Assembly (NCBI RefSeq): GCF_900112175.1
Contig: NZ_FOYT01000001.1
Coordinates: 1,240,001-1,304,000 of the forward strand
Direction of reading: 5' to 3'
DNA length: 64,000 nucleotides
Source: Halogeometricum rufum
GTDB taxonomy: Archaea > Halobacteriota > Halobacteria > Halobacteriales > Haloferacaceae
Shown: piece after piece, positions 1 through 64,000 of the stretch
Position numbering within the stretch: the stretch's first letter is position 1
Layout: each line of letters begins with the position of its first letter
The notes under the pieces: model-generated
The model's database searches: none
What the model was told of the DNA's origin: nothing
Seen by the model: only the letters and a program-made list of their open reading frames with translations
Translations under genes and position numbers: made by a program

Positions 1-993
1 CGCGACCTGCCGGACGCCGACCTCACCGCGGCGTTCGAGGCCGTCGTCGGGTCGCCGAACACGGCGTCGAAGCGCTGGGTGTACCGGCAGTACGACCACG
101 AGGTCGGCCTGCGGACGGCCGTCCGCCCCGGCGACGACGCCGCGGTGATGGCCATCCGCGACGCGGGCGTCGGCCTCGCAATCTCCGCGGGCGCGAACCC
201 CAACTGGACGACGTGCGCACCGTACGACGGCGCGCGCGCCGTCGCCCTCGAGAACGCGACGAACCTCGCTACGAAGGGTGCCACCCCGCTGGCGGCCGTC
301 GACTGCCTCAACGGCGGTAACCCGGAGAAGCCGGACGTGTACGGCGGCTTCGAGGCCGTCGTCGACGGCCTCGCCGACATGTGCCGGGCGCTCTCGGTGC
401 CCGTCGTCGGCGGGAACGTCTCGCTCTACAACGACTCCGTCGCCGGGCCCATCCCGCCGACGCCGACGCTCGCCGTCGTCGGGACGAAGGCGGGCTACGA
501 GGCGCCGCCCGCGGCGTTCGCGGGCGAGGGCGAACTGCTCCTCGTCGGGGACTCCGGCGGCGCGCTCGGCGGGTCGGAGTACCTCGCGCGGATGGGCGGG
601 TCCGACGCTTTCCCCGAACTCCCCGCGGACGCCGGCGACGTGCTGACGACGCTGGCCGACGTGGCCGACGCCGAGACGACGCTTGCGGTCCACGACGTGA
701 GCCACGGCGGCCTCGCCGTCTCCCTCGCGGAGATGGTCACCGCCGACGCGGGCGCGGACGTCGCACTCGACAGTGTGTTCACGCTGTTCGACGAGACGCC
801 CGGCCGCGCCGTCGTCGAGACGACGGACGCCGACGCGGTCCGCGAGGCGTTCGACGGCGTCGCCCCCGTGACGACGCTCGGCGCTGCGACGGACGACGGC
901 CGCCTGTCGCTGTCGGTCGCCGACGAGACGCTCGACTACGGCGTCAACGAGATAGTCGACCTGCGCGACGTCATCGCGCGCGAACTCGATTAA
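1..993 (+). CDS. purL: Phosphoribosylformylglycinamidine synthase subunit PurL, 3' part
   Basis: This is the C-terminal 330 residues of the large subunit of FGAM synthase, which makes FGAM from FGAR, ATP and glutamine-derived ammonia in cytosolic purine synthesis. The frame is open from base 1, so the start lies outside the window; small-type archaeal PurL has roughly 700 residues. Typical PurL blocks are present: VYRQYDHEVGL near in-window residue 23, the glycine-rich GGNVSLYND near residue 136, and HDVSHGGLA near residue 230. It ends in TAA and converges on the next gene. The identification is firm; only the N-terminal half cannot be judged. Confidence 0.95.
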   Translation, partial: RDLPDADLTAAFEAVVGSPNTASKRWVYRQYDHEVGLRTAVRPGDDAAVMAIRDAGVGLAISAGANPNWTTCAPYDGARAVALENATNLATKGATPLAAVDCLNGGNPEKPDVYGGFEAVVDGLADMCRALSVPVVGGNVSLYNDSVAGPIPPTPTLAVVGTKAGYEAPPAAFAGEGELLLVGDSGGALGGSEYLARMGGSDAFPELPADAGDVLTTLADVADAETTLAVHDVSHGGLAVSLAEMVTADAGADVALDSVFTLFDETPGRAVVETTDADAVREAFDGVAPVTTLGAATDDGRLSLSVADETLDYGVNEIVDLRDVIARELD

Positions 994-1034
994 AACACAC
1001 CGGCGCTCGACTCCCCGGACGGGCGGCCGACGAC

Positions 1035-1511
1035 TCAGTTCTGTTCGACCGACCGGTTGCGGACGCGTTCGACGCCTTCGCGTTCGACCTCGACCGGAAT
1101 CTCGATCGACTCGTCCGACTCGTACGCGCCGAACGGGAGCGACTCCTCGATGCCGTCGTCCCCCTGCCCCGGGGTGGCCGCCGACGTCTCGACCGAGACG
1201 AAGTAGAGCGTGCGCGTGCTTCCCGACCCACTCACGTGTCCGTAGTGCAGGTGGACCGCCGTGTCGGATTCGACGAGGTGCAGCACGTCGTCGTAGTCCT
1301 CCAGGTCGAAGTACGCCCACACCGAGACGCCACCCTCACCGCCGACGTTGGAGACGACGCCCGTCTCCGTCCGATTCGTCGTGAAGAGGAGCGTCGCCTC
1401 GTCGCGCCCGCCGTCCTCCTCCGGACCCCGGAGGACGATACGACGCTCGATGGGACTCCACGGTTCGACCGCCACGTCGTAGTCTGCGACTTCGAACTCG
1501 ACAGTTGGCAT
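1035..1511 (-). CDS. Conserved haloarchaeal hypothetical protein, 158 aa
   Basis: A 158-residue acidic protein with no signal peptide or membrane segment. The sequence alternates short hydrophobic stretches and acidic turns, as expected for a soluble beta-rich protein. I see no catalytic or metal-binding motif and do not recognise a named family. The ATG at 1511 is the first start in the frame, and the C-terminus is Arg/Asn-rich. It is convergent with purL (41 bp gap) and transcribed in the same direction as the oxidoreductase gene upstream, with 85 bp between them. Strong haloarchaeal codon and third-base bias supports a real gene. Confidence 0.7.
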   Translation of the reverse strand: MPTVEFEVADYDVAVEPWSPIERRIVLRGPEEDGGRDEATLLFTTNRTETGVVSNVGGEGGVSVWAYFDLEDYDDVLHLVESDTAVHLHYGHVSGSGSTRTLYFVSVETSAATPGQGDDGIEESLPFGAYESDESIEIPVEVEREGVERVRNRSVEQN

Positions 1512-1596
1512 ACGCCCGATAGGAGCGGAGTCCGGAAAAATCTGCTAGCCGTCCACTCGGCCGATGCCGGGACGCGTCCGGACTCGGAGCGACGCG

Positions 1597-2565
1597 CTAC
1601 GGTTCGAGGACGACTTTCCCGACGCTCTGTCGGTTCTCGAGGTACTCCTGCGCCGCCTTCGCGTCTTCGAGGGGGAACGTCTCGCCGACGACGACGTCGA
1701 GTTCGCCCTGCACGAGGAGGCGTTGCAGGTCGTTGACCGCGCCGAGGACGCGCGCGGGGTCGTTCTCGATGGCGTTGCCGAGGTGGAAGCCGACGACCGA
1801 CTTGTTCTCGAACAGCAGTCGAGTGGTGTCGGCCGACGCGACGTCGCCGGAGGCGGCGCCGTAGACGACGACGCGCCCGAACGGCGAGAGGACGTCGAGA
1901 CTCCGGTCGAACGTCTCGCCGTTCACGCCGTCCAACACGAGGTCCACGCCGTCGCCGTCCGTCTCCTCGTCGACGACGTCGCGGAAGTCCGACTCCTCGT
2001 AGTTGATGCCACGGTCCAGACCGAGGTCCGCCGCGAGGTCCAGTTTCTCCTGCGTGCTGGCGGTACCGAACGACTCCGCACCGGCGTGGTCGGCCAACTG
2101 GACGGCCGCCGTCCCGACGCCGCCCGCCGCGGCGTGTATCAAGACGCGGTCGTGCGCGGTGACGTCGCCCCAGTTGTGGAGGCAGTTGTACGCGGTGAGA
2201 AACTGGACGGGAAAGCCCGCCGCCTCGGCGAACGACATCCCCTCCGGCACGTCGAACAGCGACTGTTCGGACGCGGTGGCGTACTCGGCGTACGCCTCGT
2301 CGGTGAGTGCGACCACGCTGTCGCCGACGTCGCGTTCGACGCCCTCACCGACCGCGTCGACGGTGCCGGCGGCCTCCAGACCGGGGACGAACGGCGGTTC
2401 CGGACCGCCGCGGTAGTGACCGCGACGTTGCATCACGTCCGCGAAGTTGAGGCCCACGGCGGCCACGTCGATTCGGACCTCCCCCGGACCGGGTTCCGGC
2501 GTCTCGGTCTCCCGCACTTCGAGGACGTCGCTGCTCCCGAACTCGGTGACGACGATAGATTTCAC
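1597..2565 (-). CDS. Zinc-free quinone oxidoreductase (MDR superfamily)
   Basis: A 322-residue medium-chain dehydrogenase/reductase of the NAD(P)H:quinone oxidoreductase (zeta-crystallin-like) branch. The signature NFADVMQRRGHY lies at residues 40-51 and the Rossmann nucleotide-binding loop AAAGGVGTAAVQLA at about 145-158. The cysteine ligands of zinc alcohol dehydrogenases are absent, which fits the quinone reductase branch. The length is normal for the family (320-330). It is probably a cytosolic one- or two-electron reductase of quinones or enones; the substrate cannot be told from sequence. The ATG at 2565 gives the conserved MKSIVVTEFG start. Confidence 0.9.
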   Translation of the reverse strand: MKSIVVTEFGSSDVLEVRETETPEPGPGEVRIDVAAVGLNFADVMQRRGHYRGGPEPPFVPGLEAAGTVDAVGEGVERDVGDSVVALTDEAYAEYATASEQSLFDVPEGMSFAEAAGFPVQFLTAYNCLHNWGDVTAHDRVLIHAAAGGVGTAAVQLADHAGAESFGTASTQEKLDLAADLGLDRGINYEESDFRDVVDEETDGDGVDLVLDGVNGETFDRSLDVLSPFGRVVVYGAASGDVASADTTRLLFENKSVVGFHLGNAIENDPARVLGAVNDLQRLLVQGELDVVVGETFPLEDAKAAQEYLENRQSVGKVVLEP

Positions 2566-2631
2566 AGTCGTCGTTGCACCGCTGGCATCAAAACCGGCGG
2601 GGAACCGGAACCTCGTACCGCTTGCCGGTTC

Positions 2632-2829
2632 TCAGAGGAGAAGCGGGAGTCCGAAGACGACGACGAGACCGACGACGAGGACGACGAAACCGGTCGCCGC
2701 CTTGCCCGTCGAGAACTCCTGCATCGGGGAGGTGACGCGGCCGGGGTCCGACGAGTGGTGGGCGTCGTCGTACTGGTCGTGGTCGCTCTCGTACTGGTCG
2801 CTCGGATTCTGCATGGGTTCGTCGGTCAT
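2632..2829 (-). CDS. Small tail-anchored membrane protein (DUF7550-like)
   Basis: A 65-residue protein. Residues 1-42 are polar and rich in Asp, His, Ser and Gln; residues 43-65 form one hydrophobic C-terminal membrane segment, so it is probably tail-anchored with the polar part in the cytosol. I prefer the ATG at 2829 over an in-frame upstream start at 2883 because the upstream extension is unlike haloarchaeal protein and overlaps the promoter of the divergent glucosidase gene. The motif TSPMQEFSTG just before the membrane segment resembles a small haloarchaeal family I recall as DUF7550. Function unknown. Confidence 0.6.
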   Translation of the reverse strand: MTDEPMQNPSDQYESDHDQYDDAHHSSDPGRVTSPMQEFSTGKAATGFVVLVVGLVVVFGLPLLL

Positions 2830-2917
2830 AGCCGGCGATTGGAACCCCCGGATAAAAGAACAACCGAATCCCGCGGCGGCCACCGGAGCCTAAGTGAGTC
2901 ACCGCCGAGGGTACCGT

Positions 2918-4681
2918 ATGACCTTCGAGACGGACGCCGCCGGCGAGCGACTCCCGAACGGCGAGCGTCGTCGGTGGTGGAAGGAAGCGGTCGTCTATCA
3001 GGTGTACCCCCGGTCGTTCGCCGACTCCGACGGCGACGGCGTCGGTGACATCCGCGGTATCGTGGACCGGGTCGGCCACCTCGACGACCTGGGCGTCGAC
3101 GTCGTGTGGCTCAACCCCGTCTACGAGTCGCCGCAGGCGGACAACGGCTACGACATCGCCGACTACCGCGCCATCGACGAGCAGTACGGGACGATGGCCG
3201 ACTGGGAGGAACTACTCGACACGCTCCACGACCACGACATCCGCCTCATCATGGACCTCGTGGTGAACCACACGTCGGACGAACACGACTGGTTCCAGAA
3301 CGCGCTCACGTCGCGCGACGCCGACTACCGCGACTACTACGTCTGGCGCGAGGGGCGCGACGCGGCCGAAGTCGACGAAACGTACGACGTCGGCCCCGAC
3401 GGCGAGGTACCGCCGAACGACTGGGAGTCGTTCTTCGGCGGGCCGGCGTGGGCGTACCACGAGGCGACGGGCGAGTGGTACCTCCACCTGTTCGACCGCA
3501 AGCAACCCGACCTGAACTGGGAGAACCCGGACGTCCGCGACGACGTGTTCGAGATGATGAACTGGTGGATAGAGAAGGGCATCGACGGCTTCCGGATGGA
3601 CGTCATCAACCTCGTCTCCAAACCGGAGGGGTTGCCGAGCACCGACCCCGAGGCGGGAATTCGCACCATCGACCGGGTGACGAACGGGCCGCGCGTCCAC
3701 GAGTTCCTCGGGGAGATGCGCGACCGAGTGCTCGACAGGGGGTTCCTGACCGTCGGCGAGATGATCGGCGACCCCCTTCCGGTCGAACACGCGCGACGGT
3801 ACGTCTCGCCCGGACCGGACGGCGACGGCCTCTCGATGCTGTTCCACTTCGAGCACGTCCTCTTGGACCGCGGCGAGCGCATCTGGGAGACGGCCGACTG
3901 GGACCTCACCGACCTGAAGGCGGTGTTCGACCGCTGGCAGGCCGCCTTCGCCGACGAGGGCTGGAACTCGCTGTACCTGAACAACCACGACCAACCTCGC
4001 ATGGTGTCGCGGTTCGGGAACGACGGCGAGTACCGACGGGAGTCGGCGAAACTGCTCGGCACGCTCCTGCACACCCTGCGCGGGACGCCGTACGTCTACC
4101 AGGGCGAGGAGTTGGGGATGACGAACTACCCGTTCGAGTCGCTGGACGACTTCCGCGACGTGGGGACGCTCAACCCCGTCCGGACCGCCCTGGACCGGGG
4201 AGTCGTCGAGTCGTTCGACGCGGTGAAGGAGGCGCTCCGAGCGAACAGTCGGGACAACGCGCGGACGCCGGTACAGTGGTCCGACGAGGAGCACGCCGGG
4301 TTCTCGGACGCGGAGCCGTGGATTTCGGTCAACCCGAACTACGGCGAGGTGAACGCCGAGGCCGAACGCGCCGACGAGGACTCCGTCTACCACTACTACC
4401 GCCGACTCGTCGAGTTCCGACACGAGAACGACGTGGTCGTCTACGGCGACTACGACCCGCTCACACCGGACCACGAGTCGCTGTGGGCCTACACGCGGAC
4501 GCTCGGCGACGAGCGACTGTTCGTCGTCCTCAACTTCGCCGACGAGGCGACGACGTACGACGCGCCGGCGGAACTGGTCGGCGACGCGACGCTGGCACTC
4601 GGGAACTACGACGCCGACGACGGCGTGGACGAGACGCTGGACCTCCGCCCGTGGGAGGCGCGCGTCTACCGGGCGCGGTGA
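2918..4681 (+). CDS. Alpha-glucosidase / oligo-1,6-glucosidase, GH13
   Basis: A 587-residue cytosolic GH13 glycoside hydrolase with no signal peptide. The four GH13 regions are intact: DLVVNHTSDEHDWF near residues 113-126, GFRMDVI with nucleophile Asp228, TVGEM with acid/base Glu281, and NNHDQPR with transition-state Asp358. The opening YQVYPRSF and the NHDQPRMVSRFG form are typical of the oligo-1,6-glucosidase/alpha-glucosidase subfamily, so it most likely trims short alpha-glucans taken into the cell. The ATG at 2918 is preferred to an in-frame GTG at 2894. It stands alone, divergent from the small membrane protein gene. Confidence 0.93.
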   Translation: MTFETDAAGERLPNGERRRWWKEAVVYQVYPRSFADSDGDGVGDIRGIVDRVGHLDDLGVDVVWLNPVYESPQADNGYDIADYRAIDEQYGTMADWEELLDTLHDHDIRLIMDLVVNHTSDEHDWFQNALTSRDADYRDYYVWREGRDAAEVDETYDVGPDGEVPPNDWESFFGGPAWAYHEATGEWYLHLFDRKQPDLNWENPDVRDDVFEMMNWWIEKGIDGFRMDVINLVSKPEGLPSTDPEAGIRTIDRVTNGPRVHEFLGEMRDRVLDRGFLTVGEMIGDPLPVEHARRYVSPGPDGDGLSMLFHFEHVLLDRGERIWETADWDLTDLKAVFDRWQAAFADEGWNSLYLNNHDQPRMVSRFGNDGEYRRESAKLLGTLLHTLRGTPYVYQGEELGMTNYPFESLDDFRDVGTLNPVRTALDRGVVESFDAVKEALRANSRDNARTPVQWSDEEHAGFSDAEPWISVNPNYGEVNAEAERADEDSVYHYYRRLVEFRHENDVVVYGDYDPLTPDHESLWAYTRTLGDERLFVVLNFADEATTYDAPAELVGDATLALGNYDADDGVDETLDLRPWEARVYRAR

Positions 4682-4904
4682 GGACCGGGGCCGGAGGAAC
4701 CGAGGGGCGAACAGGCGACACGGTCGTTCACGGCGCGGCGTGTCGCACACCCGCGGCCCGCGCCGTGGTCGGGGTCAGGTCACGGCGGGAGTGGCCGCGG
4801 GTTCGCACTTGAAACCTCGTCCGGCGACGCCCGTCGTCTCCGGGTGCAAGAACCACGACAGTCGAAACGGTCAAACGGCCCATGCGCGAACGTTCCGGTA
4901 GCGA

Positions 4905-5717
4905 ATGCTCACGAAGCGCATCATCCCCTGTATCGACGTCGACTTGGACGAGGACGGGAATCCCGCCGTCTACACCGGCGTCAACTTCGAGGACCTGCAG
5001 TACACCGGTGACCCGGTGGAGATGGCCAAACTGTACAACGAGGCGGGCGCGGACGAGTTCGTCTTCCTCGACATCACCGCCTCCGCCGAGGGGCGCGCGA
5101 CGATGCTCGACACCGTCTCGCGCGTCGCCGACGAGGTGTTCATCCCGCTCACCGTCGGCGGCGGCATCCGAACCCGCGAGGACATCAAAGAGACGCTTCG
5201 CGCGGGGGCCGACAAGGTGTCCATCAACACCGCGGCGCTCCAGAACCCCGACCTGGTGAACGAGGGCGCGAAGGCGTTCGGTTCGCAGTGCATCGTCATC
5301 TCCGTGGACGCCCGTCGTCGCTACGACGAGCAGGGCGAGTTCTACGCCGAGGCCGACGGCGAGTCCTGCTGGTTCGAGTGCACGGTCAAGGGCGGCCGCG
5401 AGGGAACCGGCGTCGACGTGGTCGAGTGGGCCAGCGAAGCCGAGTCCCGCGGCGCGGGCGAACTGTTCGTCAACTCCATCGACGCCGACGGGACCAAGGA
5501 CGGCTACGACATCCCCCTCACCAAGGCCGTCTGCGACGAAGTCTCGACGCCGGTCATCGCCTCCTCCGGGTGCGGCGGCCCCGAGGACATGTACGAGGTG
5601 TTCACCGAGGCGAACGCCGACGCCGGCTTGGCCGCCTCCATCTTCCACTTCGACGAGTACTCGATTCGAGACGTCAAGGAGTACCTCGCCGAACGCGACG
5701 TGCCCGTCCGACTCTGA
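4905..5717 (+). CDS. hisF: Imidazole glycerol phosphate synthase cyclase subunit HisF
   Basis: A 270-residue TIM-barrel enzyme that closes the imidazole ring in histidine synthesis, using PRFAR and ammonia delivered by the HisH glutaminase. Catalytic Asp11 (IIPCIDVD) and Asp135 ([10 protein letters not shown]) are present, as are the phosphate-binding loops VGGGIR near residue 84 and [12 protein letters not shown] near 220. It is slightly longer than bacterial HisF (about 253) because of acidic insertions, as in other haloarchaea. hisH and the other his genes are not in the window, so it is unlinked to the rest of the pathway, which is common in halophilic archaea. The ATG at 4905 gives the conserved MLTKRIIPC start. 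Confidence 0.96.
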
Positions 5718-5860
5718 GTCGTCCCCGGGTCAGCGCTTCGCCCGCCCGGCGTCTCCGCCCGTCGCCGCTGGCACCGTCCGGCGCGCCGCTTCCATCCGGT
5801 CGTGTGACGGACGCGCAGGCGACGCCGACGTTCAAGTCGTTCGACGGCGTACTGACGGGT

Positions 5861-6409
5861 ATGAGTTCGCTCGACACCGACGCGTGGCGCGAAGCGCTGC
5901 TGACCCACCGCGCGCACAAGGACGAGTTCTTCGCCGACGACCCGCACTCGCCGCTCCCACCGGCCGAACGCGAGTCGTTCGACGGTCTGGACTACTTCGA
6001 CCCCGACCCCTCCTACCGCGTCGTCGTCGAACTCGACGAGTACGAGGAGAAGGAGACCATCACCGTCGAGACGACGACCGAGGGCGAACGCGACTACCTC
6101 GTCTGGGGGTCGTTCGCGTTCGAGGTGAACGGCGAGACGGTGAGCCTCGACGCCTACCGCTCGGAACCGGAGGAGATGCGCCTGTGGGTGCCGTTCCGCG
6201 ACGCGACGAGCGGTGACGAGACGTACGGCGCCGGGCGCTATCTGGACCTCGAAGACCCCGACGACAGGGAGGGCGACGCGTGGGTGCTCGACTTCAACTA
6301 CGCCTACAACCCGTTCTGCGCGTACAACGAACAGTACGAGTGTCCGCTCGTCCCGATGGAGAACTGGCTCGAAGTGCCGATTCGCGCCGGCGAGAAGACG
6401 TACGAGTGA
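5861..6409 (+). CDS. DUF1684 domain protein
   Basis: A 182-residue soluble protein of the DUF1684 family. The hallmark C-terminal block is clear: YNPFCAYNEQYECPL followed by ENWLEVPIRAGEK, ending four residues before the stop. The N-terminal half begins with an R.HK..FF-type helix (THRAHKDEFF) typical of the family. The family is widespread in bacteria and haloarchaea but has no established biochemical function. The ATG at 5861 fits the family length; the frame continues upstream without a plausible start. The 3' end lies 3 bp from the end of the convergent rpoL gene. Confidence 0.85.
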   Translation: MSSLDTDAWREALLTHRAHKDEFFADDPHSPLPPAERESFDGLDYFDPDPSYRVVVELDEYEEKETITVETTTEGERDYLVWGSFAFEVNGETVSLDAYRSEPEEMRLWVPFRDATSGDETYGAGRYLDLEDPDDREGDAWVLDFNYAYNPFCAYNEQYECPLVPMENWLEVPIRAGEKTYE

Positions 6410-6412
6410 CCG

Positions 6413-6697
6413 CTACAGCGCCGCTTCGAACGCGGACGTGAAGTTCGTCGACAGTTCCTGCACGCGGCGGGAGGCGTCGCCGAGGGCGTCGAGGGGGTCG
6501 GTGCCCGGTTCCGTCTTCACCGAGAGAATCGGGTCGGTCTGACCGCCCGACTGCTCGGGGTTCATGTCGTACGTCGCCGCGGCGACGCCGGGCGTCTCCA
6601 GCAGTGCGCCCTTGATGACGTTCATGAAGGTGTGGTCCTCACCGGCGATTTCGAGGCGGAGTTCCTCGTCCGTCTTGTCGATGACCCGCAGTTCCAT
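6413..6697 (-). CDS. rpoL: DNA-directed RNA polymerase subunit Rpo11 (RpoL)
   Basis: A 94-residue small subunit of archaeal RNA polymerase, homologous to eukaryotic RPB11 and the bacterial alpha N-terminal domain. With subunit D it nucleates polymerase assembly. The conserved block HTFMNVIKGALLETPGV occupies residues 22-38, followed by the SGGQTDPILSVKTE strand region. Length is typical (90-95). The ATG at 6697 is preceded by a strong Shine-Dalgarno sequence (GAGGAGG, about 6 nt upstream). The metallo-hydrolase gene upstream ends 26 bp before it, so the two may be cotranscribed. Confidence 0.95.
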   Translation of the reverse strand: MELRVIDKTDEELRLEIAGEDHTFMNVIKGALLETPGVAAATYDMNPEQSGGQTDPILSVKTEPGTDPLDALGDASRRVQELSTNFTSAFEAAL

Positions 6698-6723
6698 GCC
6701 CTCCTCTTTCCGGTCGCGGCGTT

Positions 6724-7710
6724 TCAGTATTTCGTCTTGGGGAACAGCGCGGCGACGTCCGGGTCGTCGTCCACGAGGCGGTACTCGTCGCCGTCGCGGG
6801 CGGCCACGCCGGCCTCGACGAGGTGGTCCAGGTGGGCCCACGCCTCGCCGGGCCCGTGGAGGATGTGGATGTTCTCCAACTCGCCGAACAGGCGCGCGCT
6901 CACCGTCCACGCGTCGGCCGGGCCGTGGTCCCGCAGGACGTTCACGACGCGGTCGGTCCGGTCGCGGTGGTGGTCGAGGATGGTCGCGGCGCGGGCCGTC
7001 GGGTCGGCGATGGGGTCGCGGTGACCGGGCCACGCGCGGTCGAAGTCGCGTTCGATGATGGCGGCGAGGCTCTCGACGTACGTCGCCAGCGGTCGCTCGA
7101 CGCGGAGGTCCGCACCGCCGACGTTCGGCGTGTACTTCGGGAGGATGGCGTCGCCGACGAACGCCTGTTCGCCGCCGTCCGCCTCGAAGACGAACCCGAC
7201 CAGACCGGCGGCGTGGCCGGGCAGGTGGACGACTTCGAGTTCGCCGTCGCCGGCGGCGACTCGGTCGCCGTCGGTCATCGACACCGCGTCCACCGGGTCG
7301 CCCTGCAGGTCGCCCAGAATCTCCAGATACGAGTTCAGTTCCGCGCGCTTGTCGGCGGGGATACCCCACTCCTCGAAGCGGCGAAGCCGAACGTCGCGTT
7401 CGGCGTCGAGGGCGGCGGCGTCGCCCGCGACGAGGGGTGCGTCGGCCTCGTGGACGCGCACGACCGCACCGCTCTCGGCCTGGAGTTCGCCCGCGAGGCC
7501 GGCGTGGTCGGCGTGGTGGTGGGTGAGCAGAATCTGGTCGATGTCGCTCACGCCGACTCCGGCCTCGTCGAGTCCGGCGTGCAGGTCGTCCCGAATCGCG
7601 TCCTGCGACGCCCCCACGTCCACGAGTGTGGTCACGTCGCCGGTGAGGAGGTAGGCGTTGTTCCGACCCTCGAACACCGTGTTCCCGAGTCGGATTCGGT
7701 GGAGGTCCAT
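6724..7710 (-). CDS. MBL-fold metallo-hydrolase with C-terminal winged helix (LACTB2-like)
   Basis: A 328-residue metallo-beta-lactamase-fold hydrolase. The metal motif THHHADH lies at residues 63-69, further histidine/aspartate ligands follow near GHAAGLVGF and FVGDAILP, and GHRDP supplies the last ligand. About 70 C-terminal residues look like the winged-helix domain of LACTB2-type MBL proteins, some of which are endoribonucleases. Substrate unknown; hydrolysis of a thioester, phosphodiester or RNA is possible. I chose the ATG at 7710 (MDLHRIRLGN, with GGAG-type upstream bases), because extension to 7863 would overlap the divergent gene. Confidence 0.85.
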   Translation of the reverse strand: MDLHRIRLGNTVFEGRNNAYLLTGDVTTLVDVGASQDAIRDDLHAGLDEAGVGVSDIDQILLTHHHADHAGLAGELQAESGAVVRVHEADAPLVAGDAAALDAERDVRLRRFEEWGIPADKRAELNSYLEILGDLQGDPVDAVSMTDGDRVAAGDGELEVVHLPGHAAGLVGFVFEADGGEQAFVGDAILPKYTPNVGGADLRVERPLATYVESLAAIIERDFDRAWPGHRDPIADPTARAATILDHHRDRTDRVVNVLRDHGPADAWTVSARLFGELENIHILHGPGEAWAHLDHLVEAGVAARDGDEYRLVDDDPDVAALFPKTKY

Positions 7711-7861
7711 GTCTCCCGCGTCGGTATGAACGATGATGAGGGTTGCTATCTCGGAGGGCGGCGTCGCACCGGCGGACGCCGTTCCCCCGCGGCGCGCCGC
7801 GGTATCGGCGGACTGCGCCTCGGTCGGTAGCGTTTCGTCCGTCGAGGCCGGACTGTCAGGC

Positions 7862-8257
7862 ATGGCCGACTACCGACCCGGTGCGTGCAACATCGGCGAG
7901 GCGGAACAGCGGCGTCGGTACGCGCTGGGGGCCGTCGCCGCCGTCGCCACGCTCGGACTCGTGACGTGGGTGTTCGGATTCGGCGGCCCGGCGTGGGCGC
8001 TCGTCCTCGCCGCCGTCCCATTGTTCGGCGCCGCGGAGGGCTACTTCCAGGGCAAGTACCAGTTCTGTACCGGGTTCGCCGCGCTGGGAATCTACGACGT
8101 GTCCGCCGACGGTGACACCCGCCGACAGGTGACCGACGAGGCGAACCGTCGGGCCGACCTGCGGCGCGCGTGGCAGATTCACGCCTACGCCGCCGCCGTG
8201 GCCGTCGGCGGCGCAGTCCTCCTGTACGTCCTCGAACTGTTCGTATCGTCGAGCTGA
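7862..8257 (+). CDS. Small haloarchaeal membrane protein, 131 aa
   Basis: A 131-residue integral membrane protein with hydrophobic segments near residues 20-38, 43-60 and 108-127. Between the second and third lies a conserved-looking stretch FQGKYQFCTGFA with a single cysteine, followed by a charged loop rich in Asp and Arg. No enzymatic motif is visible and I do not recognise the family beyond a general haloarchaeal type. The ATG at 7862 is preferred to a 43-residue upstream extension that would overlap the divergent MBL gene. Gene context gives no function. Confidence 0.7.
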   Translation: MADYRPGACNIGEAEQRRRYALGAVAAVATLGLVTWVFGFGGPAWALVLAAVPLFGAAEGYFQGKYQFCTGFAALGIYDVSADGDTRRQVTDEANRRADLRRAWQIHAYAAAVAVGGAVLLYVLELFVSSS

Positions 8258-8311
8258 CCCGTCGGACCCGGTACATTCAAATCGCGGGATTTCGTACCGC
8301 AGTTCGACCGA

Positions 8312-9448
8312 ATGGACGACTTCTACGACCTCCTGGAGGTCCCCGAGGACGCCACGCAGGCCGACGTCAAGCGAGCGTGGCGCGAGAAGGCCCGCGAGTA
8401 CCATCCGGACGTGAACGACGACGCGCGTGCCAGCGGCCAGTTCAAGACCCTCCGAGTGGCGTACGAGGTGCTCTCCGACGAGACGAAGCGCGAGGCGTAC
8501 GACCGGATGGGACACGCGACCTACGTGAACCGTCGACTGGACGGCCTCCCGACCACGGGCGTGCCGACGGAGAGCGACGCCGCCCGCGGCGGGCGCTGGG
8601 ACGACTCGTCGCGGAACGCTCGCGGCGGTTCCGCCACGTCGAACCGGTCCCGTTCGACCGGGTCGAGTACGAACCGAACAGGGTCGTCCTCGCGCAGTCG
8701 CTCCCGCACGGGCGCGACGAACGGGTCGTCGTCCAACCAGTCTTCGTCGCGTCGGAACTCGTCCCGCCAGTCTTCGTCGCGTCGGAACTCGTCCAACCAG
8801 TCCGCCTCTCACCGGTCCTCTTCCAGTGGGTCCTCCGCCCACCGAAACGCCTCCCGTCAGTCTTCGTCTCGACGGTCTTCGGGCGGCCGAGCGGAGTCGG
8901 GCCGAACGCACGCGGAGGCGGCGTCGCCGCAGGAGGGAGACGCCGACGCGGGGTTCGTTCCGGCGAACCTGAAGCGACGGTGGTACACCTTCCTCGCGGT
9001 GTTTCTCGCCGGCCTGGCCTACCTCGGCGGCCTCGCCGTCTACCTCCGCGCGAACGCCGATTCGGTGTCCGCGTTCGCCGCCGCGGCCCGAACGGCCCCG
9101 AGAACGGCGGTGACCGCAGACTACGGGCTCTCGCCGCCGGGGGCGTTCGCGCTCGCCGCGGCCGACGCCGACCCCGGACTCGCCCTCGCCTTCCCCGCGG
9201 CGACGGTACTGCTCGCCGTCGTCTTCCTCGTCGTTCTCAGGGAGATGCCGAGCGTGAACCGGTGGCGGAACTACTACCTCTACCTCTACCCCCTCGCGGG
9301 CCTCCTCCCCCTCGCCTCGCTGGCGTTGGGGACGGTCGTGACCGCGGGCGCGACGAGCCTCTCGCTCGCACTCGTCCTCCTCCCTCTCGTCTCGACGACG
9401 GCGTACCTCGCCGACCTGGGCTGGTACCTCGTCGAGCGGTGGCGCTGA
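8312..9448 (+). CDS. Membrane-anchored DnaJ-domain protein with Ser/Arg-rich linker
   Basis: A 378-residue protein with an N-terminal J domain (residues 3-68, HPD motif at 31-33), a low-complexity linker (about 85-215) and four to five hydrophobic segments from residue 230 to the C-terminus. The HPD motif should stimulate an Hsp70 ATPase, so the J domain probably faces the cytosol and recruits DnaK to the membrane. The linker contains repeats of the type SSSRRNSS; the DNA repeats exactly over 28 nt at 8737-8764 and 8767-8794. It is not canonical DnaJ: the zinc-finger and substrate-binding domains are absent. Confidence 0.85.
   Translation: MDDFYDLLEVPEDATQADVKRAWREKAREYHPDVNDDARASGQFKTLRVAYEVLSDETKREAYDRMGHATYVNRRLDGLPTTGVPTESDAARGGRWDDSSRNARGGSATSNRSRSTGSSTNRTGSSSRSRSRTGATNGSSSNQSSSRRNSSRQSSSRRNSSNQSASHRSSSSGSSAHRNASRQSSSRRSSGGRAESGRTHAEAASPQEGDADAGFVPANLKRRWYTFLAVFLAGLAYLGGLAVYLRANADSVSAFAAAARTAPRTAVTADYGLSPPGAFALAAADADPGLALAFPAATVLLAVVFLVVLREMPSVNRWRNYYLYLYPLAGLLPLASLALGTVVTAGATSLSLALVLLPLVSTTAYLADLGWYLVERWR
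8737..8794 (+). repeat. Tandem 30-nt repeat inside the J-protein linker
   Basis: Two 28-nt identical units at 30-nt spacing encode successive Gln-Ser-Ser-Ser-Arg-Arg-Asn-Ser-Ser stretches. A diverged third unit appears near 8857. The in-frame period (10 codons) means copy-number change would lengthen or shorten the linker without a frameshift. Confidence 0.8.
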
Positions 9449-9485
9449 CGGACCGACTTTTGTGACGGCGCACCGAAGGGAGACC

Positions 9486-10160
9486 ATGACACTCGAACCG
9501 GGTGCGGTTCGTCGGTTTCGCTGTCGCGGCGTGAACGCGTACCTCGTCGACGACGACGGCACCGTGACGCTCGTGGACGCCGGGACGCCGTGGGACGGCG
9601 ACCGGATGCGCAGGATGCTCTCGGAGTCGGGCCTCTCGCCCGCGGACGTCGACAGAGTCCTGCTCACCCACTACGACCTGGACCACGTCGGGACGCTCGC
9701 GACGCTCGGACTCGACCCCGCGGTGCCCGTCTACGCGGCCGAACCGGACGCCTCGTTCCTCCTCGGCGACGCCGACCCGCCGTTGGGGAACCACAAGGGG
9801 GCGTTCCAACGCGCCGCCCGACTCTTCCTCGACGTCCCGGACAACGAGGTCCGCCGCGTCAACGACGGCGACGAGATAGGCGGGTTCGTCGCCCACCGCG
9901 CGCCGGGCCACACGCCCGGACACGTCGTCTACCACCACGCCGACCACGGCGCGGCGTTCCTCGGCGACCTCGTCACGGAGTCCGGCGGGCGACTGTCGCC
10001 GTCGCCGTGGGCCATCTGCTACGACGTCGAACGGAACCGGGCGAGTCTGGCCGACGTGGCGGACCGAATCGACCCGTTCGAGGCGGCGTGCGTGGGCCAC
10101 GGCGAGCCGTTGCGGACGGGCGGGTACGACGCGCTGCGTCGCGCGGCCGCCGAACTCTGA
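9486..10160 (+). CDS. MBL-fold metallo-hydrolase, 224 aa
   Basis: A 224-residue cytosolic metallo-beta-lactamase-fold protein. The metal site reads THYDLDHVGT near residues 61-70, the common THxDxDH variant in which the second histidine is aspartate. Downstream ligands are at APGHTPGHVVY and FLGDLV, and CVGHGEP ends the site. It is of the small hydrolase type (glyoxalase II-like/quorum-lactonase-like fold); substrate unknown. The ATG at 9486 is chosen over an in-frame start 24 nt upstream because MTLEPGAVRRF begins the domain directly. It lies 37 bp after the J-protein gene and could be cotranscribed with it. Confidence 0.85.
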   Translation: MTLEPGAVRRFRCRGVNAYLVDDDGTVTLVDAGTPWDGDRMRRMLSESGLSPADVDRVLLTHYDLDHVGTLATLGLDPAVPVYAAEPDASFLLGDADPPLGNHKGAFQRAARLFLDVPDNEVRRVNDGDEIGGFVAHRAPGHTPGHVVYHHADHGAAFLGDLVTESGGRLSPSPWAICYDVERNRASLADVADRIDPFEAACVGHGEPLRTGGYDALRRAAAEL

Positions 10161-10209
10161 GAGCGAGTGTCAGAGGGGATTCTTGTCGTGTGCTGCACAT
10201 GTAGTGGGT

Positions 10210-11040
10210 ATGAGAACCACATCGCCACGAGGCACGAGTCGTCGTCAGTTGCTCGCAGCGACCGGAGCGGGAATCGTCGGGCTCCTCGCCGGGTGTAGCG
10301 CGCCGGGACTGGAGACGCGCACCGAGGAGTCGTTCGAAGTGACGCCCGAGGGAGCGACGAGCGCTCGGATTCTGAACCGGAACGGCGGCGTGACCGTGCG
10401 CACCGGCTCCGGGGACGCCGTCAGCGTCGCGGTGACCAAACGCGGGTTCGGCGTCGACGAGGGCGTCCTCGACCGCATCTCGGTGAACCGCTCGGTCAGC
10501 GACGGCGTCCTGACGCTCGAAGTCGTCTACCCGTCGGACGTCTCGCGCGTCTCGACGGACCTGCGCGTCGAACTGCCCGACTCGATGTCGCTCACGCTCG
10601 CGGAGGTGGCGAACGGCGGCGTCGACGTGCGCGGCGTCGACGGCGACGCGACGCTTCGCGCCGGCAACGGCGGCGTCGTCGCCGAGGACATGCCGGGCTT
10701 TCTGACGCTTCAGGCGGGTAACGGCGGCATCGAGGCGCGCGACGTGGGCGGCATCGACGGCGTCACCGCCGGGAACGGGAGTATCAGCGTGGACATCCCG
10801 GCGATACGCGGCGACACGGAGGTCAGCGCGTCCAACGGCGGCATCGACGCCGCCATCTCGCCGGACGTCGACGCGGCGTTCGAGGCGCGCGTGACGAACG
10901 GCGCGGTGGACGTGTCTGGTCTCGAACTCACCGAGGCGAGCATCTCGCCGTCGCGCGTCGCCGGAACGCTGGGCGAGGGCGGGCCGTCGCTGACGCTTCG
11001 CGCCGGCAACGGCGGCATCGACGTGCGGCGTCTCGACTGA
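10210..11040 (+). CDS. Tat-exported DUF4097-type lipoprotein
   Basis: A 276-residue secreted lipoprotein. The N-terminus has a twin-arginine motif (TSRRQLLAA) and a lipobox (LLAGCS, Cys near residue 30), so it is predicted to be exported folded by Tat and lipid-anchored outside the cell. The mature part is a repeating beta-strand protein of the DUF4097/DUF2807 type, with recurring NGG and GNGGI turns (about seven), consistent with a beta-helix-like solenoid. Binding partner unknown. The ATG at 10210 is the start that gives a proper signal peptide. Confidence 0.85.
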   Translation: MRTTSPRGTSRRQLLAATGAGIVGLLAGCSAPGLETRTEESFEVTPEGATSARILNRNGGVTVRTGSGDAVSVAVTKRGFGVDEGVLDRISVNRSVSDGVLTLEVVYPSDVSRVSTDLRVELPDSMSLTLAEVANGGVDVRGVDGDATLRAGNGGVVAEDMPGFLTLQAGNGGIEARDVGGIDGVTAGNGSISVDIPAIRGDTEVSASNGGIDAAISPDVDAAFEARVTNGAVDVSGLELTEASISPSRVAGTLGEGGPSLTLRAGNGGIDVRRLD

Positions 11041-11425
11041 GTAGAGCGCGGCCGCTGTGACGGTTCGGTTCGCGTCGAGAAGGAAGCAGGGACCGCGGCA
11101 AGCGCGGACCCCGGACTGACCAAGCCACTGCGAAGAGCACCAGTCTCGCAGTTCCTTACCTGACGCGCCCGGTGGAGTCGTACCACGCGCGTCACTACCC
11201 CGTTTGACGGTTGTGGTAAAAAAACCTGCGTTGGTGCCAATTCCTTCTCCGGCTCTCCGGAGTACCGTTCAAATGGTGGGTATCCGTCCCGCTAACGGTG
11301 AGAAAAGCAAAAATACGTTCAATTGTAATGGTTTTTGTTACGTAATTGAACGGCGTTTTCGGGTCGAATCGGGGAATTCCGAAAGTAAGGGCCCCCTACC
11401 GTGAGAATTGGACGCATGAGGGTCG
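11041..11425. other. Intergenic region between convergent genes, A/T-rich in its second half
   Basis: No convincing gene. Bases from about 11205 to 11400 are clearly richer in A and T than the surroundings and contain an extended inverted repeat (listed separately). A 66-codon plus-strand frame at 11204-11404 lacks haloarchaeal composition and has no recognisable domain. The region sits between the 3' ends of two convergent genes, so it most likely holds transcription stops. Confidence 0.6.
11316..11352. terminator. A/T-rich inverted repeat, possible bidirectional terminator
   Basis: Arms CGTTCAATT and AATTGAACG pair perfectly. The stem extends by GTAA/TTAC across a 2-nt bulge and closes on a loop containing a run of five T. 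It lies between convergent genes, where T-rich stops are expected in archaea. A regulator-binding site is the alternative. Confidence 0.4.
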
Positions 11426-12052
11426 CTACCGAACGAGGTAGGGGTCGCCGCCGGCGGTGAACCGCCCGAGGTCGGTCTCCCGGCGGAAGTCGGTCGACGT
11501 GAGCACGTCGATGGCCTCCACGAGGCGGTCGTGGTGCGTCTCGTCCCAGTCGTGGGGTTCCGCGACGGGGAGGACGAGGAAGCCGCTTCCGCGTATCTCT
11601 CTGCCGTGGAGCGCCTCCATGTCGACGGTTATCTTCCGCGCCTGTGCGGTGTAGTGCTCGAGGACCTGCCGCGTCGCCCGCGCGCCCACCGGGAGGAGGA
11701 CGTGCGCGGCGATGGCGCGCAACTCCGCGTCGAAGAAGCGCTCCATGTCGTCGTAGTCGCCCTGCGACGGCGTGTCCTCGGCGACGCACATGTGCAGGTA
11801 CGAGAGGAACGTCTTCCTCACGGCGGGTTGGTCGCCCGTCGTCTCCAGCAATCCCGCCTCGGCCAACGCGGCCTGCAGGCGAATCCCCGGTTCGTTGGTG
11901 AACGGGACGCCGGTGACTTCGCCGCCGTGCACGCCGGGGTGGTCACCCACGACGTGGAAGTCGGCGTTGGCGTCGCCGTATCCCGGGACGAACCGTTCGC
12001 ACGGGGGTCGCATCCCGAACGGGTTACTCGTGCGGTCGGTTACGTTCTCCAC
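11426..12052 (-). CDS. Uracil-DNA glycosylase family-like protein
   Basis: A 208-residue protein resembling the uracil-DNA glycosylase superfamily found in haloarchaea. The N-terminal block FHVVGDHPGVHGG followed by GVPFTNEPG is in the position of the family's GEAPG.xE...G.PF.G motif but is degenerate: His-Pro-Gly replaces the usual Ala-Pro-Gly. Only two cysteines are present, so the four-Cys Fe-S cluster of family 4 enzymes is missing. VGARATRQVLE fits the structural core. It may be a repair glycosylase with altered specificity or an inactive relative. Confidence 0.7.
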   Translation of the reverse strand: MENVTDRTSNPFGMRPPCERFVPGYGDANADFHVVGDHPGVHGGEVTGVPFTNEPGIRLQAALAEAGLLETTGDQPAVRKTFLSYLHMCVAEDTPSQGDYDDMERFFDAELRAIAAHVLLPVGARATRQVLEHYTAQARKITVDMEALHGREIRGSGFLVLPVAEPHDWDETHHDRLVEAIDVLTSTDFRRETDLGRFTAGGDPYLVR

Positions 12053-12129
12053 GGCGAGTGGTAGCGAGGAGAGCGTTATAGGCCGTGCGGTTTCGGCTCT
12101 GTCGCCGTCTCACCGTCGAAAAAGTCGTC

Positions 12130-12606
12130 TCAGAGTTCGACGCCGGACGGGATGAGACTGTGGCCGCGAAGCAGGTTTCCGTCGGCGTCGTAGACGAGGA
12201 ACGTTCGTTTCTCGTAGACGACGGTGTCGCCGTCGTCTGTCCGTATCTCCACTCGATACTGTCCGTCCTCGTCGTCCGCCTCGGACTTCCCGTACTCTCG
12301 CGCCGCGCGGATGAACCGGAGTACGTCGTCGGCGTCTTCGTTCAGTTCGAGGACGAAGTCTCCCGTGATTCGGTTCGTGACGCTCACGACGCCCGTCGCG
12401 TCGGGGGCGTTCACGTCGCCCTGCAGGCGGAAGGCGACGTCCGTCTCGCCGTCCTCTAAGAGTTCCCCGTCGGCATCGGTGAGACGGTCCGTGAGCGTTT
12501 CCTCTGGACCGTGAAAGTCGATGCGGACCAACGGCTTCTGGGGTGGCTCGTCCGCCTCGACCCAGTCGATGTGGTCGACATCCAATTCGAAGTAGTCGCG
12601 CCTCAT
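12130..12606 (-). CDS. Haloarchaeal DUF5793-type protein
   Basis: A 158-residue acidic soluble protein opening MRRDYFELDVDHIDW, with an internal FRLQGDVNAPDATGVVSVTNRITGDF region split across residues 65-90. This matches a haloarchaea-restricted family I recall as DUF5793. Predicted mostly beta with an alpha segment (DDVLRFIRAAREYGKS). No catalytic motif; function unknown. The ATG at 12606 is the natural start. It lies 77 bp upstream (transcriptionally) of the glycosylase-like gene, same strand. Confidence 0.75.
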   Translation of the reverse strand: MRRDYFELDVDHIDWVEADEPPQKPLVRIDFHGPEETLTDRLTDADGELLEDGETDVAFRLQGDVNAPDATGVVSVTNRITGDFVLELNEDADDVLRFIRAAREYGKSEADDEDGQYRVEIRTDDGDTVVYEKRTFLVYDADGNLLRGHSLIPSGVEL

Positions 12607-12768
12607 TCCGTGCTCCGAAGTTGGAGGTCACCGTGTATGAACGTAACGCCTCTCCCAACGCTGTGCGACTACGGCCCCGTCCGCGCCAGTTCCGCCCTCG
12701 CGGCGACGCCGAGGTGCTGCGCCGCGGACAGTCGGTAGCTTTTACCGGGTCGGTTTCGCCCATCCGGC

Positions 12769-13272
12769 ATGGTCTGGGTCCGGTCGGAGTACGCGGGACC
12801 ACTCGCCGTCGTCCTGACGCTCCTCTCGACGCTGCTTCCGTGGAACGTGACGTACTCGGGGAACGTCTCCGGCGGGTCGGTGCTGTTCGTGCGCTTCCCG
12901 TTCTTCCAGATTCGCTACGCCTTCGGCGTCCCGTTCGCCGACGCGGTTCGCGTCTCCGACCCCCTCTCGGCCGTCGCGTTTCAGGCGGGCAACTCGATTC
13001 AGGTCGCCTACGAGGCGTGGACCGTCGGCGCGGCGGTTCTGGGCGTCGCCCTCCTCGTCGCCGTCGCCTACTACGCCCGCGAGGACGCCGTCGAGTCCGG
13101 CCCCGTGGACCCTGTGCGCCTCCTCGGCGGCCTCCTCGGCCTCGCCGGTGCCGTCCTCGCCGTCGCCACCTACCTCCTCGCCACCCGCGGGTTCCCCGGC
13201 GTCCCGATTCCCGTCGGCGTCGCCTTCCTCCTCGCGTTCGCCGTCCTCCTCCTGACGGTCGACCGGACGTGA
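12769..13272 (+). CDS. Four-helix membrane protein, 167 aa
   Basis: A 167-residue protein with membrane segments near residues 9-27, 84-102, 117-138 and 146-163. The first loop (28-80) is long and outside-facing by charge, and a Trp-Asn-Val stretch follows helix 1 (LLPWNVTYSG). It has no recognised motif. This gene type recurs in haloarchaea. The ATG at 12769 is well placed, 163 bp from the divergent DUF5793-type gene. Function unknown. Confidence 0.7.
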   Translation: MVWVRSEYAGPLAVVLTLLSTLLPWNVTYSGNVSGGSVLFVRFPFFQIRYAFGVPFADAVRVSDPLSAVAFQAGNSIQVAYEAWTVGAAVLGVALLVAVAYYAREDAVESGPVDPVRLLGGLLGLAGAVLAVATYLLATRGFPGVPIPVGVAFLLAFAVLLLTVDRT

Positions 13273-13301
13273 GACCGAGCGCCGCGTCCGACGTCCACCC
13301 A

Positions 13302-13311
13302 TTATGTTAAG
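13302..13311 (+). promoter_or_regulatory. Possible TATA box for the pilB/tadA-like operon
   Basis: TTATGTTAAG stands out in a GC-rich gap, 46 nt upstream of the ATG at 13357. Start of transcription would fall near 13333 and leave a short leader. This is inferred by eye only. Confidence 0.3.
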
Positions 13312-13356
13312 TCACTCCGACCGGAAGGACCGACAACGTATCGGAACGTGGACGCA

Positions 13357-15213
13357 ATGTCAGAGACGGAATTCCACTCGGGGGAGGGGGAACAGACGGA
13401 CGCGCCGTCGGACGGGGACGACGGGGCGACCGACGGGAGCGTGACCGACGAGGACGGCCGCCTGTGGGGTGTCGAGGCGGCGTTCGCCGACCTGCGGCGA
13501 CGCCTCCGACGGACGGCGGAGGTGCTTCGCGGGTCGACCCTCGACGTCCGCCCGTTTCGCCCCTCCGACGGCGTCCTCGGCACGTTCGGGGTGCCGCGGG
13601 GCGAGGACGTCGTCGACCGGTACTGGGTGAACGCGCCGTACGCCTACGTGGTCGTGACGTACGACGACGCGGCCAGCAAACACTGTTACTACGCGGTCGA
13701 ACCGGACCTCGACGACTTCGAACGCGACCTCCTCGAACGCGTCCGCGAGGACATCCGCGACCCCCTGCTGTACGGCGCGGAGACGGACCCCTCCGACGAG
13801 ACGACGATTCGCCGCGAGTTGCGCGCGTTGCTCGAACAGTACGGTCTCGAGGTGGAGATGGACACGTTCTACACGCTGCTCTACTACCTCCTGCGGGACT
13901 TCCGCGGGTACGGCCGCATCGACCCGTTGATGTCCGACCCGCACATCGAGGACATCTCCTGCGACGGCTACGACCTCCCCATCTTCGCGTACCACGACGA
14001 CTACACCGACATCGAGACGAACGTCTCCTTCGGCGAGGAGCAGTTGGACAACTTCGTCGTCCGACTGGCTCAACGGTCGGGCCGGCACATCAGCGTCGGC
14101 GACCCCGTCGTCGGGACGACGCTCCCGGACGGGTCGCGGGCCGAACTCGCCCTCGGCGAGGAGGTGACGCCCCACGGGTCGGCGTTCACCATCCGGATGT
14201 ACGCCGACGACCCGTTCACGCCCGTGGACCTCGTGGAGTACGGGACGTTCTCCATCGAGCAGATGGCGTACCTGTGGCTCTGCATCGAACACAACAAGAG
14301 CCTCATCTTCGCGGGCGGGACGGCGTCGGGCAAGACCACCTCGATGAACGCGGTGTCGATGTTCGTGCCGCCGCGGTCGAAGGTGCTCACCATCGAAGAC
14401 ACCCGCGAACTCTCGCTGCACCACGACAACTGGCTCTCCTCGGTCACGCGGAGTCGGATGCACGAGGGGACGGACATCGACATGTACGACCTTCTGCGCT
14501 CCGCGCTCCGACACCGCCCCGAGTTCATCGTCGTCGGCGAGGTGCGCGGCGAGGAGGCCGTGACGCTGTTTCAGGCGATGAACACGGGACACACGACGTT
14601 CTCGACGATGCACGCCGACAGCATCGAGACGGTCATCAACCGTCTGGAGAACGAACCCATCAACGTCCCCCGGGCGATGGTGCAGTCGCTGGACCTGCTC
14701 TGCGTCCAGACGCTCACTCGGTCGGACGGCGAACGGGTCCGACGCTCCCGCTCCATCGGCGAAATCGGCGGCATCGACCAGCGGACCGGCGAACTCGACT
14801 ACTCGCGGGCGTTCTCGTGGGACGCGGAGACGGACACGTTCGAACAGCGCAACTCGTCGCTGCTGGCGGAGATTCAGGGCGAACGCGGGTGGACGCGCGC
14901 GGAACTCAACCGGGAGGTGCGACGGCGCGAGCGGTTCCTCTGGTACCTGCTCGAACTCGACATCTCCGACTACCGGCAGTTCACCGCCCTCGTCAACGAG
15001 TACTACGCCGACCCGGACCGCGTGATGGACCGCCTCGCGGCCGACGCCGACGCGGCGGCACCGCCCGAACACGAGGAACGGGACGGCCTGACCGTCGGCG
15101 CGGGCCCCGGAGCGCAGGCCGCCGACCGCGCGGCGTCCGAGGCGTCGGCAGACGACCCCGCGGCGACCGACCTTCCGTCCGACGAGGGCACCGACGACGG
15201 GCCGGCGAGGTAA
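13357..15213 (+). CDS. Type IV pilus assembly ATPase (PilB/TadA, GspE family)
   Basis: A 618-residue secretion ATPase of the archaeal type II/IV family that powers pilus or archaellum-like filament assembly at the inner face of the membrane. Walker A (GGTASGKTT) lies at about residues 319-327, the Asp box at TIEDTRELSL, Walker B at FIVVGEVRGEE, and the His box at MNTGHTTFSTMHAD. An acidic N-terminal tail (1-35) and C-terminal tail (565-618) are halophilic additions. It ends one base before the gene for its platform protein, forming a pilB-pilC operon. The Haloferax pilB3/pilC3 pair is the likely counterpart, inferred from size and from the methyltransferase/flavoprotein neighbours. Confidence 0.9.
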   Translation: MSETEFHSGEGEQTDAPSDGDDGATDGSVTDEDGRLWGVEAAFADLRRRLRRTAEVLRGSTLDVRPFRPSDGVLGTFGVPRGEDVVDRYWVNAPYAYVVVTYDDAASKHCYYAVEPDLDDFERDLLERVREDIRDPLLYGAETDPSDETTIRRELRALLEQYGLEVEMDTFYTLLYYLLRDFRGYGRIDPLMSDPHIEDISCDGYDLPIFAYHDDYTDIETNVSFGEEQLDNFVVRLAQRSGRHISVGDPVVGTTLPDGSRAELALGEEVTPHGSAFTIRMYADDPFTPVDLVEYGTFSIEQMAYLWLCIEHNKSLIFAGGTASGKTTSMNAVSMFVPPRSKVLTIEDTRELSLHHDNWLSSVTRSRMHEGTDIDMYDLLRSALRHRPEFIVVGEVRGEEAVTLFQAMNTGHTTFSTMHADSIETVINRLENEPINVPRAMVQSLDLLCVQTLTRSDGERVRRSRSIGEIGGIDQRTGELDYSRAFSWDAETDTFEQRNSSLLAEIQGERGWTRAELNREVRRRERFLWYLLELDISDYRQFTALVNEYYADPDRVMDRLAADADAAAPPEHEERDGLTVGAGPGAQAADRAASEASADDPAATDLPSDEGTDDGPAR

Positions 15214-15214
15214 C

Positions 15215-17377
15215 ATGGTCGTCGGCTTCCTCCCCCTCGGACTCGCCCTCGCGCTCTGTCTCCCGGTGGTGCTGTCGCCGGTGAGTCGCCACGCTGACCT
15301 GCTCGTCACCCGCGTCTCGCTCCCGTTGTTCGGGCGGTACGTGACGACCGGGTCGCGGCGGCGGCGGCAGGAGTCCTCGCTCCGGTCGGCGTTCGTCGGC
15401 GTGAGTCACCGCGTGTACGCCTCGAAGACGCTCCTGATGGCCGCCGTGTTCGGCGTCGCGGGGAGCGTCTTCGGCGTCTACCTCGCCGCAGTCGTCGTCC
15501 AGACGTTCGCCATCTCGGCGGCGGCGCTCCGAGAACTGCTGCCGGGTCCGCTCGGGTTCGTCGCGAACGTCGCGGCGATGCCCGCCCTGACGGTGTTCGA
15601 ACTGTTCGGGCTCCTCCTCGTCTCCGGGGCCACAGTCGGCGCGGCGTCGGCCGTCGGGACGTACCTCGTTCGCTGGAAGTACCTCGACCAACGGGCGCGC
15701 GCCCGTCGCATCCAGATAGACGCGACGCTCCCGCAGACCATCGCCTTCGTCTACGCGCTCTCCCGGTCGGGGATGCCGTTCCAGAAGGTGCTGGCGACGC
15801 TGACGGAGAACCAGCACGTGTACGGCGAGGCGGCCCGCGAGTTCGGCGTCGCCGTCCGCGACGTGCGGGGGTTCGGGACGGACCTGCCGACCGCGCTCCA
15901 GCGGATGGGCGAACGGACGCCGAGTCAGCGACTCGACGACTTCACCGAGAACCTCACGAGCGTCCTCGCCAGCGGGCAGAGCCTCTCGACGTTCCTCCGC
16001 GAGCAGTACGACCGGTTCCAGACCGAGTCCGAGGCCCAGCAGCGACAGTACCTCGAACTGCTGGCGACGTTCGCCGAGGTGTACGTCACCGTCCTCGTCG
16101 CCGGGCCGCTCTTTTTCATCACAATCCTCGTCGTCGTCGGGTTGGTCATCCAAGACACGCTTCCCCTCCTCCGACTCGTGACGTACGTCGCCATTCCGCT
16201 GGCGAGCGTCGGGTTCGTCGTCTACGTGGACAGCGTCACCGAGTCGCTCCGGGGGCCGGGGCGCTCCGGGTCCGCGGCCGACGCCACCGACGCGTCGGCG
16301 GCGGACGACGCCGCGACGACGGCGGCGGACCTCGACGCCGACGCCGGGGCGGTCAGCGCCGACGGCGGCGTCGTCGCGGACGACCCCTGGCGGGCGAACC
16401 GGGAGCGACTGACCGTCTACGACCGCGTCTCGTCGGCGACTCGGGTGCTCGCCCGACCGGGACGGAGCATGCTCGAGAACCCGCTCTACACGCTGGGCGT
16501 GACCGTTCCACTCGGTCTCGTCTGGCTCGTCGCGACGCTGGACGGCGGGGCGGCGGTCGAGGCGCTCCGCGCCGCTCTGCTCCCGGGCGTCGAGGGTGAC
16601 TGGACGGAGTTCGCCGCCGTCGTCGACGGCACCGTGGTCGAACTGACGCTGCTCGTCGCGTTCGGCGTCACCGTCGCGTACGAGGTTCGGAAGCGCCGAC
16701 TGAAGGCGATACAGCGCGAGATGCCCGACTTCCTCGACCGGATGGCGAGCGTCAACGAGGCGGGCGTCACCGTCGTACAGAGCCTCGAACGACTCGCGCG
16801 CAGCGACCTCGGACCCATCAGCGAGGAACTCCGGCGGACGTGGCGCGACGTGCAGTGGGGCGCCTCGCTCCGAGAGGCGCTCCACGGGTTCGAGCGACGG
16901 GCGCAGGCGCCGATGGTCTCCCGAGCGGTGACGCTCGTGACGAACGCCGTCGCCGCCAGCGGCGACATCTCGCCCGTCCTCCGCATCGCCGCGAACGAGG
17001 CCCAGGACAGCCGTCGGCTGGTCCGCGAGCGCAGACAGGAGATGCTGACGTACCTCGTCGTCATCTACATCTCCTTCGTCGTCTTCCTCGGCATCGTCGT
17101 CGCCCTGACGCTCGCGTTCATCCCGGCCGTCGAGGCGGCGAGTCAGTCCTCGGCCATCGGGAGCGGCGAGGTGCGCGGCGTCTCGACGGGCGTGTTCTCC
17201 GGGCTCAGCACCGTCGACACCGCCGCCTACGAACTGCTGTTCTTCCACACCGCCTCGATTCAGGCGGTCTGTTCGGGCCTCGTCGCCGGGCAACTCGGCG
17301 AGGGTCGGGTGTTCGACGGACTGAAACACGTCGTCGTCCTCCTCGCCGCCTCGTACGCGCTGTTCGCGTTTCTCTGA
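15215..17377 (+). CDS. Type IV pilus platform protein (PilC/TadC, two T2SSF domains)
   Basis: A 720-residue polytopic membrane protein with two type II secretion F domains, at about residues 155-330 and 485-650. Each has the cytoplasmic four-helix form (SGMPFQKVLATL; NEAGVTVVQSLERLARS) followed by paired membrane segments. An Ala/Asp-rich linker at about 345-390 separates them. It anchors the PilB ATPase to the filament base. The ATG at 15215 follows the pilB stop by one base. No prepilin gene with a class III signal sits nearby, so pilins must be encoded elsewhere, as is usual for haloarchaeal pil operons. Confidence 0.9.
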   Translation: MVVGFLPLGLALALCLPVVLSPVSRHADLLVTRVSLPLFGRYVTTGSRRRRQESSLRSAFVGVSHRVYASKTLLMAAVFGVAGSVFGVYLAAVVVQTFAISAAALRELLPGPLGFVANVAAMPALTVFELFGLLLVSGATVGAASAVGTYLVRWKYLDQRARARRIQIDATLPQTIAFVYALSRSGMPFQKVLATLTENQHVYGEAAREFGVAVRDVRGFGTDLPTALQRMGERTPSQRLDDFTENLTSVLASGQSLSTFLREQYDRFQTESEAQQRQYLELLATFAEVYVTVLVAGPLFFITILVVVGLVIQDTLPLLRLVTYVAIPLASVGFVVYVDSVTESLRGPGRSGSAADATDASAADDAATTAADLDADAGAVSADGGVVADDPWRANRERLTVYDRVSSATRVLARPGRSMLENPLYTLGVTVPLGLVWLVATLDGGAAVEALRAALLPGVEGDWTEFAAVVDGTVVELTLLVAFGVTVAYEVRKRRLKAIQREMPDFLDRMASVNEAGVTVVQSLERLARSDLGPISEELRRTWRDVQWGASLREALHGFERRAQAPMVSRAVTLVTNAVAASGDISPVLRIAANEAQDSRRLVRERRQEMLTYLVVIYISFVVFLGIVVALTLAFIPAVEAASQSSAIGSGEVRGVSTGVFSGLSTVDTAAYELLFFHTASIQAVCSGLVAGQLGEGRVFDGLKHVVVLLAASYALFAFL

Positions 17378-17455
17378 GCGCGCGCCCCGGTCGCTCGGCC
17401 CCGTCGCGCCGGCTCGATTCGTGGCGGCTTTGTAGGCGGCCCGTCTTCGAGGCGC

Positions 17456-18178
17456 ATGGCCCGCGACGACCGGCCGCCACTCGACGACGCGGAGACGCCC
17501 CGCGCGACGTACGACCGCATCGCCGAACACTTCTCGTCGACGCGGGAGTATCCGTGGCCCGAAGTCGAGTCGTTCCTCGACGACTACGCCGCGGCGGCGA
17601 GCGAGGCGGCCAGTGCGGACGCGGGGGGACCGGCGCGGGGACTCGACGTCGGGTGTGGCAACGGCCGGCACGCCGAGGCGATGGCCGACCACGTCCCCCG
17701 CGTCGTCGGCCTCGACGCGAGTCGCGGACTCCTCGAACAGGCCCGCGAACGGTCCGCCGAACGCGGGTTCGACGCGGCGTTGGTGCAGGGGGACGCGTCG
17801 TCGCTCCCCCTGTGCGACGACAGCGTCGCCGTCGCCGTCTACGTGGCGACGCTACACCACCTCCGCCCTCGGACGGCGCGCGTGGCGAGCCTGTCCGAAC
17901 TCGCGCGCGTCCTCGCGCCGGGCGGCCGGGCACTCGTCAGCGCGTGGTCCGTCGAACACGACCGGTTCGACGCCGACGAGGGGTTCGACACCACCGTCGA
18001 CTGGACGCTCCCCGGCGGCGAACGCGTCCCGCGCTACTACCACATCTACGACACCGACGAGTTCGCCGCCGACCTCGAGGCGTCGGCGCTCTCCGTCGTC
18101 GAGTCGTTCGTCTCCAGCGGCAACTGCTACGCCGTCGTCGGCCCGGCCGACGAGACGGCGGCGGGCGACGCGTCGTAG
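17456..18178 (+). CDS. SAM-dependent methyltransferase, Trm9/ALKBH8-like
   Basis: A 240-residue class I methyltransferase. SAM motif I is LDVGCGNGRHAEAM (63-76), followed by an acidic LDAS strand end and a VYVATLHHL motif IV region. The N-terminal YDRIAEHFSSTREYPWP (19-35) is the diagnostic opening of the Trm9/ALKBH8 tRNA wobble-uridine methyltransferases, and HHLRPRTARVAS also fits. The likely job is methylation of a tRNA wobble modification, or a related small acceptor. A tRNA gene lies 1.3 kb downstream, but that need not mean anything. The start ATG at 17456 precedes an MARDDRPP tail. Confidence 0.85.
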   Translation: MARDDRPPLDDAETPRATYDRIAEHFSSTREYPWPEVESFLDDYAAAASEAASADAGGPARGLDVGCGNGRHAEAMADHVPRVVGLDASRGLLEQARERSAERGFDAALVQGDASSLPLCDDSVAVAVYVATLHHLRPRTARVASLSELARVLAPGGRALVSAWSVEHDRFDADEGFDTTVDWTLPGGERVPRYYHIYDTDEFAADLEASALSVVESFVSSGNCYAVVGPADETAAGDAS

Positions 18179-18248
18179 CTCGCTGCCCGAACCGTGTTGC
18201 GTGTTACCACGAGACGGCTGGTCGGTTCCGCCGCACTCGGGCTTTGCG

Positions 18249-18256
18249 TTTATGAA
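18249..18256 (+). promoter_or_regulatory. Possible TATA box for the flavoprotein gene
   Basis: TTTATGAA, 33 nt upstream of the ATG at 18282, in otherwise GC-rich DNA. The spacing predicts a very short leader, as is common in haloarchaea. Inferred by eye. Confidence 0.4.
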
Positions 18257-18281
18257 TGCGCGGCGGTAACAGACGGGCAAG

Positions 18282-19355
18282 ATGACTGAGATCGGCGACG
18301 CGGAGGAGTACGAAGTCGTAGTCGTGGGCGGCGGTCCGGCCGGCCTGCAGACGGCGCTCTACACGGCCCGACTGGGCCACGACACGGCGGTCGTCGACCG
18401 CGGCGGCGGCCGCGCGGCGATGATGGTGGACACGCACAACGTCATCGGCGTCACCGAGGACGTTTCCGGCAACGAGTTCCTCCGGACCGCACAGGAGCAG
18501 GTGGAGGAGTACGGCGCGGACGTCCACCGTGACCTCGTGACGGAGGTGACCCGTCTGGACGACGGCCGGTTCCACCTCGTCGGCAACGACGGCGAGTTCG
18601 TCGCCGACCGGGTCGTGTTCGGCGTGGGCTTCAACGACGAACGGCCGAAGCCGCCGCTTCCGCGGACGGGCAAGGGCCTGCACTACTGCCTGCACTGCGA
18701 CGCCTACATGTTCATCGACCGGCCGGTGTTCGTGATGGGCACCGGCGAGGCCGCCGCCCACGTGGCGATGATCATGCTCAACTTCACCGACGAGGTGGAC
18801 GTCCTCCTCCGCGGCGAGCAACGCGAGTGGAGCGACGAGACGGACGAGCGACTCCGCGCACACCCCGTCGACGTGGTCGAAGAGGAGATTACGGGCATGC
18901 GGAAGTCCGACGACGGGTGGCTGGAGGCGTTCGAGTTCGACGACGGCACCGTCCGCAACTACCGCGGCGGCTTCCCGATGTACGGGTCGAACTACAACAC
19001 CAACCTCGCCGAGCAACTCGGCTGCGAAATCAACGACGACGGTACCGTCGCCGTCGCCGAGGACGGCGAGACGAGCGTCGAGGGGGTCTACGCCGTCGGC
19101 GACATCACGCCCGGTCACAACCAGATTCCCGTCGCCATGGGGAAGGGCGCGCAGGCGGGCATCGCCATCCACTACGAACTGCGCGAGTTCCCGCGGAGTC
19201 TGGAGGACGTGCGCGAGAACGGCCCCGTCGGCGCGGACGAGGTGCCCGGACTGGGCGCCCGCATCCGCGCCGCCGCCGAGGAGTTCGAGGAGGCGCGCGC
19301 GCCGCCCATCGAGTCGGCGTCGCCCGAAGCCGAACCGACGGCAGACGACGACTGA
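18282..19355 (+). CDS. Thioredoxin-reductase-like FAD/NAD(P) oxidoreductase
   Basis: A 357-residue two-domain flavoprotein. The FAD loop VVGGGPAGLQTALYTARLG is at residues 11-29. The redox pair is Cys136-Leu-His-Cys139 (HYCLHCDAY), in the position of the CATC site of thioredoxin reductase. The pyridine-nucleotide loop VMGTGEAAAHVAM is shifted from GxGxxA, so cofactor preference is uncertain. The C-terminal FAD motif GVYAVGDITPG is intact, followed by an extra acidic tail of about 50 residues. It probably reduces a thioredoxin or glutaredoxin-like partner; no trx gene is adjacent. Confidence 0.85.
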   Translation: MTEIGDAEEYEVVVVGGGPAGLQTALYTARLGHDTAVVDRGGGRAAMMVDTHNVIGVTEDVSGNEFLRTAQEQVEEYGADVHRDLVTEVTRLDDGRFHLVGNDGEFVADRVVFGVGFNDERPKPPLPRTGKGLHYCLHCDAYMFIDRPVFVMGTGEAAAHVAMIMLNFTDEVDVLLRGEQREWSDETDERLRAHPVDVVEEEITGMRKSDDGWLEAFEFDDGTVRNYRGGFPMYGSNYNTNLAEQLGCEINDDGTVAVAEDGETSVEGVYAVGDITPGHNQIPVAMGKGAQAGIAIHYELREFPRSLEDVRENGPVGADEVPGLGARIRAAAEEFEEARAPPIESASPEAEPTADDD

Positions 19356-19509
19356 CCTCGCGGGTCCAAAGAGTAACACCCTTATTCCGGCGTCGAAAAG
19401 AGAGGAGTGAACGTCGTTCGACTCCGTCTTCGGCGGGGTGAGCGCCAGTGTCACCATCGAACGAAGCGAGGTGGTTACTCGGCGCGCGAGTGAACGACGT
19501 GAACGACGC

Positions 19510-19580
19510 GCGCCGGTGGTCTAGTGGCAGGACCTGAGCCTTCCAAGCTCATGGCCCGGGTTCAAATCCCGGCCGGCGCA
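19510..19580 (+). tRNA. tRNA-Gly (anticodon TCC)
   Basis: A full cloverleaf can be folded: acceptor GCGCCGG/CCGGCGC, anticodon stem TGAGC/GCTCA around loop CTTCCAA (anticodon TCC), T arm CCGGG-TTCAAAT-CCCGG, discriminator A, and a 4-base variable loop. CCA is not encoded and there is no intron. It decodes GGA and possibly GGG glycine codons. Two partial copies of its 3' end follow downstream. Confidence 0.95.
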
Positions 19581-19646
19581 TTTTCCCGAACACCGCGAGC
19601 GAGGAGCGGTAGCGACGAGCGAGCCGTGAGAGAAATGCAACTCGAC

Positions 19647-19709
19647 GGGATTTGAATCAGGGAGCAAATCTTCGATTTGCGACCGTGGTTCACAATCCCG
19701 GCCGGCGCA
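19647..19709 (+). repeat. tRNA-Gly 3'-end remnant, copy A
   Basis: This unit ends with GGTTCACAATCCCGG plus CCGGCGCA, a close copy of the T arm and acceptor 3' strand of the tRNA-Gly gene just upstream (one base changed in the T loop). It begins with GGGATTTGAATC, the reverse complement of the same T-arm sequence, so the unit folds into a long imperfect hairpin. Its centre is a perfect small hairpin, GCAAATC-TTC-GATTTGC (19664-19680). There is no 5' tRNA half, so it cannot be a functional tRNA. Confidence 0.8.
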
Positions 19710-19778
19710 TCTTCTCGCTGAATCACGGCGCGGATCTCTGTCTCCGCGCGACTCGATTCGAGAGTGATGCGGGACAGA

Positions 19779-19849
19779 GGGGTTTGAATCAGGGAGCGTC
19801 GCGAGCGAAGCGAGCAGAGCGACCGTGGTTCCAAATCCCGACCGGCGCA
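19779..19849 (+). repeat. tRNA-Gly 3'-end remnant, copy B
   Basis: A second unit of the same design as copy A, 140 bp further on: GGGGTTTGAATCAGGGAGC at the left, a different central palindrome-like filler (GTCGC...GCGAC), then CGACCGTGGTTC and the T-arm/acceptor end CCAAATCCCGACCGGCGCA. It differs from the intact tRNA by a few bases, so it looks older or relaxed. Left and right borders are shared with copy A and only the filler differs. Confidence 0.8.
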
Positions 19850-20024
19850 TCCGCTGCCGACTTGACCCGCGAGAGACACCTCCTTCCTATCTCTGCAGCG
19901 ACACACGGCCGGGAGAACTGTGAACCCGAGAGGCCCGCGAGCGGAGTCGACGAGAGCTGACGGTGTCGGCAAACTGGTCGATCTGCCGATAGTTCAATGT
20001 AACAGTAGTTCGACACGGTTCTCG
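19850..20024. other. Leader region before the FilR1-type regulator gene
   Basis: No gene recognised. The stretch separates the last tRNA remnant from the regulator start. An A/T-richer segment (19988-20015, including AGTTCAATGTAACAGTAGTT) lies just upstream of the ATG and probably holds its promoter. Confidence 0.4.
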
Positions 20025-20813
20025 ATGGAGCAGGAGTTCTCGGCGGACGCGTTCGACGGCCTGCAGTTCGTCTCGCAGTCGCCGGTGAGAGTCACGTTCA
20101 TGCTGGAGCTTTCCGAAAACGGCCCGATGAGCCGGTGCGACCTCCGCGAGACGGTCGACGCGTCTCGTACCACCGTCTCGCGGAACCTCGACGCACTCGT
20201 AGCGCGCGGGTGGGTCGACGAGGCGGGAGCGACGTACCGGGTGACGCCCGGCGGCGAACTCCGGGCGTCGGCGCTCGAATCGTACCTCTCGACGGCCGAG
20301 GCGGCCGACCGACTGGAACCGTTCTTCCGGTGGTTCCCGATGGACGGCGTCGAGGTGGAGTGGGAGTGGTTCCTCGACGCGGCCGTCTATCCCTCGACGT
20401 CCGCGGACCCCTACGCTCCCGTCGACAGACACGCCGAGCGGTTGGAGACGGCGGAGCGACTGCACGCCCTCCTCCCGGAGGTCGGACTCCGACCGATGCA
20501 GTCCATCGGGCGAGAGCGCGACGACTTCGAACACGAACTGGTCGTCTCCCCGTCCGTCGCGGAGACGCTTCGGAGCGAACGGAAGTACGTCGAGGAACGG
20601 GCCGCTCTCGACGAACGCGGGCGAGTGTCGTTCTACGTGAGCGAGGAGCCGATTCGAACCTACGTCGGCCTGTTCGAGGACGACGTGCAGATCGGCGTCA
20701 GCGACGGGGACGGCGTCCCGCGCGCACTGGTGGAGACGGACGACGAACGCGTCCGTCGGTGGGCGCGCGAGACGTACGACCGTCACCGGAGCGACGCCGA
20801 ACTCCTCTGCTGA
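20025..20813 (+). CDS. Winged-helix transcriptional regulator with FilR1-type domain
   Basis: A 262-residue regulator. Residues 8-85 form a winged helix: RVTFMLELSENGPMSR, then the recognition region VDASRTTVSRNLDALVARGW, and a wing YRVTPGG. The rest (about 110-262) resembles the C-terminal FilR1-like domain common in haloarchaeal HTH proteins, ending SFYVSEEP..YVGLFEDDVQIGV, a likely sensor or dimer part. The ATG at 20025 is preferred; the frame is open 105 nt further upstream into tRNA-remnant DNA. Target genes unknown, though the gas vesicle cluster begins 280 bp downstream. Confidence 0.8.
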   Translation: MEQEFSADAFDGLQFVSQSPVRVTFMLELSENGPMSRCDLRETVDASRTTVSRNLDALVARGWVDEAGATYRVTPGGELRASALESYLSTAEAADRLEPFFRWFPMDGVEVEWEWFLDAAVYPSTSADPYAPVDRHAERLETAERLHALLPEVGLRPMQSIGRERDDFEHELVVSPSVAETLRSERKYVEERAALDERGRVSFYVSEEPIRTYVGLFEDDVQIGVSDGDGVPRALVETDDERVRRWARETYDRHRSDAELLC

Positions 20814-20920
20814 CGGCGCGGGACCGCGTTCGACCCCTGCAGCGCGTGCACGGCGTGCACAGCGTTCGACGAATACACTGACACGGGCACGACCGAAACT
20901 CTCCGTCGGGGGGAGCAAAG

Positions 20921-20939
20921 CGACCGATGCGCTCGGTCG
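20921..20939. terminator. Short perfect hairpin between the regulator and gvpM
   Basis: CGACCGA-TGCGC-TCGGTCG: a 7-bp perfect stem and 5-base loop, in the 282-bp gap between the 3' ends of the convergent regulator and gvp operon. No T-run follows, so a terminator role is only a guess. I see no gene in the rest of this gap (20814-21095); a 66-codon plus-strand frame at 20977 overlaps gvpM and looks spurious. Confidence 0.3.
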
Positions 20940-21095
20940 TGCGACACACTCGCACCCGTACGTCGGACTCGCTGGGGTGCCTGAGTCGACGTGCGGAGCG
21001 ACTGACTGCGACGAAGCGGGTGCCTCACTCGACGAATGGGGTGTCTCGGTCCCGACGGCGACTCCCGACGGGCGGTGGCTTCGGGGCCGCGCCCG

Positions 21096-21344
21096 TCAGG
21101 AGTCCCGGTTCGCTCTCGTTTCTGACCGCCGCCGTTCCTCGCGGAGGCGTTCGTCCCACTCGTCGAACAGGCCGTAGTCCCGCATCGTCGTCATCCCGGC
21201 GAGTGCCGCGCGGAGTTTGATGCCGACGAGCGGGATGTCGGCCACGCTGACGACGATGTCGGCGTCGAGGACGGCACCCTCTTCGAGGAGGACGTCCACG
21301 AGGTCGACGACCGCGTCGTCGTCCGTTGGCGGGTCAGGCTCCAT
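21096..21344 (-). CDS. gvpM: Gas vesicle protein GvpM
   Basis: An 82-residue relative of the major gas vesicle protein GvpA. The core AVVDLVDVLLEEGAVLDADI.. (residues 11-30) and VGIKLRAALAGMTTM match GvpA/J/M, but the helix after the core is charged (WDERLREERRRSE). GvpM and GvpJ are minor, assembly-initiating components in halobacteria. It is the last gene of the minus-strand operon and overlaps gvpL by 11 bp. M rather than J is assigned from its short length and its position after gvpL, as in other haloarchaeal clusters. Confidence 0.9.
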   Translation of the reverse strand: MEPDPPTDDDAVVDLVDVLLEEGAVLDADIVVSVADIPLVGIKLRAALAGMTTMRDYGLFDEWDERLREERRRSETRANRDS

Positions 21345-22254
21345 CGTGGGAGTCCGGAGTCGTCGCGTGAGACGGTTCGTCGGACTCGTCGTCCCCGGTC
21401 GGGGCGCACGCGTCCGGGGCGAACGTGTACGGCGGCCACGGACCCGTGTACCGGACGGACGCGCCGTCCTCGTCGGCTATCGTGTCGAGGAAGTCGCCGA
21501 CGGCGTCGCGTTCGTCCTCGTCCGCGAGGACGGCGAAGCGCGCCGTCGGGGCCGACGACGACTCGGTCAGCGGCGTCTGCGGCGCGTCGCCGAGTTCCTC
21601 CGCCTGGTCGGTCGTCCGTTCGAGTTCCGCGGCGAGTTCGGCCGTTCGCCGTCGCCGGCGCTCCGCGGCGAGTTTCGACACCCGGCGCTCGTACTGTTTC
21701 TCGAGGAGGAACGCGGTGCCGTCGCTGGCGTCGGACAGCCGTTCGTTCAGGTCGGCGAGTTCCTCGTCCTCGTCGGCGAGTGCCTCCGCGAGGGCGTCGC
21801 GGTCCCACTCGACTTCGACGCGGTACTCCCACCGGCCGGACAGGTCGGCGAGCGCTTCGGTGAGAGCGTCCGCGTTCGCCGAGAGCCACGTCCGAATCGT
21901 CTCGTCGTCGCCGCGGACGACGGTGTCGAACCGGAACGGCACGGGCGTTCCGAACGCCTCACCGGCCGCTTCGACGGCCGCCTGATGGTCGTACAGCCAC
22001 TCGCGCACCTCTCCGGGCGCGTCGGACTCGTACGGTTCGGCTCGGTCGTGGACGACGGCGGAGAGCGACTCGACCGAGACGACGGAGAGGTCGGCACCGG
22101 CCACGCCGTCGGCGTCGAAGGCCGCCGCCGCGTCGTCGTCGCGGGGGACGACGCAGTAGACGTAGCGACCGGTGTCGTCGCCGCTGATGGTCTCGTCGTC
22201 GGTGATGGTGTCGTCGCCGTCGTCTGTCCGCCGGCGCTCTCCGGCGTCGTTCAT
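21334..22254 (-). CDS. gvpL: Gas vesicle protein GvpL (GvpF/L family)
   Basis: A 306-residue GvpF/GvpL-family protein. Recognisable blocks are GRYVYCVVP near residue 29, [33 protein letters not shown], and the C-terminal [13 protein letters not shown], which matches the TGPWAPYNF ending of GvpF in the same cluster. A central coiled-coil-like Arg/Glu region (175-215) and acidic termini are halophilic features. GvpL is an essential accessory protein that contacts several other Gvp proteins in halobacteria. It overlaps gvpK by 4 bp and gvpM by 11 bp, implying translational coupling. Confidence 0.92.
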
Positions 22255-22580
22255 CGCTGCTCACCTCGCTCGTCCACGGCCGTCTCTCCCCGTTCGTCCC
22301 GCTCGACCTGCCGAATCGCGTCGGTGACGAGCGAATCGAGGTCGCCGCGGAGTTGGTCCACCTGCTCGTCCACCTCTTGGTCCTCTTTCAGACGTTCCAG
22401 GTCCGCCTCGAGGGCGGCGAGGTGGCTCCCGAGCCGTTCGACCTCCTCGTCGGAGAGTCGCCCGGACTCCATCCGCCTGACGGCCTCGCGTTCGAGCGCG
22501 TCGACCAGTATCTCGACGACGGCGACGACGACGGCGGTGAGACCGTTCGCGCCGCTCTCGTCCACCTCGACGGTCGTCAT
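22251..22580 (-). CDS. gvpK: Gas vesicle protein GvpK
   Basis: A 109-residue GvpK-family protein: [28 protein letters not shown] (residues 13-40) is the conserved helix, followed by [17 protein letters not shown]. It is essential for gas vesicle formation in halobacteria and cytosolic; its exact role is unknown. The gene overlaps gvpJ and gvpL by 4 bp on each side. The acidic C-terminal extension is typical of haloarchaeal versions. Confidence 0.93.
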
Positions 22581-23074
22581 CCGTCTCCCTCCTCGTCCTG
22601 CGCCCGTGGCGTCGATTTCTCGCTCGATTGGGCCGACTCGGACTCGTCCCCAGAGGACTCGGCTGCGTCGTCGTCCTTCGACGCGTCACCGTCCTCCGAG
22701 GCGTCGTCGTTCCCGCCGGTCGTCCCGTCGCTCTCGCCGGGTGCTTCCTCGCTCCCGTCGGACTCTTCGTCGACTTCGGAGTAGTCGCCGGTGGGCGACA
22801 GTTCCGGGTTCGCCGCCGGCGTCACCTGCCGGTTCCGACGGCGTTCGCTCGCCGCCTCGACGGCCTCCATGTCGGTGCCGGACGGGAACTCCAGCCCGTA
22901 CTGGGACGCCGTCTCGAACGACGCGATGGCCGCCCGGAGCTTGATGCCCAGCAACTCCGTCTCGCCGACGGAGACGACGATGTCGGCGTTGATGACGACC
23001 CCCTTGTCGAGGAGCAGTTCGACCACGTCGGCCAGGCTGTCGGAGTCCCGCCCCGGTTGGACCGGGTCAGGCAT
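22577..23074 (-). CDS. gvpJ: Gas vesicle protein GvpJ with long acidic tail
   Basis: A 165-residue GvpA/J/M-family protein. The conserved core spans about residues 12-62 ([20 protein letters not shown].. and [21 protein letters not shown]). From about residue 85 onward it is a low-complexity tail of Asp, Glu and Ser with almost no hydrophobics; halobacterial GvpJ is nearer 100-115 residues. The ATG at 23074 overlaps the upstream gene's stop; a GTG six bases earlier is possible. The tail probably adds solubility or a binding surface for partners during nucleation. Confidence 0.9.
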
Positions 23075-23903
23075 CGTCACCCTCGTACTCGTCGAACCGG
23101 CTCCCGTAGACGCGCGTTCGGTTCGGCGCGGAGGAGTACTTCGTCTCCCGTGGGACCGTCGAGTACTTCACGTCGACGGAACTCCGCGTCTCCGTCGAGG
23201 CCAGCGTCGAGGCGGCCGTCGGGTTCCGCGAACTCGGCTGCTCGGCCGATTCGGTGCGCCGTTCGTTCTCCTCGCGCATGCGAGCGAGTTGGTGGTGGAC
23301 TTCGATCAGTCCCCGTCGGAACTGTTCGACGCTGTCTGCGAGTTGGGACTGAATCGCCGTTTCGTAGGCTTGGTCGGGTACGTTCACGTCGTCGTCACCT
23401 GTATCGAGCGTCTGCTCCGCGCCGAAGTCGACGTCGAAGTCGTCGTCCTCCTCGTCGTCGTCGGTCAGGTCCGAGACGAGGCCGTCGTCGTCTCCGTCCC
23501 CGTCGTCGTCGCCGACGTCGTCCACCGCGTCTTCGAGTTCGCGCTTGTTGCGCCACGCGTCGCGAACGTCGACGGACCCCCAGAGTTCGGCGAGGTCGAC
23601 GACGGCGAGGAGTTTCCGGAGTCGAATCGCCTCGTCGGGATCGCCGTTTACGACCGCTTCGGGGAGGTTCTCCTCGACGACGAGTTCGTCCAACTCGTCT
23701 TCGTCTATCGCCGCGGGGAGTTCCGAGAGGTCCATCGTCTCCAGCAGTTCTATCGCCTCCTCGGCCACGGTCTGGATGTCGGCTATCAGTTCCTCCAGGT
23801 CGGTGTCCGGGTCGTCCCCGGCGAGGTAGTCGAGGGCGTCCTCGCTCGCCCGGAGCGAATCCACGACCAGCGCCGAGACGGCGTCGTCGGAGTCGTCGCT
23901 CAT
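23067..23903 (-). CDS. Gas-vesicle-cluster protein of unknown family, 278 aa
   Basis: A 278-residue protein between gvpG and gvpJ, where haloarchaea normally carry gvpH and gvpI. It does not look like the Hsp20-type GvpH. Residues 1-127 are acidic and helical, with repeated hydrophobic-acidic blocks (LAGDDPDTDLEELIADI; MDLSELPAAIDEDELDEL; VVDLAELWGSVDV). Residues 129-160 are nearly all Asp/Glu/Gly. Residues 178-215 form a helix (LADSVEQFRRGLIEVHHQL), and the end is a Ser/Thr/Arg/Tyr tail (VPRETKYSSAPNRTRVYGSRF). It overlaps both neighbours by 4-8 bp, so it is part of the operon. It may be a fusion or replacement of gvpH/gvpI; I do not assign a letter. Confidence 0.75.
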   Translation of the reverse strand: MSDDSDDAVSALVVDSLRASEDALDYLAGDDPDTDLEELIADIQTVAEEAIELLETMDLSELPAAIDEDELDELVVEENLPEAVVNGDPDEAIRLRKLLAVVDLAELWGSVDVRDAWRNKRELEDAVDDVGDDDGDGDDDGLVSDLTDDDEEDDDFDVDFGAEQTLDTGDDDVNVPDQAYETAIQSQLADSVEQFRRGLIEVHHQLARMREENERRTESAEQPSSRNPTAASTLASTETRSSVDVKYSTVPRETKYSSAPNRTRVYGSRFDEYEGDDA

Positions 23904-24151
23904 CGCTGCACGACCACCTTGTCGCTGAGGCGTTCGCGGGCGCGTTCGGCCGCCTCCAGTTCGGCTTCGAGTTCGGCCCGCCGACGTTCGTACTCCTCGT
24001 CGGACAGTTCGCCCAGTTCGTACAGCAGTTGGTTCTCCTTGATGTCGCTCCGGACGGATTCGGGGTCGTACATCTCTTGGACGGCCAGCGAGTGCAGGAC
24101 GTCCACGACGTTTCGGAACGGCCAGAGGAAGATATCGTCGAGGAGGAACAT
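23900..24151 (-). CDS. gvpG: Gas vesicle protein GvpG
   Basis: An 83-residue GvpG-family protein: FLLDDIFLWPFRNVVDVLHSL (residues 2-22, quoted in parts FLLDDIFLWPF and VVDVLHSLA) is the family signature. An amphipathic coiled-coil helix follows (LSDEEYERRRAELEAELEAA). GvpG is an essential minor assembly protein. The start at 24151 has an upstream AGGAGG-like sequence inside the end of gvpF, and the gvpF stop lies 2 bp before it. It overlaps the following unknown gene by 4 bp. Confidence 0.92.
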   Translation of the reverse strand: MFLLDDIFLWPFRNVVDVLHSLAVQEMYDPESVRSDIKENQLLYELGELSDEEYERRRAELEAELEAAERARERLSDKVVVQR

Positions 24152-24153
24152 CG

Positions 24154-24777
24154 TCACTGGGCCTCTATCTCGATGTCGACGAAGTTGTACGGCGCCCACG
24201 GACCCGTGTAGTCGACCGTCACGTCGGGATACTGGTCTTCGAGGTCGGCGACGGCGTCGCCGAACGCGTCCCGTTCGTCGGCGTCGACGAGGTACGACCG
24301 GTTGAACAGGAGGCGGTCGGAGTAGAGGTCGTTCTCCGCCTCGCTCTCGCTCACCGCGGTCAGTTGGCCGGAGACGTCGTCAGCGACGGTCTCTCGGTCG
24401 AGCGTCGAGTCCTCGTCGACGACGAGTTTCACACCCAGTTCGACGGAGTCGTCGACGTCCATGAGCGCTTTGCGGAAGGCGCGCCGGCCGCCGCGCATGA
24501 CGCTCTTCAGCGTCCGTGCGCTCTTGAACGTCATCCCGAACTGCATCGGGACGACCGCCCGGCCGTCGCCCTCGGTCATCACCGCTCTGAGCACCTCGTC
24601 GTGTGCCCGCGAGTTCTCGTCCGTCTGCTCGACGTCCATGTCGTCGATCGGGGTCACGACCGCCGAGAGCGACCGGTACGTCACGGTCTCGACCGGACTC
24701 TCACCCTCGACGCCCTCCATCTCCAACTCGAAGTCCTCCGCGTCGACGACACCGTACACGTACAACTGAGTGCTCAT
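24154..24777 (-). CDS. gvpF: Gas vesicle protein GvpF
   Basis: A 207-residue GvpF/L-family protein, first gene of the minus-strand operon. It opens MSTQLYVYGVV and has the family blocks HDEVLRAVMTEGDGRAVVPMQFG, here at about residues 58-80, and a C-terminal TGPWAPYNFVDI. GvpF binds GvpA monomers in halobacteria and probably keeps them from aggregating until assembly. The ATG at 24777 is chosen over an upstream in-frame ATG at 24837, because the longer form would cover the divergent promoter region. Confidence 0.93.
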   Translation of the reverse strand: MSTQLYVYGVVDAEDFELEMEGVEGESPVETVTYRSLSAVVTPIDDMDVEQTDENSRAHDEVLRAVMTEGDGRAVVPMQFGMTFKSARTLKSVMRGGRRAFRKALMDVDDSVELGVKLVVDEDSTLDRETVADDVSGQLTAVSESEAENDLYSDRLLFNRSYLVDADERDAFGDAVADLEDQYPDVTVDYTGPWAPYNFVDIEIEAQ

Positions 24778-24926
24778 AATGAGGGTTGACGGACGATTCG
24801 ACCGAGATAATTGTATAGCTTGTGGCTCTTCGAACAAACTTCCGAACGTATCGAATCGACTGAAATTAATTTTTTATTTCTCGATGGCCGAATGATTAAA
24901 TAACGTCACCCAACGACTCGGTTACG
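24778..24926. promoter_or_regulatory. Divergent gas vesicle promoter region
   Basis: This 149-bp A/T-rich gap lies between gvpF (minus) and gvpA (plus). Toward gvpA, GATTAAATAA at about 24891-24900 is a good TATA box 27-36 nt before the ATG, predicting a nearly leaderless transcript. Toward gvpF, CTATACAATTATC read on the minus strand (about 24809-24821) is the best TATA. I see no clear match to the TGAAACGG-type GvpE activator element, and no gvpE or gvpD gene is in the window. Confidence 0.55.
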
Positions 24927-25205
24927 ATGCCAGCAGATAGTCCGGATGGCTCTAGTTTGGCGGACGTACTGGACAGAATCCTCGACAAGGGTATCGTCAT
25001 CGACATTTGGGCGCGCGTGTCGGTGGTCGGTATCGAGATACTGACCGTCGAGGCACGAATCGTGGCCGCCTCTGTCGACACCTTCCTGACCTACGCGTCA
25101 GAGATGGCGAAGATAGAGAAGGCCAGTCAGGGGGACCTCGAAGATCTCAAGGAGATCGAGATCGGGACCGCGAACCCCCGCCTGACCGAGCAGAACCCCT
25201 CGTAA
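24927..25205 (+). CDS. gvpA: Major gas vesicle structural protein GvpA
   Basis: A 92-residue GvpA, the hydrophobic protein that forms the ribbed shell of the gas vesicle. The highly conserved core is intact: [39 protein letters not shown] and [12 protein letters not shown]. The C-terminal tail (about residues 68-92) is polar and differs from the Halobacterium form, where the tail is Ala/Glu/Pro-rich. It lies 13 bp before gvpO on the same strand. No gvpC follows, so the shell probably lacks the usual outer strengthening protein unless gvpC is elsewhere. Confidence 0.97.
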
Positions 25206-25218
25206 CTGAGGTCACACC

Positions 25219-25803
25219 GTGTCCGATCAGTGTAGGGCCGTCACGGACGACGGCGAGCGATGTTCGCGGCCGGCCGAGGAGGACGGCTTCTGTCACCAGC
25301 ACGGTCCCGAAGACGAGACGGTGGACGAAGCAGAGGCCGACGCCGACGCCGAGGCCGAGTCGACTGCAGACGAGGAAGACGAATCGGAGGGCACCACGAT
25401 GGACGAGACCGACGATACGCAAACCGACGGCGACGACGAGCAGCGAGAACGGGACGAAGACGACCAGTCAGCGGAGGCGGAGGAGCGACCGGCGGACGCG
25501 GACGCCCGAGAGAGCGAGTCGGACGACGACGGCGACGACAAAGCAGACATCGTGGCCGTCCGCAACACGGTACAGCAGGACGTCCCCGCCCTCATCGACC
25601 GCGAACTGGACGGCGTCACGAGCGTCGTCCGGGACGAGGACGGCTGGATGGCGACGGTCGAGATGGTCGAGCGACACTCCGTCCCCGACACGCAGGACAT
25701 CCTCGGCCACTACGAGGTGTCGCTGAACGGGGCCGCCGACATCGACGGCTACCGGCGCATCGAGACGTATCGGCGCGCCGAGGGCCGGCCGTACGAGGGG
25801 TAA
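25219..25803 (+). CDS. gvpO: GvpO with N-terminal zinc-knuckle-like domain
   Basis: A 194-residue protein in three parts. Residues 5-28 hold Cys5, Cys15, Cys25 and His28 (CRAVTDDGERCSRP, then GFCHQH), the pattern of a small Cys3His zinc motif. Residues 29-115 are an acidic linker. Residues 116-194 are the GvpO domain (VPALIDRELDGVTSVV, DGWMATVEMVERHSVPDT, YEVSLNGAADIDGYRRIETY). GvpO is essential for gas vesicle formation in halobacteria. The start is GTG; the gene follows gvpA by 13 bp. The N-terminal zinc-like domain is not part of the usual GvpO. Confidence 0.9.
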   Translation: MSDQCRAVTDDGERCSRPAEEDGFCHQHGPEDETVDEAEADADAEAESTADEEDESEGTTMDETDDTQTDGDDEQRERDEDDQSAEAEERPADADARESESDDDGDDKADIVAVRNTVQQDVPALIDRELDGVTSVVRDEDGWMATVEMVERHSVPDTQDILGHYEVSLNGAADIDGYRRIETYRRAEGRPYEG

Positions 25804-25895
25804 CCCTCCGCACGCCCTTCTCCGGACGTTCGACACCCCGCACTTGCAGTTGCCTGAGTGACAAGTTGATAACGACCGGCGGCGTACGAGTGGCG

Positions 25896-26162
25896 ATGAC
25901 GCTCACGCTCGTCCCGTTGTTCCCCGGCGTCCCCGGCGGACCCGAACTGTTCATCGTCCTCCTCATCGTCGTCCTCCTGTTCGGCGCGAACAAACTGCCC
26001 CAACTGGCCCGTTCGAGCGGACAGGCGATGGGCGAGTTCCGCCGCGGCCGCGAGGAGATAGAGTCCGAACTCCGGAGCGTCGCGACCGGCGAATCAGGCG
26101 ACGAGACGGCGATGGAACCCGACGGAGAGACCGACGACGTCGACGGGAGGCCGGCGGCCTGA
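25896..26162 (+). CDS. tatA: Sec-independent translocase protein TatA
   Basis: An 88-residue TatA-family protein. One membrane helix (about residues 16-31, ELFIVLLIVVLLFGANKLP) is followed by the FG..KLP hinge and an amphipathic helix (GQAMGEFRRGREEIESELR), then an acidic tail. It forms the pore part of the Tat system, which halophiles use for most secreted proteins, including the Tat lipoproteins in this window. tatC genes are not here. The ATG at 25896 places the family's N-terminus correctly. It may be monocistronic. Confidence 0.93.
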   Translation: MTLTLVPLFPGVPGGPELFIVLLIVVLLFGANKLPQLARSSGQAMGEFRRGREEIESELRSVATGESGDETAMEPDGETDDVDGRPAA

Positions 26163-26240
26163 CCCGGCGCGGTCCGCTTCGACCGCCGCGCTTCTCTCGA
26201 CGACCCTCGACGCGGAGTCGCGACGCCGTCGTCGGGGCCG

Positions 26241-27536
26241 TCAGTCGCCGCCGACCGGGTTCGGAGCCGTCACGTCGGCGGTCCGATAGTACGTCACGAG
26301 GAAGACGCCGGTGGCGACGACGATGAACGCCGCCGCCGTGAGGAAGGCGGCCGTCGTCGAGACGAAGTCCTTGATGGTGCCGACGAGGACCGGGCCGGCG
26401 ACCTGTCCGACCTTCCACGAGATAGAGCGCAACGACATGCTCGACGCCACGGAGTCGAACCGCTCGCCCTCCTCGACGAACAGCGCCATGCTCGCGGGGA
26501 GGCGGATGCTGTCGGCGACGCCGAGGATGCCGTACGCGGCGAACAGCGCGAAGAACGCGCCGCCGAGCGCCTGCGACCGACCGAAGGCGTGGAACTGGAG
26601 GGGGTCGACGACGCCCTCGAAGTAGAACGACAGAGGGATGAGCGCCGTCCCGACGCCGTAGAGGGCGGCGCCGGCGGCGACGAACAGGTGTCTCGACCCG
26701 AGCCTGTCGGTCAGGTCGCCCATGTACCCCTGCGCGAGCGTCTTCGTCAACTTCCCGCCGGCCAGAATCCAGCCGATGGCGAACTCGTTGATGCCGAACT
26801 CGACCTTGGCGACGATGGGCAGGAAGATGATGACAGCCATCTTGCCGACGCTGAACGCGAGGCGGAAGAAGACCAGCGACCGAACCATCGGGCGCTTCAG
26901 CAGGGCGCGGAGCGTCTCGGTTCCCGTGGCCTCCTCGGGGTCCTTCTGACCGCCGGGGTTGTCGCGGAGGTATCGCCAGACGAGGAGGAACGCCCCGATA
27001 GTGACCGCGCTGAGTACCGTGTAGACGACGTGCGTCTGGTAGGCGTACAGGAGGTAGCCGCCGACCACGTCGCCGGCGAGGCTGGAGAAGGCGGCTACCT
27101 GATTGTACGTCCCCAGCCACCGACCGCTGGCGTCCTCGGGGCTAATCTCGCCGACCACGGTCGACCCCGTTATCCAGAGGAGGCTCGCGCCCAACCCCTG
27201 TAGCATCCGCACGAGAACGACGTGGGTGGAACTCTGGACGAACGTGAACGCGACGAAGACGGTGACGTTGACCGCGAGGCCGGCGAGGAGGTAGCGCTTG
27301 GCGTTGCCGGTGTCTATCTTGCGGCCGAGGGGGAGGACGATGAGCAGTTGCACCACGGCGAACGCCGTGCCGAACAGGCCCTCGATGAACCCGGTGGTTC
27401 CGAACTGCTCGGCGTAGAGTGCGAGGGCGATGAGGATGGTCGAGTACGCCTGACTGCGCGCGAACGCCGTCCCCGCGAGTGCGGCGAACTCTCGGTCTCT
27501 GAGGAGTCCGAGCGACCCCCCGTCCCTCGACACCAT
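26241..27536 (-). CDS. MFS transporter
   Basis: A 431-residue major facilitator protein with about 12 membrane segments. After helix 2 it carries LPLGRKIDTGNAKR, the MFS loop 2-3 signature form, and after helix 8 the related GDLTDRLGSRH. It probably exports or imports a small solute by proton or sodium coupling; the substrate cannot be read from sequence. The start at 27536 follows a leader with two hairpins and, further upstream, the SRP RNA gene on the same strand. Confidence 0.88.
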   Translation of the reverse strand: MVSRDGGSLGLLRDREFAALAGTAFARSQAYSTILIALALYAEQFGTTGFIEGLFGTAFAVVQLLIVLPLGRKIDTGNAKRYLLAGLAVNVTVFVAFTFVQSSTHVVLVRMLQGLGASLLWITGSTVVGEISPEDASGRWLGTYNQVAAFSSLAGDVVGGYLLYAYQTHVVYTVLSAVTIGAFLLVWRYLRDNPGGQKDPEEATGTETLRALLKRPMVRSLVFFRLAFSVGKMAVIIFLPIVAKVEFGINEFAIGWILAGGKLTKTLAQGYMGDLTDRLGSRHLFVAAGAALYGVGTALIPLSFYFEGVVDPLQFHAFGRSQALGGAFFALFAAYGILGVADSIRLPASMALFVEEGERFDSVASSMSLRSISWKVGQVAGPVLVGTIKDFVSTTAAFLTAAAFIVVATGVFLVTYYRTADVTAPNPVGGD

Positions 27537-27601
27537 CGGTATTCGAATCGAAACGACGTGGCCGGTGTTAAATCACAGCATCTGGGAAGCCTGTGCGGGG
27601 T

Positions 27602-27663
27602 TCTCACAGCGGTGAGATGCCGTCTCACGGGCTGTCGATGGGAATCCGACCACCGAGTCGGAT
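27602..27663. promoter_or_regulatory. Two small hairpins in the MFS leader / SRP RNA trailer
   Basis: TCTCAC-AGCG-GTGAGA (27602-27617) and ATCCGAC-CACCGA-GTCGGAT (27644-27663) are perfect stems of 6 and 7 bp. They lie between the SRP RNA 3' end and the MFS start, on the strand both use. They could mark RNA 3'-end processing, a terminator, or an operator of the transporter. Confidence 0.35.
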
Positions 27664-27721
27664 GCGACGCCGATACGGATTCGACGAACGGCGGCGCTAC
27701 GGGAGCAGAATGCGGTATGAA

Positions 27722-28031
27722 TGGTGGACGACGGGGTTGCCCGGCGTTCCGGTGCGGGGAATCCCGGTTGCCTCCTCCACCCCGCGATCCGTCGAGCGAC
27801 ATACGTCCGGTGATCCGCTGCTCGCTTCCGCGCCTGGCGGAGTGTCACCGACGAACCGCGTTCAACCGACCCTGCGGCCGGCTTCCACGGACCGCTGTCC
27901 CCGACGGACGAGGCTTCTACGTTGGCTCCCGGGGCCCGCACCGGTCTGACCGGACGCGCCCGGGTTCGGTCCCCGCTGAAGGCCAAAGTCGCGGGCGAGG
28001 GGCAGGGCCTAGCTGCCCGACCTAGTCCACT
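27722..28031 (-). ncRNA. Signal recognition particle 7S RNA
   Basis: About 310 nt, the size of haloarchaeal 7S RNA. The minus strand contains the diagnostic helix 8 core: CCAGG, then a GGAA tetraloop in GCGGAAGCG, then AGCAG (27815-27841), the SRP54-binding site. A long paired helix 5 can be drawn (CCGGTGCGGG on the 5' side with CCCGCACCGG on the 3' side), and the ends pair as GTGGAC/GTCCAC (helix 1). With SRP54 and SRP19 it targets nascent membrane and secreted proteins. The ends are set by helix 1 and are good to a few bases. Confidence 0.85.
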
Positions 28032-28049
28032 CGGAAGAACGCCACCGGT

Positions 28050-28070
28050 GCATAAGGGACTTTCGACTCG
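28050..28070 (-). promoter_or_regulatory. Promoter of the SRP RNA gene
   Basis: On the minus strand, CGAAAGTCCCTTATGC combines a BRE-like CGAAAG with a TATA-like TTATG whose centre lies about 23-25 nt before the helix 1 start at 28031. This is the spacing expected for a stable-RNA promoter in haloarchaea. Confidence 0.6.
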
Positions 28071-28151
28071 CACCGCCCCGAAACCGGGCGACGGCAACGC
28101 GGTCACGACTCGAACGGGGGCCTCCGGCACCGACGCCGGTTCGCGGGCGGT

Positions 28152-28568
28152 TCACGAGAGGGTGTCGCGGGCGTAGCCCGCGGCGGCGACGGGGACGACG
28201 GCGGCGAGGACGAGGACGGCCCAGCGGTGGTTCTCGATCCACGCGTACTGCGCCGGGAAACTGAACAGTAGCGTCTCGTCGATGGAGAACGCCCACGTCG
28301 CGGCGAACGCGACCATCGCCACCCCGAGGACGAGGGTCAGGCCCGCGACGGTGGCCGGTTCGGTCCGTTCCTGTATCCCCGCGAGGAAGACGACGACGCC
28401 GACGAAGCCGAGAAACCCGACGACTGAGACGCCGATGGGTCCCGCGGCGTAGTAGTCGGCGACGCCGACTTGGGTCTCCGCGATGAGGAGGGCCGGCGCG
28501 AAGACGACGACTGCGAGGAGGAGTGACGCGACGGTCCCGACGGTCGGCGCGACGGTGTCGTTCGGCAT
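28152..28568 (-). CDS. Four-helix membrane protein, 138 aa
   Basis: A 138-residue integral membrane protein with four hydrophobic segments (about residues 9-29, 43-63, 72-92 and 115-133). A loop before the last helix carries SFPAQYAWIENHRW. No motif or named family recognised. The ATG at 28568 removes a long Arg-rich upstream extension that lies in the promoter region of the divergent thiolase gene. Located between the SRP RNA and the thiolase; function unknown. Confidence 0.7.
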   Translation of the reverse strand: MPNDTVAPTVGTVASLLLAVVVFAPALLIAETQVGVADYYAAGPIGVSVVGFLGFVGVVVFLAGIQERTEPATVAGLTLVLGVAMVAFAATWAFSIDETLLFSFPAQYAWIENHRWAVLVLAAVVPVAAAGYARDTLS

Positions 28569-28680
28569 ACCGGGCCTCCGTCCCCGCGCGGCGTAAAAGG
28601 TTCGAGATACGTCGCCGTGGACCGCCGGTCGAGGCTCCCGGAAGGGAAACCGGTAAGCCGACGGCTCCGAGTCCGTGTGT

Positions 28681-29835
28681 ATGGAAAGCGTAGCAGTCAT
28701 CGGCGCGTCGATGACCCAGTTCGGGCAACGCGACGCGTGGATACGCGAGTTGCTCGCCGAGGCCGGGCAGGCGTGCCTCGACGACGCCGGCGTGTCGCCG
28801 GACGCCATCGACCACCTGTACGTCTCGAACATGGCCAGCGGGGAGTTCGAGGGGCAGACGGGCGTCCCGAACGCGTTGGCGCACGACCTCTCGGCGCTCC
28901 CGGCGTACACCGCCAGAATCGACCAGACGTCGTCCTCGGGCGGCGCGGGCATCTACGCCGCGTGGCAGTCCGTCGCCTCCGGCGCCTCCGAGATGACGCT
29001 CCTCGTCGGCGGCGAGAAGATGACCCACCGGTCGACGTCCGAGGCGACGGACGTCATCGCGTCGCTGACGCACCCCGTCGAGTACAAACACGGCGTGACG
29101 CTCCCCTCCTTCGCCGGGTTGACGGCGCGCCTCTACCTCGACGAGTACGACGCGCCGCGCGAATCGCTCGGGAAGGTCGCCGTCAAGAACCACCGGAACG
29201 GCGTCGACAACCCCCACGCGCAGTTCCGCAAGGAGGTGGACCTCGACACGGTCCTCGAATCGCCACTCGTCGCGGACCCCCTCCGCCTGTACGACTTCTG
29301 CCCCATCACCGACGGGTCGGCGGCACTCATGTTCTGTCCCGAGTCGGTCGCTCGCGAGTACGCCGACGAGTACGTCGTCGTCTCCGGCATCGGCGGCGCG
29401 ACGGACACGCACGTCGTCCACGAACGCGCGGACCCGACGACGATGGGCGGCGTCGTCCACTCCTCCGAACAGGCGTACGAGATGGCCGACGTCGACCCGG
29501 ACGACGTGGACGTGGCCGAACTGCACGACATGTTCACCATCCTCGAGTTCCTCCAGTCCGAAGACCTCGGCTTCTTCGAGAAGGGCGAGGGCTGGAAGGC
29601 CGTCGAGGAGGGCGTCACCGACCGCGACGGCGCGTTGCCCATCAACACCTCGGGCGGTCTGAAGTCGAAGGGGCACCCCCTCGGCGCGTCCGGCGTGGCA
29701 CAGGCGTACGAGATATACGCGCAGTTGATGGGCGAGGCCGGCGCGCGGCAGGTCGAGGCCGAGACCGGACTCGCCTGCAACGTCGGCGGGTTCGGCAACT
29801 GCGTCACGACGACAGTCATGGAGGCACGACGATGA
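28681..29835 (+). CDS. Thiolase-like protein lacking the nucleophilic cysteine
   Basis: A 384-residue thiolase-superfamily protein of the archaeal/SCP-x type. C-terminal catalytic elements are present: SKGHPLGASG with the conserved His, and CNVGGFG with the second Cys. At the position of the acylated nucleophile, however, the sequence reads DQTSSSGGAG (Ser84-Ser86) where active thiolases have CASG. Archaeal relatives of this type pair with a DUF35 protein to pass acetoacetyl-CoA to HMG-CoA synthase, but no synthase gene is here. It overlaps the DUF35 gene (ATGA). It may be a non-condensing acyl-CoA-binding or scaffold protein, or use Ser. Confidence 0.85.
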   Translation: MESVAVIGASMTQFGQRDAWIRELLAEAGQACLDDAGVSPDAIDHLYVSNMASGEFEGQTGVPNALAHDLSALPAYTARIDQTSSSGGAGIYAAWQSVASGASEMTLLVGGEKMTHRSTSEATDVIASLTHPVEYKHGVTLPSFAGLTARLYLDEYDAPRESLGKVAVKNHRNGVDNPHAQFRKEVDLDTVLESPLVADPLRLYDFCPITDGSAALMFCPESVAREYADEYVVVSGIGGATDTHVVHERADPTTMGGVVHSSEQAYEMADVDPDDVDVAELHDMFTILEFLQSEDLGFFEKGEGWKAVEEGVTDRDGALPINTSGGLKSKGHPLGASGVAQAYEIYAQLMGEAGARQVEAETGLACNVGGFGNCVTTTVMEARR

Positions 29836-30212
29836 CCGACGACAGCGACGGACACGAGATGGAGGCGTACCGCTACCCCGACGGCAGCATCACGTACCCC
29901 GGTCACCTCCTCGGCCCCGGCGGCGAGGAGGCCGTCGGCACCGTGGACCTCAGCGACTACACCGCCGAGATAGTGACGTGGACCACTTCGACGGCCCCGC
30001 CGCCGGGCGTCCGCGAACCGAACCACCTCGCCATCGTGGAGTTCGACGTCGACGGCGAACCCGTCCGCGCCATCGGCCAACTCACGACCGGCGACGTGGA
30101 CATCGGCGACGAGGTGCGACCGGTGTACGCCGACGAACTCCGCGACCCGGACGCCGGCATCCGCGAACCCGAGAGTCAGGACTGGGACGGCTTCCGATTC
30201 GAACCGGCGTGA
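29832..30212 (+). CDS. DUF35-type OB-fold protein without the zinc ribbon
   Basis: A 126-residue protein with the OB fold of the DUF35 family (TAEIVTWTTSTAPPPG, then LAIVEFDVDGEPVRAIGQL, then VDIGDEVRPVY). Normal members carry a rubredoxin-like Cys4 zinc ribbon before the OB fold. Here residues 10-35 (AYRYPDGSITYPGHLLGPGG) have the ribbon's spacing of turns but no cysteine at all. DUF35 proteins hold CoA substrates between thiolase and HMG-CoA synthase. It is translationally coupled to the thiolase-like gene. Confidence 0.85.
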   Translation: MTDDSDGHEMEAYRYPDGSITYPGHLLGPGGEEAVGTVDLSDYTAEIVTWTTSTAPPPGVREPNHLAIVEFDVDGEPVRAIGQLTTGDVDIGDEVRPVYADELRDPDAGIREPESQDWDGFRFEPA

Positions 30213-30322
30213 ACGTCTCCGGGGGAGTCCGACCGGCCCCGGGAGGCGAGGACGCCCATCGATAGACCCAAAACAGTTTCCGACGAGGAAACCGTCCCCA
30301 TAGGGATGGTAGCGTTCGAACC

Positions 30323-31570
30323 ATGACGACGGAGACCGAAGGTGTCCAGCAGGCAATCGCCGCGTCGGCGTCCCCCGCCGCGGAGTTCGCCGACCTCTCG
30401 CGCCGCAGACAGGTGGAGGTGTTCTTCTCGCTCCCGGAGACGGTCCAACAGTCGCTCCTGACCGACATGGACGTCCGTCAGGTTCGACGGTTCGTGCGGC
30501 GACTCGACCCCGACGAGGGGGCCGACGTCCTCGGACTCGTCGACGAGGAGACGCGGACGGAGGTGCTGCGGCGACTCGACGAGGACCGCCGGGACGCGCT
30601 GTCGTACCTCCTGGAGTTCGACCCGGAGACGGCCGCGGGCCTGATGCACCTCGACTACGTCACCGTGGACGTCGAGCGGAGTCTCGCGGACGCCGCGCGC
30701 CGCGTCGAACGGTTCGAGGAGCGGAACGACGACGTCCCGACGATATTCGTCGTCGACGACGAGGAGTTCGTGGGCGAACTCCCCGGTCAGGCGTTGGCGC
30801 TGGCGGGTGACAAGTCCGAACGCCTCCGCGACCACGTCGAAGAGACGCCCGTGGTGACGTACGATACCCCCGATACCGAGGTGGTCGACGTGTTCCGACG
30901 CGCGCCGGAGCGCTCCGTCGCCGTGCTGGACGACGACAGGACCATCCTCGGCGTCATCTACGCGGGCGACCTCCTGCGCGTCATCGAGGAGGAGGCGAGC
31001 GAGACGCTGTACGAGTTCACCGGCGTGCAGGAGGAAGAGAGCATCCTCGACGGACCGCTCACCAAGGTCCGGTATCGGTACAAGTGGCTCATCATCAACC
31101 TCGGGACGGCGTTCCTCGCCGCCGCCGCCGTCGGCGTGTTCGAGGACACCATCGCCGCCTTCACCCTCCTCGCGGTGTACATGCCCGTCGTCGCCGGGAT
31201 GGGCGGCAACGCCGGCACGCAGTCGATGGCGGTGACCGTCCGGGGCATCGCACTCGGTCAGATATCGTTGCCGACGGGCCGGCGCGCCGTCGTCAACGAA
31301 GCCGTCGCGGGGGCCGCCAACGGCCTCATCACGGGCGTCCTCGTCGCAGTCATCGCGACGGTGTTCAATCAGAGCCCGCTGTTGGGTCTCGTCCTCGGCG
31401 TCTCGATGGTGCTGAACCTCGTCATCGCGGGGTTCTTCGGGACCATCATCCCGCTCGTCCTCGACCGAGTCGGCAAGGACCCGGCGACGTCCGCGACCAT
31501 CTTCATCACCACCGCGACGGACGTCCTCGGCTTCTTCATCTTCCTCGGACTGGCGCAGAACGTCCTCTGA
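30323..31570 (+). CDS. mgtE: Magnesium transporter MgtE
   Basis: A 415-residue MgtE. It has an N-terminal superhelical domain (1-115), a CBS pair (about 115-245), a plug helix, and five membrane helices from about residue 253. The pore signature VVAGMGGNAGTQSMAV follows helix 2, and the C-terminal FITTATDVLGFFIFLGLA helix is typical. The CBS and N domains sense cytosolic Mg2+ and close the channel. Length is slightly shorter than bacterial MgtE (about 450). The ATG at 30323 follows a gap of 110 bp after the DUF35 gene. No riboswitch is visible. Confidence 0.93.
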   Translation: MTTETEGVQQAIAASASPAAEFADLSRRRQVEVFFSLPETVQQSLLTDMDVRQVRRFVRRLDPDEGADVLGLVDEETRTEVLRRLDEDRRDALSYLLEFDPETAAGLMHLDYVTVDVERSLADAARRVERFEERNDDVPTIFVVDDEEFVGELPGQALALAGDKSERLRDHVEETPVVTYDTPDTEVVDVFRRAPERSVAVLDDDRTILGVIYAGDLLRVIEEEASETLYEFTGVQEEESILDGPLTKVRYRYKWLIINLGTAFLAAAAVGVFEDTIAAFTLLAVYMPVVAGMGGNAGTQSMAVTVRGIALGQISLPTGRRAVVNEAVAGAANGLITGVLVAVIATVFNQSPLLGLVLGVSMVLNLVIAGFFGTIIPLVLDRVGKDPATSATIFITTATDVLGFFIFLGLAQNVL

Positions 31571-31677
31571 CGCCCGTGCGCCGCTTGGGGGACTCTCGAC
31601 CGACGTTCGGTCTTTCCCGCGGCCACCGTCACCGTCTCGTCCGCGTCGGCGACCGTCACAGTTCGCTGAATCCGGCT

Positions 31678-32424
31678 TCAGTACGGCTGTCCCGACAGTG
31701 CGGGAGTGAGTTCCGGAACGCCCACAGCCCGTGCGAGATGCTTGGCGACGTTCGAGACTCTGACCACGCCGCGTAGTTCCCCTTCGCCGTCGACCACGAC
31801 GGCCGCTTCGATATCTGCGTCGGTTAGCGCGGCAAGTAATTCCTCGAAGCTCGCCGCGATCTGCACGTTCGGTGCCTCTCGTGCGAACTCGCCGGCACGC
31901 CCCTCGCCGCCGTCTGCCACCTGCTGAACGATAGTCTGCAGTGTGATCAGCCGATGGCCGTCGTCCGTCGCGAGGACGAGTACGTCTGTGTCGTGTTCCA
32001 CCATGCTCGCGGCAACGTCTGAAACCGACGCGTCGGGGTCGTCGATCACTGTCGGCTCCTCGACGAAGAGGCTGATGGATGTTGTCTCGAAGGGGTTCGA
32101 GAGCCGGTTGGCTTCCTCGTCCGACCACTGGTGCTGCGGTGGGAACGCCCCCAGTGCAGACGGACCTCTCTCGTCGGTAGAATTCGGTAGGGCGTCTGGT
32201 TTCGGCATCGTCGGTATCGTGGTGTCACCAACCGAATCGTCGGCTCCTGGCGGAGTCTGAAGCGGGTTCGGCGATGCTGGATCTCGAGGCATCTGGGGGA
32301 CGAACGAGAAATCCGCCTCCTGTACGGTCGGCTGATTCTCGGCGCCCGTTCGGACCTCCCGATCGAGTTGGTCGATCTGTTCTCGAAGTTCGTCCAGTCG
32401 TGCGAGTACGTTGTCTCGATTCAT
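31678..32424 (-). CDS. Coiled-coil plus CBS-pair protein, second gene of the repeat-protein operon
   Basis: A 248-residue protein. Residues 3-28 form a short coiled coil (VLARLDELREQIDQLDREV). Residues 30-105 are a Pro/Asp-rich linker, and residues 115-240 are two CBS motifs (VSDVAASMVEHDTDVLVL; FEELLAALTDADIEAAVVVDG; GVVRVSNVAKHLA). CBS pairs usually bind adenosine nucleotides. There is no effector domain and no membrane segment. Its ATG overlaps the stop of the six-repeat gene (ATGA), so the two are coupled. Convergent with mgtE, which also has a CBS pair, though sequence and direction argue against a common origin. Confidence 0.8.
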   Translation of the reverse strand: MNRDNVLARLDELREQIDQLDREVRTGAENQPTVQEADFSFVPQMPRDPASPNPLQTPPGADDSVGDTTIPTMPKPDALPNSTDERGPSALGAFPPQHQWSDEEANRLSNPFETTSISLFVEEPTVIDDPDASVSDVAASMVEHDTDVLVLATDDGHRLITLQTIVQQVADGGEGRAGEFAREAPNVQIAASFEELLAALTDADIEAAVVVDGEGELRGVVRVSNVAKHLARAVGVPELTPALSGQPY

Positions 32425-34145
32425 TGTGTGTTCACTCTCCAATCGACGTCGATAGAGATGGTCCCCGTTGGAGCCCCCGTCCACGACTTGTTACCCGACC
32501 ACGGGCCGCGGACCTCCATGCCGTCGAATCTGTCGACGGTCTGTCCGTTGTTCAGTAACACGTTTCCGACGTTCTGGTGAGCCAACACGATTTGACTGCC
32601 CGTGACGTTCTTCACGCCAGTAATAAGCGCCCGCTCGGGCGCCATCGCGACCGCTGTTGGGACCGACCCATTCGTCGAGTAGTCGTACTGGTTGGGAAAG
32701 AGAACGATTCGATGCGTTCCGTTTGCCTGGAACGTCGCGCTGGCTCTGGCGGTCTGGGTGCCTCTGGTGGCCGTGATGGTGTACGTCGTGTCCTGTTGCG
32801 GATAGATTCTCCGCTGCCCCTGTGTCGGAACCGCGCCGATGCCGTTGTCGATCTCCACTTTGTCAGCGTTCTTCGAGGTCCAACTCAACGCCGGCACTCG
32901 ATTCCAGGTCCCGGCGTTATAGAACCCGGCAGAGAGCGTGACTTCGGGTCGAGGCGTGGTCCCACCACCGGGGGTTGACGGGGGTGACGGCGGGAAGTAC
33001 GTCGAACCCGAAACGTCTTTCCACGTGACGTGGCCGGGTCGGAGCAGTTTCACTCCACATACCTCGCCGCCGCTGTAGGTCGCTCGGTGGAAGTTCGGGA
33101 ACGCGGCGGGGAAGCCATGTCGGTTCGCATAATCGGCCACTTCCGTGAACGTGCCCGCTATATCGTGGTATTTCACGTTCCCCAAGATGTACGTGGGAAC
33201 GTCACGGTCGACGACGCTTCCCGGTTTCAACAGCGTGATGTCCCCGCTGAACGTCAACGAAGTCTTGTAGTTGGGGAAGCCGGCGGGATAGCCGTTACGA
33301 CGCGCGTAGTCGTCGACCGCCCTGAAGACGGCCTGAACGTCGTTTCGGTCGATACCCCATTGATTGTACTCCTGAGGCGGCACCGACCGGAACTCCGCCG
33401 ACGCGTGCCGCAGGAAGTTCGTTCCGTACACCAGCCCCCTTCCCGGATAACTCGCTCTGTGGAAGTTCAGAAAGGCCCCCACGTATCCGCTCCGTTCGGC
33501 GTACCTGTGGGCCGCTTGGAGAAACGCCGGTGCCGACGGAGAGTACTGTCCGCGGACCGTCGGAGCCGTCTCGGGAATGTATTTTCGGAGGTCCGACTGT
33601 CGGAGGTCGAACCAGTCGACGATGTGGTTGCGCAGGAGGACGTGTCCACGAACCGGGCCTCGTCCGTCCCGGTAGTCGGCTTGGTGGAACGTCGGAATCG
33701 CGCCCTTGAAATCGGGTTCCTGTCCGACGACATAGTCGTTCGCCGCTCGAAACATCGCCCCCGTGTCGTTCAGGTCGACGTCTCCGAGTCTACTTTTCGG
33801 AATGTCTCGGAATTCGGCGTGGCGGGGATCGAACAGCAGCACACCATACACCAGCCCCTGTCCGTAGTCGGCGTGGTGGAACGTCGGCAGCGCACCCGGA
33901 TACCCCCTTGCTTGCGCATAGCCCGTCGCAGCGCGAATCATGTCGGGGACGTTCTCCCGAGAGAGATGCCCTCCGAGAACCGATTTCGGCACGTCTCGAT
34001 GCGTCGCCGCACCCGACTTCACCAAGAACGAACCATGCACCGTCCCGTTTCCGTAGTCGGCTTGGTGAAAGTTCGGAAAACCGAACGCGTAGCCGGAGTG
34101 ACGAGCGAACTCGCTCGTCTGCCGAAACCGCTCATCTAACCCCAT
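32421..34145 (-). CDS. Six-repeat FHxADYGxG protein with Ig-like domain
   Basis: A 574-residue protein of a type I cannot assign. From residue 5 it has six tandem repeats of about 58-65 residues with consensus Y..R.GYP.GFPNFHxADY..G.VYG..LL....A..RDVP.S.LG. Repeats 3, 4 and 5 are the most diverged. A Pro/Gly/Thr linker (about 385-402) leads to an Ig-like domain (about 403-480; ALSWTSKNADKVEIDNGIG, then TTYTITATRGT) of the bacterial surface type. A final beta-rich domain of about 95 residues (IVLFPNQYDYSTNG to IDVDWRVN) follows. No signal peptide is seen. The ATG at 34145 has GGAAGG (34149-34154) upstream. Base composition is visibly A/T-richer than the flanks. Confidence 0.8.
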   Translation of the reverse strand: MGLDERFRQTSEFARHSGYAFGFPNFHQADYGNGTVHGSFLVKSGAATHRDVPKSVLGGHLSRENVPDMIRAATGYAQARGYPGALPTFHHADYGQGLVYGVLLFDPRHAEFRDIPKSRLGDVDLNDTGAMFRAANDYVVGQEPDFKGAIPTFHQADYRDGRGPVRGHVLLRNHIVDWFDLRQSDLRKYIPETAPTVRGQYSPSAPAFLQAAHRYAERSGYVGAFLNFHRASYPGRGLVYGTNFLRHASAEFRSVPPQEYNQWGIDRNDVQAVFRAVDDYARRNGYPAGFPNYKTSLTFSGDITLLKPGSVVDRDVPTYILGNVKYHDIAGTFTEVADYANRHGFPAAFPNFHRATYSGGEVCGVKLLRPGHVTWKDVSGSTYFPPSPPSTPGGGTTPRPEVTLSAGFYNAGTWNRVPALSWTSKNADKVEIDNGIGAVPTQGQRRIYPQQDTTYTITATRGTQTARASATFQANGTHRIVLFPNQYDYSTNGSVPTAVAMAPERALITGVKNVTGSQIVLAHQNVGNVLLNNGQTVDRFDGMEVRGPWSGNKSWTGAPTGTISIDVDWRVNTQ

Positions 34146-34515
34146 CGGCCTTCCATTTCGACACGCATAGTGCAACCATGTCTCTGCATAAACAGCAGTA
34201 GGTATCCGTAAATGTTTTATTGAAATAAAAGTTGAAATAATTATATGTCGGATAGTTGTTAATATGGGAGCTTACTCTGTCCGTCGCTACCGGCGTTCTA
34301 TTCCCCTGTCGAGCTGCAAAAAGACCGTATCAAAAATTGGCATCGTAGGGCCGAGTGGGTACACGGGGAGCCGTCCCCTCGTCGTATCTCGCTACTACTC
34401 TCGCCGGCGAGAAAATTCCCTGAGAGAATCAGTCGTCTCCTACTGACTACTGTTCGGCAGTAACTGTCCTGGAACGTGTATACGAATCCGAATGGGGTGT
34501 CCCGAACGCACGTTA
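34146..34515. other. A/T-rich spacer upstream of the repeat-protein operon
   Basis: No gene recognised. Bases 34200-34265 are very A/T-rich and contain the palindrome TTTTAT-TGAA-ATAAAA (34215-34230) and a TTGAAATAA direct repeat. A TATA-like TTTATGC on the minus strand near 34185 fits the promoter of the repeat-protein gene. A 60-codon plus-strand frame at 34264 has no supporting features. The other end abuts the 3' end of the next gene. Confidence 0.55.
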
Positions 34516-35433
34516 TCAGGCGCTCTCGTCTCCCCCGTCGTCGGAGCGGGCCTCGTTTTCGTTCGATTTCTCGTCCGGAGGTGAGTGGCCCGTCTCGTCG
34601 TTCTCGTCGTCCTTTCCACGAACCTCCTTCCGTATCGACTCCAACTCCGCGTCCACGTCCACCTGCGGCGTCTCTTCTTCCTCCGCCGCGTCGGCTTCGT
34701 CGCCCACGTCGATGGTGACCGGCCCGTCGTCGTCGGTTCGGCGGCCCTGACCGCTTCGTCGGTCGCTCTGTCGGTCGTCGTCCCGTCGCCGGTCCTCGCG
34801 GTACCCGTACCGGTTCCGCTCTCGCTGCCGTTCGGCCTCCTCGATGCGGGTCTCTATCTCGCCCATCAGGTCGCGCGCGTCGGTCACGATGTCGCGCGAC
34901 TCCGCGTCCGGCGGGAGGTCCGAGAGCGCCTCCCGCAGGTCGTCGAGGGCGCGGTCCACGCCCGAGAGCGCTTCGCGCCCGACGCCCGTCATGGTCAACC
35001 GCTCCGCCGTCGACCGCCGTCGGTCGCCGGCGTCGAACACCGAGCGGTCGGGGTCGGCGAGGCGGAGGACGTTCCGCAGCAGTTCCAGCGAGCGAATCGT
35101 CGTCTCCAGCACCGAGATTATCGTCGGGATGGTGTACTCCTCGGTGAAGCGGAGCATCTCGCTGAACGACGGCGGGCGCGGGAGCGGTCGGTCGCGACCC
35201 GACAGGTCCTCCCGGTCGTCGCGACGGCGGTAGCCGTAGCGCTCGGCCTCGCGCGCGGTCGGGCCGCCGCGCCGCCGGTCGCTCCGGCCGCGTCGTCGCT
35301 CTCGCCGGCCGTCGCCGTCGTCGCGGCCGCCGCGCTCTCGTTCGCGGAGTTCGTGGCGCAGGTCGCCGAGCGTCCGGTCGAGGTCGGCGAGGAGGTCTGC
35401 GAGGTCGTCGTCGGGGTCACGTCGCTCGCTCAT
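34516..35433 (-). CDS. Haloarchaeal helical protein with charged tails, 305 aa
   Basis: A 305-residue protein. Residues 6-35 are a coiled coil (LADLLADLDRTLGDLRHEL). Residues 36-85 are Arg/Gly/Asp-rich and disordered-looking. Residues 87-190 form a helical core (FTEEYTIPTIISVLETTIRSLELLRNVLRL, quoted here only as YTIPTIISVLETTIRSLELL). Residues 195-305 are highly charged, first Arg/Asp and then acidic. No enzyme motif. Similar proteins occur in haloarchaea without known function. The extensive charged segments and coiled coil suggest a structural or scaffold role, which is a guess. Confidence 0.7.
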   Translation of the reverse strand: MSERRDPDDDLADLLADLDRTLGDLRHELRERERGGRDDGDGRRERRRGRSDRRRGGPTAREAERYGYRRRDDREDLSGRDRPLPRPPSFSEMLRFTEEYTIPTIISVLETTIRSLELLRNVLRLADPDRSVFDAGDRRRSTAERLTMTGVGREALSGVDRALDDLREALSDLPPDAESRDIVTDARDLMGEIETRIEEAERQRERNRYGYREDRRRDDDRQSDRRSGQGRRTDDDGPVTIDVGDEADAAEEEETPQVDVDAELESIRKEVRGKDDENDETGHSPPDEKSNENEARSDDGGDESA

Positions 35434-35494
35434 ACGTCTCCATTCGGGACCGGGAGAGAAAAGCTGTCGCCGTCGCGGGGTCGCTACGGGACGT

Positions 35495-36580
35495 TCACTC
35501 GAACTGCCCGCGGCGGTACTGCACCGGCCACTCCACGTCCGTGTCGAGTTCGTGGGCGGCCTCCAGCGTGAAGTACGGGTTGCGGAGGAACTCGCGGCCG
35601 ACGACGGCCACGTCCGCCCGTCCGTTCCGAATGAGCTGGTCGGCCTGTTCGGCCTCGGTTATCTTCCCGACCGCACCGACGGCGGCGTCGGTGGCCGCCC
35701 CGACGCGTTCGGCGTAGGGGACCTGATACCCCGACCCGGGGTCGGGTACCTGCTGGCCGGGGTGGATACCGCCGGCGCTCACGTCTATCAGGTCCGCGCC
35801 CGCGTCGGCGAGGAGGGGCGCGAGGCGGGCCGACTGGTCGAGGTCCCACGACTCGCGGTCCGGGAGCCAGTCGGTCGCGGAGATGCGGACGAACACCGGC
35901 CTGTCGTCGGGCCACACCTCGCGCACGGCGGCGGTCACCTCGCGGACGAGTCGCGTCCGGTTCTCGAACGACCCGCCGTAGTCGTCCTCGCGGTGGTTGG
36001 TCACGGGCGAGAGGAACTCGTGCAGGAGGTAGCCATGCGCGGCGTGGACCTCCGCTATCTCGAACCCCGCGTCGAGGGCGCGTTCGGCGGCGGCGCGGAA
36101 GTCGTCGATGACCGTCTCGATATCCGCGGCGGTCATCTCGCGCGTCGCCGCCTCGCCCTCGGCGTAGGGGTACGGGGCCGCCGACGGCGCGACGGTCTCC
36201 CATCCGCCCTCGCTCTCGGGAATCGGCGTCGAGTCCTCCCACGGGACGGTCTTGCTCGCCTTCCGACCCGCGTGGGCGAGTTGGATGCCCGGGACGCTCC
36301 CCTGCCCGCGGACGAACGCGGTCACGTCCGCGAGGGCGTCGGCGTGGGCGTCCGACCAGATGCCGAGGTCGGACGGCGTGATTCGACCCTCGGGCGAGAC
36401 GGCCGTCGCCTCGCTCATGACGACGCCGGCGCGGCCGACGGCGCGACTGCCGAGGTGGACGAGGTGCCAGTCGTTCGCCAGTCCGTCCTCGGCGGAGTAC
36501 TGGCACATCGGCGAGACCATCACACGGTTCGGGAGTTCCGTCCCTCGGAGCGTGAGGGGACTGAACAGCGACGCAGTCAT
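35495..36580 (-). CDS. NADH:flavin oxidoreductase, old yellow enzyme family (YqjM-like)
   Basis: A 361-residue FMN TIM-barrel ene-reductase. The N-terminal SPMCQYSAEDG with Cys near residue 25 is the mark of the YqjM/thermophilic-like OYE branch. FMN and substrate residues appear at QLAHAGRKA, in the HAAHGYLLHEFLSP block with the substrate-binding His pair, and at DDYGGSFENR. It likely reduces activated C=C bonds with NAD(P)H; the native substrate is unknown. The ATG at 36580 is used; a GTG directly upstream is an alternative. Confidence 0.93.
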   Translation of the reverse strand: MTASLFSPLTLRGTELPNRVMVSPMCQYSAEDGLANDWHLVHLGSRAVGRAGVVMSEATAVSPEGRITPSDLGIWSDAHADALADVTAFVRGQGSVPGIQLAHAGRKASKTVPWEDSTPIPESEGGWETVAPSAAPYPYAEGEAATREMTAADIETVIDDFRAAAERALDAGFEIAEVHAAHGYLLHEFLSPVTNHREDDYGGSFENRTRLVREVTAAVREVWPDDRPVFVRISATDWLPDRESWDLDQSARLAPLLADAGADLIDVSAGGIHPGQQVPDPGSGYQVPYAERVGAATDAAVGAVGKITEAEQADQLIRNGRADVAVVGREFLRNPYFTLEAAHELDTDVEWPVQYRRGQFE

Positions 36581-36694
36581 CACCGCCGCTTGGGCCGGCG
36601 GCGGAAAACCCTTGTCGACCCCGGAACGCGACGGGGGTGACTTCGGTTTAGGCGGACCAAAACTGACTTATCCCCCGACCCACCACTGGGGGAT

Positions 36695-36856
36695 ATGGAA
36701 CGTCTCGACGGCGAAGAACTGGACGGCCCCGACAGTCCCGACTCGACGGTCGCGGCCCACCAGTCGTCCCCGGAGCGAACCGTCTTCACCGAACAGGGCA
36801 ACCGCGACGCCTGGATTTCGCTCGACGCGGAGTCGACGGTCGAACTCGAACGGTAG
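36695..36856 (+). CDS. 53-residue haloarchaeal protein (DUF7331-like)
   Basis: A short frame starting MERLDGEELDG and ending in STVELER. The central block SPERTVFTEQGNRDAWIS matches a small haloarchaeal family I recall as DUF7331, whose members have an ERTVFTE.GN.DAWI core and little else. It is acidic and soluble, with no cysteine. TATA-like bases (CTTATC near 36668) stand about 27 nt before the ATG, so the transcript is probably leaderless. Function unknown. Confidence 0.7.
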   Translation: MERLDGEELDGPDSPDSTVAAHQSSPERTVFTEQGNRDAWISLDAESTVELER

Positions 36857-36897
36857 TCTCGAAAAAGCGCAGTCGACGCCGACCGATTCTCGCGACG

Positions 36898-37479
36898 TTA
36901 CTCCTGCTGGCTCTGCACCGGCGGTTCGCCCTCGTGGACGGCCTGCTCGAAGACGAGCGTGTCGTCTTCGAGGTAGTGTTCGATGTGGTGGGCGTCGTCC
37001 TCGACGTGTTCCATGTTCTCGCGCAGCATGTGCGCCGTCGTGTGGTCACCGAGGTTCTGCGCCAGTTCGACGTGGTCGCGCAGGTGCTCGATGATGTCGC
37101 CGTACATCTCCATGTCGTTCCGCATCGAGGTGCGGATGTCGTAGACGTCTTCGCCCTCGAACGTGACCGGGGCGCGGTCCTCCTGCGCGGTCGGTCCGGA
37201 GACGGGGACGCCGCCGAGGGCTTGCACGCGTTCGGCGAGTTCGTCGGCGAACTCCTCGGCGTGTTCGTACGCCTCCTCGAAGAACAGGTGCAGGTCGCGG
37301 AACTCCGCGCCCTCGACGACCCAGTGGTGCTTCTTCAGTTGGTGGTACAGCACGTACGTGGCCGCGAGGTCCGTGTTCAACGCGTCCACGATCTGTTCTG
37401 CGCGGTCGGCGTCGATACGAAGCGCCTCGCTACCCTCTACGTCGCCCGCCTGCTGACGGACGTTCTTCTGGGAGCTCAT
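36898..37479 (-). CDS. dpsA: DNA-protecting ferritin-like protein DpsA
   Basis: A 193-residue Dps, a dodecameric iron-storing mini-ferritin that takes up Fe(II) and protects DNA during starvation and oxidative stress. Ferroxidase-site residues are His52, His64, Asp79 and Glu83 (HHWVVEG, FRDLHLFFEEAYEH and FADELAERV). The N- and C-terminal extensions are typical of the halobacterial protein. The ATG at 37479 (MSSQKNVRQQAG) is preferred to an upstream in-frame start at 37521. A/T-rich promoter elements lie at about 37508-37515 (GATTAAG on the minus strand). Confidence 0.95.
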   Translation of the reverse strand: MSSQKNVRQQAGDVEGSEALRIDADRAEQIVDALNTDLAATYVLYHQLKKHHWVVEGAEFRDLHLFFEEAYEHAEEFADELAERVQALGGVPVSGPTAQEDRAPVTFEGEDVYDIRTSMRNDMEMYGDIIEHLRDHVELAQNLGDHTTAHMLRENMEHVEDDAHHIEHYLEDDTLVFEQAVHEGEPPVQSQQE

Positions 37480-37647
37480 TACAGTCGTTCGTTCGCCCGC
37501 CAGCAACTTAATCATTTCCACGTCGAGAACATTTTTTGGTCAATCGAAAACTGTAGTGGATATATTGGCAACCCAAACTTCTGAAATCCGTTTCTCGCGT
37601 CGCCCCCGTCCCGCACGCTTTTACGCGCTTCCCCCCACGAGACGACC

Positions 37648-38559
37648 GTGCGCGTCGTCTCGCTCCTCCCCTCGGCCACCGAACTGCTGTACGCCCTCGA
37701 CGTCGACCCCGTCGGCGTCTCCCACAGTTGCGACTACCCGCCCGCCGCGCGCGAGAAACCGGTCCTCACGAGCACGGCCATCGACTACGGCGACGACCGG
37801 TCGGCCGCGGACATCGACCGGCAGACGCGGCGCGTCGAGGGTGGCGTCTACGACGTCGACGAGGGTCTCCTCGCGGAACTCGACCCCGACCTCGTCGTGA
37901 CGCAGGCGACGTGTGAGGTGTGCGCGGTGGACGCCTCGGACGTGCTGGCGGCGGTGGAACGCCGCGGCGTCGACGCCGAGGTGCTGACGCTCGACCCCCA
38001 CTCGCTGTCGGACGTGCTCGACGACGTGGAACGCGTCGGCGCGGCGGCCGACGCGTCCGAACGCGCCGCGTCGCTCCGCGCGGCGTTGACGGCGCGCGTC
38101 GACCGGGTCACCGACCGGGCCGCGGCGACGACGGACCGGCCGCGAACGGCCGTCTTCGACTGGACCGACCCGGTCATCGCCGGCGGCCACTGGGTGCCGG
38201 GCATGGTCGAACGCGCCGGTGGCACGCCCGGACTGGTGACGGACGGCCCGTCGAAACCGCAGCGCTGGACGGACGTGCGCTCGTTCGACCCCGAAGTGCT
38301 CGTCGTCGCGCCCTGCGGGTTCGGCGTCGAACGGGCGGCCGACGCCCTCGCCGACCTCCGCTCGAAGGACGGTTGGGACGACCTGACGGCGGTGCGCGAC
38401 GGGAACGTCTTCGTCGCCGACGGCAACGGCCACGTGAACCGCCCCGGTCCGAGACTCGTGGACTCCGTCGAACTGCTCGCGTCGTGCATCCACCCCGAGC
38501 GATTCGACGCGCCCGCACCGGACGTGGTACGGCGCGCCGACGCCGGTCCGCGGGCCTAG
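37648..38559 (+). CDS. Corrinoid/heme ABC substrate-binding-like protein without signal peptide
   Basis: A 303-residue protein of the BtuF-like periplasmic-binding fold. It opens RVVSLLPSATELLYAL, the standard first strand and helix of the cobalamin-binding BtuF family, and continues with DLVVTQATCEVCAVDASDV, VAPCGFGVERA and a final GNVFVADGNGHVNRPG. No signal peptide or lipobox precedes the fold, so it should be cytosolic. It may bind cobamides inside the cell. GTG at 37648 is the start. It overlaps the nitrilase gene's stop (convergent). Confidence 0.8.
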   Translation: MRVVSLLPSATELLYALDVDPVGVSHSCDYPPAAREKPVLTSTAIDYGDDRSAADIDRQTRRVEGGVYDVDEGLLAELDPDLVVTQATCEVCAVDASDVLAAVERRGVDAEVLTLDPHSLSDVLDDVERVGAAADASERAASLRAALTARVDRVTDRAAATTDRPRTAVFDWTDPVIAGGHWVPGMVERAGGTPGLVTDGPSKPQRWTDVRSFDPEVLVVAPCGFGVERAADALADLRSKDGWDDLTAVRDGNVFVADGNGHVNRPGPRLVDSVELLASCIHPERFDAPAPDVVRRADAGPRA

Positions 38560-39326
38560 TCGGCGTCGACGGCGCCGACGAACGCGCGCTGTTCGTCGAG
38601 AACCTCGCGGTCGAGCGCGAACGTCAGGTCGCGTTCGTCGCGGCCGAGTGCCGCCGCGACGGCGCCGTCCGGCCGGACGACCAGCGACCGGCCCGCGTAC
38701 GTCGCCTGCCGCGCCCCCGGGACGTCGCGTCGGCCGGTCCGCCCCGCGCCGACCAGCCACCTGACGCCGTCGAGGGCGCGGGCGCGACAGAGCAGACGCC
38801 AGTTCTCCGAGTGTGCCGCCGGCCACGCGCCGACGACGAACAACGCGTCCACGCCCGCGTCGGTCATCGCCGCGCTCTCGCCGACGAAGTTCAGATTGTA
38901 GCAGGTGAGCAGTCCGGCGTCGCCGGCGGGCGTCTCGACGACGACGCGGTCGCTCCCCGCCTCGAGCATCGACGCCTCGTCGCCCCACAGGTGCCGCTTT
39001 CGGTAGACGGCGTGCGTCCCGTCGGGCCGGACGTACGCGGCGGCGTTGTAGAGCGTCTCGCCGTCGCGTTCGACGTACCCCGCCAGCACGTCGACGTCGT
39101 TGTCGGCCGCGACGGGCGCGAGGTGGTCGAGCGCCGCCGGTCGCGTCAGCGCCGCGTCGGCCACCCGGTCGTCGGCGACGAACCCGGTCAGGGCGTACTC
39201 GGGGAACAGGGCGACGCGCACGTCGTCGGGAAGCGCGCCGGTCCGTTCGCGAATCGTCGCGGCGTTCCGCTTCGGTCTGAGGTCGGCGACGGCCAGTTGG
39301 GGGACGGCGACTGTTGGCCCGGTCAC
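38556..39326 (-). CDS. Carbon-nitrogen hydrolase (nitrilase superfamily)
   Basis: A 256-residue nitrilase-fold amidohydrolase with the Glu-Lys-Cys triad: Glu in LFPEYALTGF, Lys in VYRKRHLWG, Cys in LLTCYNLNFVGES. The Cys block differs from the usual CYDLRFPE by Asn-Leu-Asn-Phe, so substrate preference may be unusual. It cleaves a non-peptide C-N bond of a small amide. I choose the GTG at 39326 because the longer frame to 39458 adds an atypical cysteine-containing stretch; the domain begins TVAVPQLAV soon after. Convergent with the BtuF-like gene. Confidence 0.8.
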   Translation of the reverse strand: MTGPTVAVPQLAVADLRPKRNAATIRERTGALPDDVRVALFPEYALTGFVADDRVADAALTRPAALDHLAPVAADNDVDVLAGYVERDGETLYNAAAYVRPDGTHAVYRKRHLWGDEASMLEAGSDRVVVETPAGDAGLLTCYNLNFVGESAAMTDAGVDALFVVGAWPAAHSENWRLLCRARALDGVRWLVGAGRTGRRDVPGARQATYAGRSLVVRPDGAVAAALGRDERDLTFALDREVLDEQRAFVGAVDAD

Positions 39327-39642
39327 GTCCTCGGAGGCGACGCCCGCGTGCAAAAACGCTCGCCCTTCGACCTCTCGCTCGGCGAGAGAGTCGCGCGGAC
39401 TGACGGTACGCGTCTCGGTGTGCGAACACGCGACAAGGTAAAGCCCGCAGAGAGTCATGTACAGGTACTGGTCGTCAGACGCACGTCGTGCGAGGCGACC
39501 AGCGCGCGGTCGGTGTTAGGTGTCGCGGTTCGTGTCATGGTCCGCGACGTGGGTAGGGCATCGACCGTGCCACCTTTCGGCGTTCCCCGTTCACGGCTGT
39601 GAAGGGAAACGCTCTTTTCGGACACGGTCCGACTCAGAGTAT

Positions 39643-40998
39643 ATGAGCGACGGGGACGACGAGACGCCGGAAGACACGTCCGCGGAGACGCAGTCGGACG
39701 CGTCCGAAGAACCGACGGATGCCGAGGAGTCGACGGACGCCGAGGCGTCCGAAGAGATCACGGCTGAGAGCCTGAACGAACGCCTCGACGCCGTCGAGGA
39801 GGACCTCGAGGCGGCCGAGACGGAGTCGGACCTCGACGCGGTCGAATCCGACCTCGACGACGTCGAGTCGGACCTCGAAGCCGCGGACCTCCCGGAACCG
39901 GACGAGGACGACGACGACGCCGAGGACCCGCGTGCGGACCTCGAATCCCGCGTCTCGGACCTCCGCGAGGACCTCGAATCACAGCGCGGCCCGTACGCCG
40001 AGGACGTCGTCGACGACATCGAGTCGGCGAAGTCGAAGGTGACGGAGACGCGGTGGACCGAGCGCGGCGAGGGCGAAATCGTGGACGTCGTCGAGTCGTT
40101 CGCGGCCGACGTGAACGAGATTCTGGACGCGTCCGTCTCCGTCGACGGCGACTCGGAGGAGGACCTGGCCGCCGCCCTCGACGACGCGGCAGACGCCGTC
40201 GAGTCCGCGTCGCTCGACGCCGACGACGACGCCGACACCATCGCCGCCCTCCTCGAAGCGACCGACGACCTGGAGTCGGGGCTGGAGGACTCACAGGAGT
40301 GGGACGACCTGGAGACGAACGAGAAGCTTCAGGCGGAGGGCTTCTACGACGTGCTCGGCCACTACAAGGACTTCCCGCCGGAACTGTCCGCGCTGAAGGA
40401 GTGGGAGAAGCGCGGCCGCGCCGACATGATCATGCTGGCGAAGGACAGCCTCCAGTCGGAGTTCATGCAGGAGTACTGCATGGACGCGTTCGTCCGGATG
40501 GCCGACCCCTCAGTGTTCGACGAGATGCACCAGTTGGCCCAGCGACGCGACAAGACCGCCATCAAGGCGCTCGGGAGGATGGGGTCGGGCGCGGAGGACG
40601 CCGTCGAGACGCTGGTCGAGTACGTCGACACCGACTCCGACCCGGCGCTCCAGAAGGTGACGTTCAAGGCGCTGGGCGAGATCGGCTCGTCCGACGCGAC
40701 GCAGGCCATCGCGGACAAACTGGTGATGGACAACGACAACGTGCGACCGTACGCCGCGCGCGCCCTCGGCCTCATCGGCGACACGCGCGCCGTGAAGCCG
40801 CTGTCGGACACGCTCGAATCCGACGAGAACGACACCGTCCGCGCGGCCGCCGCGTGGTCGCTGCGCCAAATCGGCACCGAAGACGCGCTCGAAGCGGCCG
40901 CCGACTACACCGACGAGCGCTCCTACCTCGTCCAGCACGAGGCCGAACTCGCCCGCGACAGCCTCGGCGACGCGGACGCCGACGCGCCGACGGCCTGA
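39643..40998 (+). CDS. HEAT-repeat protein with acidic N-terminal half
   Basis: A 451-residue protein. Residues 1-120 are very acidic with heptad-like Asp/Glu/Ser repeats (DLDAVESDLDDVESDLEA), which reads as a coiled coil. Residues 130-270 are acidic linker and helix. Residues 285-451 contain four to five HEAT repeats (KALGRMGSG, KALGEIGSSDA, RALGLIGDTRAVKPL, WSLRQIGTEDAL). The repeat part is of the phycocyanobilin-lyase/PBS-type HEAT found as protein-binding scaffolds in archaea. No enzymatic motif. The ATG at 39643 is preferred to a start 123 nt upstream. Confidence 0.85.
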   Translation: MSDGDDETPEDTSAETQSDASEEPTDAEESTDAEASEEITAESLNERLDAVEEDLEAAETESDLDAVESDLDDVESDLEAADLPEPDEDDDDAEDPRADLESRVSDLREDLESQRGPYAEDVVDDIESAKSKVTETRWTERGEGEIVDVVESFAADVNEILDASVSVDGDSEEDLAAALDDAADAVESASLDADDDADTIAALLEATDDLESGLEDSQEWDDLETNEKLQAEGFYDVLGHYKDFPPELSALKEWEKRGRADMIMLAKDSLQSEFMQEYCMDAFVRMADPSVFDEMHQLAQRRDKTAIKALGRMGSGAEDAVETLVEYVDTDSDPALQKVTFKALGEIGSSDATQAIADKLVMDNDNVRPYAARALGLIGDTRAVKPLSDTLESDENDTVRAAAAWSLRQIGTEDALEAAADYTDERSYLVQHEAELARDSLGDADADAPTA

Positions 40999-41115
40999 CC
41001 GGCCACCCGACGCTCGCGCCCCGTCCTGCACCGTTTTCTCGCCTCTCTCCGTACCGTCGAGCGACGGCCCCGGCGCGCCCACAGGTTCAAGAGGGATGCC
41101 GCGGCCAACGACCCC

Positions 41116-42807
41116 GTGTCGAACGCCCGTCGCCTCCTCGCCTTCGCCCTCGCCGGTGCGTTGCTCGTTCAGGCCTGCGGCGTCGCCGCCGGCGCGGCCG
41201 TCGTCGGTTCGGGTGCCCCTGCCGGCGCGGATGCCACCGCTGGCGCGGATGCCGACGCCGCGGACGCCGAACGCACGGCCGGCAGAGCGAACGCGACGAC
41301 CCCGCGCGTCCTCGCCGTCTACCCGAACCCCGTCGCCGCGGACGACGCGGGCGAGTTCGTCGCCGTCCGCGGCGGCGACGTGCCGAACCTGACTCTCTCG
41401 GACGGCGAGGACGTGTTCGCTGTCCCCCGCCGACAGAGCGTCGTCGTCCTCTCGTCGGACCCGAACGCGACGCGGGCGGTGACCCCTCACCCCGTCGTCC
41501 GCGCGGACCTCTCGCTGTCGAACGCCGGCGAACGCCTCGTCCTCCGGCGGAACGGCACCGTCGTCCACACAGTCGCCTACGAGGACGCCCCCGAGAGCGA
41601 CCGCTGGAACGTCTCGGCGGACCGGTGGACGCCGCTCGGACTCGACCTGCGGCCCCCCGTCGCCACCGGGCCGGCGGACGCGACGGCGTTCGTCCTCCCC
41701 GACGCGCCCGACGCGGTCGCGGAGACGCTTCGCTCGGCCGAGGACCGACTCCTCCTCGCGGGCTACACGCTCTCCTCGGACCGCGTCACGGACGCTCTCG
41801 TGGCGGCCCACCGGCGCGGCGTGCGCGTCCGCGTCCTCGTGGAGGGCGGTCCGGTCGGCGGCGTCTCCCGACGACAGGCGGCGGCGCTCGACAGACTCAA
41901 TCGCGCGGGCGTCCCCGTCGCCGTCGTCGACGGCCCGGACGCGACGTTCGCCTACCACCACGCGAAGTACGCCGTCGTCGACGACCGGTCGCTCGTCCTC
42001 ACGGAGAACTGGAAGCCCGCGGGGACCGGCGGCCGCGACAGTCGCGGGTGGGGCGTGCGCGTCGCCTCCGCGCGGACGGCCGACGAGTTGGCCGCCGTCT
42101 TCGAGGCGGATTCGACCGGGCGCGGCGTCGTCTCGTGGGCGTCGTACCGACGGCACGGGACGTTCGTCGCCGACCCGCCGCCGAACGCCACGTACCCGAC
42201 TCGAATCGAACCCGCGCCGGTCCGCGCGACGGCGGTTCGGGTGCTGACGGCGCCCGGCAACGCCGGCGAGGCGACGATTCGCCGACTCGACGGGGCCGAC
42301 GAGCGAATCTCGGTCGTCAACCCGCGCATCGACCCGGACGGGCGCTTCTTCGCCGCACTCGTCCGCGCGGCGCGACGCGGCGTCTCGGTCCGCCTCCTCC
42401 TCTCGAACGCGTGGTACGACGCCGAGGAGAACGAACGGGTAGTCGCCCGCGTCCGGGACCTCCGGGCGTCCGGACTGCCCATCGAGGCGCGCATCGCGGA
42501 CCCGAGCGGTCGGTTCGGGAAGGTCCACGCGAAAGGCGCCGTCGTCGACGGCGAGACGGTGTTCGTCGGGAGCCTCAACTGGAACGACCACGCCGCGACG
42601 GAGAACCGCGAGGTGGTGCTGGAACTGCGCGGCGCGGAACCGGCGGCGTACTACCGGCGGGCGTTCGAACGTGACTGGGCGGCGGCGGGCGGCGGAGGCG
42701 GTGGACGGGGCGACGACGGAACGCCGTGGCTCCTCGTCGCCGGCGCTCTCGCGTCGGCGACGCTGGCCGGACTGGTGCTGAAGAAGACGGTTCGGTTCGA
42801 GCGGTGA
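41116..42807 (+). CDS. Secreted membrane-anchored phospholipase D-fold protein with lamin-tail-like domain
   Basis: A 563-residue exported protein. Residues 1-27 are a Sec-type signal peptide (LLAFALAGALLVQACG), with a possible lipobox Cys at 21. Residues 58-150 resemble a lamin-tail-type domain (YPNPVAADDAGEFVAVRGG, then SLSNAGERLVLRRNG). Two PLD domains carry His282-Lys284-Asp289 (HHAKYAVVD) and His471-Lys473-Asp478 (HAKGAVVDG), with SLNWN following the second. A Gly-rich stretch and a C-terminal helix (WLLVAGALASATLAGLVL, about 538-555) anchor it. It would cleave a phosphodiester outside the cell. The start is GTG. Confidence 0.85.
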   Translation: MSNARRLLAFALAGALLVQACGVAAGAAVVGSGAPAGADATAGADADAADAERTAGRANATTPRVLAVYPNPVAADDAGEFVAVRGGDVPNLTLSDGEDVFAVPRRQSVVVLSSDPNATRAVTPHPVVRADLSLSNAGERLVLRRNGTVVHTVAYEDAPESDRWNVSADRWTPLGLDLRPPVATGPADATAFVLPDAPDAVAETLRSAEDRLLLAGYTLSSDRVTDALVAAHRRGVRVRVLVEGGPVGGVSRRQAAALDRLNRAGVPVAVVDGPDATFAYHHAKYAVVDDRSLVLTENWKPAGTGGRDSRGWGVRVASARTADELAAVFEADSTGRGVVSWASYRRHGTFVADPPPNATYPTRIEPAPVRATAVRVLTAPGNAGEATIRRLDGADERISVVNPRIDPDGRFFAALVRAARRGVSVRLLLSNAWYDAEENERVVARVRDLRASGLPIEARIADPSGRFGKVHAKGAVVDGETVFVGSLNWNDHAATENREVVLELRGAEPAAYYRRAFERDWAAAGGGGGGRGDDGTPWLLVAGALASATLAGLVLKKTVRFER

Positions 42808-42828
42808 ACGCGCGGGTGACGCGCCCGC

Positions 42829-44754
42829 TTACAGGTCGGCGTCCACGGGCGCCTGCGAGGAGAGTTCGGCGTCGAGTTCCGCGTCGGCCATCTTCTCGAC
42901 GAGGCTGTCGATGACCTCGCTGCGCATCCCCTTCACGAACTTGATGGAGCCGACGACGAGGTGGCCGCCGCCGGAGACGCCGCCGCCGACGACTTCCTCG
43001 TTGAGTTCGGCGACCATCTGCGGGATGTCGAGGCGGACGCCGTCGGAACGCAGGACGGCGAAGTCGGGGCCGTAGCCGATGGTAATGACGGGTTCCTGTC
43101 GCTCCTGCACCTTCCGGTCGTGGAGCTTTCCGGTCGTCTTCCCCGGCGCGGGGTAGGTAAAGCGGTGCGCCCACTCGTCCAGGTCGATGGTGTAGAGGTG
43201 CGCCCCGGAACTGAGCGTCTCGTGTTCCACGTGTGACTCCGCGGCGTCGAGTTGGCGGTCCACGTCGCGTTCGGCGCGTTCGGCGAGGAACTCGACCAGT
43301 TCCTCGTGGCGTTCCTCGTCGTCACAGCCGACGTTCAGCACGTCGTTGACGATGGACTGCCCGTCGCTGTAGCGGAGCCAGTGGGCCGCGTAGTCCAGCG
43401 CTTCGCCGATGTCGAGCAGTTTCCCGCGGTCGTAGCCCCGGTCCTCGGCGAGGGCGACGAACTCGTCCATCACCTCGGCCTTCGACCGGTCCGAGAGGCC
43501 GGCGACGGCGGGGACGTGTTCGAGGTCCTCCGTGATGGAGGGGTCGATCATGCGCGCGAGTTCGACGCACATCATCCCGGTGGTGATGCGGTAGTCCTCG
43601 TCGTACAGGTAGGGGTTGACGTGGGCGTCCAGCAGGGGTTCGACCGCCTCGGGGTCGGGGTGGTGGTGGTCGACGACGGCGATGGGCACGTCGTAGTGCG
43701 CGAGGTTCTCGTAGGCGGGCACGTCCTCCTCGGTGGACCCGTTGTCCAGCATGAGGAGGAGGGGGAGACGCTGGCCGTGGCGGGCGCGGCCCTCCAAGGC
43801 GAAGTTCAGGTCGCGCGTCACGTCCTCCATCTCGTAGAACGGGGCCTTCGACGGCAGGCGCTTGAACAGGTGTCGCGGCGCGTCGTCGTCGTCGTGGACC
43901 TCGGAGATGAAGTTCTCCAGCGCCAGTTGGACCGGCACGGAGGCGCACATCCCGTCGCCGTCGGCGTGGTGGCGGACGCGGATGGGACGCCCTTCGAGGA
44001 CGGTCCGACGGAGCAGTCGGGCCACGTCGCGCAGGTCGTCGCGGAGTTTCTCGAAGGCGGGCCACTCGACGAGGGGGTCGACCTCGTTCGGTTCGGCGCG
44101 TTCGTCGAGGGCGTCGTCGAGACGCTGCCGGGTCGCTTCGGCGGCCTCGTCGTGGAGGCGAGTCAGCGAGTCGACTTCGAGTTGGAGTGCGCCCTCGTGG
44201 CTCTCGGCGGTGCCGCTGATGCGGACGGCGTCGTCCAGTTCGACCTCGGGGTGGGCGCGGACGCCCGCCTCCTCGAAGGCGGCGGCGGAGACGATACCGG
44301 TGTCGTCCGCGATGCGGAAGACGGTGGGACCGCCGGTCTGCTTTATCTGCGCGACGACGCCCTCGACGAACACGTCCATGCCGGGTTCGACGTCGGCGAT
44401 GGGCGTGATGTCGGGTTCGTAGTCGACGGTGACCGTGCGGTAGTCCTCGAAGCTGACGGTGTCGAACGCGACGTCGCCGTTCTCGCGGACCTCCTCCAGC
44501 GAGACGATGAGTCGGTCGCCGACTTCGTACGTGCGGTCGAGGTTCGACTCGTGGACGAGGCCGGACACCTCGTCGGAGACGTCGACGAAGATGCCGTACT
44601 CGACGACGCCGTTGACGACGGCGTGGTAGTTCGCGCCGACTTCGGTGTCGTCGAGGGTGCAGTTCGGTGCCAAGTCGTAGACGACAGGTCGCGAGTCCGC
44701 GTCCGAACTCGAACCGGACTCGCCGCCGGAATCCCCGGCGTTTTCGACAGTCAT
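42829..44754 (-). CDS. DHH-family phosphoesterase with S1 and OB domains (RecJ-like)
   Basis: A 641-residue nucleic-acid enzyme. After an acidic N-terminus there is an S1 RNA-binding domain (about 40-100, YHAVVNGVVEYGIFVDVSD), then an OB-fold domain (about 118-190, VFVEGVVAQIKQTGG), then the DHH catalytic region (RVRHHADGDGMCASV; LLLMLDNGSTEED; VAVVDHHHPDP-type block near 360) and a DHHA1 domain (VGGGVSGGGHLVVG). The DHH and GGG.SGGGH motifs imply Mn2+-dependent exonuclease activity, likely on single-stranded DNA or RNA. It is close to the archaeal RecJ homologs. Confidence 0.9.
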   Translation of the reverse strand: MTVENAGDSGGESGSSSDADSRPVVYDLAPNCTLDDTEVGANYHAVVNGVVEYGIFVDVSDEVSGLVHESNLDRTYEVGDRLIVSLEEVRENGDVAFDTVSFEDYRTVTVDYEPDITPIADVEPGMDVFVEGVVAQIKQTGGPTVFRIADDTGIVSAAAFEEAGVRAHPEVELDDAVRISGTAESHEGALQLEVDSLTRLHDEAAEATRQRLDDALDERAEPNEVDPLVEWPAFEKLRDDLRDVARLLRRTVLEGRPIRVRHHADGDGMCASVPVQLALENFISEVHDDDDAPRHLFKRLPSKAPFYEMEDVTRDLNFALEGRARHGQRLPLLLMLDNGSTEEDVPAYENLAHYDVPIAVVDHHHPDPEAVEPLLDAHVNPYLYDEDYRITTGMMCVELARMIDPSITEDLEHVPAVAGLSDRSKAEVMDEFVALAEDRGYDRGKLLDIGEALDYAAHWLRYSDGQSIVNDVLNVGCDDEERHEELVEFLAERAERDVDRQLDAAESHVEHETLSSGAHLYTIDLDEWAHRFTYPAPGKTTGKLHDRKVQERQEPVITIGYGPDFAVLRSDGVRLDIPQMVAELNEEVVGGGVSGGGHLVVGSIKFVKGMRSEVIDSLVEKMADAELDAELSSQAPVDADL

Positions 44755-44844
44755 AGTCGGTGAAAGTGGTGGCCGCCGGTTAAGACTTTACATGCGCGTC
44801 CGCCGCCGAGGCGGGCGATTCGAGGCCGCTCGCGGCCGACACTC

Positions 44845-45714
44845 TCAGTATCCCAGTTCGGCCAGCGACTCGCGCAGACGCGGGAGGTAGTCCCGGCCGA
44901 AGTAACGGACGTGTTCGAGGAGGGGGAAGACGCCGTACGCCGTCGCGCGCGTCTCGAAGAAGCCGTCCTCGATTCCCCGCCGGTCGGCGTACCGGTCGAA
45001 GAAGGCGTCGCCGAACGAGTCGAACAGGGCGACGTAGGCGAGTTCCACCTCGGGGTGGCCGTAGTAGACGGCGGGGTCGAGGAACGCCCGCACCGCGCCG
45101 TCGCGCACGACGACGTTCTCCCGCCACACGTCGCCGTGGACGAGAGTGGGCGCGTCGGGTTCGCGGAGGATGGCCTCCAGGTCGGCCGCGAGGGCGTCCA
45201 CCCGTTCGGCGTCCCCGGGCGGGAGCGTCCCCTCCCTCGCCGCCGCCTCGGCCGCGTCGAGCAGTCGGTGCTCGCGGAAGAACTCGACCCACGAGTCGGT
45301 CCACGGGTTCGGCAGGCGGTAGGGGCCGCTGAGCGTGTCGAACGGGAACCCCGACCGCTCCGCGGTCACGTCGTGGAGGGCGGCGAGGTGGTCGGCGATA
45401 TCGCGTTCGACGGCCGGCGTGAACGCGCCGTCGCCCTCGACGTACGCCATGAACAGCAGGTCGTCCGTCGCGTCGTACACCGTCGGCACCGGCAGGTCGG
45501 ACTCCGCGGCGAGAGAGCGGAGCATCCGGGCCTCGACGGTCAGGGGCGTGTCGCCGACCTTGGCGACGACGGACGCGCGGTCGGCGAAGTCGAGTCGGTA
45601 GACGGTCCCCACCTCGCCGCCGTCGAGTTCGGTGAGTCCGGTCACGGCCGACTCGAACTGCGACGCTGCGCGGGCGCGGACCGTCCGGGGCGACGGCGTC
45701 GTCTCGCCGGGCAT
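44845..45714 (-). CDS. Fructosamine kinase family protein
   Basis: A 289-residue member of the fructosamine-3-kinase/aminoglycoside phosphotransferase fold. ATP-binding Lys is in [10 protein letters not shown], the catalytic loop is [12 protein letters not shown], and the metal Asp is in [19 protein letters not shown]. The end ([18 protein letters not shown]) is typical of FN3K-type proteins. It could phosphorylate ketoamines on glycated proteins to undo damage, which would suit growth at high sugar, but small-molecule kinase activity cannot be excluded. The start ATG at 45714 is well placed. Confidence 0.85.
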
Positions 45715-45832
45715 ACCCGCGCTTCGGGCCGTCGCCTCCTGAGAGTGACGCTTCGGTCGTCGCGTCGCAGTCGTGCGGTTTGGTCGCTCCGTGGACCGGA
45801 ACTCTTAGATGCCGACGCGACCGAGTTGGGGC

Positions 45833-46327
45833 ATGCGCCTCTTCCGGTCGAAAGAGATTCTCGGTATCGCCGAGGAGGCACTCGACTTCGCGTTGGAGGC
45901 GTCCAAGGAGACGCACCCCAACGAGTACATGGGCTTTCTCCGCGGCGAGGACGCGCGGCGCGTCGGCCTCGACCGGTCGGGGACGGTCATCACCGACGTG
46001 CTCATCATCCCGGGGACGAAGTCGGACTCGATGAGTGCGACGGTGAACTCGAACATGATTCCGAACGACATGCGCGCGGTCGGGTCGATTCACTCGCACC
46101 CGAACGGCGTCCTCCGGCCGAGCGACGCCGACCTGGACACGTTCGGCAACGGGCAGGTCCACATCATCCTCGGCCACCCCTACCGCCGGAGCGACTGGCG
46201 GGCGTTCGACCAGGAGGGCGCGCCGACGACGCTGGACGTCCTCGACGTCGACCTGCCGGACCCCGAAGCGTTCTTCGACTTCGACGAGTCGGACCTCGGA
46301 CTCGACCTGGAGGACGCCGACCGATGA
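45833..46327 (+). CDS. JAMM/MPN+ metalloprotease
   Basis: A 164-residue Mov34/MPN/PAD-1 family protein. The full JAMM motif is present: Glu31 (NEYMGFL), His88-Ser-His90, Ser98 and Asp101 ([17 protein letters not shown]). In haloarchaea such enzymes remove ubiquitin-like SAMP proteins or cut other isopeptide bonds. The C-terminal 25 residues are acidic ([15 protein letters not shown]). The ATG at 45833 is chosen over an in-frame start 24 nt upstream. It overlaps ribL by ATGA, so the two are translated together. Confidence 0.88.
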
Positions 46328-46788
46328 CGGAGCGAGTCATCGCGCAGGGGACGTTCGACATCCTCCACCCGGGGCACCTCCACTACCTGCGAGACGCCGC
46401 CGCTCTCGGCGACGAACTCCACGTCATCGTCGCCCGCCGGGAGAACGTCACCCACAAGGCCAAACCCGTCCTCCCGGACCGCCAACGCCGCGACATGGTG
46501 GACGCGCTCTCGGTGGTGACGGAGGCGCACCTCGGGCACACCGACGACATCTTCGTGCCCATCGAGCGCATCCGCCCGGACGTCATCGTCCTCGGCCACG
46601 ACCAGCATCACGACCCGGAGGGCATCCGCGCGGCCCTCGACGCGCGCGGCATCGACTGCGAGGTGACGCGCGCCTCGGCGCGAGAACCGGAGTACGAGGG
46701 CGAACTGCTCTCGACCGGACGCATCATCGACCGCGTCCTCGAACAGCGCGGGCCCCCGCCCGAGGCGCCGGACGACCCGAACACGTAG
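46324..46788 (+). CDS. ribL: Archaeal FAD synthase RibL
   Basis: A 154-residue cytidylyltransferase-fold enzyme: [14 protein letters not shown] with the HxGH site (His15, His18), then [28 protein letters not shown] occupies the ISSTxI position. This is the archaeal-type FAD synthetase, which transfers AMP to FMN in cofactor synthesis. The gene overlaps the JAMM protease stop by 4 bp. The C-terminal Pro-rich tail is an add-on. Phosphopantetheine adenylyltransferase is the close alternative, but the KAKP-V..R..M form fits RibL. Confidence 0.85.
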
Positions 46789-46873
46789 CGCGTCCGACCG
46801 GGCCCCACCACGACCGGTCGCCACCGCCGACCGACGACTTTCTGTCCCCCGCGTCCGACCGTGAGCGGTAGGT

Positions 46874-47716
46874 ATGACCGACGACCCGCCGGTGGAGTGG
46901 CACGAGTCGATGGGCGACACGAGCCTCCGCGTCCGCCAGTTGGCCGACGACGGCGCGCCGCACGGCACGATGGTGGCCGCCGACGAACTCACGGCCGCCC
47001 GCGGCCGGACGGGGAACGAGTGGGCCGCCCCGCCCGGCGGCGTCTGGACCAGCACGCTCCTCCGACCCGACCTGTCGGCGGACCGCGTCGGTCGCCTCAC
47101 GTTCGCCGGCGCGATGGCCGTCGTCGACGCGGTGGAGTCGGTCGGCGTCGAGGCGCGCCTGATGTGGCCGAACGACGTGGTCGTCGGCGGCGAGAGCGAG
47201 GGCGACGGTGGGTTCGAGGCGGACGCCGACGCCGTCCCGAAGAAACTCGCCGGCGTCCTCACGGAACCCGTCGTGGACGGCGTCCCCGTTCCGGGCAAAC
47301 CCGTCGACGAGGTGTTCGACGGCGACGGCGCGGCCGTCGAGTACGTCGTCGTCGGCACCGGCATCAACGCCGACTTCGACCCCGCGGAACTGCCCGTCGA
47401 CCGCCCGGTGACGACGCTCCGCGCCGAAGTCGGGGCGGTGGACCGCGACCGAATCGCTCGGCGCTACCGCGAGGCGTTGCTGGCCCGGTGTGCGACCGTC
47501 GCGTCAGACGACGGCTTCGCCGCCCTGTTGGACGAGTGGCGTGAACGCGCCGAGACGCTCGGGTCGCGCGTGACGGTTCGCCGACGGGGTACCGACGACG
47601 TGACGGGCGTCGCGCGCGACGTCTCCGCGCGCGGCGGACTCCTCGTCGAGACCGACGACGTGACCGTTGAACTGACCGAAGGAGAGGCGAGTCGGGTGCG
47701 AGACGCGTCGGACTGA
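46874..47716 (+). CDS. birA: Biotin--[acetyl-CoA carboxylase] ligase BirA
   Basis: A 280-residue biotin protein ligase without the N-terminal DNA-binding wing, so a pure enzyme. ARGRTGNEWAAPPGGVW replaces the usual GRGRRGRxW biotin-AMP loop at about residues 41-57. LMWPNDVV and KKLAGVLTE follow, with an acidic insertion between them (GGESEGDGGFEADAD) that is halophile-specific. VGTGINAD completes the site, and a C-terminal SH3-like domain (ETLGSRVTVRRRGTDDVTG) ends it. It activates biotin and attaches it to carboxylase carrier domains. The ATG at 46874 is used. Confidence 0.92.
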   Translation: MTDDPPVEWHESMGDTSLRVRQLADDGAPHGTMVAADELTAARGRTGNEWAAPPGGVWTSTLLRPDLSADRVGRLTFAGAMAVVDAVESVGVEARLMWPNDVVVGGESEGDGGFEADADAVPKKLAGVLTEPVVDGVPVPGKPVDEVFDGDGAAVEYVVVGTGINADFDPAELPVDRPVTTLRAEVGAVDRDRIARRYREALLARCATVASDDGFAALLDEWRERAETLGSRVTVRRRGTDDVTGVARDVSARGGLLVETDDVTVELTEGEASRVRDASD

Positions 47717-48481
47717 CTACCGCGCCAGCGCGGGCGACTCGACGCTGCTACTGTTCGTGCTGTTTCCGCCGTTCCCGCCGCTCTGCTGTTCGGAGACCCA
47801 CTGCTGGTACTCCTCCTGCGAGACGACTTCGACGGTGAAGTACATCTGCGAGTGGGCGACGCCGCAGTACTCCGAGCAGTAGCCCTGGTAGGTGCCCTCT
47901 TCGTAGGGGACGGTCTTGATGGTGTTCACCTGGCCGGGGAAGGCGTCGGTCTTCAGCGCCATCTCGGGGACGTGGAAGCCGTGTATCACGTCCCTCGACG
48001 TCACCTGGAAGACGACCGGTCGGTCCTTCGGCACCACTATCTCGGTACCGGTGGAGAAGTTACCGGCCTCGGGGTAGGACATCTCCCAGCCCCACTGGTA
48101 GGCCTCGGCGTGGACGACGACGGGGTCTTCGTTCTCCAGTTCCTCCGACGGCTGGTACGTCACGTTCTCGTTCGCGAGGACGCCGTAGGAGGCGACGCCG
48201 ACGAACAGGAGGATGATGGCCGTCGCGACGGTCCACGTGATTTCGAGCCGGCGGTTCTCCTTCGTCGGGAGGGGGTTGTCGTTGTTGCGGAACTTCACCA
48301 CCGCGTAGAGGAGGATGACCTCGACGAGCACGGTGATGGGAATCGCCACGTACAGCAGCTTACTGTTCAACTCGTTGATGAGCTCGGCGGTCGCGGACGC
48401 CTGCGCGGCCGCAGGATTCGCGAATAGTGCGAGAATCAGCACCGAGAACACCGAAACGAGTGCTAAACGCGTCTTTCGCAT
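47717..48481 (-). CDS. coxB: Cytochrome c oxidase subunit II (CoxB)
   Basis: A 254-residue subunit with a signal/first hydrophobic segment (1-27), two membrane helices (about 43-62 and 82-102) and an outside CuA domain. CuA ligands are His167 (DVIHGFHVP), Cys202, Glu204, Cys206, His210 and Met213 (YCSEYCGVAHSQM). It accepts electrons from halocyanin-like blue-copper proteins in halophiles. The C-terminal tail is Ser/Gly/Asn-rich. Subunit I is not in the window. It is divergent from the ctaA-like/ctaB fusion gene, sharing the 138-bp promoter gap. Confidence 0.95.
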   Translation of the reverse strand: MRKTRLALVSVFSVLILALFANPAAAQASATAELINELNSKLLYVAIPITVLVEVILLYAVVKFRNNDNPLPTKENRRLEITWTVATAIILLFVGVASYGVLANENVTYQPSEELENEDPVVVHAEAYQWGWEMSYPEAGNFSTGTEIVVPKDRPVVFQVTSRDVIHGFHVPEMALKTDAFPGQVNTIKTVPYEEGTYQGYCSEYCGVAHSQMYFTVEVVSQEEYQQWVSEQQSGGNGGNSTNSSSVESPALAR

Positions 48482-48619
48482 CTTGTCGCAGGGTTAGGAA
48501 CAAGTACCTAAATAGTTGCTGTCTTTTCGTCGGACGGTCGCGACTGCGGCGCCTCGGTTTCACCGAGGAAGCGCGGGTCCTAAATACACCGCGTACGAAC
48601 CGTCGGTAGGTGACTATCC
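48482..48619. promoter_or_regulatory. Divergent coxB / ctaB promoter region with central palindrome
   Basis: TATA elements face both ways: AACTATTTAGG on the minus strand (about 48507-48517, 27-35 nt before coxB) and CCTAAATAC on the plus strand (48579-48587, 33 nt before ctaB). Between them lies the perfect palindrome CCTCGGT-TTC-ACCGAGG (48552-48568), placed like an operator for a regulator that controls both genes together. Confidence 0.55.
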
Positions 48620-50026
48620 GTGGCATCGAACAGCACACACGACCGATTTCACGCGCTCCTCGCCGCCACGGCGATGGGCGTCTATCTCCTGCTCCTCGTC
48701 GGCGCGACGACGGCGCTGACCGACGCCGCGGCGGCGTGCACCGCGTGGCCGGTGTGCGGTGACGGCTTCACCGCGCCGACCACCGCCGCCGGGTGGCTAG
48801 CCGTCGGCCACCGACTCGCCGCCGTCGCCGTCGGCGTCCTCGGCGTCGTGACGCTCGTCACGGGCCTCCGCGCGGGCGTCGACCGACGCGTCCTCGCCGC
48901 GACGCTCCTCGCGAGTCTGCTCTATCCGGTACAGGCGGCTCTCGGCGCGTTCGTCGCCGTCGGGGCGGCCAGCGCGACGCTCTCGACGCTCCACCTCGCC
49001 CTCGGGATGGGCATCTTCGGCGGCCTCGTCCTCGCCCTCGCGTGGGCGCTGGAGAGCGACACGGGCGACCCGACGGACGAACCGAACGCGATGCCCGAAC
49101 CGGACCTCCCGCCGGAGAGCGACCACGACCCGACGATTCCGACCGACCCGCTGCCCCGCGCGAAAGCGACCGCGCGGGCGTACTTCAGTCTCATGAAGCC
49201 GCGGCTGATGTGGCTGCTCTGCCTCGTCGCCTCCGCGGGCATGGCGCTGGCGGCGACGACGGACGGCGGCCTCACGCCCGGCGTCGTCCTCGCCACCCTC
49301 GGCGGCGGCGTCCTCTCCATCGGCGCGTCGGGGACGTTCAACCACGTCCTCGAACGCGACATCGACCGGCGGATGGAGCGCACCAGCGACCGACCGCTGG
49401 CCGTCGACCTCGTGCCCGTCCGGCGCGCCGTCGCGTTCGGACTCGTGTTGGCCGCCGCGTCGGTGGCGCTGTTCGCGTGGGTGAACGTCCTCGCGGCCGT
49501 CCTCGGCGTCGCCGCCATCGTGTTCTACAGCGTCGTCTACACGCTCATCCTGAAGCCGAACACGGTCCAGAACACCGTCATCGGCGGCGCGGCGGGCGCG
49601 CTCCCGGCGCTCATCGGCTGGGTGGCCGTCACCGGCGACATCGGCTTCGGCGGCCTCCTCCTCGCCGCGGTCATCTTCCTGTGGACGCCCGCGCACTTCT
49701 ACAACCTCGCGCTGGCGTACAAGGACGACTACGCCCGCGGCGGGTTCCCGATGATGCCCGTCGTCCGGGGCGAGACGACGACGCGGAAACACACCCTGTG
49801 GTACCTCGGCGCGACGCTCATCGCCGCGGGAGCCCTCGCGGCGATGGAGGCGCTCGGACTCGTCTACGCCCTCACGAGCGTCGTCTTCGGGGCGGTGTTC
49901 CTCTACTTCGTCGTCCGCCTGCACTACGAACAGACCGAGTCGGCGGCGCTCCGCGCGTTCCACGCCTCGAACGCCTACCTCGGGACGCTCCTGCTCGCCG
50001 TCGTCGTGGACACGCTGGCGCTCTGA
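48620..50026 (+). CDS. ctaB: CtaA-like domain fused to protoheme IX farnesyltransferase CtaB
   Basis: A 468-residue membrane protein. Residues 1-145 are a four-helix domain like half of heme A synthase CtaA/COX15 (histidines at GHRLAA and TLHLALG as likely heme ligands; AAACTAWPVCGDG between helices 1 and 2). A Pro/Asp-rich linker follows (about 150-185). Residues 188-468 are a UbiA-type prenyltransferase: NHVLERDIDRRMERT (about 240-254) and YKDDYARGGFPMMPV (about 372-386) are the two Asp-rich motifs of heme O synthase. It makes heme O for the oxidase. The start is GTG. Confidence 0.92.
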   Translation: MASNSTHDRFHALLAATAMGVYLLLLVGATTALTDAAAACTAWPVCGDGFTAPTTAAGWLAVGHRLAAVAVGVLGVVTLVTGLRAGVDRRVLAATLLASLLYPVQAALGAFVAVGAASATLSTLHLALGMGIFGGLVLALAWALESDTGDPTDEPNAMPEPDLPPESDHDPTIPTDPLPRAKATARAYFSLMKPRLMWLLCLVASAGMALAATTDGGLTPGVVLATLGGGVLSIGASGTFNHVLERDIDRRMERTSDRPLAVDLVPVRRAVAFGLVLAAASVALFAWVNVLAAVLGVAAIVFYSVVYTLILKPNTVQNTVIGGAAGALPALIGWVAVTGDIGFGGLLLAAVIFLWTPAHFYNLALAYKDDYARGGFPMMPVVRGETTTRKHTLWYLGATLIAAGALAAMEALGLVYALTSVVFGAVFLYFVVRLHYEQTESAALRAFHASNAYLGTLLLAVVVDTLAL

Positions 50027-50032
50027 CCGCAC

Positions 50033-50698
50033 ATGAGCGTCGCAGACTCCCTCCGCGTCGCGTTCGACCGCGACGTCCTCTACGCCGGCCTCCTGGCGAA
50101 CACGCTGGGCTTCCTCGCCCTCGTGTACGTCTTCGTGGCCGACCTCACGGTCACGCAACCCCGCTACGCCTTCTACGGCCTGCTGTGGATAGCCGTCGCC
50201 GTCGCCGCACTCTGGAAGACGAAGCCCGCGCCGACGGACGCGTCGACGCGCCGTCGCGCACTCGCCGTCGCCGTCGGCTACGCCGTCGCCCTCGCTCTCG
50301 CGGGCGGTATCGTCGTCTCGACGATGCCCACGAGTCCCGACTGGAGCGCGCGCGTCGCAACCCTCGCGCCCGGATGGGGTCCCGCGCCCGTCTTCACGAC
50401 GCCGCTGTTCGCGGTGGTGCTGATGCCGGCGCGCGTCGTCGGCTACCTCGCCCTCGCGTACCTCGTCTACGCGACGGTCATCGACGCCGCCGGCTCGGCC
50501 GTCTCCGGCGTCCTCGGCCTGCTCTCCTGCGTCTCCTGTTCGTGGCCCATCCTCGCGTCGCTGCTCACGGGCCTGTTCGGGAGCAGTTCCGCGCTCGTCG
50601 CCGCGACGTTCGACTTCTCCTACGACGTCTCGACGCTCGTCTTCGTCGTCACCGTCGCCCTCCTCTACTGGCGGCCGTTCGGCTTCGGCGGCGACTGA
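50033..50698 (+). CDS. Six- to seven-helix membrane protein linked to ctaB
   Basis: A 221-residue integral membrane protein starting 6 bp after ctaB, so cotranscribed. Six or seven hydrophobic segments span nearly the whole length. A CVSC motif sits in a helix (GLLSCVSCSWPILAS, about residues 160-174), followed by small residues. The placement after heme O synthase and the Cys pair suggest a helper for copper or heme insertion into the oxidase; this is inference only. I do not recognise a named family with confidence. Confidence 0.7.
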   Translation: MSVADSLRVAFDRDVLYAGLLANTLGFLALVYVFVADLTVTQPRYAFYGLLWIAVAVAALWKTKPAPTDASTRRRALAVAVGYAVALALAGGIVVSTMPTSPDWSARVATLAPGWGPAPVFTTPLFAVVLMPARVVGYLALAYLVYATVIDAAGSAVSGVLGLLSCVSCSWPILASLLTGLFGSSSALVAATFDFSYDVSTLVFVVTVALLYWRPFGFGGD

Positions 50699-50805
50699 CC
50701 CGCTCTGCGTCCGCCGACGCCCGACCCGCCTCCGCTACCGACCTGCCCCGCCTCCGCTACCGGCAGACGTTCACGCTTAACTTCTCGGCGAGCGGACTGT
50801 CGGGT

Positions 50806-51036
50806 ATGACAGACGTCGAGATAGAGTACTGCGTCCCGTGCGGCTTCCTCGACAGGGCCGAATCGATTCAGCACGCCGTCCTCCAGCAGTTCGGCGAACG
50901 CGTCGACCGGGTGTCGCTGGTGACGGGCGACCACGGCGTCCTCACCGTCGCGGTGGACGGCGAACTCGTCTGGGACAAGGAGGAAGACGACTACGACGTG
51001 GACGAGATAACCCGGCGCGTCCGCGCGGCGCTCTGA
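50806..51036 (+). CDS. Rdx-family (SelT/SelW/SelH) redox protein
   Basis: A 76-residue thioredoxin-fold protein. The redox site is Cys9-Val-Pro-Cys12 (IEYCVPCGF), the position of the CxxU of selenoprotein W. The rest fits the family (LTVAVDGELVWDKEEDDY, then EITRRVRAAL). It probably acts as a small thiol-redox partner. It lies 3 bp before the next gene's start, so the two are likely one unit. Confidence 0.88.
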   Translation: MTDVEIEYCVPCGFLDRAESIQHAVLQQFGERVDRVSLVTGDHGVLTVAVDGELVWDKEEDDYDVDEITRRVRAAL

Positions 51037-51039
51037 ACG

Positions 51040-51456
51040 GTGCAGTCGGGTGAACACGCCGCCGTCGGCGCGGCCGTCTCAGTCGCGGCGGCGTTCGTCC
51101 TCTTCCCCGGCGCGCCGGTGACGACGCTCGCCGCCCTCGTCGCCGCCGGCGTCGCGGTGAGCGTCTTCGTCGACTTGGACCACTTCGTCATCGCCCGCGG
51201 GATGGCGGGCGACTGGCACCACCTCGAACGGGCGGTGACGAACCCGCGAGTGGGACTCCTCGAACAGGAGCGGGTGTTCGCCGATATAGACGAGGCGGCC
51301 CTCGTCCACCGCAGACTGCTCAGCCACCACCTCATCGCCGGCGCTCTCACGCTCGCACTCGCCCTCGCGGGCCGCGGGTCGCTGGCCGTCTTCGCCGCCG
51401 TCGTCCTCTACGCCCACGTCCTCTGCGACTACCTCAGAGACCTCGAGTACGCCTGA
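51040..51456 (+). CDS. Four-helix membrane protein with His-rich motifs
   Basis: A 138-residue protein with four hydrophobic segments (about 9-24, 28-46, 97-113 and 117-131). Histidines and acids fall next to them: GEHAAVG near residue 5, SVFVDLDHFVIARG (40-53), GDWHHLERA, LVHRRLLSHHL (87-97) and YAHVLCDYL. The pattern recalls the metal-dependent hydrolase-like YdjM family (H..H..D in membrane helices), though I am not certain. The start is GTG, 3 bp after the Rdx gene stop. Confidence 0.65.
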   Translation: MQSGEHAAVGAAVSVAAAFVLFPGAPVTTLAALVAAGVAVSVFVDLDHFVIARGMAGDWHHLERAVTNPRVGLLEQERVFADIDEAALVHRRLLSHHLIAGALTLALALAGRGSLAVFAAVVLYAHVLCDYLRDLEYA

Positions 51457-51498
51457 GTCGGCCGCTGCGCGGTCCCGGTCGGGAGTCGGGCGAGTCGC

Positions 51499-52518
51499 TC
51501 AGTGCCAGAGCTTCCCGTCCTCGTCGTAGCGGGCGTCCATGATGCGCTCCCACTGGTCGTCCGAGAGGTCCACGTCCGCCGCGCCGACGTTCTCGTCCAG
51601 TTGGTCCTCGGTCCGCGCGCCGACGATGGGAATCACCGTCGCGTCGGGGTAGTCCATCAGCCACCGGAGGGCCACCTGCGCGGGCGAGGCGTCCACCTCG
51701 TCGGCGACGCTCCGGACGGCGTCGAGCACCTTCCACCCGCGTTCGGAGAGGTAGAACCGGTCGAACCGCTCGTCGAACGACCCGCGGGAACCGTCCGGCG
51801 CGACGACCTGTTCGGGGTCGTCGGGGTCGGCGCGTTCGTACTTCCCGGTGAGGAACCCGCCCGCCAGCGGCGAGTACGGGCAGACCGCGAGTTCCTGGTC
51901 GCCGCAGACGTCGAGGTAGTCCTTCACGTCCTCGTAGTAGCCCGCGTGGAACAGCGGTTGCGTCACCTCGAAGCGCTCCCAGTCGTGCAGGTCGGACTTC
52001 CACAGCGCCTTCGTCAGTTGCCACGACGCCATCGTCGAGGCGCCGAGGTAGTTCACCGTCCCCTCCTCGACCAGTCGGTTCAGCGTCGAGAGCGTCTCCT
52101 CGATCGGCGTCTCCTCGTCCCAGCGGTGGATGTAGTAGAGGTCGAGGTAGTCCGTCCCCAGTCGGTCCAGCGTCCCCGTTATCTGGTCGCGGATGTGCGT
52201 CCGCGAGAGGCCCGACCCGTTCGGGTTGTCCGGGTCGAAGCCGAAGTACACCTTCGAGGCGAGTACGTACTCCTTCCGGTCGCGTTGTGCCAACCAGTCG
52301 CCGATCCACGACTCCGAGCGACCGTTGGGGTTGCCGTAGACGTTCGCGGTGTCGATGAAGTTGCCGCCGCGGTCCGCGAACGCGTCGAGGAGGGCGTGGG
52401 CGTCCTTCTTCGACGTCTCCAACACGCCGCCCGTCTCGCGGCCGAACCGCCACGTCCCGAAACAGAGTTCGGACACTTTCGTCCCTGTGCTGCCGAGTCG
52501 GCGGTAGTCGAGACTCAT
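51499..52518 (-). CDS. Aldo/keto reductase
   Basis: A 339-residue NADPH-dependent reductase with the AKR TIM barrel. The catalytic Asp/Tyr pair is in FIDTANVYGNPNGRSE (about residues 58-73), and His in DLYYIHRWDE. The end YPDATVIPIVGARTEDQLDEN is the cofactor-binding segment. It belongs to the AKR11/12-type group; substrate unknown. The ATG at 52518 (MSLDYRRLGSTGTKVSELC-type opening) is preferred to an upstream start. Confidence 0.92.
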   Translation of the reverse strand: MSLDYRRLGSTGTKVSELCFGTWRFGRETGGVLETSKKDAHALLDAFADRGGNFIDTANVYGNPNGRSESWIGDWLAQRDRKEYVLASKVYFGFDPDNPNGSGLSRTHIRDQITGTLDRLGTDYLDLYYIHRWDEETPIEETLSTLNRLVEEGTVNYLGASTMASWQLTKALWKSDLHDWERFEVTQPLFHAGYYEDVKDYLDVCGDQELAVCPYSPLAGGFLTGKYERADPDDPEQVVAPDGSRGSFDERFDRFYLSERGWKVLDAVRSVADEVDASPAQVALRWLMDYPDATVIPIVGARTEDQLDENVGAADVDLSDDQWERIMDARYDEDGKLWH

Positions 52519-52627
52519 GCGGGAACCGACGACCGCGGGGTGCAAAAGTGTGCGACTTGCCGGCATGCGCGTTCGGTTTCGGCCGCTGTCGGTGCGCTTA
52601 TGCCCGCCAAACCGCTCCGTCGGCAGT

Positions 52628-53632
52628 ATGTCGAAACTCTCGGTCGCCGCCGTCGGACTCGGCGACCTGGGCCGGTTGGAGTGTCACGTCGTCGATTCGA
52701 TAGACGGCGTCGAACTCGTCGGGGGCGCGGACCCCTCGCCGGACGCGCGCGACGCCTTCGAACACGAACTCGGTCGCCCCGCGTTCGACTCGCACGAGGA
52801 ACTGCTCGACGCGGTGGACGCCGACGCCGCCGTCGTCTCCTCGCCGCACGCGTTCCACTACGACCACGCCGTCGCGTGTCTGGACCGCGGTATCCACGTC
52901 CACCTCGAGAAGCCGATGGTGACGGACCTCGCCGACGCGCGGGCGCTGATTCGGCAGGCGCGGCGCGAGGGACTCGTCCTCGCGGTCGGATACCAGCGAC
53001 ACTTCGACCGCCGATTTCGGGAGATGCGCCGCCTGATAGACGACGGGCGCATCGGCGACCCGCACATGGTGACGTGCCACCTCGAACAGAACTGGGTCGA
53101 CTGGAATCGGGACCGCTGGCGCGGCGACCCCGCGCTCTCCGGCGGCGGGCAACTGTACGACTCCGGGTCGCACCTCCTCGACGTGCTCTGCTGGACGACG
53201 CGGGCCGCGCCCGTGGACGTGGCCGCGACGATGGACTACCGCGACGCCGACGTGGACGTGAACGCCGCCCTCGCGGTCACCCTCGACCGGAACGGCGACC
53301 GACTCCTCGCCAGCGTCGGCGTCTCCGGCGACGGCCCCAGCGGTCCGGCCCCCGGCGAGGCACTGCAGATTCTCGGCACCGAGGGGTCGCTCTCCTTCGA
53401 CGGCGAGACGGTCCGCGTCGTCGAGGCGGGGACGACGTACGAGGCGACGCCGCCGGAACCGGGGTTCGAGGAACTGACCGAGCGGAAACTGGAGAACTTC
53501 GTCGCCGCCGTCCGCGGGGAGGAAGACCTGGAGATTCCGGCGACGGACGCGCTGAACGTGACCGCGCTGACGGAGGCGGCCTACGAGTCCGCCGAGTCGG
53601 GCCGCCGCGTCGCCGTCGACACTGACGTCTAG
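52628..53632 (+). CDS. Gfo/Idh/MocA family oxidoreductase
   Basis: A 334-residue NAD(P)-dependent sugar or inositol dehydrogenase-like protein. The Rossmann loop is VAAVGLGDLGRLECHV (residues 6-21), the hallmark EKP follows HVHLEKPM near residue 95, and the catalytic region is GGGQLYDSGSHLLDVL with the Asp/His pair. It probably oxidises a sugar or its derivative. The ATG at 52628 gives the correct Rossmann start; the longer frame contains promoter DNA. It converges on the PQQ-type dehydrogenase gene (4-bp overlap of 3' ends). Confidence 0.9.
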   Translation: MSKLSVAAVGLGDLGRLECHVVDSIDGVELVGGADPSPDARDAFEHELGRPAFDSHEELLDAVDADAAVVSSPHAFHYDHAVACLDRGIHVHLEKPMVTDLADARALIRQARREGLVLAVGYQRHFDRRFREMRRLIDDGRIGDPHMVTCHLEQNWVDWNRDRWRGDPALSGGGQLYDSGSHLLDVLCWTTRAAPVDVAATMDYRDADVDVNAALAVTLDRNGDRLLASVGVSGDGPSGPAPGEALQILGTEGSLSFDGETVRVVEAGTTYEATPPEPGFEELTERKLENFVAAVRGEEDLEIPATDALNVTALTEAAYESAESGRRVAVDTDV

Positions 53633-55089
53633 GGGGCGACCAGTCGGAACAGTTCGCCCGTCCGGCCGCCGACTCGCTGCGAGTCGCTCGTGAGGAGGTA
53701 CAGGCCCTCCGTGTCGCGGCCGAACGCCGTCACGAACGACCCCGGCGCGGTGTCGCCCGCGACGGGTATCTCGGCGACGGGCCACGGCGTCGTCTCCGAG
53801 GCGGGGTCGGCGGCGAACAGGCGGCCCTCGGCCCGCCAGTCGGCGAAGAGGTACGCGCCCTCCAGTCCGCGGAGCGACCCGTCGCGGACGACGTAGCCGC
53901 CGATGACGGCGATGCCGGAGACGCCGTCGCCCGAGTGCGGGTACTCGACGACCGGGTCCACGAGCGGGTCGCCGTCGGGCGTCGTCGTCGGGCAGTCGCC
54001 CGCGCCGAAGCAGTGCGTCGCCTCGCGGACGTTCCAGCCGTAGTTGCCCCCTCGCTCGACGAGATTCACCTCCTCGTACTCGTTCTGTCCCACGTCGGCG
54101 ACGTAGAGGTCCCAGTCGGCCGCGTCGCTCTCGTCGCTCCCGTCGCTCCCGTCGGTGCCCACGTCGAAGGAGAACCGCCACGGGTTGCGGAGGCCCCACG
54201 CGTACTGTTCGTCCAGTCCGTCGGACCCGACCAGCGGGTTGTCGTCGGGTATCCCGTACGGCCGGTCCTCGCCCTCGGCGTCGACGTCGATGCGGAGGAT
54301 GCTCCCCAGCAGGTTCTCCGTCACGTCCTGCCCGTTGCCGCCCGCGACGGGGTCGTACCAGTCCGCGACGTGGCCCGTGCCCCTGTCGCCGCCGCCCCCG
54401 CCGTCGCCGGTGGCGACGTAGAGGTAGCCGTCCGGGCCGAAGCCGAGGGCGCCGGCGTTGTGGTTCGACTGCGGTTGGGGCAGTTCCAAGAGCGTCCGCT
54501 CTCCGTCGGGAGTCGCCGTCTCGGCCCCGGGGTCCACCGTGAACTCCGAGAGGACGAACGTGTGGCTGTAGTTGCTCGGCGTCCCCGCTCGACGGGGTGC
54601 GCTGTACCGGACGAACAGCCGACCGTTCTCGGCGAACTCGGGGTGCGGGGCGACGCCCAGCAGACCCTGCTCGGAGTAGCCGCCGACGTCGACGATGCGA
54701 CCCCGGAGGTCGAGGTACGGCGCTTCGCGCCGGCCGTCGGCCGTCACCTCGTAGACGACGCCGGGTTGGTCGACGACGAACCGCCGGCCGGTGTCCGCGG
54801 GGGCGAAGTAGTCCACCGGCGAGACGAACCCCGAGGCGAGGGGTTCGACGGCGACGCTGGCGTCCGCGAGGGCGGTTCCATCGCCGTCGTCGTCGCTCCC
54901 GGAACTAGTTCGCTCTCCGCCGCCGGCCGAATCTGACGCGGACGTTCCGCCCGCGCCGTCGCCCGTGGGCGCGGAACTGCACCCGGCGACGCCGGCGAGG
55001 GCGGTTGCGAACCCGGCCGCGAGGACGCGACGGCGGGACAGCGAGACACGGCGCCGCGAAGACTGACCGCGGCGGGGCGGTGGGGACAT
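53629..55089 (-). CDS. Tat-exported PQQ-dependent sugar dehydrogenase-like lipoprotein
   Basis: A 486-residue secreted protein. The N-terminus is a Tat lipoprotein signal (LSRRRVLAAGFATALAG, lipobox AGCSS near residue 37). An Asp/Ser/Gly linker precedes a six-bladed beta-propeller of the glucose/sorbosone (YliI-type aldose) dehydrogenase family: EQGLLGVAPHP, NHNAGALGFGPDG, TGDGGGGGD, GLRNPWRFSFD and VGQNEYEEVNLVERGGNYGW. It should oxidise aldoses outside the cell if PQQ is available. The ATG at 55089 is the one that gives the signal peptide. Confidence 0.9.
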   Translation of the reverse strand: MSPPPRRGQSSRRRVSLSRRRVLAAGFATALAGVAGCSSAPTGDGAGGTSASDSAGGGERTSSGSDDDGDGTALADASVAVEPLASGFVSPVDYFAPADTGRRFVVDQPGVVYEVTADGRREAPYLDLRGRIVDVGGYSEQGLLGVAPHPEFAENGRLFVRYSAPRRAGTPSNYSHTFVLSEFTVDPGAETATPDGERTLLELPQPQSNHNAGALGFGPDGYLYVATGDGGGGGDRGTGHVADWYDPVAGGNGQDVTENLLGSILRIDVDAEGEDRPYGIPDDNPLVGSDGLDEQYAWGLRNPWRFSFDVGTDGSDGSDESDAADWDLYVADVGQNEYEEVNLVERGGNYGWNVREATHCFGAGDCPTTTPDGDPLVDPVVEYPHSGDGVSGIAVIGGYVVRDGSLRGLEGAYLFADWRAEGRLFAADPASETTPWPVAEIPVAGDTAPGSFVTAFGRDTEGLYLLTSDSQRVGGRTGELFRLVAP

Positions 55090-55221
55090 ACCTGTCCCAC
55101 GGGAGGCGGCGGGAATAAGCGTTGTCTCGGTGTATGTAGTCTGACAGTTCCGGCAGGGTGTCGCGTCGAATCCCGCGGCGGAATCCGAATCCTTACCACC
55201 GGACGGCGACCAATCCCGCGT

Positions 55222-56229
55222 ATGGACGAGGTACTCGTCGCCGCCGACGTGCGGAAGTCGTACGGCGACAGAGACGCCCTCGCCGGCGTCTCGCTCTCGG
55301 TCGCCGAGGGGGAGGTGTTCGGCCTCATCGGTCCCAACGGCGCGGGGAAGACCACGCTGGTCCGCGCGCTCACCGGGACGACGGCCGTCGAGGGCGACGT
55401 GAGCGTCCTCGGAACGCCGCCGACGAGCGTCGAACGCTCCCGCATCGGACTCCTGCCGCAGTCGTTCTCGCCCGCCTCGCGCCTCACCGCCCGCGAACTC
55501 GTCGCCTACTACGCGGGCCTGTACGACGAGGCGCGCGACACCGACTCGGTGCTCGCGGACGTGGGACTGACGGGCGACGACGCCGACACCTGGTACGAGG
55601 ACCTCTCGGGCGGCCAGCAGCGACGCGCCTGCGTCGCCGCCGCCCTCGTGAACGACCCCGACGTGCTCTTCTTGGACGAACCGACCACCGGCATCGACCC
55701 CGCGGGCCGCCGGTCGCTGTGGACTCTCCTCGACGGCCTCGCCGCGGGCGGGACGACGGTGTTCCTGACGAGTCACTCGATGGCCGAAGTCGAACGCCTC
55801 GCGGACCGCGTCGGTCTGCTGAACGCCGGGGAACTCGTCGCCGTCGGGTCGCCCGGCGAACTCGTCGCCGAGTACGGCGGCGCGAGCAGACTCGAGGTGG
55901 AGACGGACGCCACGCCCGACTCGCTCCCGGACATCGTCCGCCGCCAGTATCGCCTCGCCGCGCGCGACGGGCGACTCGTCTTCGAGGGCCTCGCCCCGCG
56001 CGACATCGGCGACGCGGTGCGGGAACTGGAGTCCGCCGGCGTCGAGTACGACGCGCTGACGTGGACGCAACCCGACCTCGAAGACGTCTACCTCTCGCTG
56101 ACGGGCGAGTCGTTCGAGGACGGCCCGGCCGTCGCGGACGCGCCGATGGCCGACGGCGGGTCCGCCGACAGCGACGGACGCGGTGAGAACGGTCGTGACC
56201 GCGGACGCGGCCGAGGGGGCGACAGATGA
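55222..56229 (+). CDS. ABC transporter ATP-binding protein
   Basis: A 335-residue ATPase of the ABC-2 exporter type. Walker A is GPNGAGKTT (about residues 38-46), the signature LSGGQQRR (about 131-138), and Walker B VLFLDEPTTGIDP. The C-terminal 100 residues carry the extra domain of DrrA/CcmA-like exporters and an acidic/Arg tail. It overlaps the permease gene by ATGA. The pair probably exports a lipophilic compound or drug; the substrate is unknown. Confidence 0.93.
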   Translation: MDEVLVAADVRKSYGDRDALAGVSLSVAEGEVFGLIGPNGAGKTTLVRALTGTTAVEGDVSVLGTPPTSVERSRIGLLPQSFSPASRLTARELVAYYAGLYDEARDTDSVLADVGLTGDDADTWYEDLSGGQQRRACVAAALVNDPDVLFLDEPTTGIDPAGRRSLWTLLDGLAAGGTTVFLTSHSMAEVERLADRVGLLNAGELVAVGSPGELVAEYGGASRLEVETDATPDSLPDIVRRQYRLAARDGRLVFEGLAPRDIGDAVRELESAGVEYDALTWTQPDLEDVYLSLTGESFEDGPAVADAPMADGGSADSDGRGENGRDRGRGRGGDR

Positions 56230-56984
56230 GTTCGCTCGGCCGCGTCCGCGCGGAGTTCGTCGCCTCGTGGCACTCGTTCCTCCGCCGCCGGACGGCGGTG
56301 TTCTTCACGTTCTTCTTCCCGGTCATCATCGTCCTCATCTTCGGGGCACTCGTGCAGACGCAACCGACCGGTGGCGGTCTGTTCGCCGAACCGCCGGCGT
56401 ACTACGTGCCGGGCTACCTCGCCGTCGTCGTCCTCTTCACGCCCCTCTCCCGCGTCGGGTCGACCATCGCTCGCCACCGCGAGGGCAACCGGTTCGAGAA
56501 ACTGGCGACGACGCCGCTCTCGCGTCCCGAGTGGCTGCTCGCGCAGACGCTCGTGAACGTCGTCGTCATCGGACTCGCCGCCCTGCTCCTGTTCGCCCTC
56601 ACGGTCCTCGTGACGGGGGTGTCGCTCCCGACGAACGCGGCGGCGGCGCTCGTCGTCCCGCTGTTCGTCGCCCTCGGCGTCACGCTGTTCTGCGGCCTCG
56701 GGGCGATTCTCGGCCGCGTCGCGGACTCGCAGGACGGCGTCATCGCGGCGTCGAACGCCGTCGCCCTGCCCCTCCTGTTCCTCTCGGAGACGTTCGTCAC
56801 GCCGGACCTCCTGCCGGCGTGGTTCCGCCCCGCGATAGACTTCTCGCCGCTGACGTACTTCGCGCGCGGCGTCCGCGCGGTGACGACGGGGACGGGCGAC
56901 CCGTGGACGAATCTCGCCGTGCTGGCGGTGCTCGCGGCCGCGTTCTTCGCCGTCGGCGCCGCGTCCATCCCGCGGACGGACTGA
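56226..56984 (+). CDS. ABC-2 type transporter permease
   Basis: A 252-residue membrane protein with six hydrophobic segments, partner of the ATPase it overlaps. The ABC-2 signature region is LPLLFLSETFVTPDLLPAW (about 179-197), followed by DFSPLTYFARGVRAV. It works as a dimer with two ATPases. The ATG at 56226 lies within the ATPase stop region, so translation is coupled. Confidence 0.92.
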   Translation: MSSLGRVRAEFVASWHSFLRRRTAVFFTFFFPVIIVLIFGALVQTQPTGGGLFAEPPAYYVPGYLAVVVLFTPLSRVGSTIARHREGNRFEKLATTPLSRPEWLLAQTLVNVVVIGLAALLLFALTVLVTGVSLPTNAAAALVVPLFVALGVTLFCGLGAILGRVADSQDGVIAASNAVALPLLFLSETFVTPDLLPAWFRPAIDFSPLTYFARGVRAVTTGTGDPWTNLAVLAVLAAAFFAVGAASIPRTD

Positions 56985-56988
56985 CTCT

Positions 56989-57029
56989 CGGCGTCACGCG
57001 TCGCGTCTTTCGGCGTCACGCGTCGCGTC
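56989..57029 (+). repeat. 19-bp tandem direct repeat
   Basis: CGGCGTCACGCGTCGCGTC occurs at 56989-57007 and again at 57011-57029, 22 bp apart, just after the permease stop. Position and GC richness make a protein-binding role possible but unproven; it may be slippage-derived. Confidence 0.6.
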
Positions 57030-57124
57030 GCTCCCTCGTGAACACGAACGACGGGAGCGGTACGACTAGGTCGTCGGCCGCCGTCAGAGCGTCGGGCGAA
57101 CCGTTCGTGCTGTGACCGCGCGGC

Positions 57125-58168
57125 TTACCGAATCGGCACGTCCGTCCCGCCGCCGCGGCGACGACGGGTGCGGCCGCGACGCGGCCGTTCGACCGCGGGG
57201 CGTTCGTCGAGGACGATGGTCACCGTCGCGGGTTCCCCGTCGCGAATCACGTCCACGGCGACGGGTTCGCCGGGGCGCGTCTCGGTGATGAGGTACCGCA
57301 TCAGTTCCTCGTGCGACCGGAGTTCGCCGCCCGCGATGCCGACGATGACGTCGCCGCCGACGGGGACGCGTTGGCCCCGGACCGTCTTCGTCCCGTCTGC
57401 GCCGCGGAGGCCGTCGCCCGGACGCGGTCCCTCGGGCGCCTCGACGACGAGGACGCCGCGCGGGTCGTCCAGTCCGTTCGCCTCGGCGACGGTGGGCGTC
57501 ACGTCCAGCGTCCGCGTCCGGAGGTACGAGTGGGGGTAGCGGCCGAGTGCGACCAGCGTCGGCACGACTCGTTCGACGATGGTCGGCGAGACGGCGAAGC
57601 CGATGTTGTCGCCCTGCCGGGCGCGGTTGACCCCGACCACCTCGTAGCGGTGCGCCGCGTCGCCGGCGTCGTCGTCGACGCGGAGGCCGACGAGCGGACC
57701 GCCGGAGTTGCCGGGGTTTATCGGCGCGTCCGTCTGCACCACGTCCGGGATGGCGAACCCGCCGGAGGTGGGCATCGACCGGTTCGCGCCCGAGACGATG
57801 CCGGCGGTGATGGACCCGTCGAGGCCGAGGGGATTGCCGAGGGCGGCGACGGGACGGCCGGGACGGGGGTTCTCGGGGGCGACGGTCAGCGGAACCGCCG
57901 AGTCGGGCATCTCCTCGACGGCGACGACGGCGAGGTCCGTATAGGCGTCCGTCCCGACCACGCGGCCGACGGCCCACGACCCGTCCGCGAAGCGGAGTTC
58001 GACGCGTTCGACGCCGTTCACCACGTGCTCGTTCGTCACGACGTGGCCCTCGTCGTAGACGAATCCGGACCCCGCGCCGACGCCCGGCGTCTCGCGGCCG
58101 ACGTACAGGGAGACGACGGAGGGAATCACGTCGCGGTACAACCGTTCGAAGTCTACGTCTGCGTGCAT
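57125..58168 (-). CDS. Intracellular HtrA/DegP-like serine protease with PDZ domain
   Basis: A 347-residue S1C protease. The triad is His48 (VTNEHVVNG), Asp78 (AYTDLAVV) and Ser155 (NPGNSGGPL). One PDZ domain (about 235-325) follows: GVLVVEAPEGPRPGDGLRG, then GDVIVGIAGGELRSHEELM. There is no signal peptide or membrane helix, so it is predicted to work in the cytosol, unlike bacterial DegP. The C-terminus is Arg-rich ([14 protein letters not shown]). It probably handles damaged proteins. The ATG at 58168 gives the family start. Confidence 0.9.
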   Translation of the reverse strand: MHADVDFERLYRDVIPSVVSLYVGRETPGVGAGSGFVYDEGHVVTNEHVVNGVERVELRFADGSWAVGRVVGTDAYTDLAVVAVEEMPDSAVPLTVAPENPRPGRPVAALGNPLGLDGSITAGIVSGANRSMPTSGGFAIPDVVQTDAPINPGNSGGPLVGLRVDDDAGDAAHRYEVVGVNRARQGDNIGFAVSPTIVERVVPTLVALGRYPHSYLRTRTLDVTPTVAEANGLDDPRGVLVVEAPEGPRPGDGLRGADGTKTVRGQRVPVGGDVIVGIAGGELRSHEELMRYLITETRPGEPVAVDVIRDGEPATVTIVLDERPAVERPRRGRTRRRRGGGTDVPIR

Positions 58169-58394
58169 GGTGTGCGACCCGTCCGGGTCACTTACCCGAA
58201 GTTAGGGACGGAGCTATTTCACCTCGTCGCGTGGTGTCACGCCACAGACGAGTCGCGGGACGGAGGGCGGGTGGGCCTCGCGTCGGCCGCGCGTCGAAGG
58301 CCGTGCCCGCCTCGCGTCGGAGGCATCTGCACGCCGCGCGTCGGTGCCCGTGTCGCGGGAGTTTATTAGCCGCCGCGGCGGAGTCGGAGACGAG
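58169..58394. other. Divergent gap with repeated CGCGTCGG motifs
   Basis: No gene seen. Between 58275 and 58350, CCTCGCGTCGG and GCGCGTCGG-type words recur four times in an alternating order. The gap serves the protease (minus) and aldolase (plus) genes. A TATA-like TTTATTAG (58361-58368) stands 27 nt before the kdgA ATG. Confidence 0.5.
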
Positions 58395-59051
58395 ATGGTC
58401 ACGCTCGACGCGAACGAGGACATGCAGCGACTGGTAGACAGCGGCGTCGTGGCGGTGATGCGCGGCGCGGACGCCGACACCATCATCGAGGTGGCGCAGG
58501 CGCTGAACGAGGGCGGCGTCACGGCGTACGAGATTACCGCGGACAACCCCGACGCGATGGAACTCATCAGCGAGGTGTCCGCGTCGTTCACCGACGAGGA
58601 GGCAATCGTCGGCGCGGGTACCGTCCTCGACAGCGAGACGGCCCGCGCGTCCATCATGAACGGCGCGGAGTTCGTCGTCGGGCCGAACTTCGACGAGGGC
58701 GTCGTGGAGACGTGCAACCGCTACGGAACGCTCGTCGCGCCGGGCATCCTCACGCCCACCGAAGCCGTGGACGCCTACGAGGCGGGCGCGGACATGGTGA
58801 AGGTGTTCCCGGCGTCGGTGATGGGGCCGAAGCACCTCGCCAGCATCAAGGGCCCCCTGCCGCAGATTCCGCTGATGCCCACCGGCGGCATCGACATCGA
58901 CAACGTCGCGGACTACGTCGAGGCCGGTGCCGTCGTCGTCGGCGCGGGGAGCGCCATCATGGACGGCGACGCCATCGCGGCGGGCGACTTCGAGTCCATC
59001 ACCGAGACGGCCCGCGAGTTCACGCGGGTCATCGAGGACGCCCGCGAGTAG
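58395..59051 (+). CDS. kdgA: KDPG aldolase (2-dehydro-3-deoxy-phosphogluconate aldolase)
   Basis: A 218-residue class I aldolase. Glu46 (TAYEITADNP) and the Schiff-base Lys136 (ADMVKVFPAS) are present, with MPTGGIDIDNVADY binding phosphate. It splits KDPG to pyruvate and glyceraldehyde-3-phosphate in the semi-phosphorylated Entner-Doudoroff route that halophiles use for glucose, and may also act on KHG. The ATG at 58395 is preceded by a good TATA box and gives a leaderless-type start; an upstream in-frame ATG at 58344 lies before the TATA and is rejected. Confidence 0.92.
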   Translation: MVTLDANEDMQRLVDSGVVAVMRGADADTIIEVAQALNEGGVTAYEITADNPDAMELISEVSASFTDEEAIVGAGTVLDSETARASIMNGAEFVVGPNFDEGVVETCNRYGTLVAPGILTPTEAVDAYEAGADMVKVFPASVMGPKHLASIKGPLPQIPLMPTGGIDIDNVADYVEAGAVVVGAGSAIMDGDAIAAGDFESITETAREFTRVIEDARE

Positions 59052-59054
59052 CGC

Positions 59055-59750
59055 TCAGACCCCCGACGGGACGTGCCCGGCGTGGTCGTCCCCGACGCGT
59101 TCTCGGAGCGCTTCGGCGTCCGTTTCGCCGTCCAGCGAGACGAGGTACGCCGCGCCGTCCTCGTCGCCGTAGACTCGCTGGAAGTCGTAGACGAAGCCGG
59201 CGACGGTCACGTCGTCCGGAACGGCGTCGTCGTCGACGAGAAACCGAACCTGCGCTCCGACCGCCCGTTCGACCAGCCGATTCACCGCGACGCTCGCGGG
59301 CGTGTCGCCGTCGAACACGCCGTCGTCGCGCGCCGACTCGACGACTGGCGCGAGTCGCTCGACGGCCGCCTCGACGGCCGGCGGCATCGATTTCTGGCCG
59401 TCGGCCCTGCCCGTCACCGACTCGTAGGCGGCGGTGACGGCTCCGCACCCGGTGTGGCCGAGGACGGCGATCAGTTCCACGCCCAGCACGGACACCGCGT
59501 AGCCGACGGCGTCGTTGACCACGCGTTCGCCGCCGACGTCGGTCCACGCCTGGTTGCCGACGTTGACGCTGGTGAACAGGTCGCCGTCCGCGTGCGCGCT
59601 CCAGACGCCTTCGGCGGGGACGCGCGAGTCCGAACACGACACGGAGACGGCATCGGGCGCCTGTCCGTCTCTGACCCCGTCGAAGTGGTCCGCGGCGATG
59701 CGCGCCACGTGTTCGTCGTTGCCCTGCAGTAACCGTTCGAGTACGTCCAC
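59055..59750 (-). CDS. Beta-class carbonic anhydrase
   Basis: A 231-residue zinc enzyme that interconverts CO2 and bicarbonate. Zinc ligands are Cys39 (SCSDSRVPAE), His99 and Cys102 (LGHTGCGAV); the Asp41-Arg43 dyad is intact. The opening LLQGNDEHVA fits. I use the GTG at 59750 (VDVLERLLQGN) because the longer frame to 59846 would read into the promoter region of the divergent VOC gene. It converges on kdgA with 3 bp between the stops. Confidence 0.9.
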   Translation of the reverse strand: MDVLERLLQGNDEHVARIAADHFDGVRDGQAPDAVSVSCSDSRVPAEGVWSAHADGDLFTSVNVGNQAWTDVGGERVVNDAVGYAVSVLGVELIAVLGHTGCGAVTAAYESVTGRADGQKSMPPAVEAAVERLAPVVESARDDGVFDGDTPASVAVNRLVERAVGAQVRFLVDDDAVPDDVTVAGFVYDFQRVYGDEDGAAYLVSLDGETDAEALRERVGDDHAGHVPSGV

Positions 59751-59829
59751 ACGAGTCGAGTGACGCGTAGCGGGTATCAATCGGTCGGAATCCGGCACTT
59801 CTTTCGGTCCCGTGGACGACTGCCGAGGC

Positions 59830-60189
59830 ATGACCACCGGCGGCATCGTGTTCTTCCGGACGACGAACCGCGAGGCGACGACGGCGTTCTACACCGACAC
59901 CGTGGGCGCGGAGGTGTGGCTCGAACAGTCGGGGTGTACCATCCTCCGGCACGGCAACATGCTGTTCGGCCTCTGCGACGGCGAGGAGACGGAGGCGGAG
60001 GGCATCGTCACGTTCGTCTACGACACGGACGACGAGGTGGACCGGATGCACGAACGCGTCGGCGACGCGGCGCGCGAGGACCCCCACGAGAACGACCAGT
60101 ACGACATCTACCAGTTCTTCGCCACGGACCCGGACGGCCGGACGGTGGAGTTCCAGACGTTCCGTCACGACGTGTCGGACCCGCTCTGA
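59830..60189 (+). CDS. VOC-family (glyoxalase/bleomycin-resistance fold) protein
   Basis: A 119-residue single-domain VOC protein: VFFRTTNREATTAFYTDTVG at residues 7-26, then LRHGNMLFGL, then IYQFFATDPDGRTVEFQTF with the Glu metal ligand. Small VOC proteins of this sort act as dimers on diverse substrates (lactoylglutathione, antibiotics, dioxygen reactions); this one cannot be assigned. The ATG at 59830 is preferred to one 18 nt upstream. Confidence 0.85.
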   Translation: MTTGGIVFFRTTNREATTAFYTDTVGAEVWLEQSGCTILRHGNMLFGLCDGEETEAEGIVTFVYDTDDEVDRMHERVGDAAREDPHENDQYDIYQFFATDPDGRTVEFQTFRHDVSDPL

Positions 60190-60298
60190 CGGGCGGTCCC
60201 CCGCCGGACCGTCGGGGGCGGGCCACCCGAACGGACGCCCCGCGTCCGAGGTGGCGGACCCCGACCCCGAAGGCGGACTCGACGACCGGACCCGCCGA

Positions 60299-60505
60299 TT
60301 ACGTGTTGGAGAGGTACGTGTCGTACTCCGCGATGAACGACCGTAGTTCTGCGGGTTCGGGTGCGCGATTGTGTCGCATGAAGATGCTGGCGACGGAGTT
60401 CGCGAGGACGAGCGACGCCCCGGGCGACAGGTCCTCCGTGAGCGCGAGCGTCATCCCGCTGAGGAAGTGTTCCTCCGCGTTACGGAGTTGGTGTGGGTCC
60501 ACCAC
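60299..60505 (-). CDS. Small haloarchaeal helical protein, 68 aa, start uncertain
   Basis: A short helical protein with the block LRNAEEHFLSGMTLALTED, then ASIFMRHNRAP and a C-terminal FIAEYDTYLSNT. It is the only convincing reading of this segment. GTG at 60505 is the likely start; the frame stays open through the neighbouring membrane-protein gene, so the N-terminus is uncertain. It looks like a complete small gene whose upstream side has been replaced at the junction near 60500. Function unknown. Confidence 0.55.
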   Translation of the reverse strand: MVDPHQLRNAEEHFLSGMTLALTEDLSPGASLVLANSVASIFMRHNRAPEPAELRSFIAEYDTYLSNT

Positions 60506-60964
60506 CTGCGGCGCTCTCGCCGAGAGCACCTCGTCCGGCGTCGCAACGGCATCGCGAGCGCCGTCTTCAGCGGCGTCCCCGTCGTGTTCGGTGCCGTGGC
60601 GGTGACCTACGGACTCACCGCCCTCCGGCAGGGGTCGTTGGCCGGCGAAGTCGTCGCGCTGGTCGCCGGCTACGCCGCGCTGTACGTCGCGCTCGCGCTG
60701 ATACCGACGTTCGTGGCGCTCTCCGAGGGGACTGAACCGGTCGCCGCGCTCCGGTACGGCGTCGGGTGGCTCGCGAAGCACCCGACGGCTGCGCTGTCGA
60801 TGGGGCTCCTGACCGTCGCCGTCCTGGCGGTGTGCCTGCTGTTGACCGTCGGATTCGCCCTGCTGTTCGCCGGCCTCGCGTTCTCGCTGCACGTCGCCGT
60901 CGTCGAAGCGGTCGACGACGCGGCCGCGGCCACCGAGTCGGCCCCCGACGCGGTCCCGCAGTAA
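60491..60964 (+). pseudogene. Truncated membrane protein gene (DUF624/YesL-like C-terminal part)
   Basis: From about 60540 the plus frame encodes four good membrane segments (GVPVVFGAVAVTYGL; VVALVAGYAALYVALALIP; ALSMGLLTVAVLAVCLLL; VGFALLFAGLAFSLHVAVVE) and a normal acidic end. Upstream of this the frame becomes an Arg/His-rich shadow of the opposite-strand small gene, and there is no credible start; GTG at 60491 is the first option. Haloarchaeal DUF624-type proteins of similar sequence have an extra N-terminal third with further helices. I read it as 5'-truncated. Confidence 0.5.
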
Positions 60965-61049
60965 CCGGTCCTCGCGCTCCGAGGGACGCTTCGGACGACC
61001 CGCTCCGACGCCCGCCGCGTTCTCGGCCGTCGGGACGGACGGTTCGGGT

Positions 61050-62822
61050 TCACTGTCTCTCCTCGCCGTCGCCGTCGTCGCTCGTCTCGCCCCAGACGAA
61101 CGGGTCCGCGTCGTCCTCTTCTTCGGCGGTGGCTGTCGTTTCGGCGTCGCCCCCGTCGGCGTCGTCGTCGGTGTTACTCCCGGCGACGCCGGCGTCGCCG
61201 GTCACGGGTGACTCGCCGGAGTCTCGCTCGCCTCCCGACTCCCTGCCGTCGTCGCCTTCCGGCGTCGTGCGGTCGTCTAGCGACCTCTCGCCGTCTTCGT
61301 CCGCCGACTCCGTCACGGACACCTCGTCGGCCATCCCGATGCCGACGCGCCCCCGTCGGTACTCCGCCACGGCGACGTGGAGTCGCGACTCCAGTTCCGC
61401 GCGGAGTTCGTCGGCGTCCGCGGCGTCGATGTCGACGGCGGCGGCGTCCTGTCCACCCAGCGAGAGCGACCCCGCGGTGTCGACGGTGACGGTGGCCAGA
61501 CGGAGGCGACGCTGGAATATCGTCCGGGTGTCGATGACCGTCTGGATGCGGTAGTACGGCACCACCTTCGTCTCGCGCCGGAGGAACCCGTTGCGGGTGA
61601 CGACGTGGTTCTCGCCCAGCCATAGGCCGCGGTGCTTCCACTTGTAGTGTGCTCCGACGGCCGCGACGGGGAGGAGCGCCAGCGGTGCGTACCACGGGGT
61701 GCCGAGGCCGAGAACCGCGTTCGCGGCGTACAGGGCGGCCGTCGCCGCGCCGACGACGATGCTGTACCGGCCGAAATAGCGCCGACGGGTGCGCTTCGGC
61801 GGCCGGCGGAACTCGGGCGTGCCGACGGGTTCGATGTCGTTCACGAGGCGTTCGACGCGTTCGCGGCGGGCGATGGGGACGGCCGCCTCGGACCCGCGCG
61901 AGGAGGAGTCGCCCTGCCCCGGCGCGTACCCCGCCGTCTCGACGAGGAGCGTGGCGTAGCCCGTCCACCGCTTCAGCGGGTTGTCCTCTATCGTCAGCGT
62001 CTGCACCTTGTCGAACGGAATCGAGCCGTCGTACCGCTGGAGCAGGCCGCGTTCGTACTGGAGTTCGTCGGCCGACCGGACCAGTCGGAAGTCGTAGTAG
62101 TTCACGACGGCGACGGCCGCACCGGCCACCCACGAGACGAGGACGGCGAGGAAGACTAGGACGAACACGCCGAGGACGACGACGAGCGGACCCATGCTCG
62201 CGGGGAAGAACGAGGTGACGACGGTGAGCGAGCCCGAGAAGAGGACGAACAGGATGCCGGGCACGCGGAAGTCGAACGAGAGCGCGCCGAGGATGCCGAG
62301 TTCGCGCCCCTCCAGTTCGAACAGCAGTTCGGAGGCCGGTTCGGCCGCCTCCTCGCCGGCCGCCTCGCCGCGTTTCAGCCGGCCGAGTTCTCGCTGGAGT
62401 CGCTTGGCCTCCTCGAACGAGACGAACCGGAGTCGCGCCTCCGTCTGCCCCCCACCGGCCGTCTCGAAGGAGACGGCGGCGATACCCATGGCTCGCTGGA
62501 CGACGTTGCGCGAGATGTCCACGTTCTGGATGCGTCGGAGGGGAATCTCGCGGTTCCGGCGGGCGAAGACGCCCGACTCGATGTCGAACGTGTCCGCCGT
62601 GAGTTCGTAGGTGAACCGGCGGTAGTGGGCGAACTCGTAGGCGACGAAGACGATGGCGACGAGGCTCGCCAGTCCGAGGAGGACCAGCGGACCGGCGATG
62701 CCGACGACGGGGAGGCTGAACCCGCCGGTGGCGAGGGCGAACGCGAGGGCGGCGATGATGCTCCCCCCTCGCTGGAGGACGCGGTAGGGAACCGAGAGCG
62801 GGGAGAGGTGCTGGGCGACCAT
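61050..62822 (-). CDS. Membrane protein with three bacterial PH (YdbT-type) domains
   Basis: A 590-residue membrane protein with paired hydrophobic segments at about residues 19-62, 190-245 and 352-390, each followed by a bPH2 domain: YELTADTFDIESGVFARRNREIPLRRIQNV, quoted here as IESGVFARRNREIPL; ELQYERGLLQRYDGSIPFDKV; NHVVTRNGFLRRETKVVPY. The three IP/VP..(R/K)(I/V)Q(N/T) motifs mark the repeats. A C-terminal 100-residue acidic tail follows. It is the YdbT homolog, linked to membrane stress or antimicrobial peptide resistance in bacteria. It overlaps the YdbS-type gene by 1 bp (TGATG). Confidence 0.88.
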   Translation of the reverse strand: MVAQHLSPLSVPYRVLQRGGSIIAALAFALATGGFSLPVVGIAGPLVLLGLASLVAIVFVAYEFAHYRRFTYELTADTFDIESGVFARRNREIPLRRIQNVDISRNVVQRAMGIAAVSFETAGGGQTEARLRFVSFEEAKRLQRELGRLKRGEAAGEEAAEPASELLFELEGRELGILGALSFDFRVPGILFVLFSGSLTVVTSFFPASMGPLVVVLGVFVLVFLAVLVSWVAGAAVAVVNYYDFRLVRSADELQYERGLLQRYDGSIPFDKVQTLTIEDNPLKRWTGYATLLVETAGYAPGQGDSSSRGSEAAVPIARRERVERLVNDIEPVGTPEFRRPPKRTRRRYFGRYSIVVGAATAALYAANAVLGLGTPWYAPLALLPVAAVGAHYKWKHRGLWLGENHVVTRNGFLRRETKVVPYYRIQTVIDTRTIFQRRLRLATVTVDTAGSLSLGGQDAAAVDIDAADADELRAELESRLHVAVAEYRRGRVGIGMADEVSVTESADEDGERSLDDRTTPEGDDGRESGGERDSGESPVTGDAGVAGSNTDDDADGGDAETTATAEEEDDADPFVWGETSDDGDGEERQ

Positions 62823-63289
62823 CAGACGGCGTCTTCGCCCTCCGACCGGATGGCGAGGCGCTTCAGTCGTTCGCGGAGGTCGTCCGCGCCGTCGGCGGTG
62901 AGTCCCGGCACAGACACGTCCGCGCCGCGCGACCCGGCGGTGTAGACGACGGTGCTCGCCAGTCCGACCAGACGCTCTACCGGACCGCGCGAGGAGTCGA
63001 CGTGCTGGATGCGGACGAACGGCACGACGGTCCGAACGCGCGTGAAGACGCCGCGTTCGAGGTACAGAGAGTCGTCGCGCACCTCGTAGCGCCACGAGCG
63101 GTAGCGGGCGACGGCGACGGTGGCGCCGAAGACGAACACGGCGGCGGCGGCGGCGTACGGGCTCCACGACGGGAGGAACGGCGGGGAGACGAACGTGACG
63201 ACGGCGAACAGCACCGCGCCGACGACGAGTGCACTCAGGGCCGCACTCCCGACCCAGAGCAGTTGGACGCGCGGGTCGAGCCGGTTCAT
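62822..63289 (-). CDS. PH-domain membrane protein (YdbS-type)
   Basis: A 155-residue protein with two membrane helices (about 12-33 and 43-62) and one bPH2 domain (DDSLYLERGVFTRVRTVVPFVRIQHV, seen as LERGVFTRVRTVVPF then RIQHVDSSRG). It is the partner of the larger triple-PH gene downstream, translationally coupled through TGATG. Pairs of this kind (ydbS-ydbT) form a membrane complex in Bacillus. The start ATG at 63289 fits the family. Confidence 0.88.
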   Translation of the reverse strand: MNRLDPRVQLLWVGSAALSALVVGAVLFAVVTFVSPPFLPSWSPYAAAAAVFVFGATVAVARYRSWRYEVRDDSLYLERGVFTRVRTVVPFVRIQHVDSSRGPVERLVGLASTVVYTAGSRGADVSVPGLTADGADDLRERLKRLAIRSEGEDAV

Positions 63290-63451
63290 CGGTGGCGGCG
63301 GGCGGAGTCGGTCGACGGACGTGACGCCGGAGTGGAGCGGAGTCGCTTCATGGTAGGGTCGTTCTCCGCCGGTGATAAATAGGTGTGGCCACGCGACCGC
63401 GGTTCGGTGTGGGGGGTCGACGGAGCGGACCGGCGGCCGCCGCCGGCGAGT

Positions 63452-64000
63452 TCACAGCGACGCGATCAGGTGGGAGTCGACACGTCGGAGTGCCGTCTCG
63501 ACCACGTCGCGGAGGCGGGCGAGGGCGTCCAGCGCGGGGTACTCGACGGGGAGCGGCGCGTACAGGTAGGCGGTCACGTCGGGGACGTACCCCGTGAGTC
63601 GTTTGCGGTGGGTCTGCAGCGTCGCCTGCCGGTCGGCGGCCACCTCGTCCAGTCGGTCACGGACCGCGACTACCGACTCGCGGAGGCGGGCGAGTTCCGC
63701 GAACGACCGGTCCGACAGGGGCGTGTCGTCCAGCGACCGGAGCGTCTCCTCGGCCGACTCGACGGCCGTTCGCACCGCCGCAATCGACTCGGACTCCCCG
63801 TCGAGCAGCGAGCAGAACTCGTTTCGCTCGTCCATCGCCGCCGTCGCCCCGGCGACGAGCGCCTGTCGGAGGTTCGGCGTGAGCGCCCCCGTTCCCGCTC
63901 CGGTCAGCGCCGCGGCGATGTCGTCGCCGAACTCGGCGGCCACGCTCTCCTCGTACTCGTCGCCGTACTCCTCCTCGTAGTGGGGAACCGCCATCACGGT
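63452..64000 (-). CDS. Haloarchaeal DUF7260-like protein, 5' end outside window
   Basis: A helical protein of at least 183 residues; the frame is open to base 64000, so it probably starts outside the window, with ATG at 63994 as an internal alternative. It begins MAVPHYEEEYGDEYEES.., which reads like the middle of a known haloarchaeal family I recall as DUF7260, whose C-terminal parts carry this opening. Residues about 75-135 are coiled-coil-like (VESAEETLRSLDD; ARLRESVVAVRDRLDEVAADR). The end has a YLYAPLPVEYPALDALARLR segment. Function unknown. Confidence 0.6.
   Translation of the reverse strand, partial: TVMAVPHYEEEYGDEYEESVAAEFGDDIAAALTGAGTGALTPNLRQALVAGATAAMDERNEFCSLLDGESESIAAVRTAVESAEETLRSLDDTPLSDRSFAELARLRESVVAVRDRLDEVAADRQATLQTHRKRLTGYVPDVTAYLYAPLPVEYPALDALARLRDVVETALRRVDSHLIASL

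Follow-up and report, generated by a model that had tools for sequence, protein, structure and literature searches.

The stretch of DNA analysed here (the window, 64,000 nucleotides from Halogeometricum rufum) carries a nine-gene gas vesicle cluster of the form gvpAO / gvpFG-I-JKLM. On the minus strand the genes run, 5' to 3', gvpF, gvpG, gvpI, gvpJ, gvpK, gvpL and gvpM, and gvpA and gvpO are divergent, on the plus strand. The cluster therefore consists of eight genes, A, F, G, J, K, L, M and O, plus gvpI, and all but gvpI were matched by Pfam or NCBIfam.

21096–21344, minus strand: gvpM (NF046091)
21334–22254, minus strand: gvpL (PF06386, NF045778)
22251–22580, minus strand: gvpK (PF05121)
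22577–23080, minus strand: gvpJ, ATG at 23074, overlapping the gvpI stop (PF00741, NF046090)
23067–23903, minus strand: almost certainly gvpI, long acidic form, 278 residues, pI 4.1 (open reading frame, overlaps, GvpI-only profile E=2.9e-14)
23900–24199, minus strand: gvpG, likely start ATG at 24151, stop overlapping the gvpI start (PF05120, NF045779)
24154–24837, minus strand: gvpF (PF06386)
24927–25205, plus strand: gvpA (NF046092)
25219–25803, plus strand: gvpO with an HGGxSTG/DUF5763 N-terminus (PF05800, NF045806)

GvpO, with its HGGxSTG/DUF5763 domain, is of the halophile type. In searches of the H. rufum genome itself, GvpC (PF05465) was undetected, no GvpN scored above the curated cut-off and no strong GvpD match was found.

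The gene without a family match, 278 codons on the minus strand at 23067–23903, had been described in an earlier note as an unrecognised but real member of the operon. Its ATG shares the bases ATGA with the gvpG stop, its own stop falls within the gvpJ start (ATGCCTGA), and the 4-base overlap with gvpG is present in all five Halogeometricum clusters. The same operon slot holds a long GvpI in many genera, and the whole-length dN/dS is 0.30–0.40 in three pairs of close relatives. Slot conservation across genera and this selection together argue that the gene is not a chance open reading frame, and its operon membership stands.

Several comparisons identify the product as GvpI. A search profile made from short GvpI proteins alone finds the H. 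rufum protein in a genome-wide search with the E-value listed above. When a 28-member alignment of the long family was compared with eight short GvpI proteins using hhalign, the probability was 99% (E 9.1e-18, 89 columns, 30% identity), and the C-terminal part alone gave the same probability (E 4.1e-18, 88 columns); as controls for the latter, a reversed profile gave 0.1% and 50 column shuffles at most 0.6%. With tblastn, residues 177–272 match annotated gvpI genes, weakly but with consistent placement. In addition, the gene lies where a GvpI gene is found, between gvpG/gvpH and gvpJ: the order G-(H)-I-J-K-L-M holds in most of the fetched gvp-linked long-GvpI loci, and the slot matches that of the annotated GvpI in pNRC100/pNRC200. 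On this sequence and positional evidence, the protein is almost certainly GvpI, in a long acidic form.

Pfam and NCBIfam give no significant match to the protein, and Halobacterium GvpI itself is not recognised by any model in either collection. Weak matches among Pfam, NCBIfam and PDB sequences (EMP24, StbC, LIM protein, septin) were judged to be due to chance or composition. Searching for related loci with the single protein or a broad alignment retrieved nothing, and a closer alignment retrieved them. GvpH is encoded in the same operon region but has an Hsp20 fold, and it shows no profile match to H. rufum GvpI: PF05455 matched neither the N domain nor the C-terminal part at E<=10, and the hhalign probability was 0.2, which bears out the earlier view that the protein lacks this fold. 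The N domain, compared by hhalign with GvpH, GvpI and GvpC, reached a probability of at most 0.2 (0.2% for GvpC, a family with repeats of 32–40 residues). The GvpI match covers the C-terminal third only, so the whole-length match to GvpH or GvpI that would have told against the note is absent.

The protein can be divided into four segments, all on the minus strand:

23523–23903, minus strand: residues 1–127, acidic helical N domain with DLSELP/DLAELW blocks, of no known family (Pfam none, hhalign, model)
23373–23522, minus strand: residues 128–177, acidic, length-variable, probably disordered linker (composition, dN/dS, pLDDT)
23238–23372, minus strand: residues 178–222, long helix, not basic here, that corresponds by homology to the basic helix at the N-terminus of short GvpI (hhalign, model, charge)
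23070–23237, minus strand: residues 223–278, GvpI tail (near-invariant columns, dN/dS)

Both blocks seen in the first reading are present, DLSELP at residues 58–63 and DLAELW at residues 103–108. The spacer, which had been called Asp-only, is more varied than that, since 26 of its 50 residues are D or E and the others include G, V, L, S, T and N. Similarly, the supposedly basic tail proved neutral: net charges are −32 for the N domain, −26 for the linker, −3 for the helix and 0 for the tail, which has 8 K/R against 8 D/E. The tail carries the motifs SRNPTAxST (225–233), STVPxxxKYSxAPN (248–261) and RVYGxRF (264–270) in near-invariant columns. An AlphaFold2 model of the whole protein is of low confidence (mean pLDDT 55). 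It predicts one long helix at 177–218, in a block with pLDDT up to 83, and disorder in the linker and tail, with pLDDT below 50 for residues 132–176. In the N domain (mean pLDDT 69) helices are modelled at 3–27, 36–56, 59–65, 68–74, 79–85, 89–110 and 113–130; in a fold search with this model, nothing in the PDB matched at E<=0.001, the best E being 2.2. In the three close species pairs, dN/dS is 0.03–0.14 for the C module, 0.23–0.56 for the N domain and 0.44–0.82 for the linker. The C-terminal 90–100 residues or so, a long helix followed by a predicted disordered tail, are shown by sequence to be the GvpI module, and this module is under strong purifying selection.

Among the closest known systems are the GvpI proteins of the p-vac and c-vac clusters of Halobacterium salinarum and of related vac clusters, which occupy the corresponding slot, between gvpH and gvpJ. 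These Halobacterium-type proteins share the homologous helix and tail, with the motifs NPxAxST, STVPxxPKYS and RLYGxRL, but are only about 113–149 residues long, against 278, and have neither N domain nor linker. They also occur together with GvpC and usually GvpD/E, whereas the H. rufum genome has no detectable GvpC, GvpD or GvpN. Long GvpI as such was already known, because distant homologues of GvpI, extended at the N-terminus by more than 200 residues, were reported in 2012 from Natrialba magadii and Haloterrigena turkmenica, whose clusters are very alike (PMC3403918). The proteins in question, Nmag_0338 and Htur_2370, resemble that of H. rufum both in this extension and in belonging to clusters without gvpC, gvpD and gvpE, the absence being reported explicitly for N. 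magadii (PMC3403918). They differ in that both come from Natrialbaceae and that N. magadii is listed with gvpH and gvpN (PMC9501494 Table 1), neither of which is in the H. rufum operon. The same table lists gvpC for N. magadii and others; PMC3403918 and PMC4390858 report its absence.

Long GvpI proteins from many genera have the same two acidic parts, the linker and the helical N domain. We sampled 243 genomes of the order, 101 of them with gvpK; long or short status was read from match tables, and gene order was examined for the fetched loci. All 101 gvpK-bearing genomes have a GvpI-family match, which is of the long form in 93 and of the short basic form, called by a short-profile match at E<1e-40, in 8 (G005, G037, G053, G109, G192, G194, G205 and G208). 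The pI is 9.7–11.9 for short GvpI, against 4.1–5.2 for the fetched long forms and 4.1 for nearly all gvp-cluster members among them. The earlier note had expected GvpI to be small and basic, unlike the 278-residue, acidic H. rufum protein. That expectation is right for a minority of haloarchaea but not for the family, since most gvpK-positive genomes have the long form; small and basic (pI about 10.8, K/R-rich N-terminus) describes the Halobacterium form.

GvpI-like proteins are also encoded outside gvp clusters. Full-length paralogues, with both N domain and GvpI tail, were seen at thirteen such loci (L036, L047, L048, L049, L050, L074 and L121–L127), and in a C-module tree, which is unrooted and built on few columns, they fall at several places among the long forms, with the short forms in one group. 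Six further loci (L113–L118) belong to one family of the order (f7) and share a conserved operon encoding a PQQ-type beta-propeller protein, three open reading frames of no assigned family, and the GvpI N domain joined to a tail of repeated STMP motifs. At Halocatena-type loci (L032, L092 and L096) the long gvpI lies downstream of gvpO, not between gvpG/H and gvpJ; in L032 the usual gvpI slot holds a 237-residue open reading frame with partial similarity to H. rufum GvpI. In Halocatena salina (L037:4833-5773), two small open reading frames of no known family lie between gvpH and gvpI, and no relation was found between a small Halocatena gvp-cluster open reading frame and the Natrialbaceae paralogue operon.

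What long GvpI might do can be approached from the short form. Short GvpI is non-essential, and its absence leads to extremely long cylindrical vesicles (PMC7688916; PMC9501494); PMC4390858 likewise deals with the function of short GvpI. It binds GvpH strongly, and also GvpL and GvpF, and it induces oligomers of GvpJ, GvpK and GvpM, and the positive charge of short GvpI has been put forward as the explanation (PMC7688916; PMC9501494). By analogy, the conserved tail of the long form may be a docking element for the accessory complex (GvpH, GvpL and GvpF; GvpJ/K/M), and the docked protein may help to restrain or end the elongation of vesicles. In clusters that lack GvpC, the N domain and linker would then provide an acidic spacer or a second binding surface. 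Because long GvpI is acidic, the positive charge invoked for Halobacterium GvpI cannot be the basis of such docking; and since the two forms share only the helix and tail, and the long one is not basic, the tail would carry the specificity if both do the same job. No experiments on any long GvpI were found in the open-licence literature. Taking identity and docking or length-limiting function together, we put the probability of this reading at roughly 60%.

One could also speculate that clusters of the long type make no buoyant vesicles, being silent, conditional or dedicated to another GvpA-based structure, with long GvpI adapted to that. Several species whose vac regions lack gvpC and gvpDE have been reported to be without visible gas vesicles (PMC4390858). 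These Vac-minus reports put in doubt whether the H. rufum cluster produces vesicles, and the paralogues outside gvp clusters suggest that the architecture can work elsewhere. However, all eight genes that Hfx. volcanii is reported to need for vesicle formation (A, F, G, J, K, L, M and O; PMC7688916) are present in H. rufum with family matches, and gvpI is under purifying selection, so that we consider this explanation unlikely.

Slightly less probable still is that, where a cluster has no GvpC, some of that protein's shape-setting or shell-reinforcing role has passed to the N domain and acidic linker of long GvpI; losing GvpC and gaining (or keeping) the long form would then be functionally coupled. 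The distribution makes the idea tempting: strong multi-repeat GvpC matches occur in exactly the 8 short-form genomes and in none of the 93 long-form ones (the three other matches are single and weak, and each is either remote from the gvp cluster or in a genome that lacks gvpK), and a split-GFP study detected binding between short GvpI and GvpC (PMC9501494). Strong GvpD matches follow a similar pattern, being found in 7 of the 8 short-form genomes and nowhere else in the sample. In a GvpL tree, moreover, short-type and long-type clusters lie on opposite sides of one branch (support 94/70). Yet the same tree means that the association represents one evolutionary split and thus, statistically, a single event, and the N domain has no sequence similarity to GvpC. 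There is also a second gvp cluster in one genome (L148, G169:C1:2317500-2329500) in which a 116-residue short GvpI occurs with GvpC undetected; the same genome carries a long-type cluster (L149). We regard it as doubtful, to much the same degree, that haloarchaeal gvp clusters fall into two deep lineages, of which one combines GvpC with a small basic GvpI and the other has no GvpC but a long acidic GvpI in which the N domain took over the control of shell shape or strength. If it were true, the laboratory model system would be the exception.

The absence of gvpH from the H. rufum operon raises a separate question. In most long-GvpI operons gvpH lies directly upstream of gvpI, as in Haladaptatus, Halocatena salina, Natronorubrum, Natrinema and others; among the fetched loci, an operon gvpH is missing in Halogeometricum, two Halomarina species and two other genomes. 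H. rufum does have a GvpH-like Hsp20 gene (C1:651523-652245; L151, L167) about 609 kb from the gvp cluster, and such a gene lies outside the gvp cluster in all five Halogeometricum genomes searched. Against the GvpH profile the products score 79–100 bits, compared with 50–59 for generic Hsp20 paralogues (Hsp20 part), and for four of these five genomes the matched region includes the segment corresponding to RIDYDVSI. The possibility that GvpH was lost from the genome was rejected, as the GvpH-like protein outscores the generic paralogues on this profile. Beyond the genus, the closest relative of this protein in the family sample comes from Halegenticoccus (G018, E 4.6e-25), which also has an in-operon gvpH (L065). 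By its sequence, the Halogeometricum protein is a candidate for a GvpH acting in trans. Halogeometricum has lost or moved its operon gvpH independently of the gvpI N domain, which is not a GvpH substitute: it is unrelated to GvpH and co-occurs with gvpH in most long-GvpI operons. The proposal that an N domain fused to a GvpI-like tail replaced GvpH, its oppositely charged ends bridging acidic Gvp proteins, is therefore very improbable: the missing operon gvpH, the tight gvpG/gvpI overlap throughout the genus and the GvpI-like tail (hhalign 99%) fit it, and the extra domain is real, but a GvpH-like gene is kept elsewhere in every Halogeometricum genome searched, and a net neutral tail in a protein of pI 4.1 offers no opposite charges.

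In the reading that we prefer, long GvpI is the ordinary form of a docking and length-limiting protein. We found no earlier statement, in open-licence papers, of the long acidic form as the majority or of the split with GvpC; the breadth of the long form, the charge reversal and that split are what is new here. A positive-charge mechanism for GvpI cannot hold in roughly nine in ten of the sampled gvp-bearing genomes, and the acidic majority points to the conserved tail motifs as the basis of GvpI action. Finally, long GvpI proteins are labelled hypothetical because the databases have no GvpI model, and a model built from the C module would correct these labels.

Follow-up and report, generated by a model that had tools for sequence, protein, structure and literature searches.

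The window, a 64,000-nucleotide stretch of the Halogeometricum rufum genome (contig NZ_FOYT01000001.1), contains a gas vesicle (gvp) gene cluster. gvpA and gvpO lie on the plus strand and are accompanied by gvpF-G-(278-aa ORF)-J-K-L-M on the minus strand (Table 1). No Pfam or NCBIfam family matched the 278-aa ORF above cut-off. Downstream of gvpO is a short ORF (25897-26162, plus strand) with what we take to be a TatA-like hydrophobic start. A search of the genome returned a single GvpO match and a single DUF5763 match, both of them in the gvpO ORF. The closest gvp loci were those of H. limi and H. pallidum, in a comparison confined to the 80 most window-like of 167 loci; the frequencies given below do not draw on this selection.

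Table 1 Features of the window gvp cluster (first 13 rows) and of GvpC and GvpJ variants in other loci (prefix L, coordinates within the locus).
Feature	Position	Strand	Basis or remark
gvpM	21096..21344	-	PF00741; named by place and order in cluster
gvpL	21334..22254	-	PF06386, E 5.1e-59
gvpK	22251..22580	-	PF05121
gvpJ, without C-terminal DUF5763	22577..23080	-	PF00741; NF046090, E 5.9e-40
278-aa ORF between gvpG and gvpJ	23067..23903	-	present in 22/25 mapped clusters, window included
gvpG	23900..24154	-	PF05120; NF045779
gvpF	24154..24789	-	PF06386, E 9.7e-45
gvpA, 92 aa, directly upstream of gvpO	24927..25205	+	PF00741; NF046092 (halo_gas_GvpA), E 1.9e-38
SD-like GAGGTCA, 4 nt 5' of gvpO GTG	25208..25214	+	sequence
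gvpO, 194 aa, GTG start	25219..25803	+	GvpO core PF05800, E 3.5e-22
N-terminal C3H zinc-finger-like module, residues 3-38	25225..25332	+	DUF5763/NF045806; ligands Cys5, Cys15, Cys25, His28
Acidic linker, residues 39-104	25333..25530	+	52% D+E; predicted mostly disordered
GvpO core, residues 99-188 (helix and four strands)	25513..25782	+	PF05800
GvpC with HHH_5 replacing the Ros-type finger	L225:446-2080	+	Pfam HHH_5
GvpC with other helical end	L231:6558-7613	-	missed by PF05465
GvpC with other helical end	L232:3675-4931	+	missed by PF05465
GvpJ with C-terminal DUF5763	L210:4014-4538	-	NF045806, 72.7 bits (G198)
GvpJ with C-terminal DUF5763	L211:4105-4839	-	
GvpJ with C-terminal DUF5763	L161:2526-3332	-	

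The gvpO product combines an N-terminal C3H module, an acidic linker and a core that matched PF05800 (GvpO) with 78.6 bits (cut-off 25; residues 99-188). Sequence and Pfam analysis confirmed what the initial annotation had described, namely the ORF and its coordinates, the Cys5-x9-Cys15-x9-Cys25-x2-His28 pattern, the acidic linker and the normal GvpO core. Block pLDDT values in the AlphaFold model were 82-91 for residues 1-30, 44-48 for residues 41-100 and 96-97 for residues 111-150; the protein is thus predicted as two confident folds with a low-confidence arm between them. In ten pairs drawn from five Halogeometricum genomes, pN/pS was 0.00-0.25 for the motif, 0.17-0.54 for the GvpO core and 0.48-0.82 for the linker. 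The C3H motif is therefore the most constrained part of the window GvpO, with strong purifying selection acting on it at the protein level.

In-frame GTG and ATG codons occur 3' of the motif, from which a working protein could begin, leaving the N-terminal part untranslated or a neutral leftover. We give this reading almost no credence. The SD-like GAGGTCA, the distance of only 13 bases between the gvpA stop and the GTG, and the selection on the motif together support translation from the GTG at 25219 and thus oppose a start downstream of the Cys motif. For comparison, the SD sequence of haloarchaeal gvp genes is given as GGAGGUCA with a spacing of 5-13 nt in PMC4390858. Also against a downstream start, the GTG is conserved in all five Halogeometricum gvpO genes, and the four ligands are retained in 96 of 96 GvpO ORFs carrying the module (hereafter zf-GvpO).

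Residues 3-38 matched PF19067 (DUF5763) with an E-value of 8.6e-15 (54.4 bits, cut-off 26.3). This family comprises C-x9-C-x9-C-x2-H domains of unknown function, a pattern shared by the window protein, and also holds proteins other than GvpO. Residues 3-37 matched NCBIfam NF045806 (GvpO_arch_Nterm; 'gas vesicle protein GvpO, halophile-type') at E 2.2e-21 (75.2 bits, cut-off 52), covering all 35 model positions with no notable difference. The two matches indicate that the motif is not a chance arrangement, and a GvpO N-terminal domain is thus already catalogued in a curated NCBI model named for it. C5, C15, C25 and H28 were invariant in 42 aligned sequences, and their exact spacing was kept in 95 of the 96 zf-GvpO ORFs, the odd one (L208) having one extra residue before the third Cys. 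The compact C3H domain that had been claimed from the sequence is hence real, and we infer from its conserved pattern that the four ligands bind zinc.

Further relatives of the module were less clear. The signs of a kinship with the MCM10/zf-primase CCCH zinc finger were suggestive yet non-significant: the window N-terminus matched zf-primase below threshold (E 0.05, 13.8 bits, cut-off 28.8), Foldseek gave weak alignments (TMq 0.56-0.58, E 2.7-7.3) of DUF5763 with the zinc finger of MCM10, and the latter was absent from the Z >= 2 rows of a second aligner, VIA-align. Unlike GvpC C-termini, the window N-terminus had no match to ROS_MUCR (PF05443) at E <= 1. A structure search of the PDB with the GvpO core gave no match with E under 0.36.

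The frequency of the module depended strongly on the sample. The family group to which the window belongs was represented by 170 genomes; 44 of them had GvpO (52 matches), and 13 of the 52 ORFs carried the motif. Class-wide, 391 genomes were sampled: 161 had GvpO and 132 had DUF5763, and the two occurred in one frame in 118 of the 161 GvpO genomes (107 of 150, plus 11 of 11 that were separately fetched). The view that the fusion is rare, which the family sample alone would suggest, was therefore abandoned. The initial annotation had held that ordinary GvpO lacks the motif; comparison of N-termini across the class showed instead that the motif is common to most haloarchaeal GvpO. Haloarchaeal GvpO usually begins with the DUF5763 module, and the window protein is an ordinary halophile-type GvpO, which corrects the earlier view of it as unusual.

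The plain GvpO of the H. salinarum type shares the core with the window protein but has only a short acidic N-terminus, and its clusters contain gvpC and partly gvpD. The model protein thus represents a module-less minority; most haloarchaeal GvpO proteins have a conserved domain in addition. According to PMC9372576, H. salinarum needs GvpO to form gas vesicles, and the protein is listed there as one of unknown function. Our literature search, in which little subscription material was covered, found no experiments on any GvpO N-terminus.

Several gvp genes were missing from the window genome. GvpC was not found with PF05465; the best GvpN candidate reached 28.4 bits (cut-off 266.8) and the best GvpD candidate 23.7 bits, against 150-344 for true GvpD. 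The best GvpE candidate (25.3 bits) lay ~359 kb from gvpO, far outside the gvp cluster; the GvpE search covered this genome only. The earlier statement that the cluster lacks gvpD and gvpE therefore holds genome-wide, but the use made of it, as a pointer to a regulatory GvpO, is a weak link. GvpD was indeed absent from 74 of 74 zf-GvpO genomes tested (13 + 61), and the 13 genomes that have it (9 of 170, scoring >150 bits, and 4 of 68) include none with zf-GvpO. It was, however, also absent from plain-GvpO genomes (such as G070, G098, G147 and G153) and from clusters in which GvpO carries other modules (helix-hairpin-helix, HhH, or helical). That gvpD and gvpE are missing does not speak for GvpO as a regulator, and the analysis found nothing for or against a part in transcription. 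A coupling of the module to gvpN loss was likewise rejected: GvpN was found in 2 of 13 zf-GvpO genomes of the family sample but in 82 of 118 class-wide, and is missing in the other 36, the window's included.

GvpO proteins without DUF5763 often carry another small module in the same N-terminal slot, either HhH or a segment that reads as helical. Two of the HhH segments were tested and matched HHH_5 at E 1.4e-13 and 1e-6; the unnamed segment, ~54 aa long with the consensus DPxEHTVDEL, is called helical from its sequence. Among 157 distinct GvpO cores, 83 carried the zinc-finger-like module, 24 the unnamed helical one, 6 HhH and 44 none. The counts are based on these distinct cores; the wider set of 193 ORFs counts some genomes twice and includes some 3-kb loci, where GvpC absence is only partly assessed. 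On the best tree of the 157 cores, module class changed at least 15 times, where shuffles averaged 64.4. Resolution of this tree, built on a core of ~90 residues, is poor: 71 of 153 inner branches are open, and the starred branches require no more than 1-2 changes for each module class.

These replacements bear on the possibility that the C3H module has no docking partner and serves instead to stabilise or tune GvpO, as a structural cap or as a sensor of metal or redox state. Invariant ligands beside a drifting linker would suit such a role. HhH and helical modules without metal ligands, however, take the place of C3H in other GvpO proteins, which is hard to square with a need to sense metal. 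In the AlphaFold model, moreover, module and core lie apart, with 66 low-confidence residues between them. We regard this explanation as very unlikely.

Small modules were also found on two other gas vesicle proteins. Haloarchaeal GvpC likewise ends its acidic stretch in a small metal-binding-type module, although here it is the other end of another protein, the finger is C-x2-C-x10-H-x3-H of Ros/MucR type, and no homology to DUF5763 was seen. The Ros/MucR-type finger was present in 28 of 33 GvpC matches; three tested C-termini matched Pfam ROS_MUCR at E 4e-5, 1.6e-5 and 1.2e-7, two of them reaching the cut-off. The remaining GvpC ends were HhH (2 of 33, both G153), another helical segment (2 of 33) and a module-less fragment (1 of 33). 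The two helical-ended GvpC proteins, from genomes G174 and G322, had escaped PF05465. Our labels 'SAP-like' and 'HeH-like' were given by looking at the sequence and have no Pfam support, and a homology between the helical module of GvpO and the SAP-like GvpC end was rejected (hhalign probability 0.9%). On GvpJ, a C-terminal DUF5763 was found in three clusters (G198, G287 and a Natrialbaceae MAG). NF045806, although named for GvpO, is therefore no strict GvpO marker, and automatic naming could mislabel the GvpJ of G198. As far as our literature search reached, the exchange of small modules among GvpO, GvpC and GvpJ is undescribed.

The modules of GvpO and GvpC were distributed in a complementary manner. 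GvpC was encoded in the locus of none of the 113 module-bearing GvpO cores and of 23 of the 44 plain ones. Consistently, in a test of 63 genomes, all 12 classical ones had a PF05465 match within the gvp cluster and none of the 49 whose GvpO bears a module did; the GvpC-negative, module-less genomes in this table were G322, which has a divergent GvpC, and Halohasta G045. The pattern is that the module is on GvpO where gvpC is absent, and that GvpO is plain where GvpC is present with a module at its C-terminus. Fisher's test gave p 3e-11 with kinship ignored, so that the value is not usable as a probability; on the tree of 157 cores there are only about 2 independent contrasts, which leaves no power. 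Indeed, GvpC-bearing clusters are nearly one lineage, and lineage alone could therefore explain the complementarity. The one-module pattern is broken above all by the Halohasta type: in Halohasta and a related MAG (L255, which is G045, L183, L186 and L190), GvpO has a long acidic N-terminus with no recognised module, and there is no GvpC. Genome G019 also has neither GvpC nor a recognised GvpO module.

By analogy with GvpC, we propose that the window's halophile-type GvpO uses its C3H module for docking, with the acidic linker as a flexible arm, a reading for which we see about an even chance. The GvpO core would do what is indispensable for assembly where the GvpA shell grows, and the module would dock from its arm and hold a partner near the vesicle. 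In this respect the module would correspond, in cis, to the one at the C-terminus of GvpC, which would act in trans; clusters without gvpC would have the module on GvpO, mostly as DUF5763 and sometimes as HhH or the unnamed helical domain. The proposal draws on the identity and frequency of the domain, on the tighter constraint on the motif than on the core, on the low-confidence arm between two confident folds, on the DUF5763 of GvpJ, on the exchange and complementarity of the modules and on the GvpC end itself: a C-terminal fragment of H. salinarum GvpC with a zinc-finger motif binds GvpN and GvpO, as stated in PMC9372576, and the motif is repeated in a table of PMC9501494. The partner would most likely be another Gvp protein involved in assembly, GvpN if the genome has it and GvpF-M if not, with nucleic acid as the main alternative. 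GvpN cannot be the general partner, since 36 of the 118 zf-GvpO genomes lack it. If the domain is an in-cis equivalent of the GvpC finger, experimenters would know which contact to look for.

Several observations argue against docking. The complementarity comes down to little more than a single evolutionary event, Halohasta and G019 manage with neither GvpC nor a recognised module, second GvpO copies are module-less, and no relationship is detectable between the helical modules of GvpO and those of GvpC. Moreover, species of Halopiger, Haladaptatus, Natrinema, Natrialba and Natronobacterium whose clusters lack gvpC and gvpDE are reported as vesicle-free in PMC4390858.

A module that binds nucleic acid would either tether the vesicle or assembly complex to the nucleoid or let GvpO regulate gvp transcripts, the role suggested in the initial annotation. 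HHH_5 (on GvpO and one GvpC) and ROS_MUCR (on GvpC) are DNA-binding-type families, and the swapping of unrelated folds would fit a common non-protein ligand. The resemblance of DUF5763 to zf-primase and MCM10 points in the same direction but is non-significant, the MCM10 match staying below Z 2 in the second aligner, and residues 1-38 are net acidic, with 12 D/E against 5 K/R/H. gvpO is termed a potential transcription regulator in PMC5496347; the absence of GvpD, however, does not track the module, and the sole relevant experiment, again from PMC9372576, shows protein binding by the GvpC module. The literature that our search reached on archaeal gas vesicles and the nucleoid contained no tethering study. 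Nucleic-acid binding as the role of the module thus appears rather doubtful to us, and a regulatory GvpO is not favoured.

The distribution could also be read more broadly than the docking proposal for the window protein. Each haloarchaeal cluster would then have one exchangeable docking module, placed on an acidic arm of GvpC or else of GvpO (rarely also of GvpJ), with unrelated folds (C3H DUF5763, Ros-type finger, HhH, unnamed helical) filling the slot. Several of these folds are of DNA-binding type, and the module may therefore anchor vesicles or assembly sites to the nucleoid or a plasmid. We consider this general scheme unlikely; if the anchoring were true, gas vesicles would have a mechanism of positioning or inheritance, of which no study was found in the literature covered.

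Some clusters contain a second, module-less GvpO, which lies beside zf-GvpO in Haladaptatus and in tandem in Halocatena-like clusters and occurs as an extra copy in other genera. These copies were seen in L121, L126, L129, L130, L156 and L159 (GvpO on the minus strand), in L184, L187, L188 and L243, in L035 and L043-L045, and in L025 and L041. DUF5763 is itself not confined to gas vesicle proteins: the 142 matches in the class sample comprised 118 in GvpO, 2 in GvpJ and 22 in other ORFs. In L212 (4023-4794, plus strand) and L213 (minus strand), it begins a ~255-aa protein with a glycine-rich centre that is apparently unrelated to gas vesicles.
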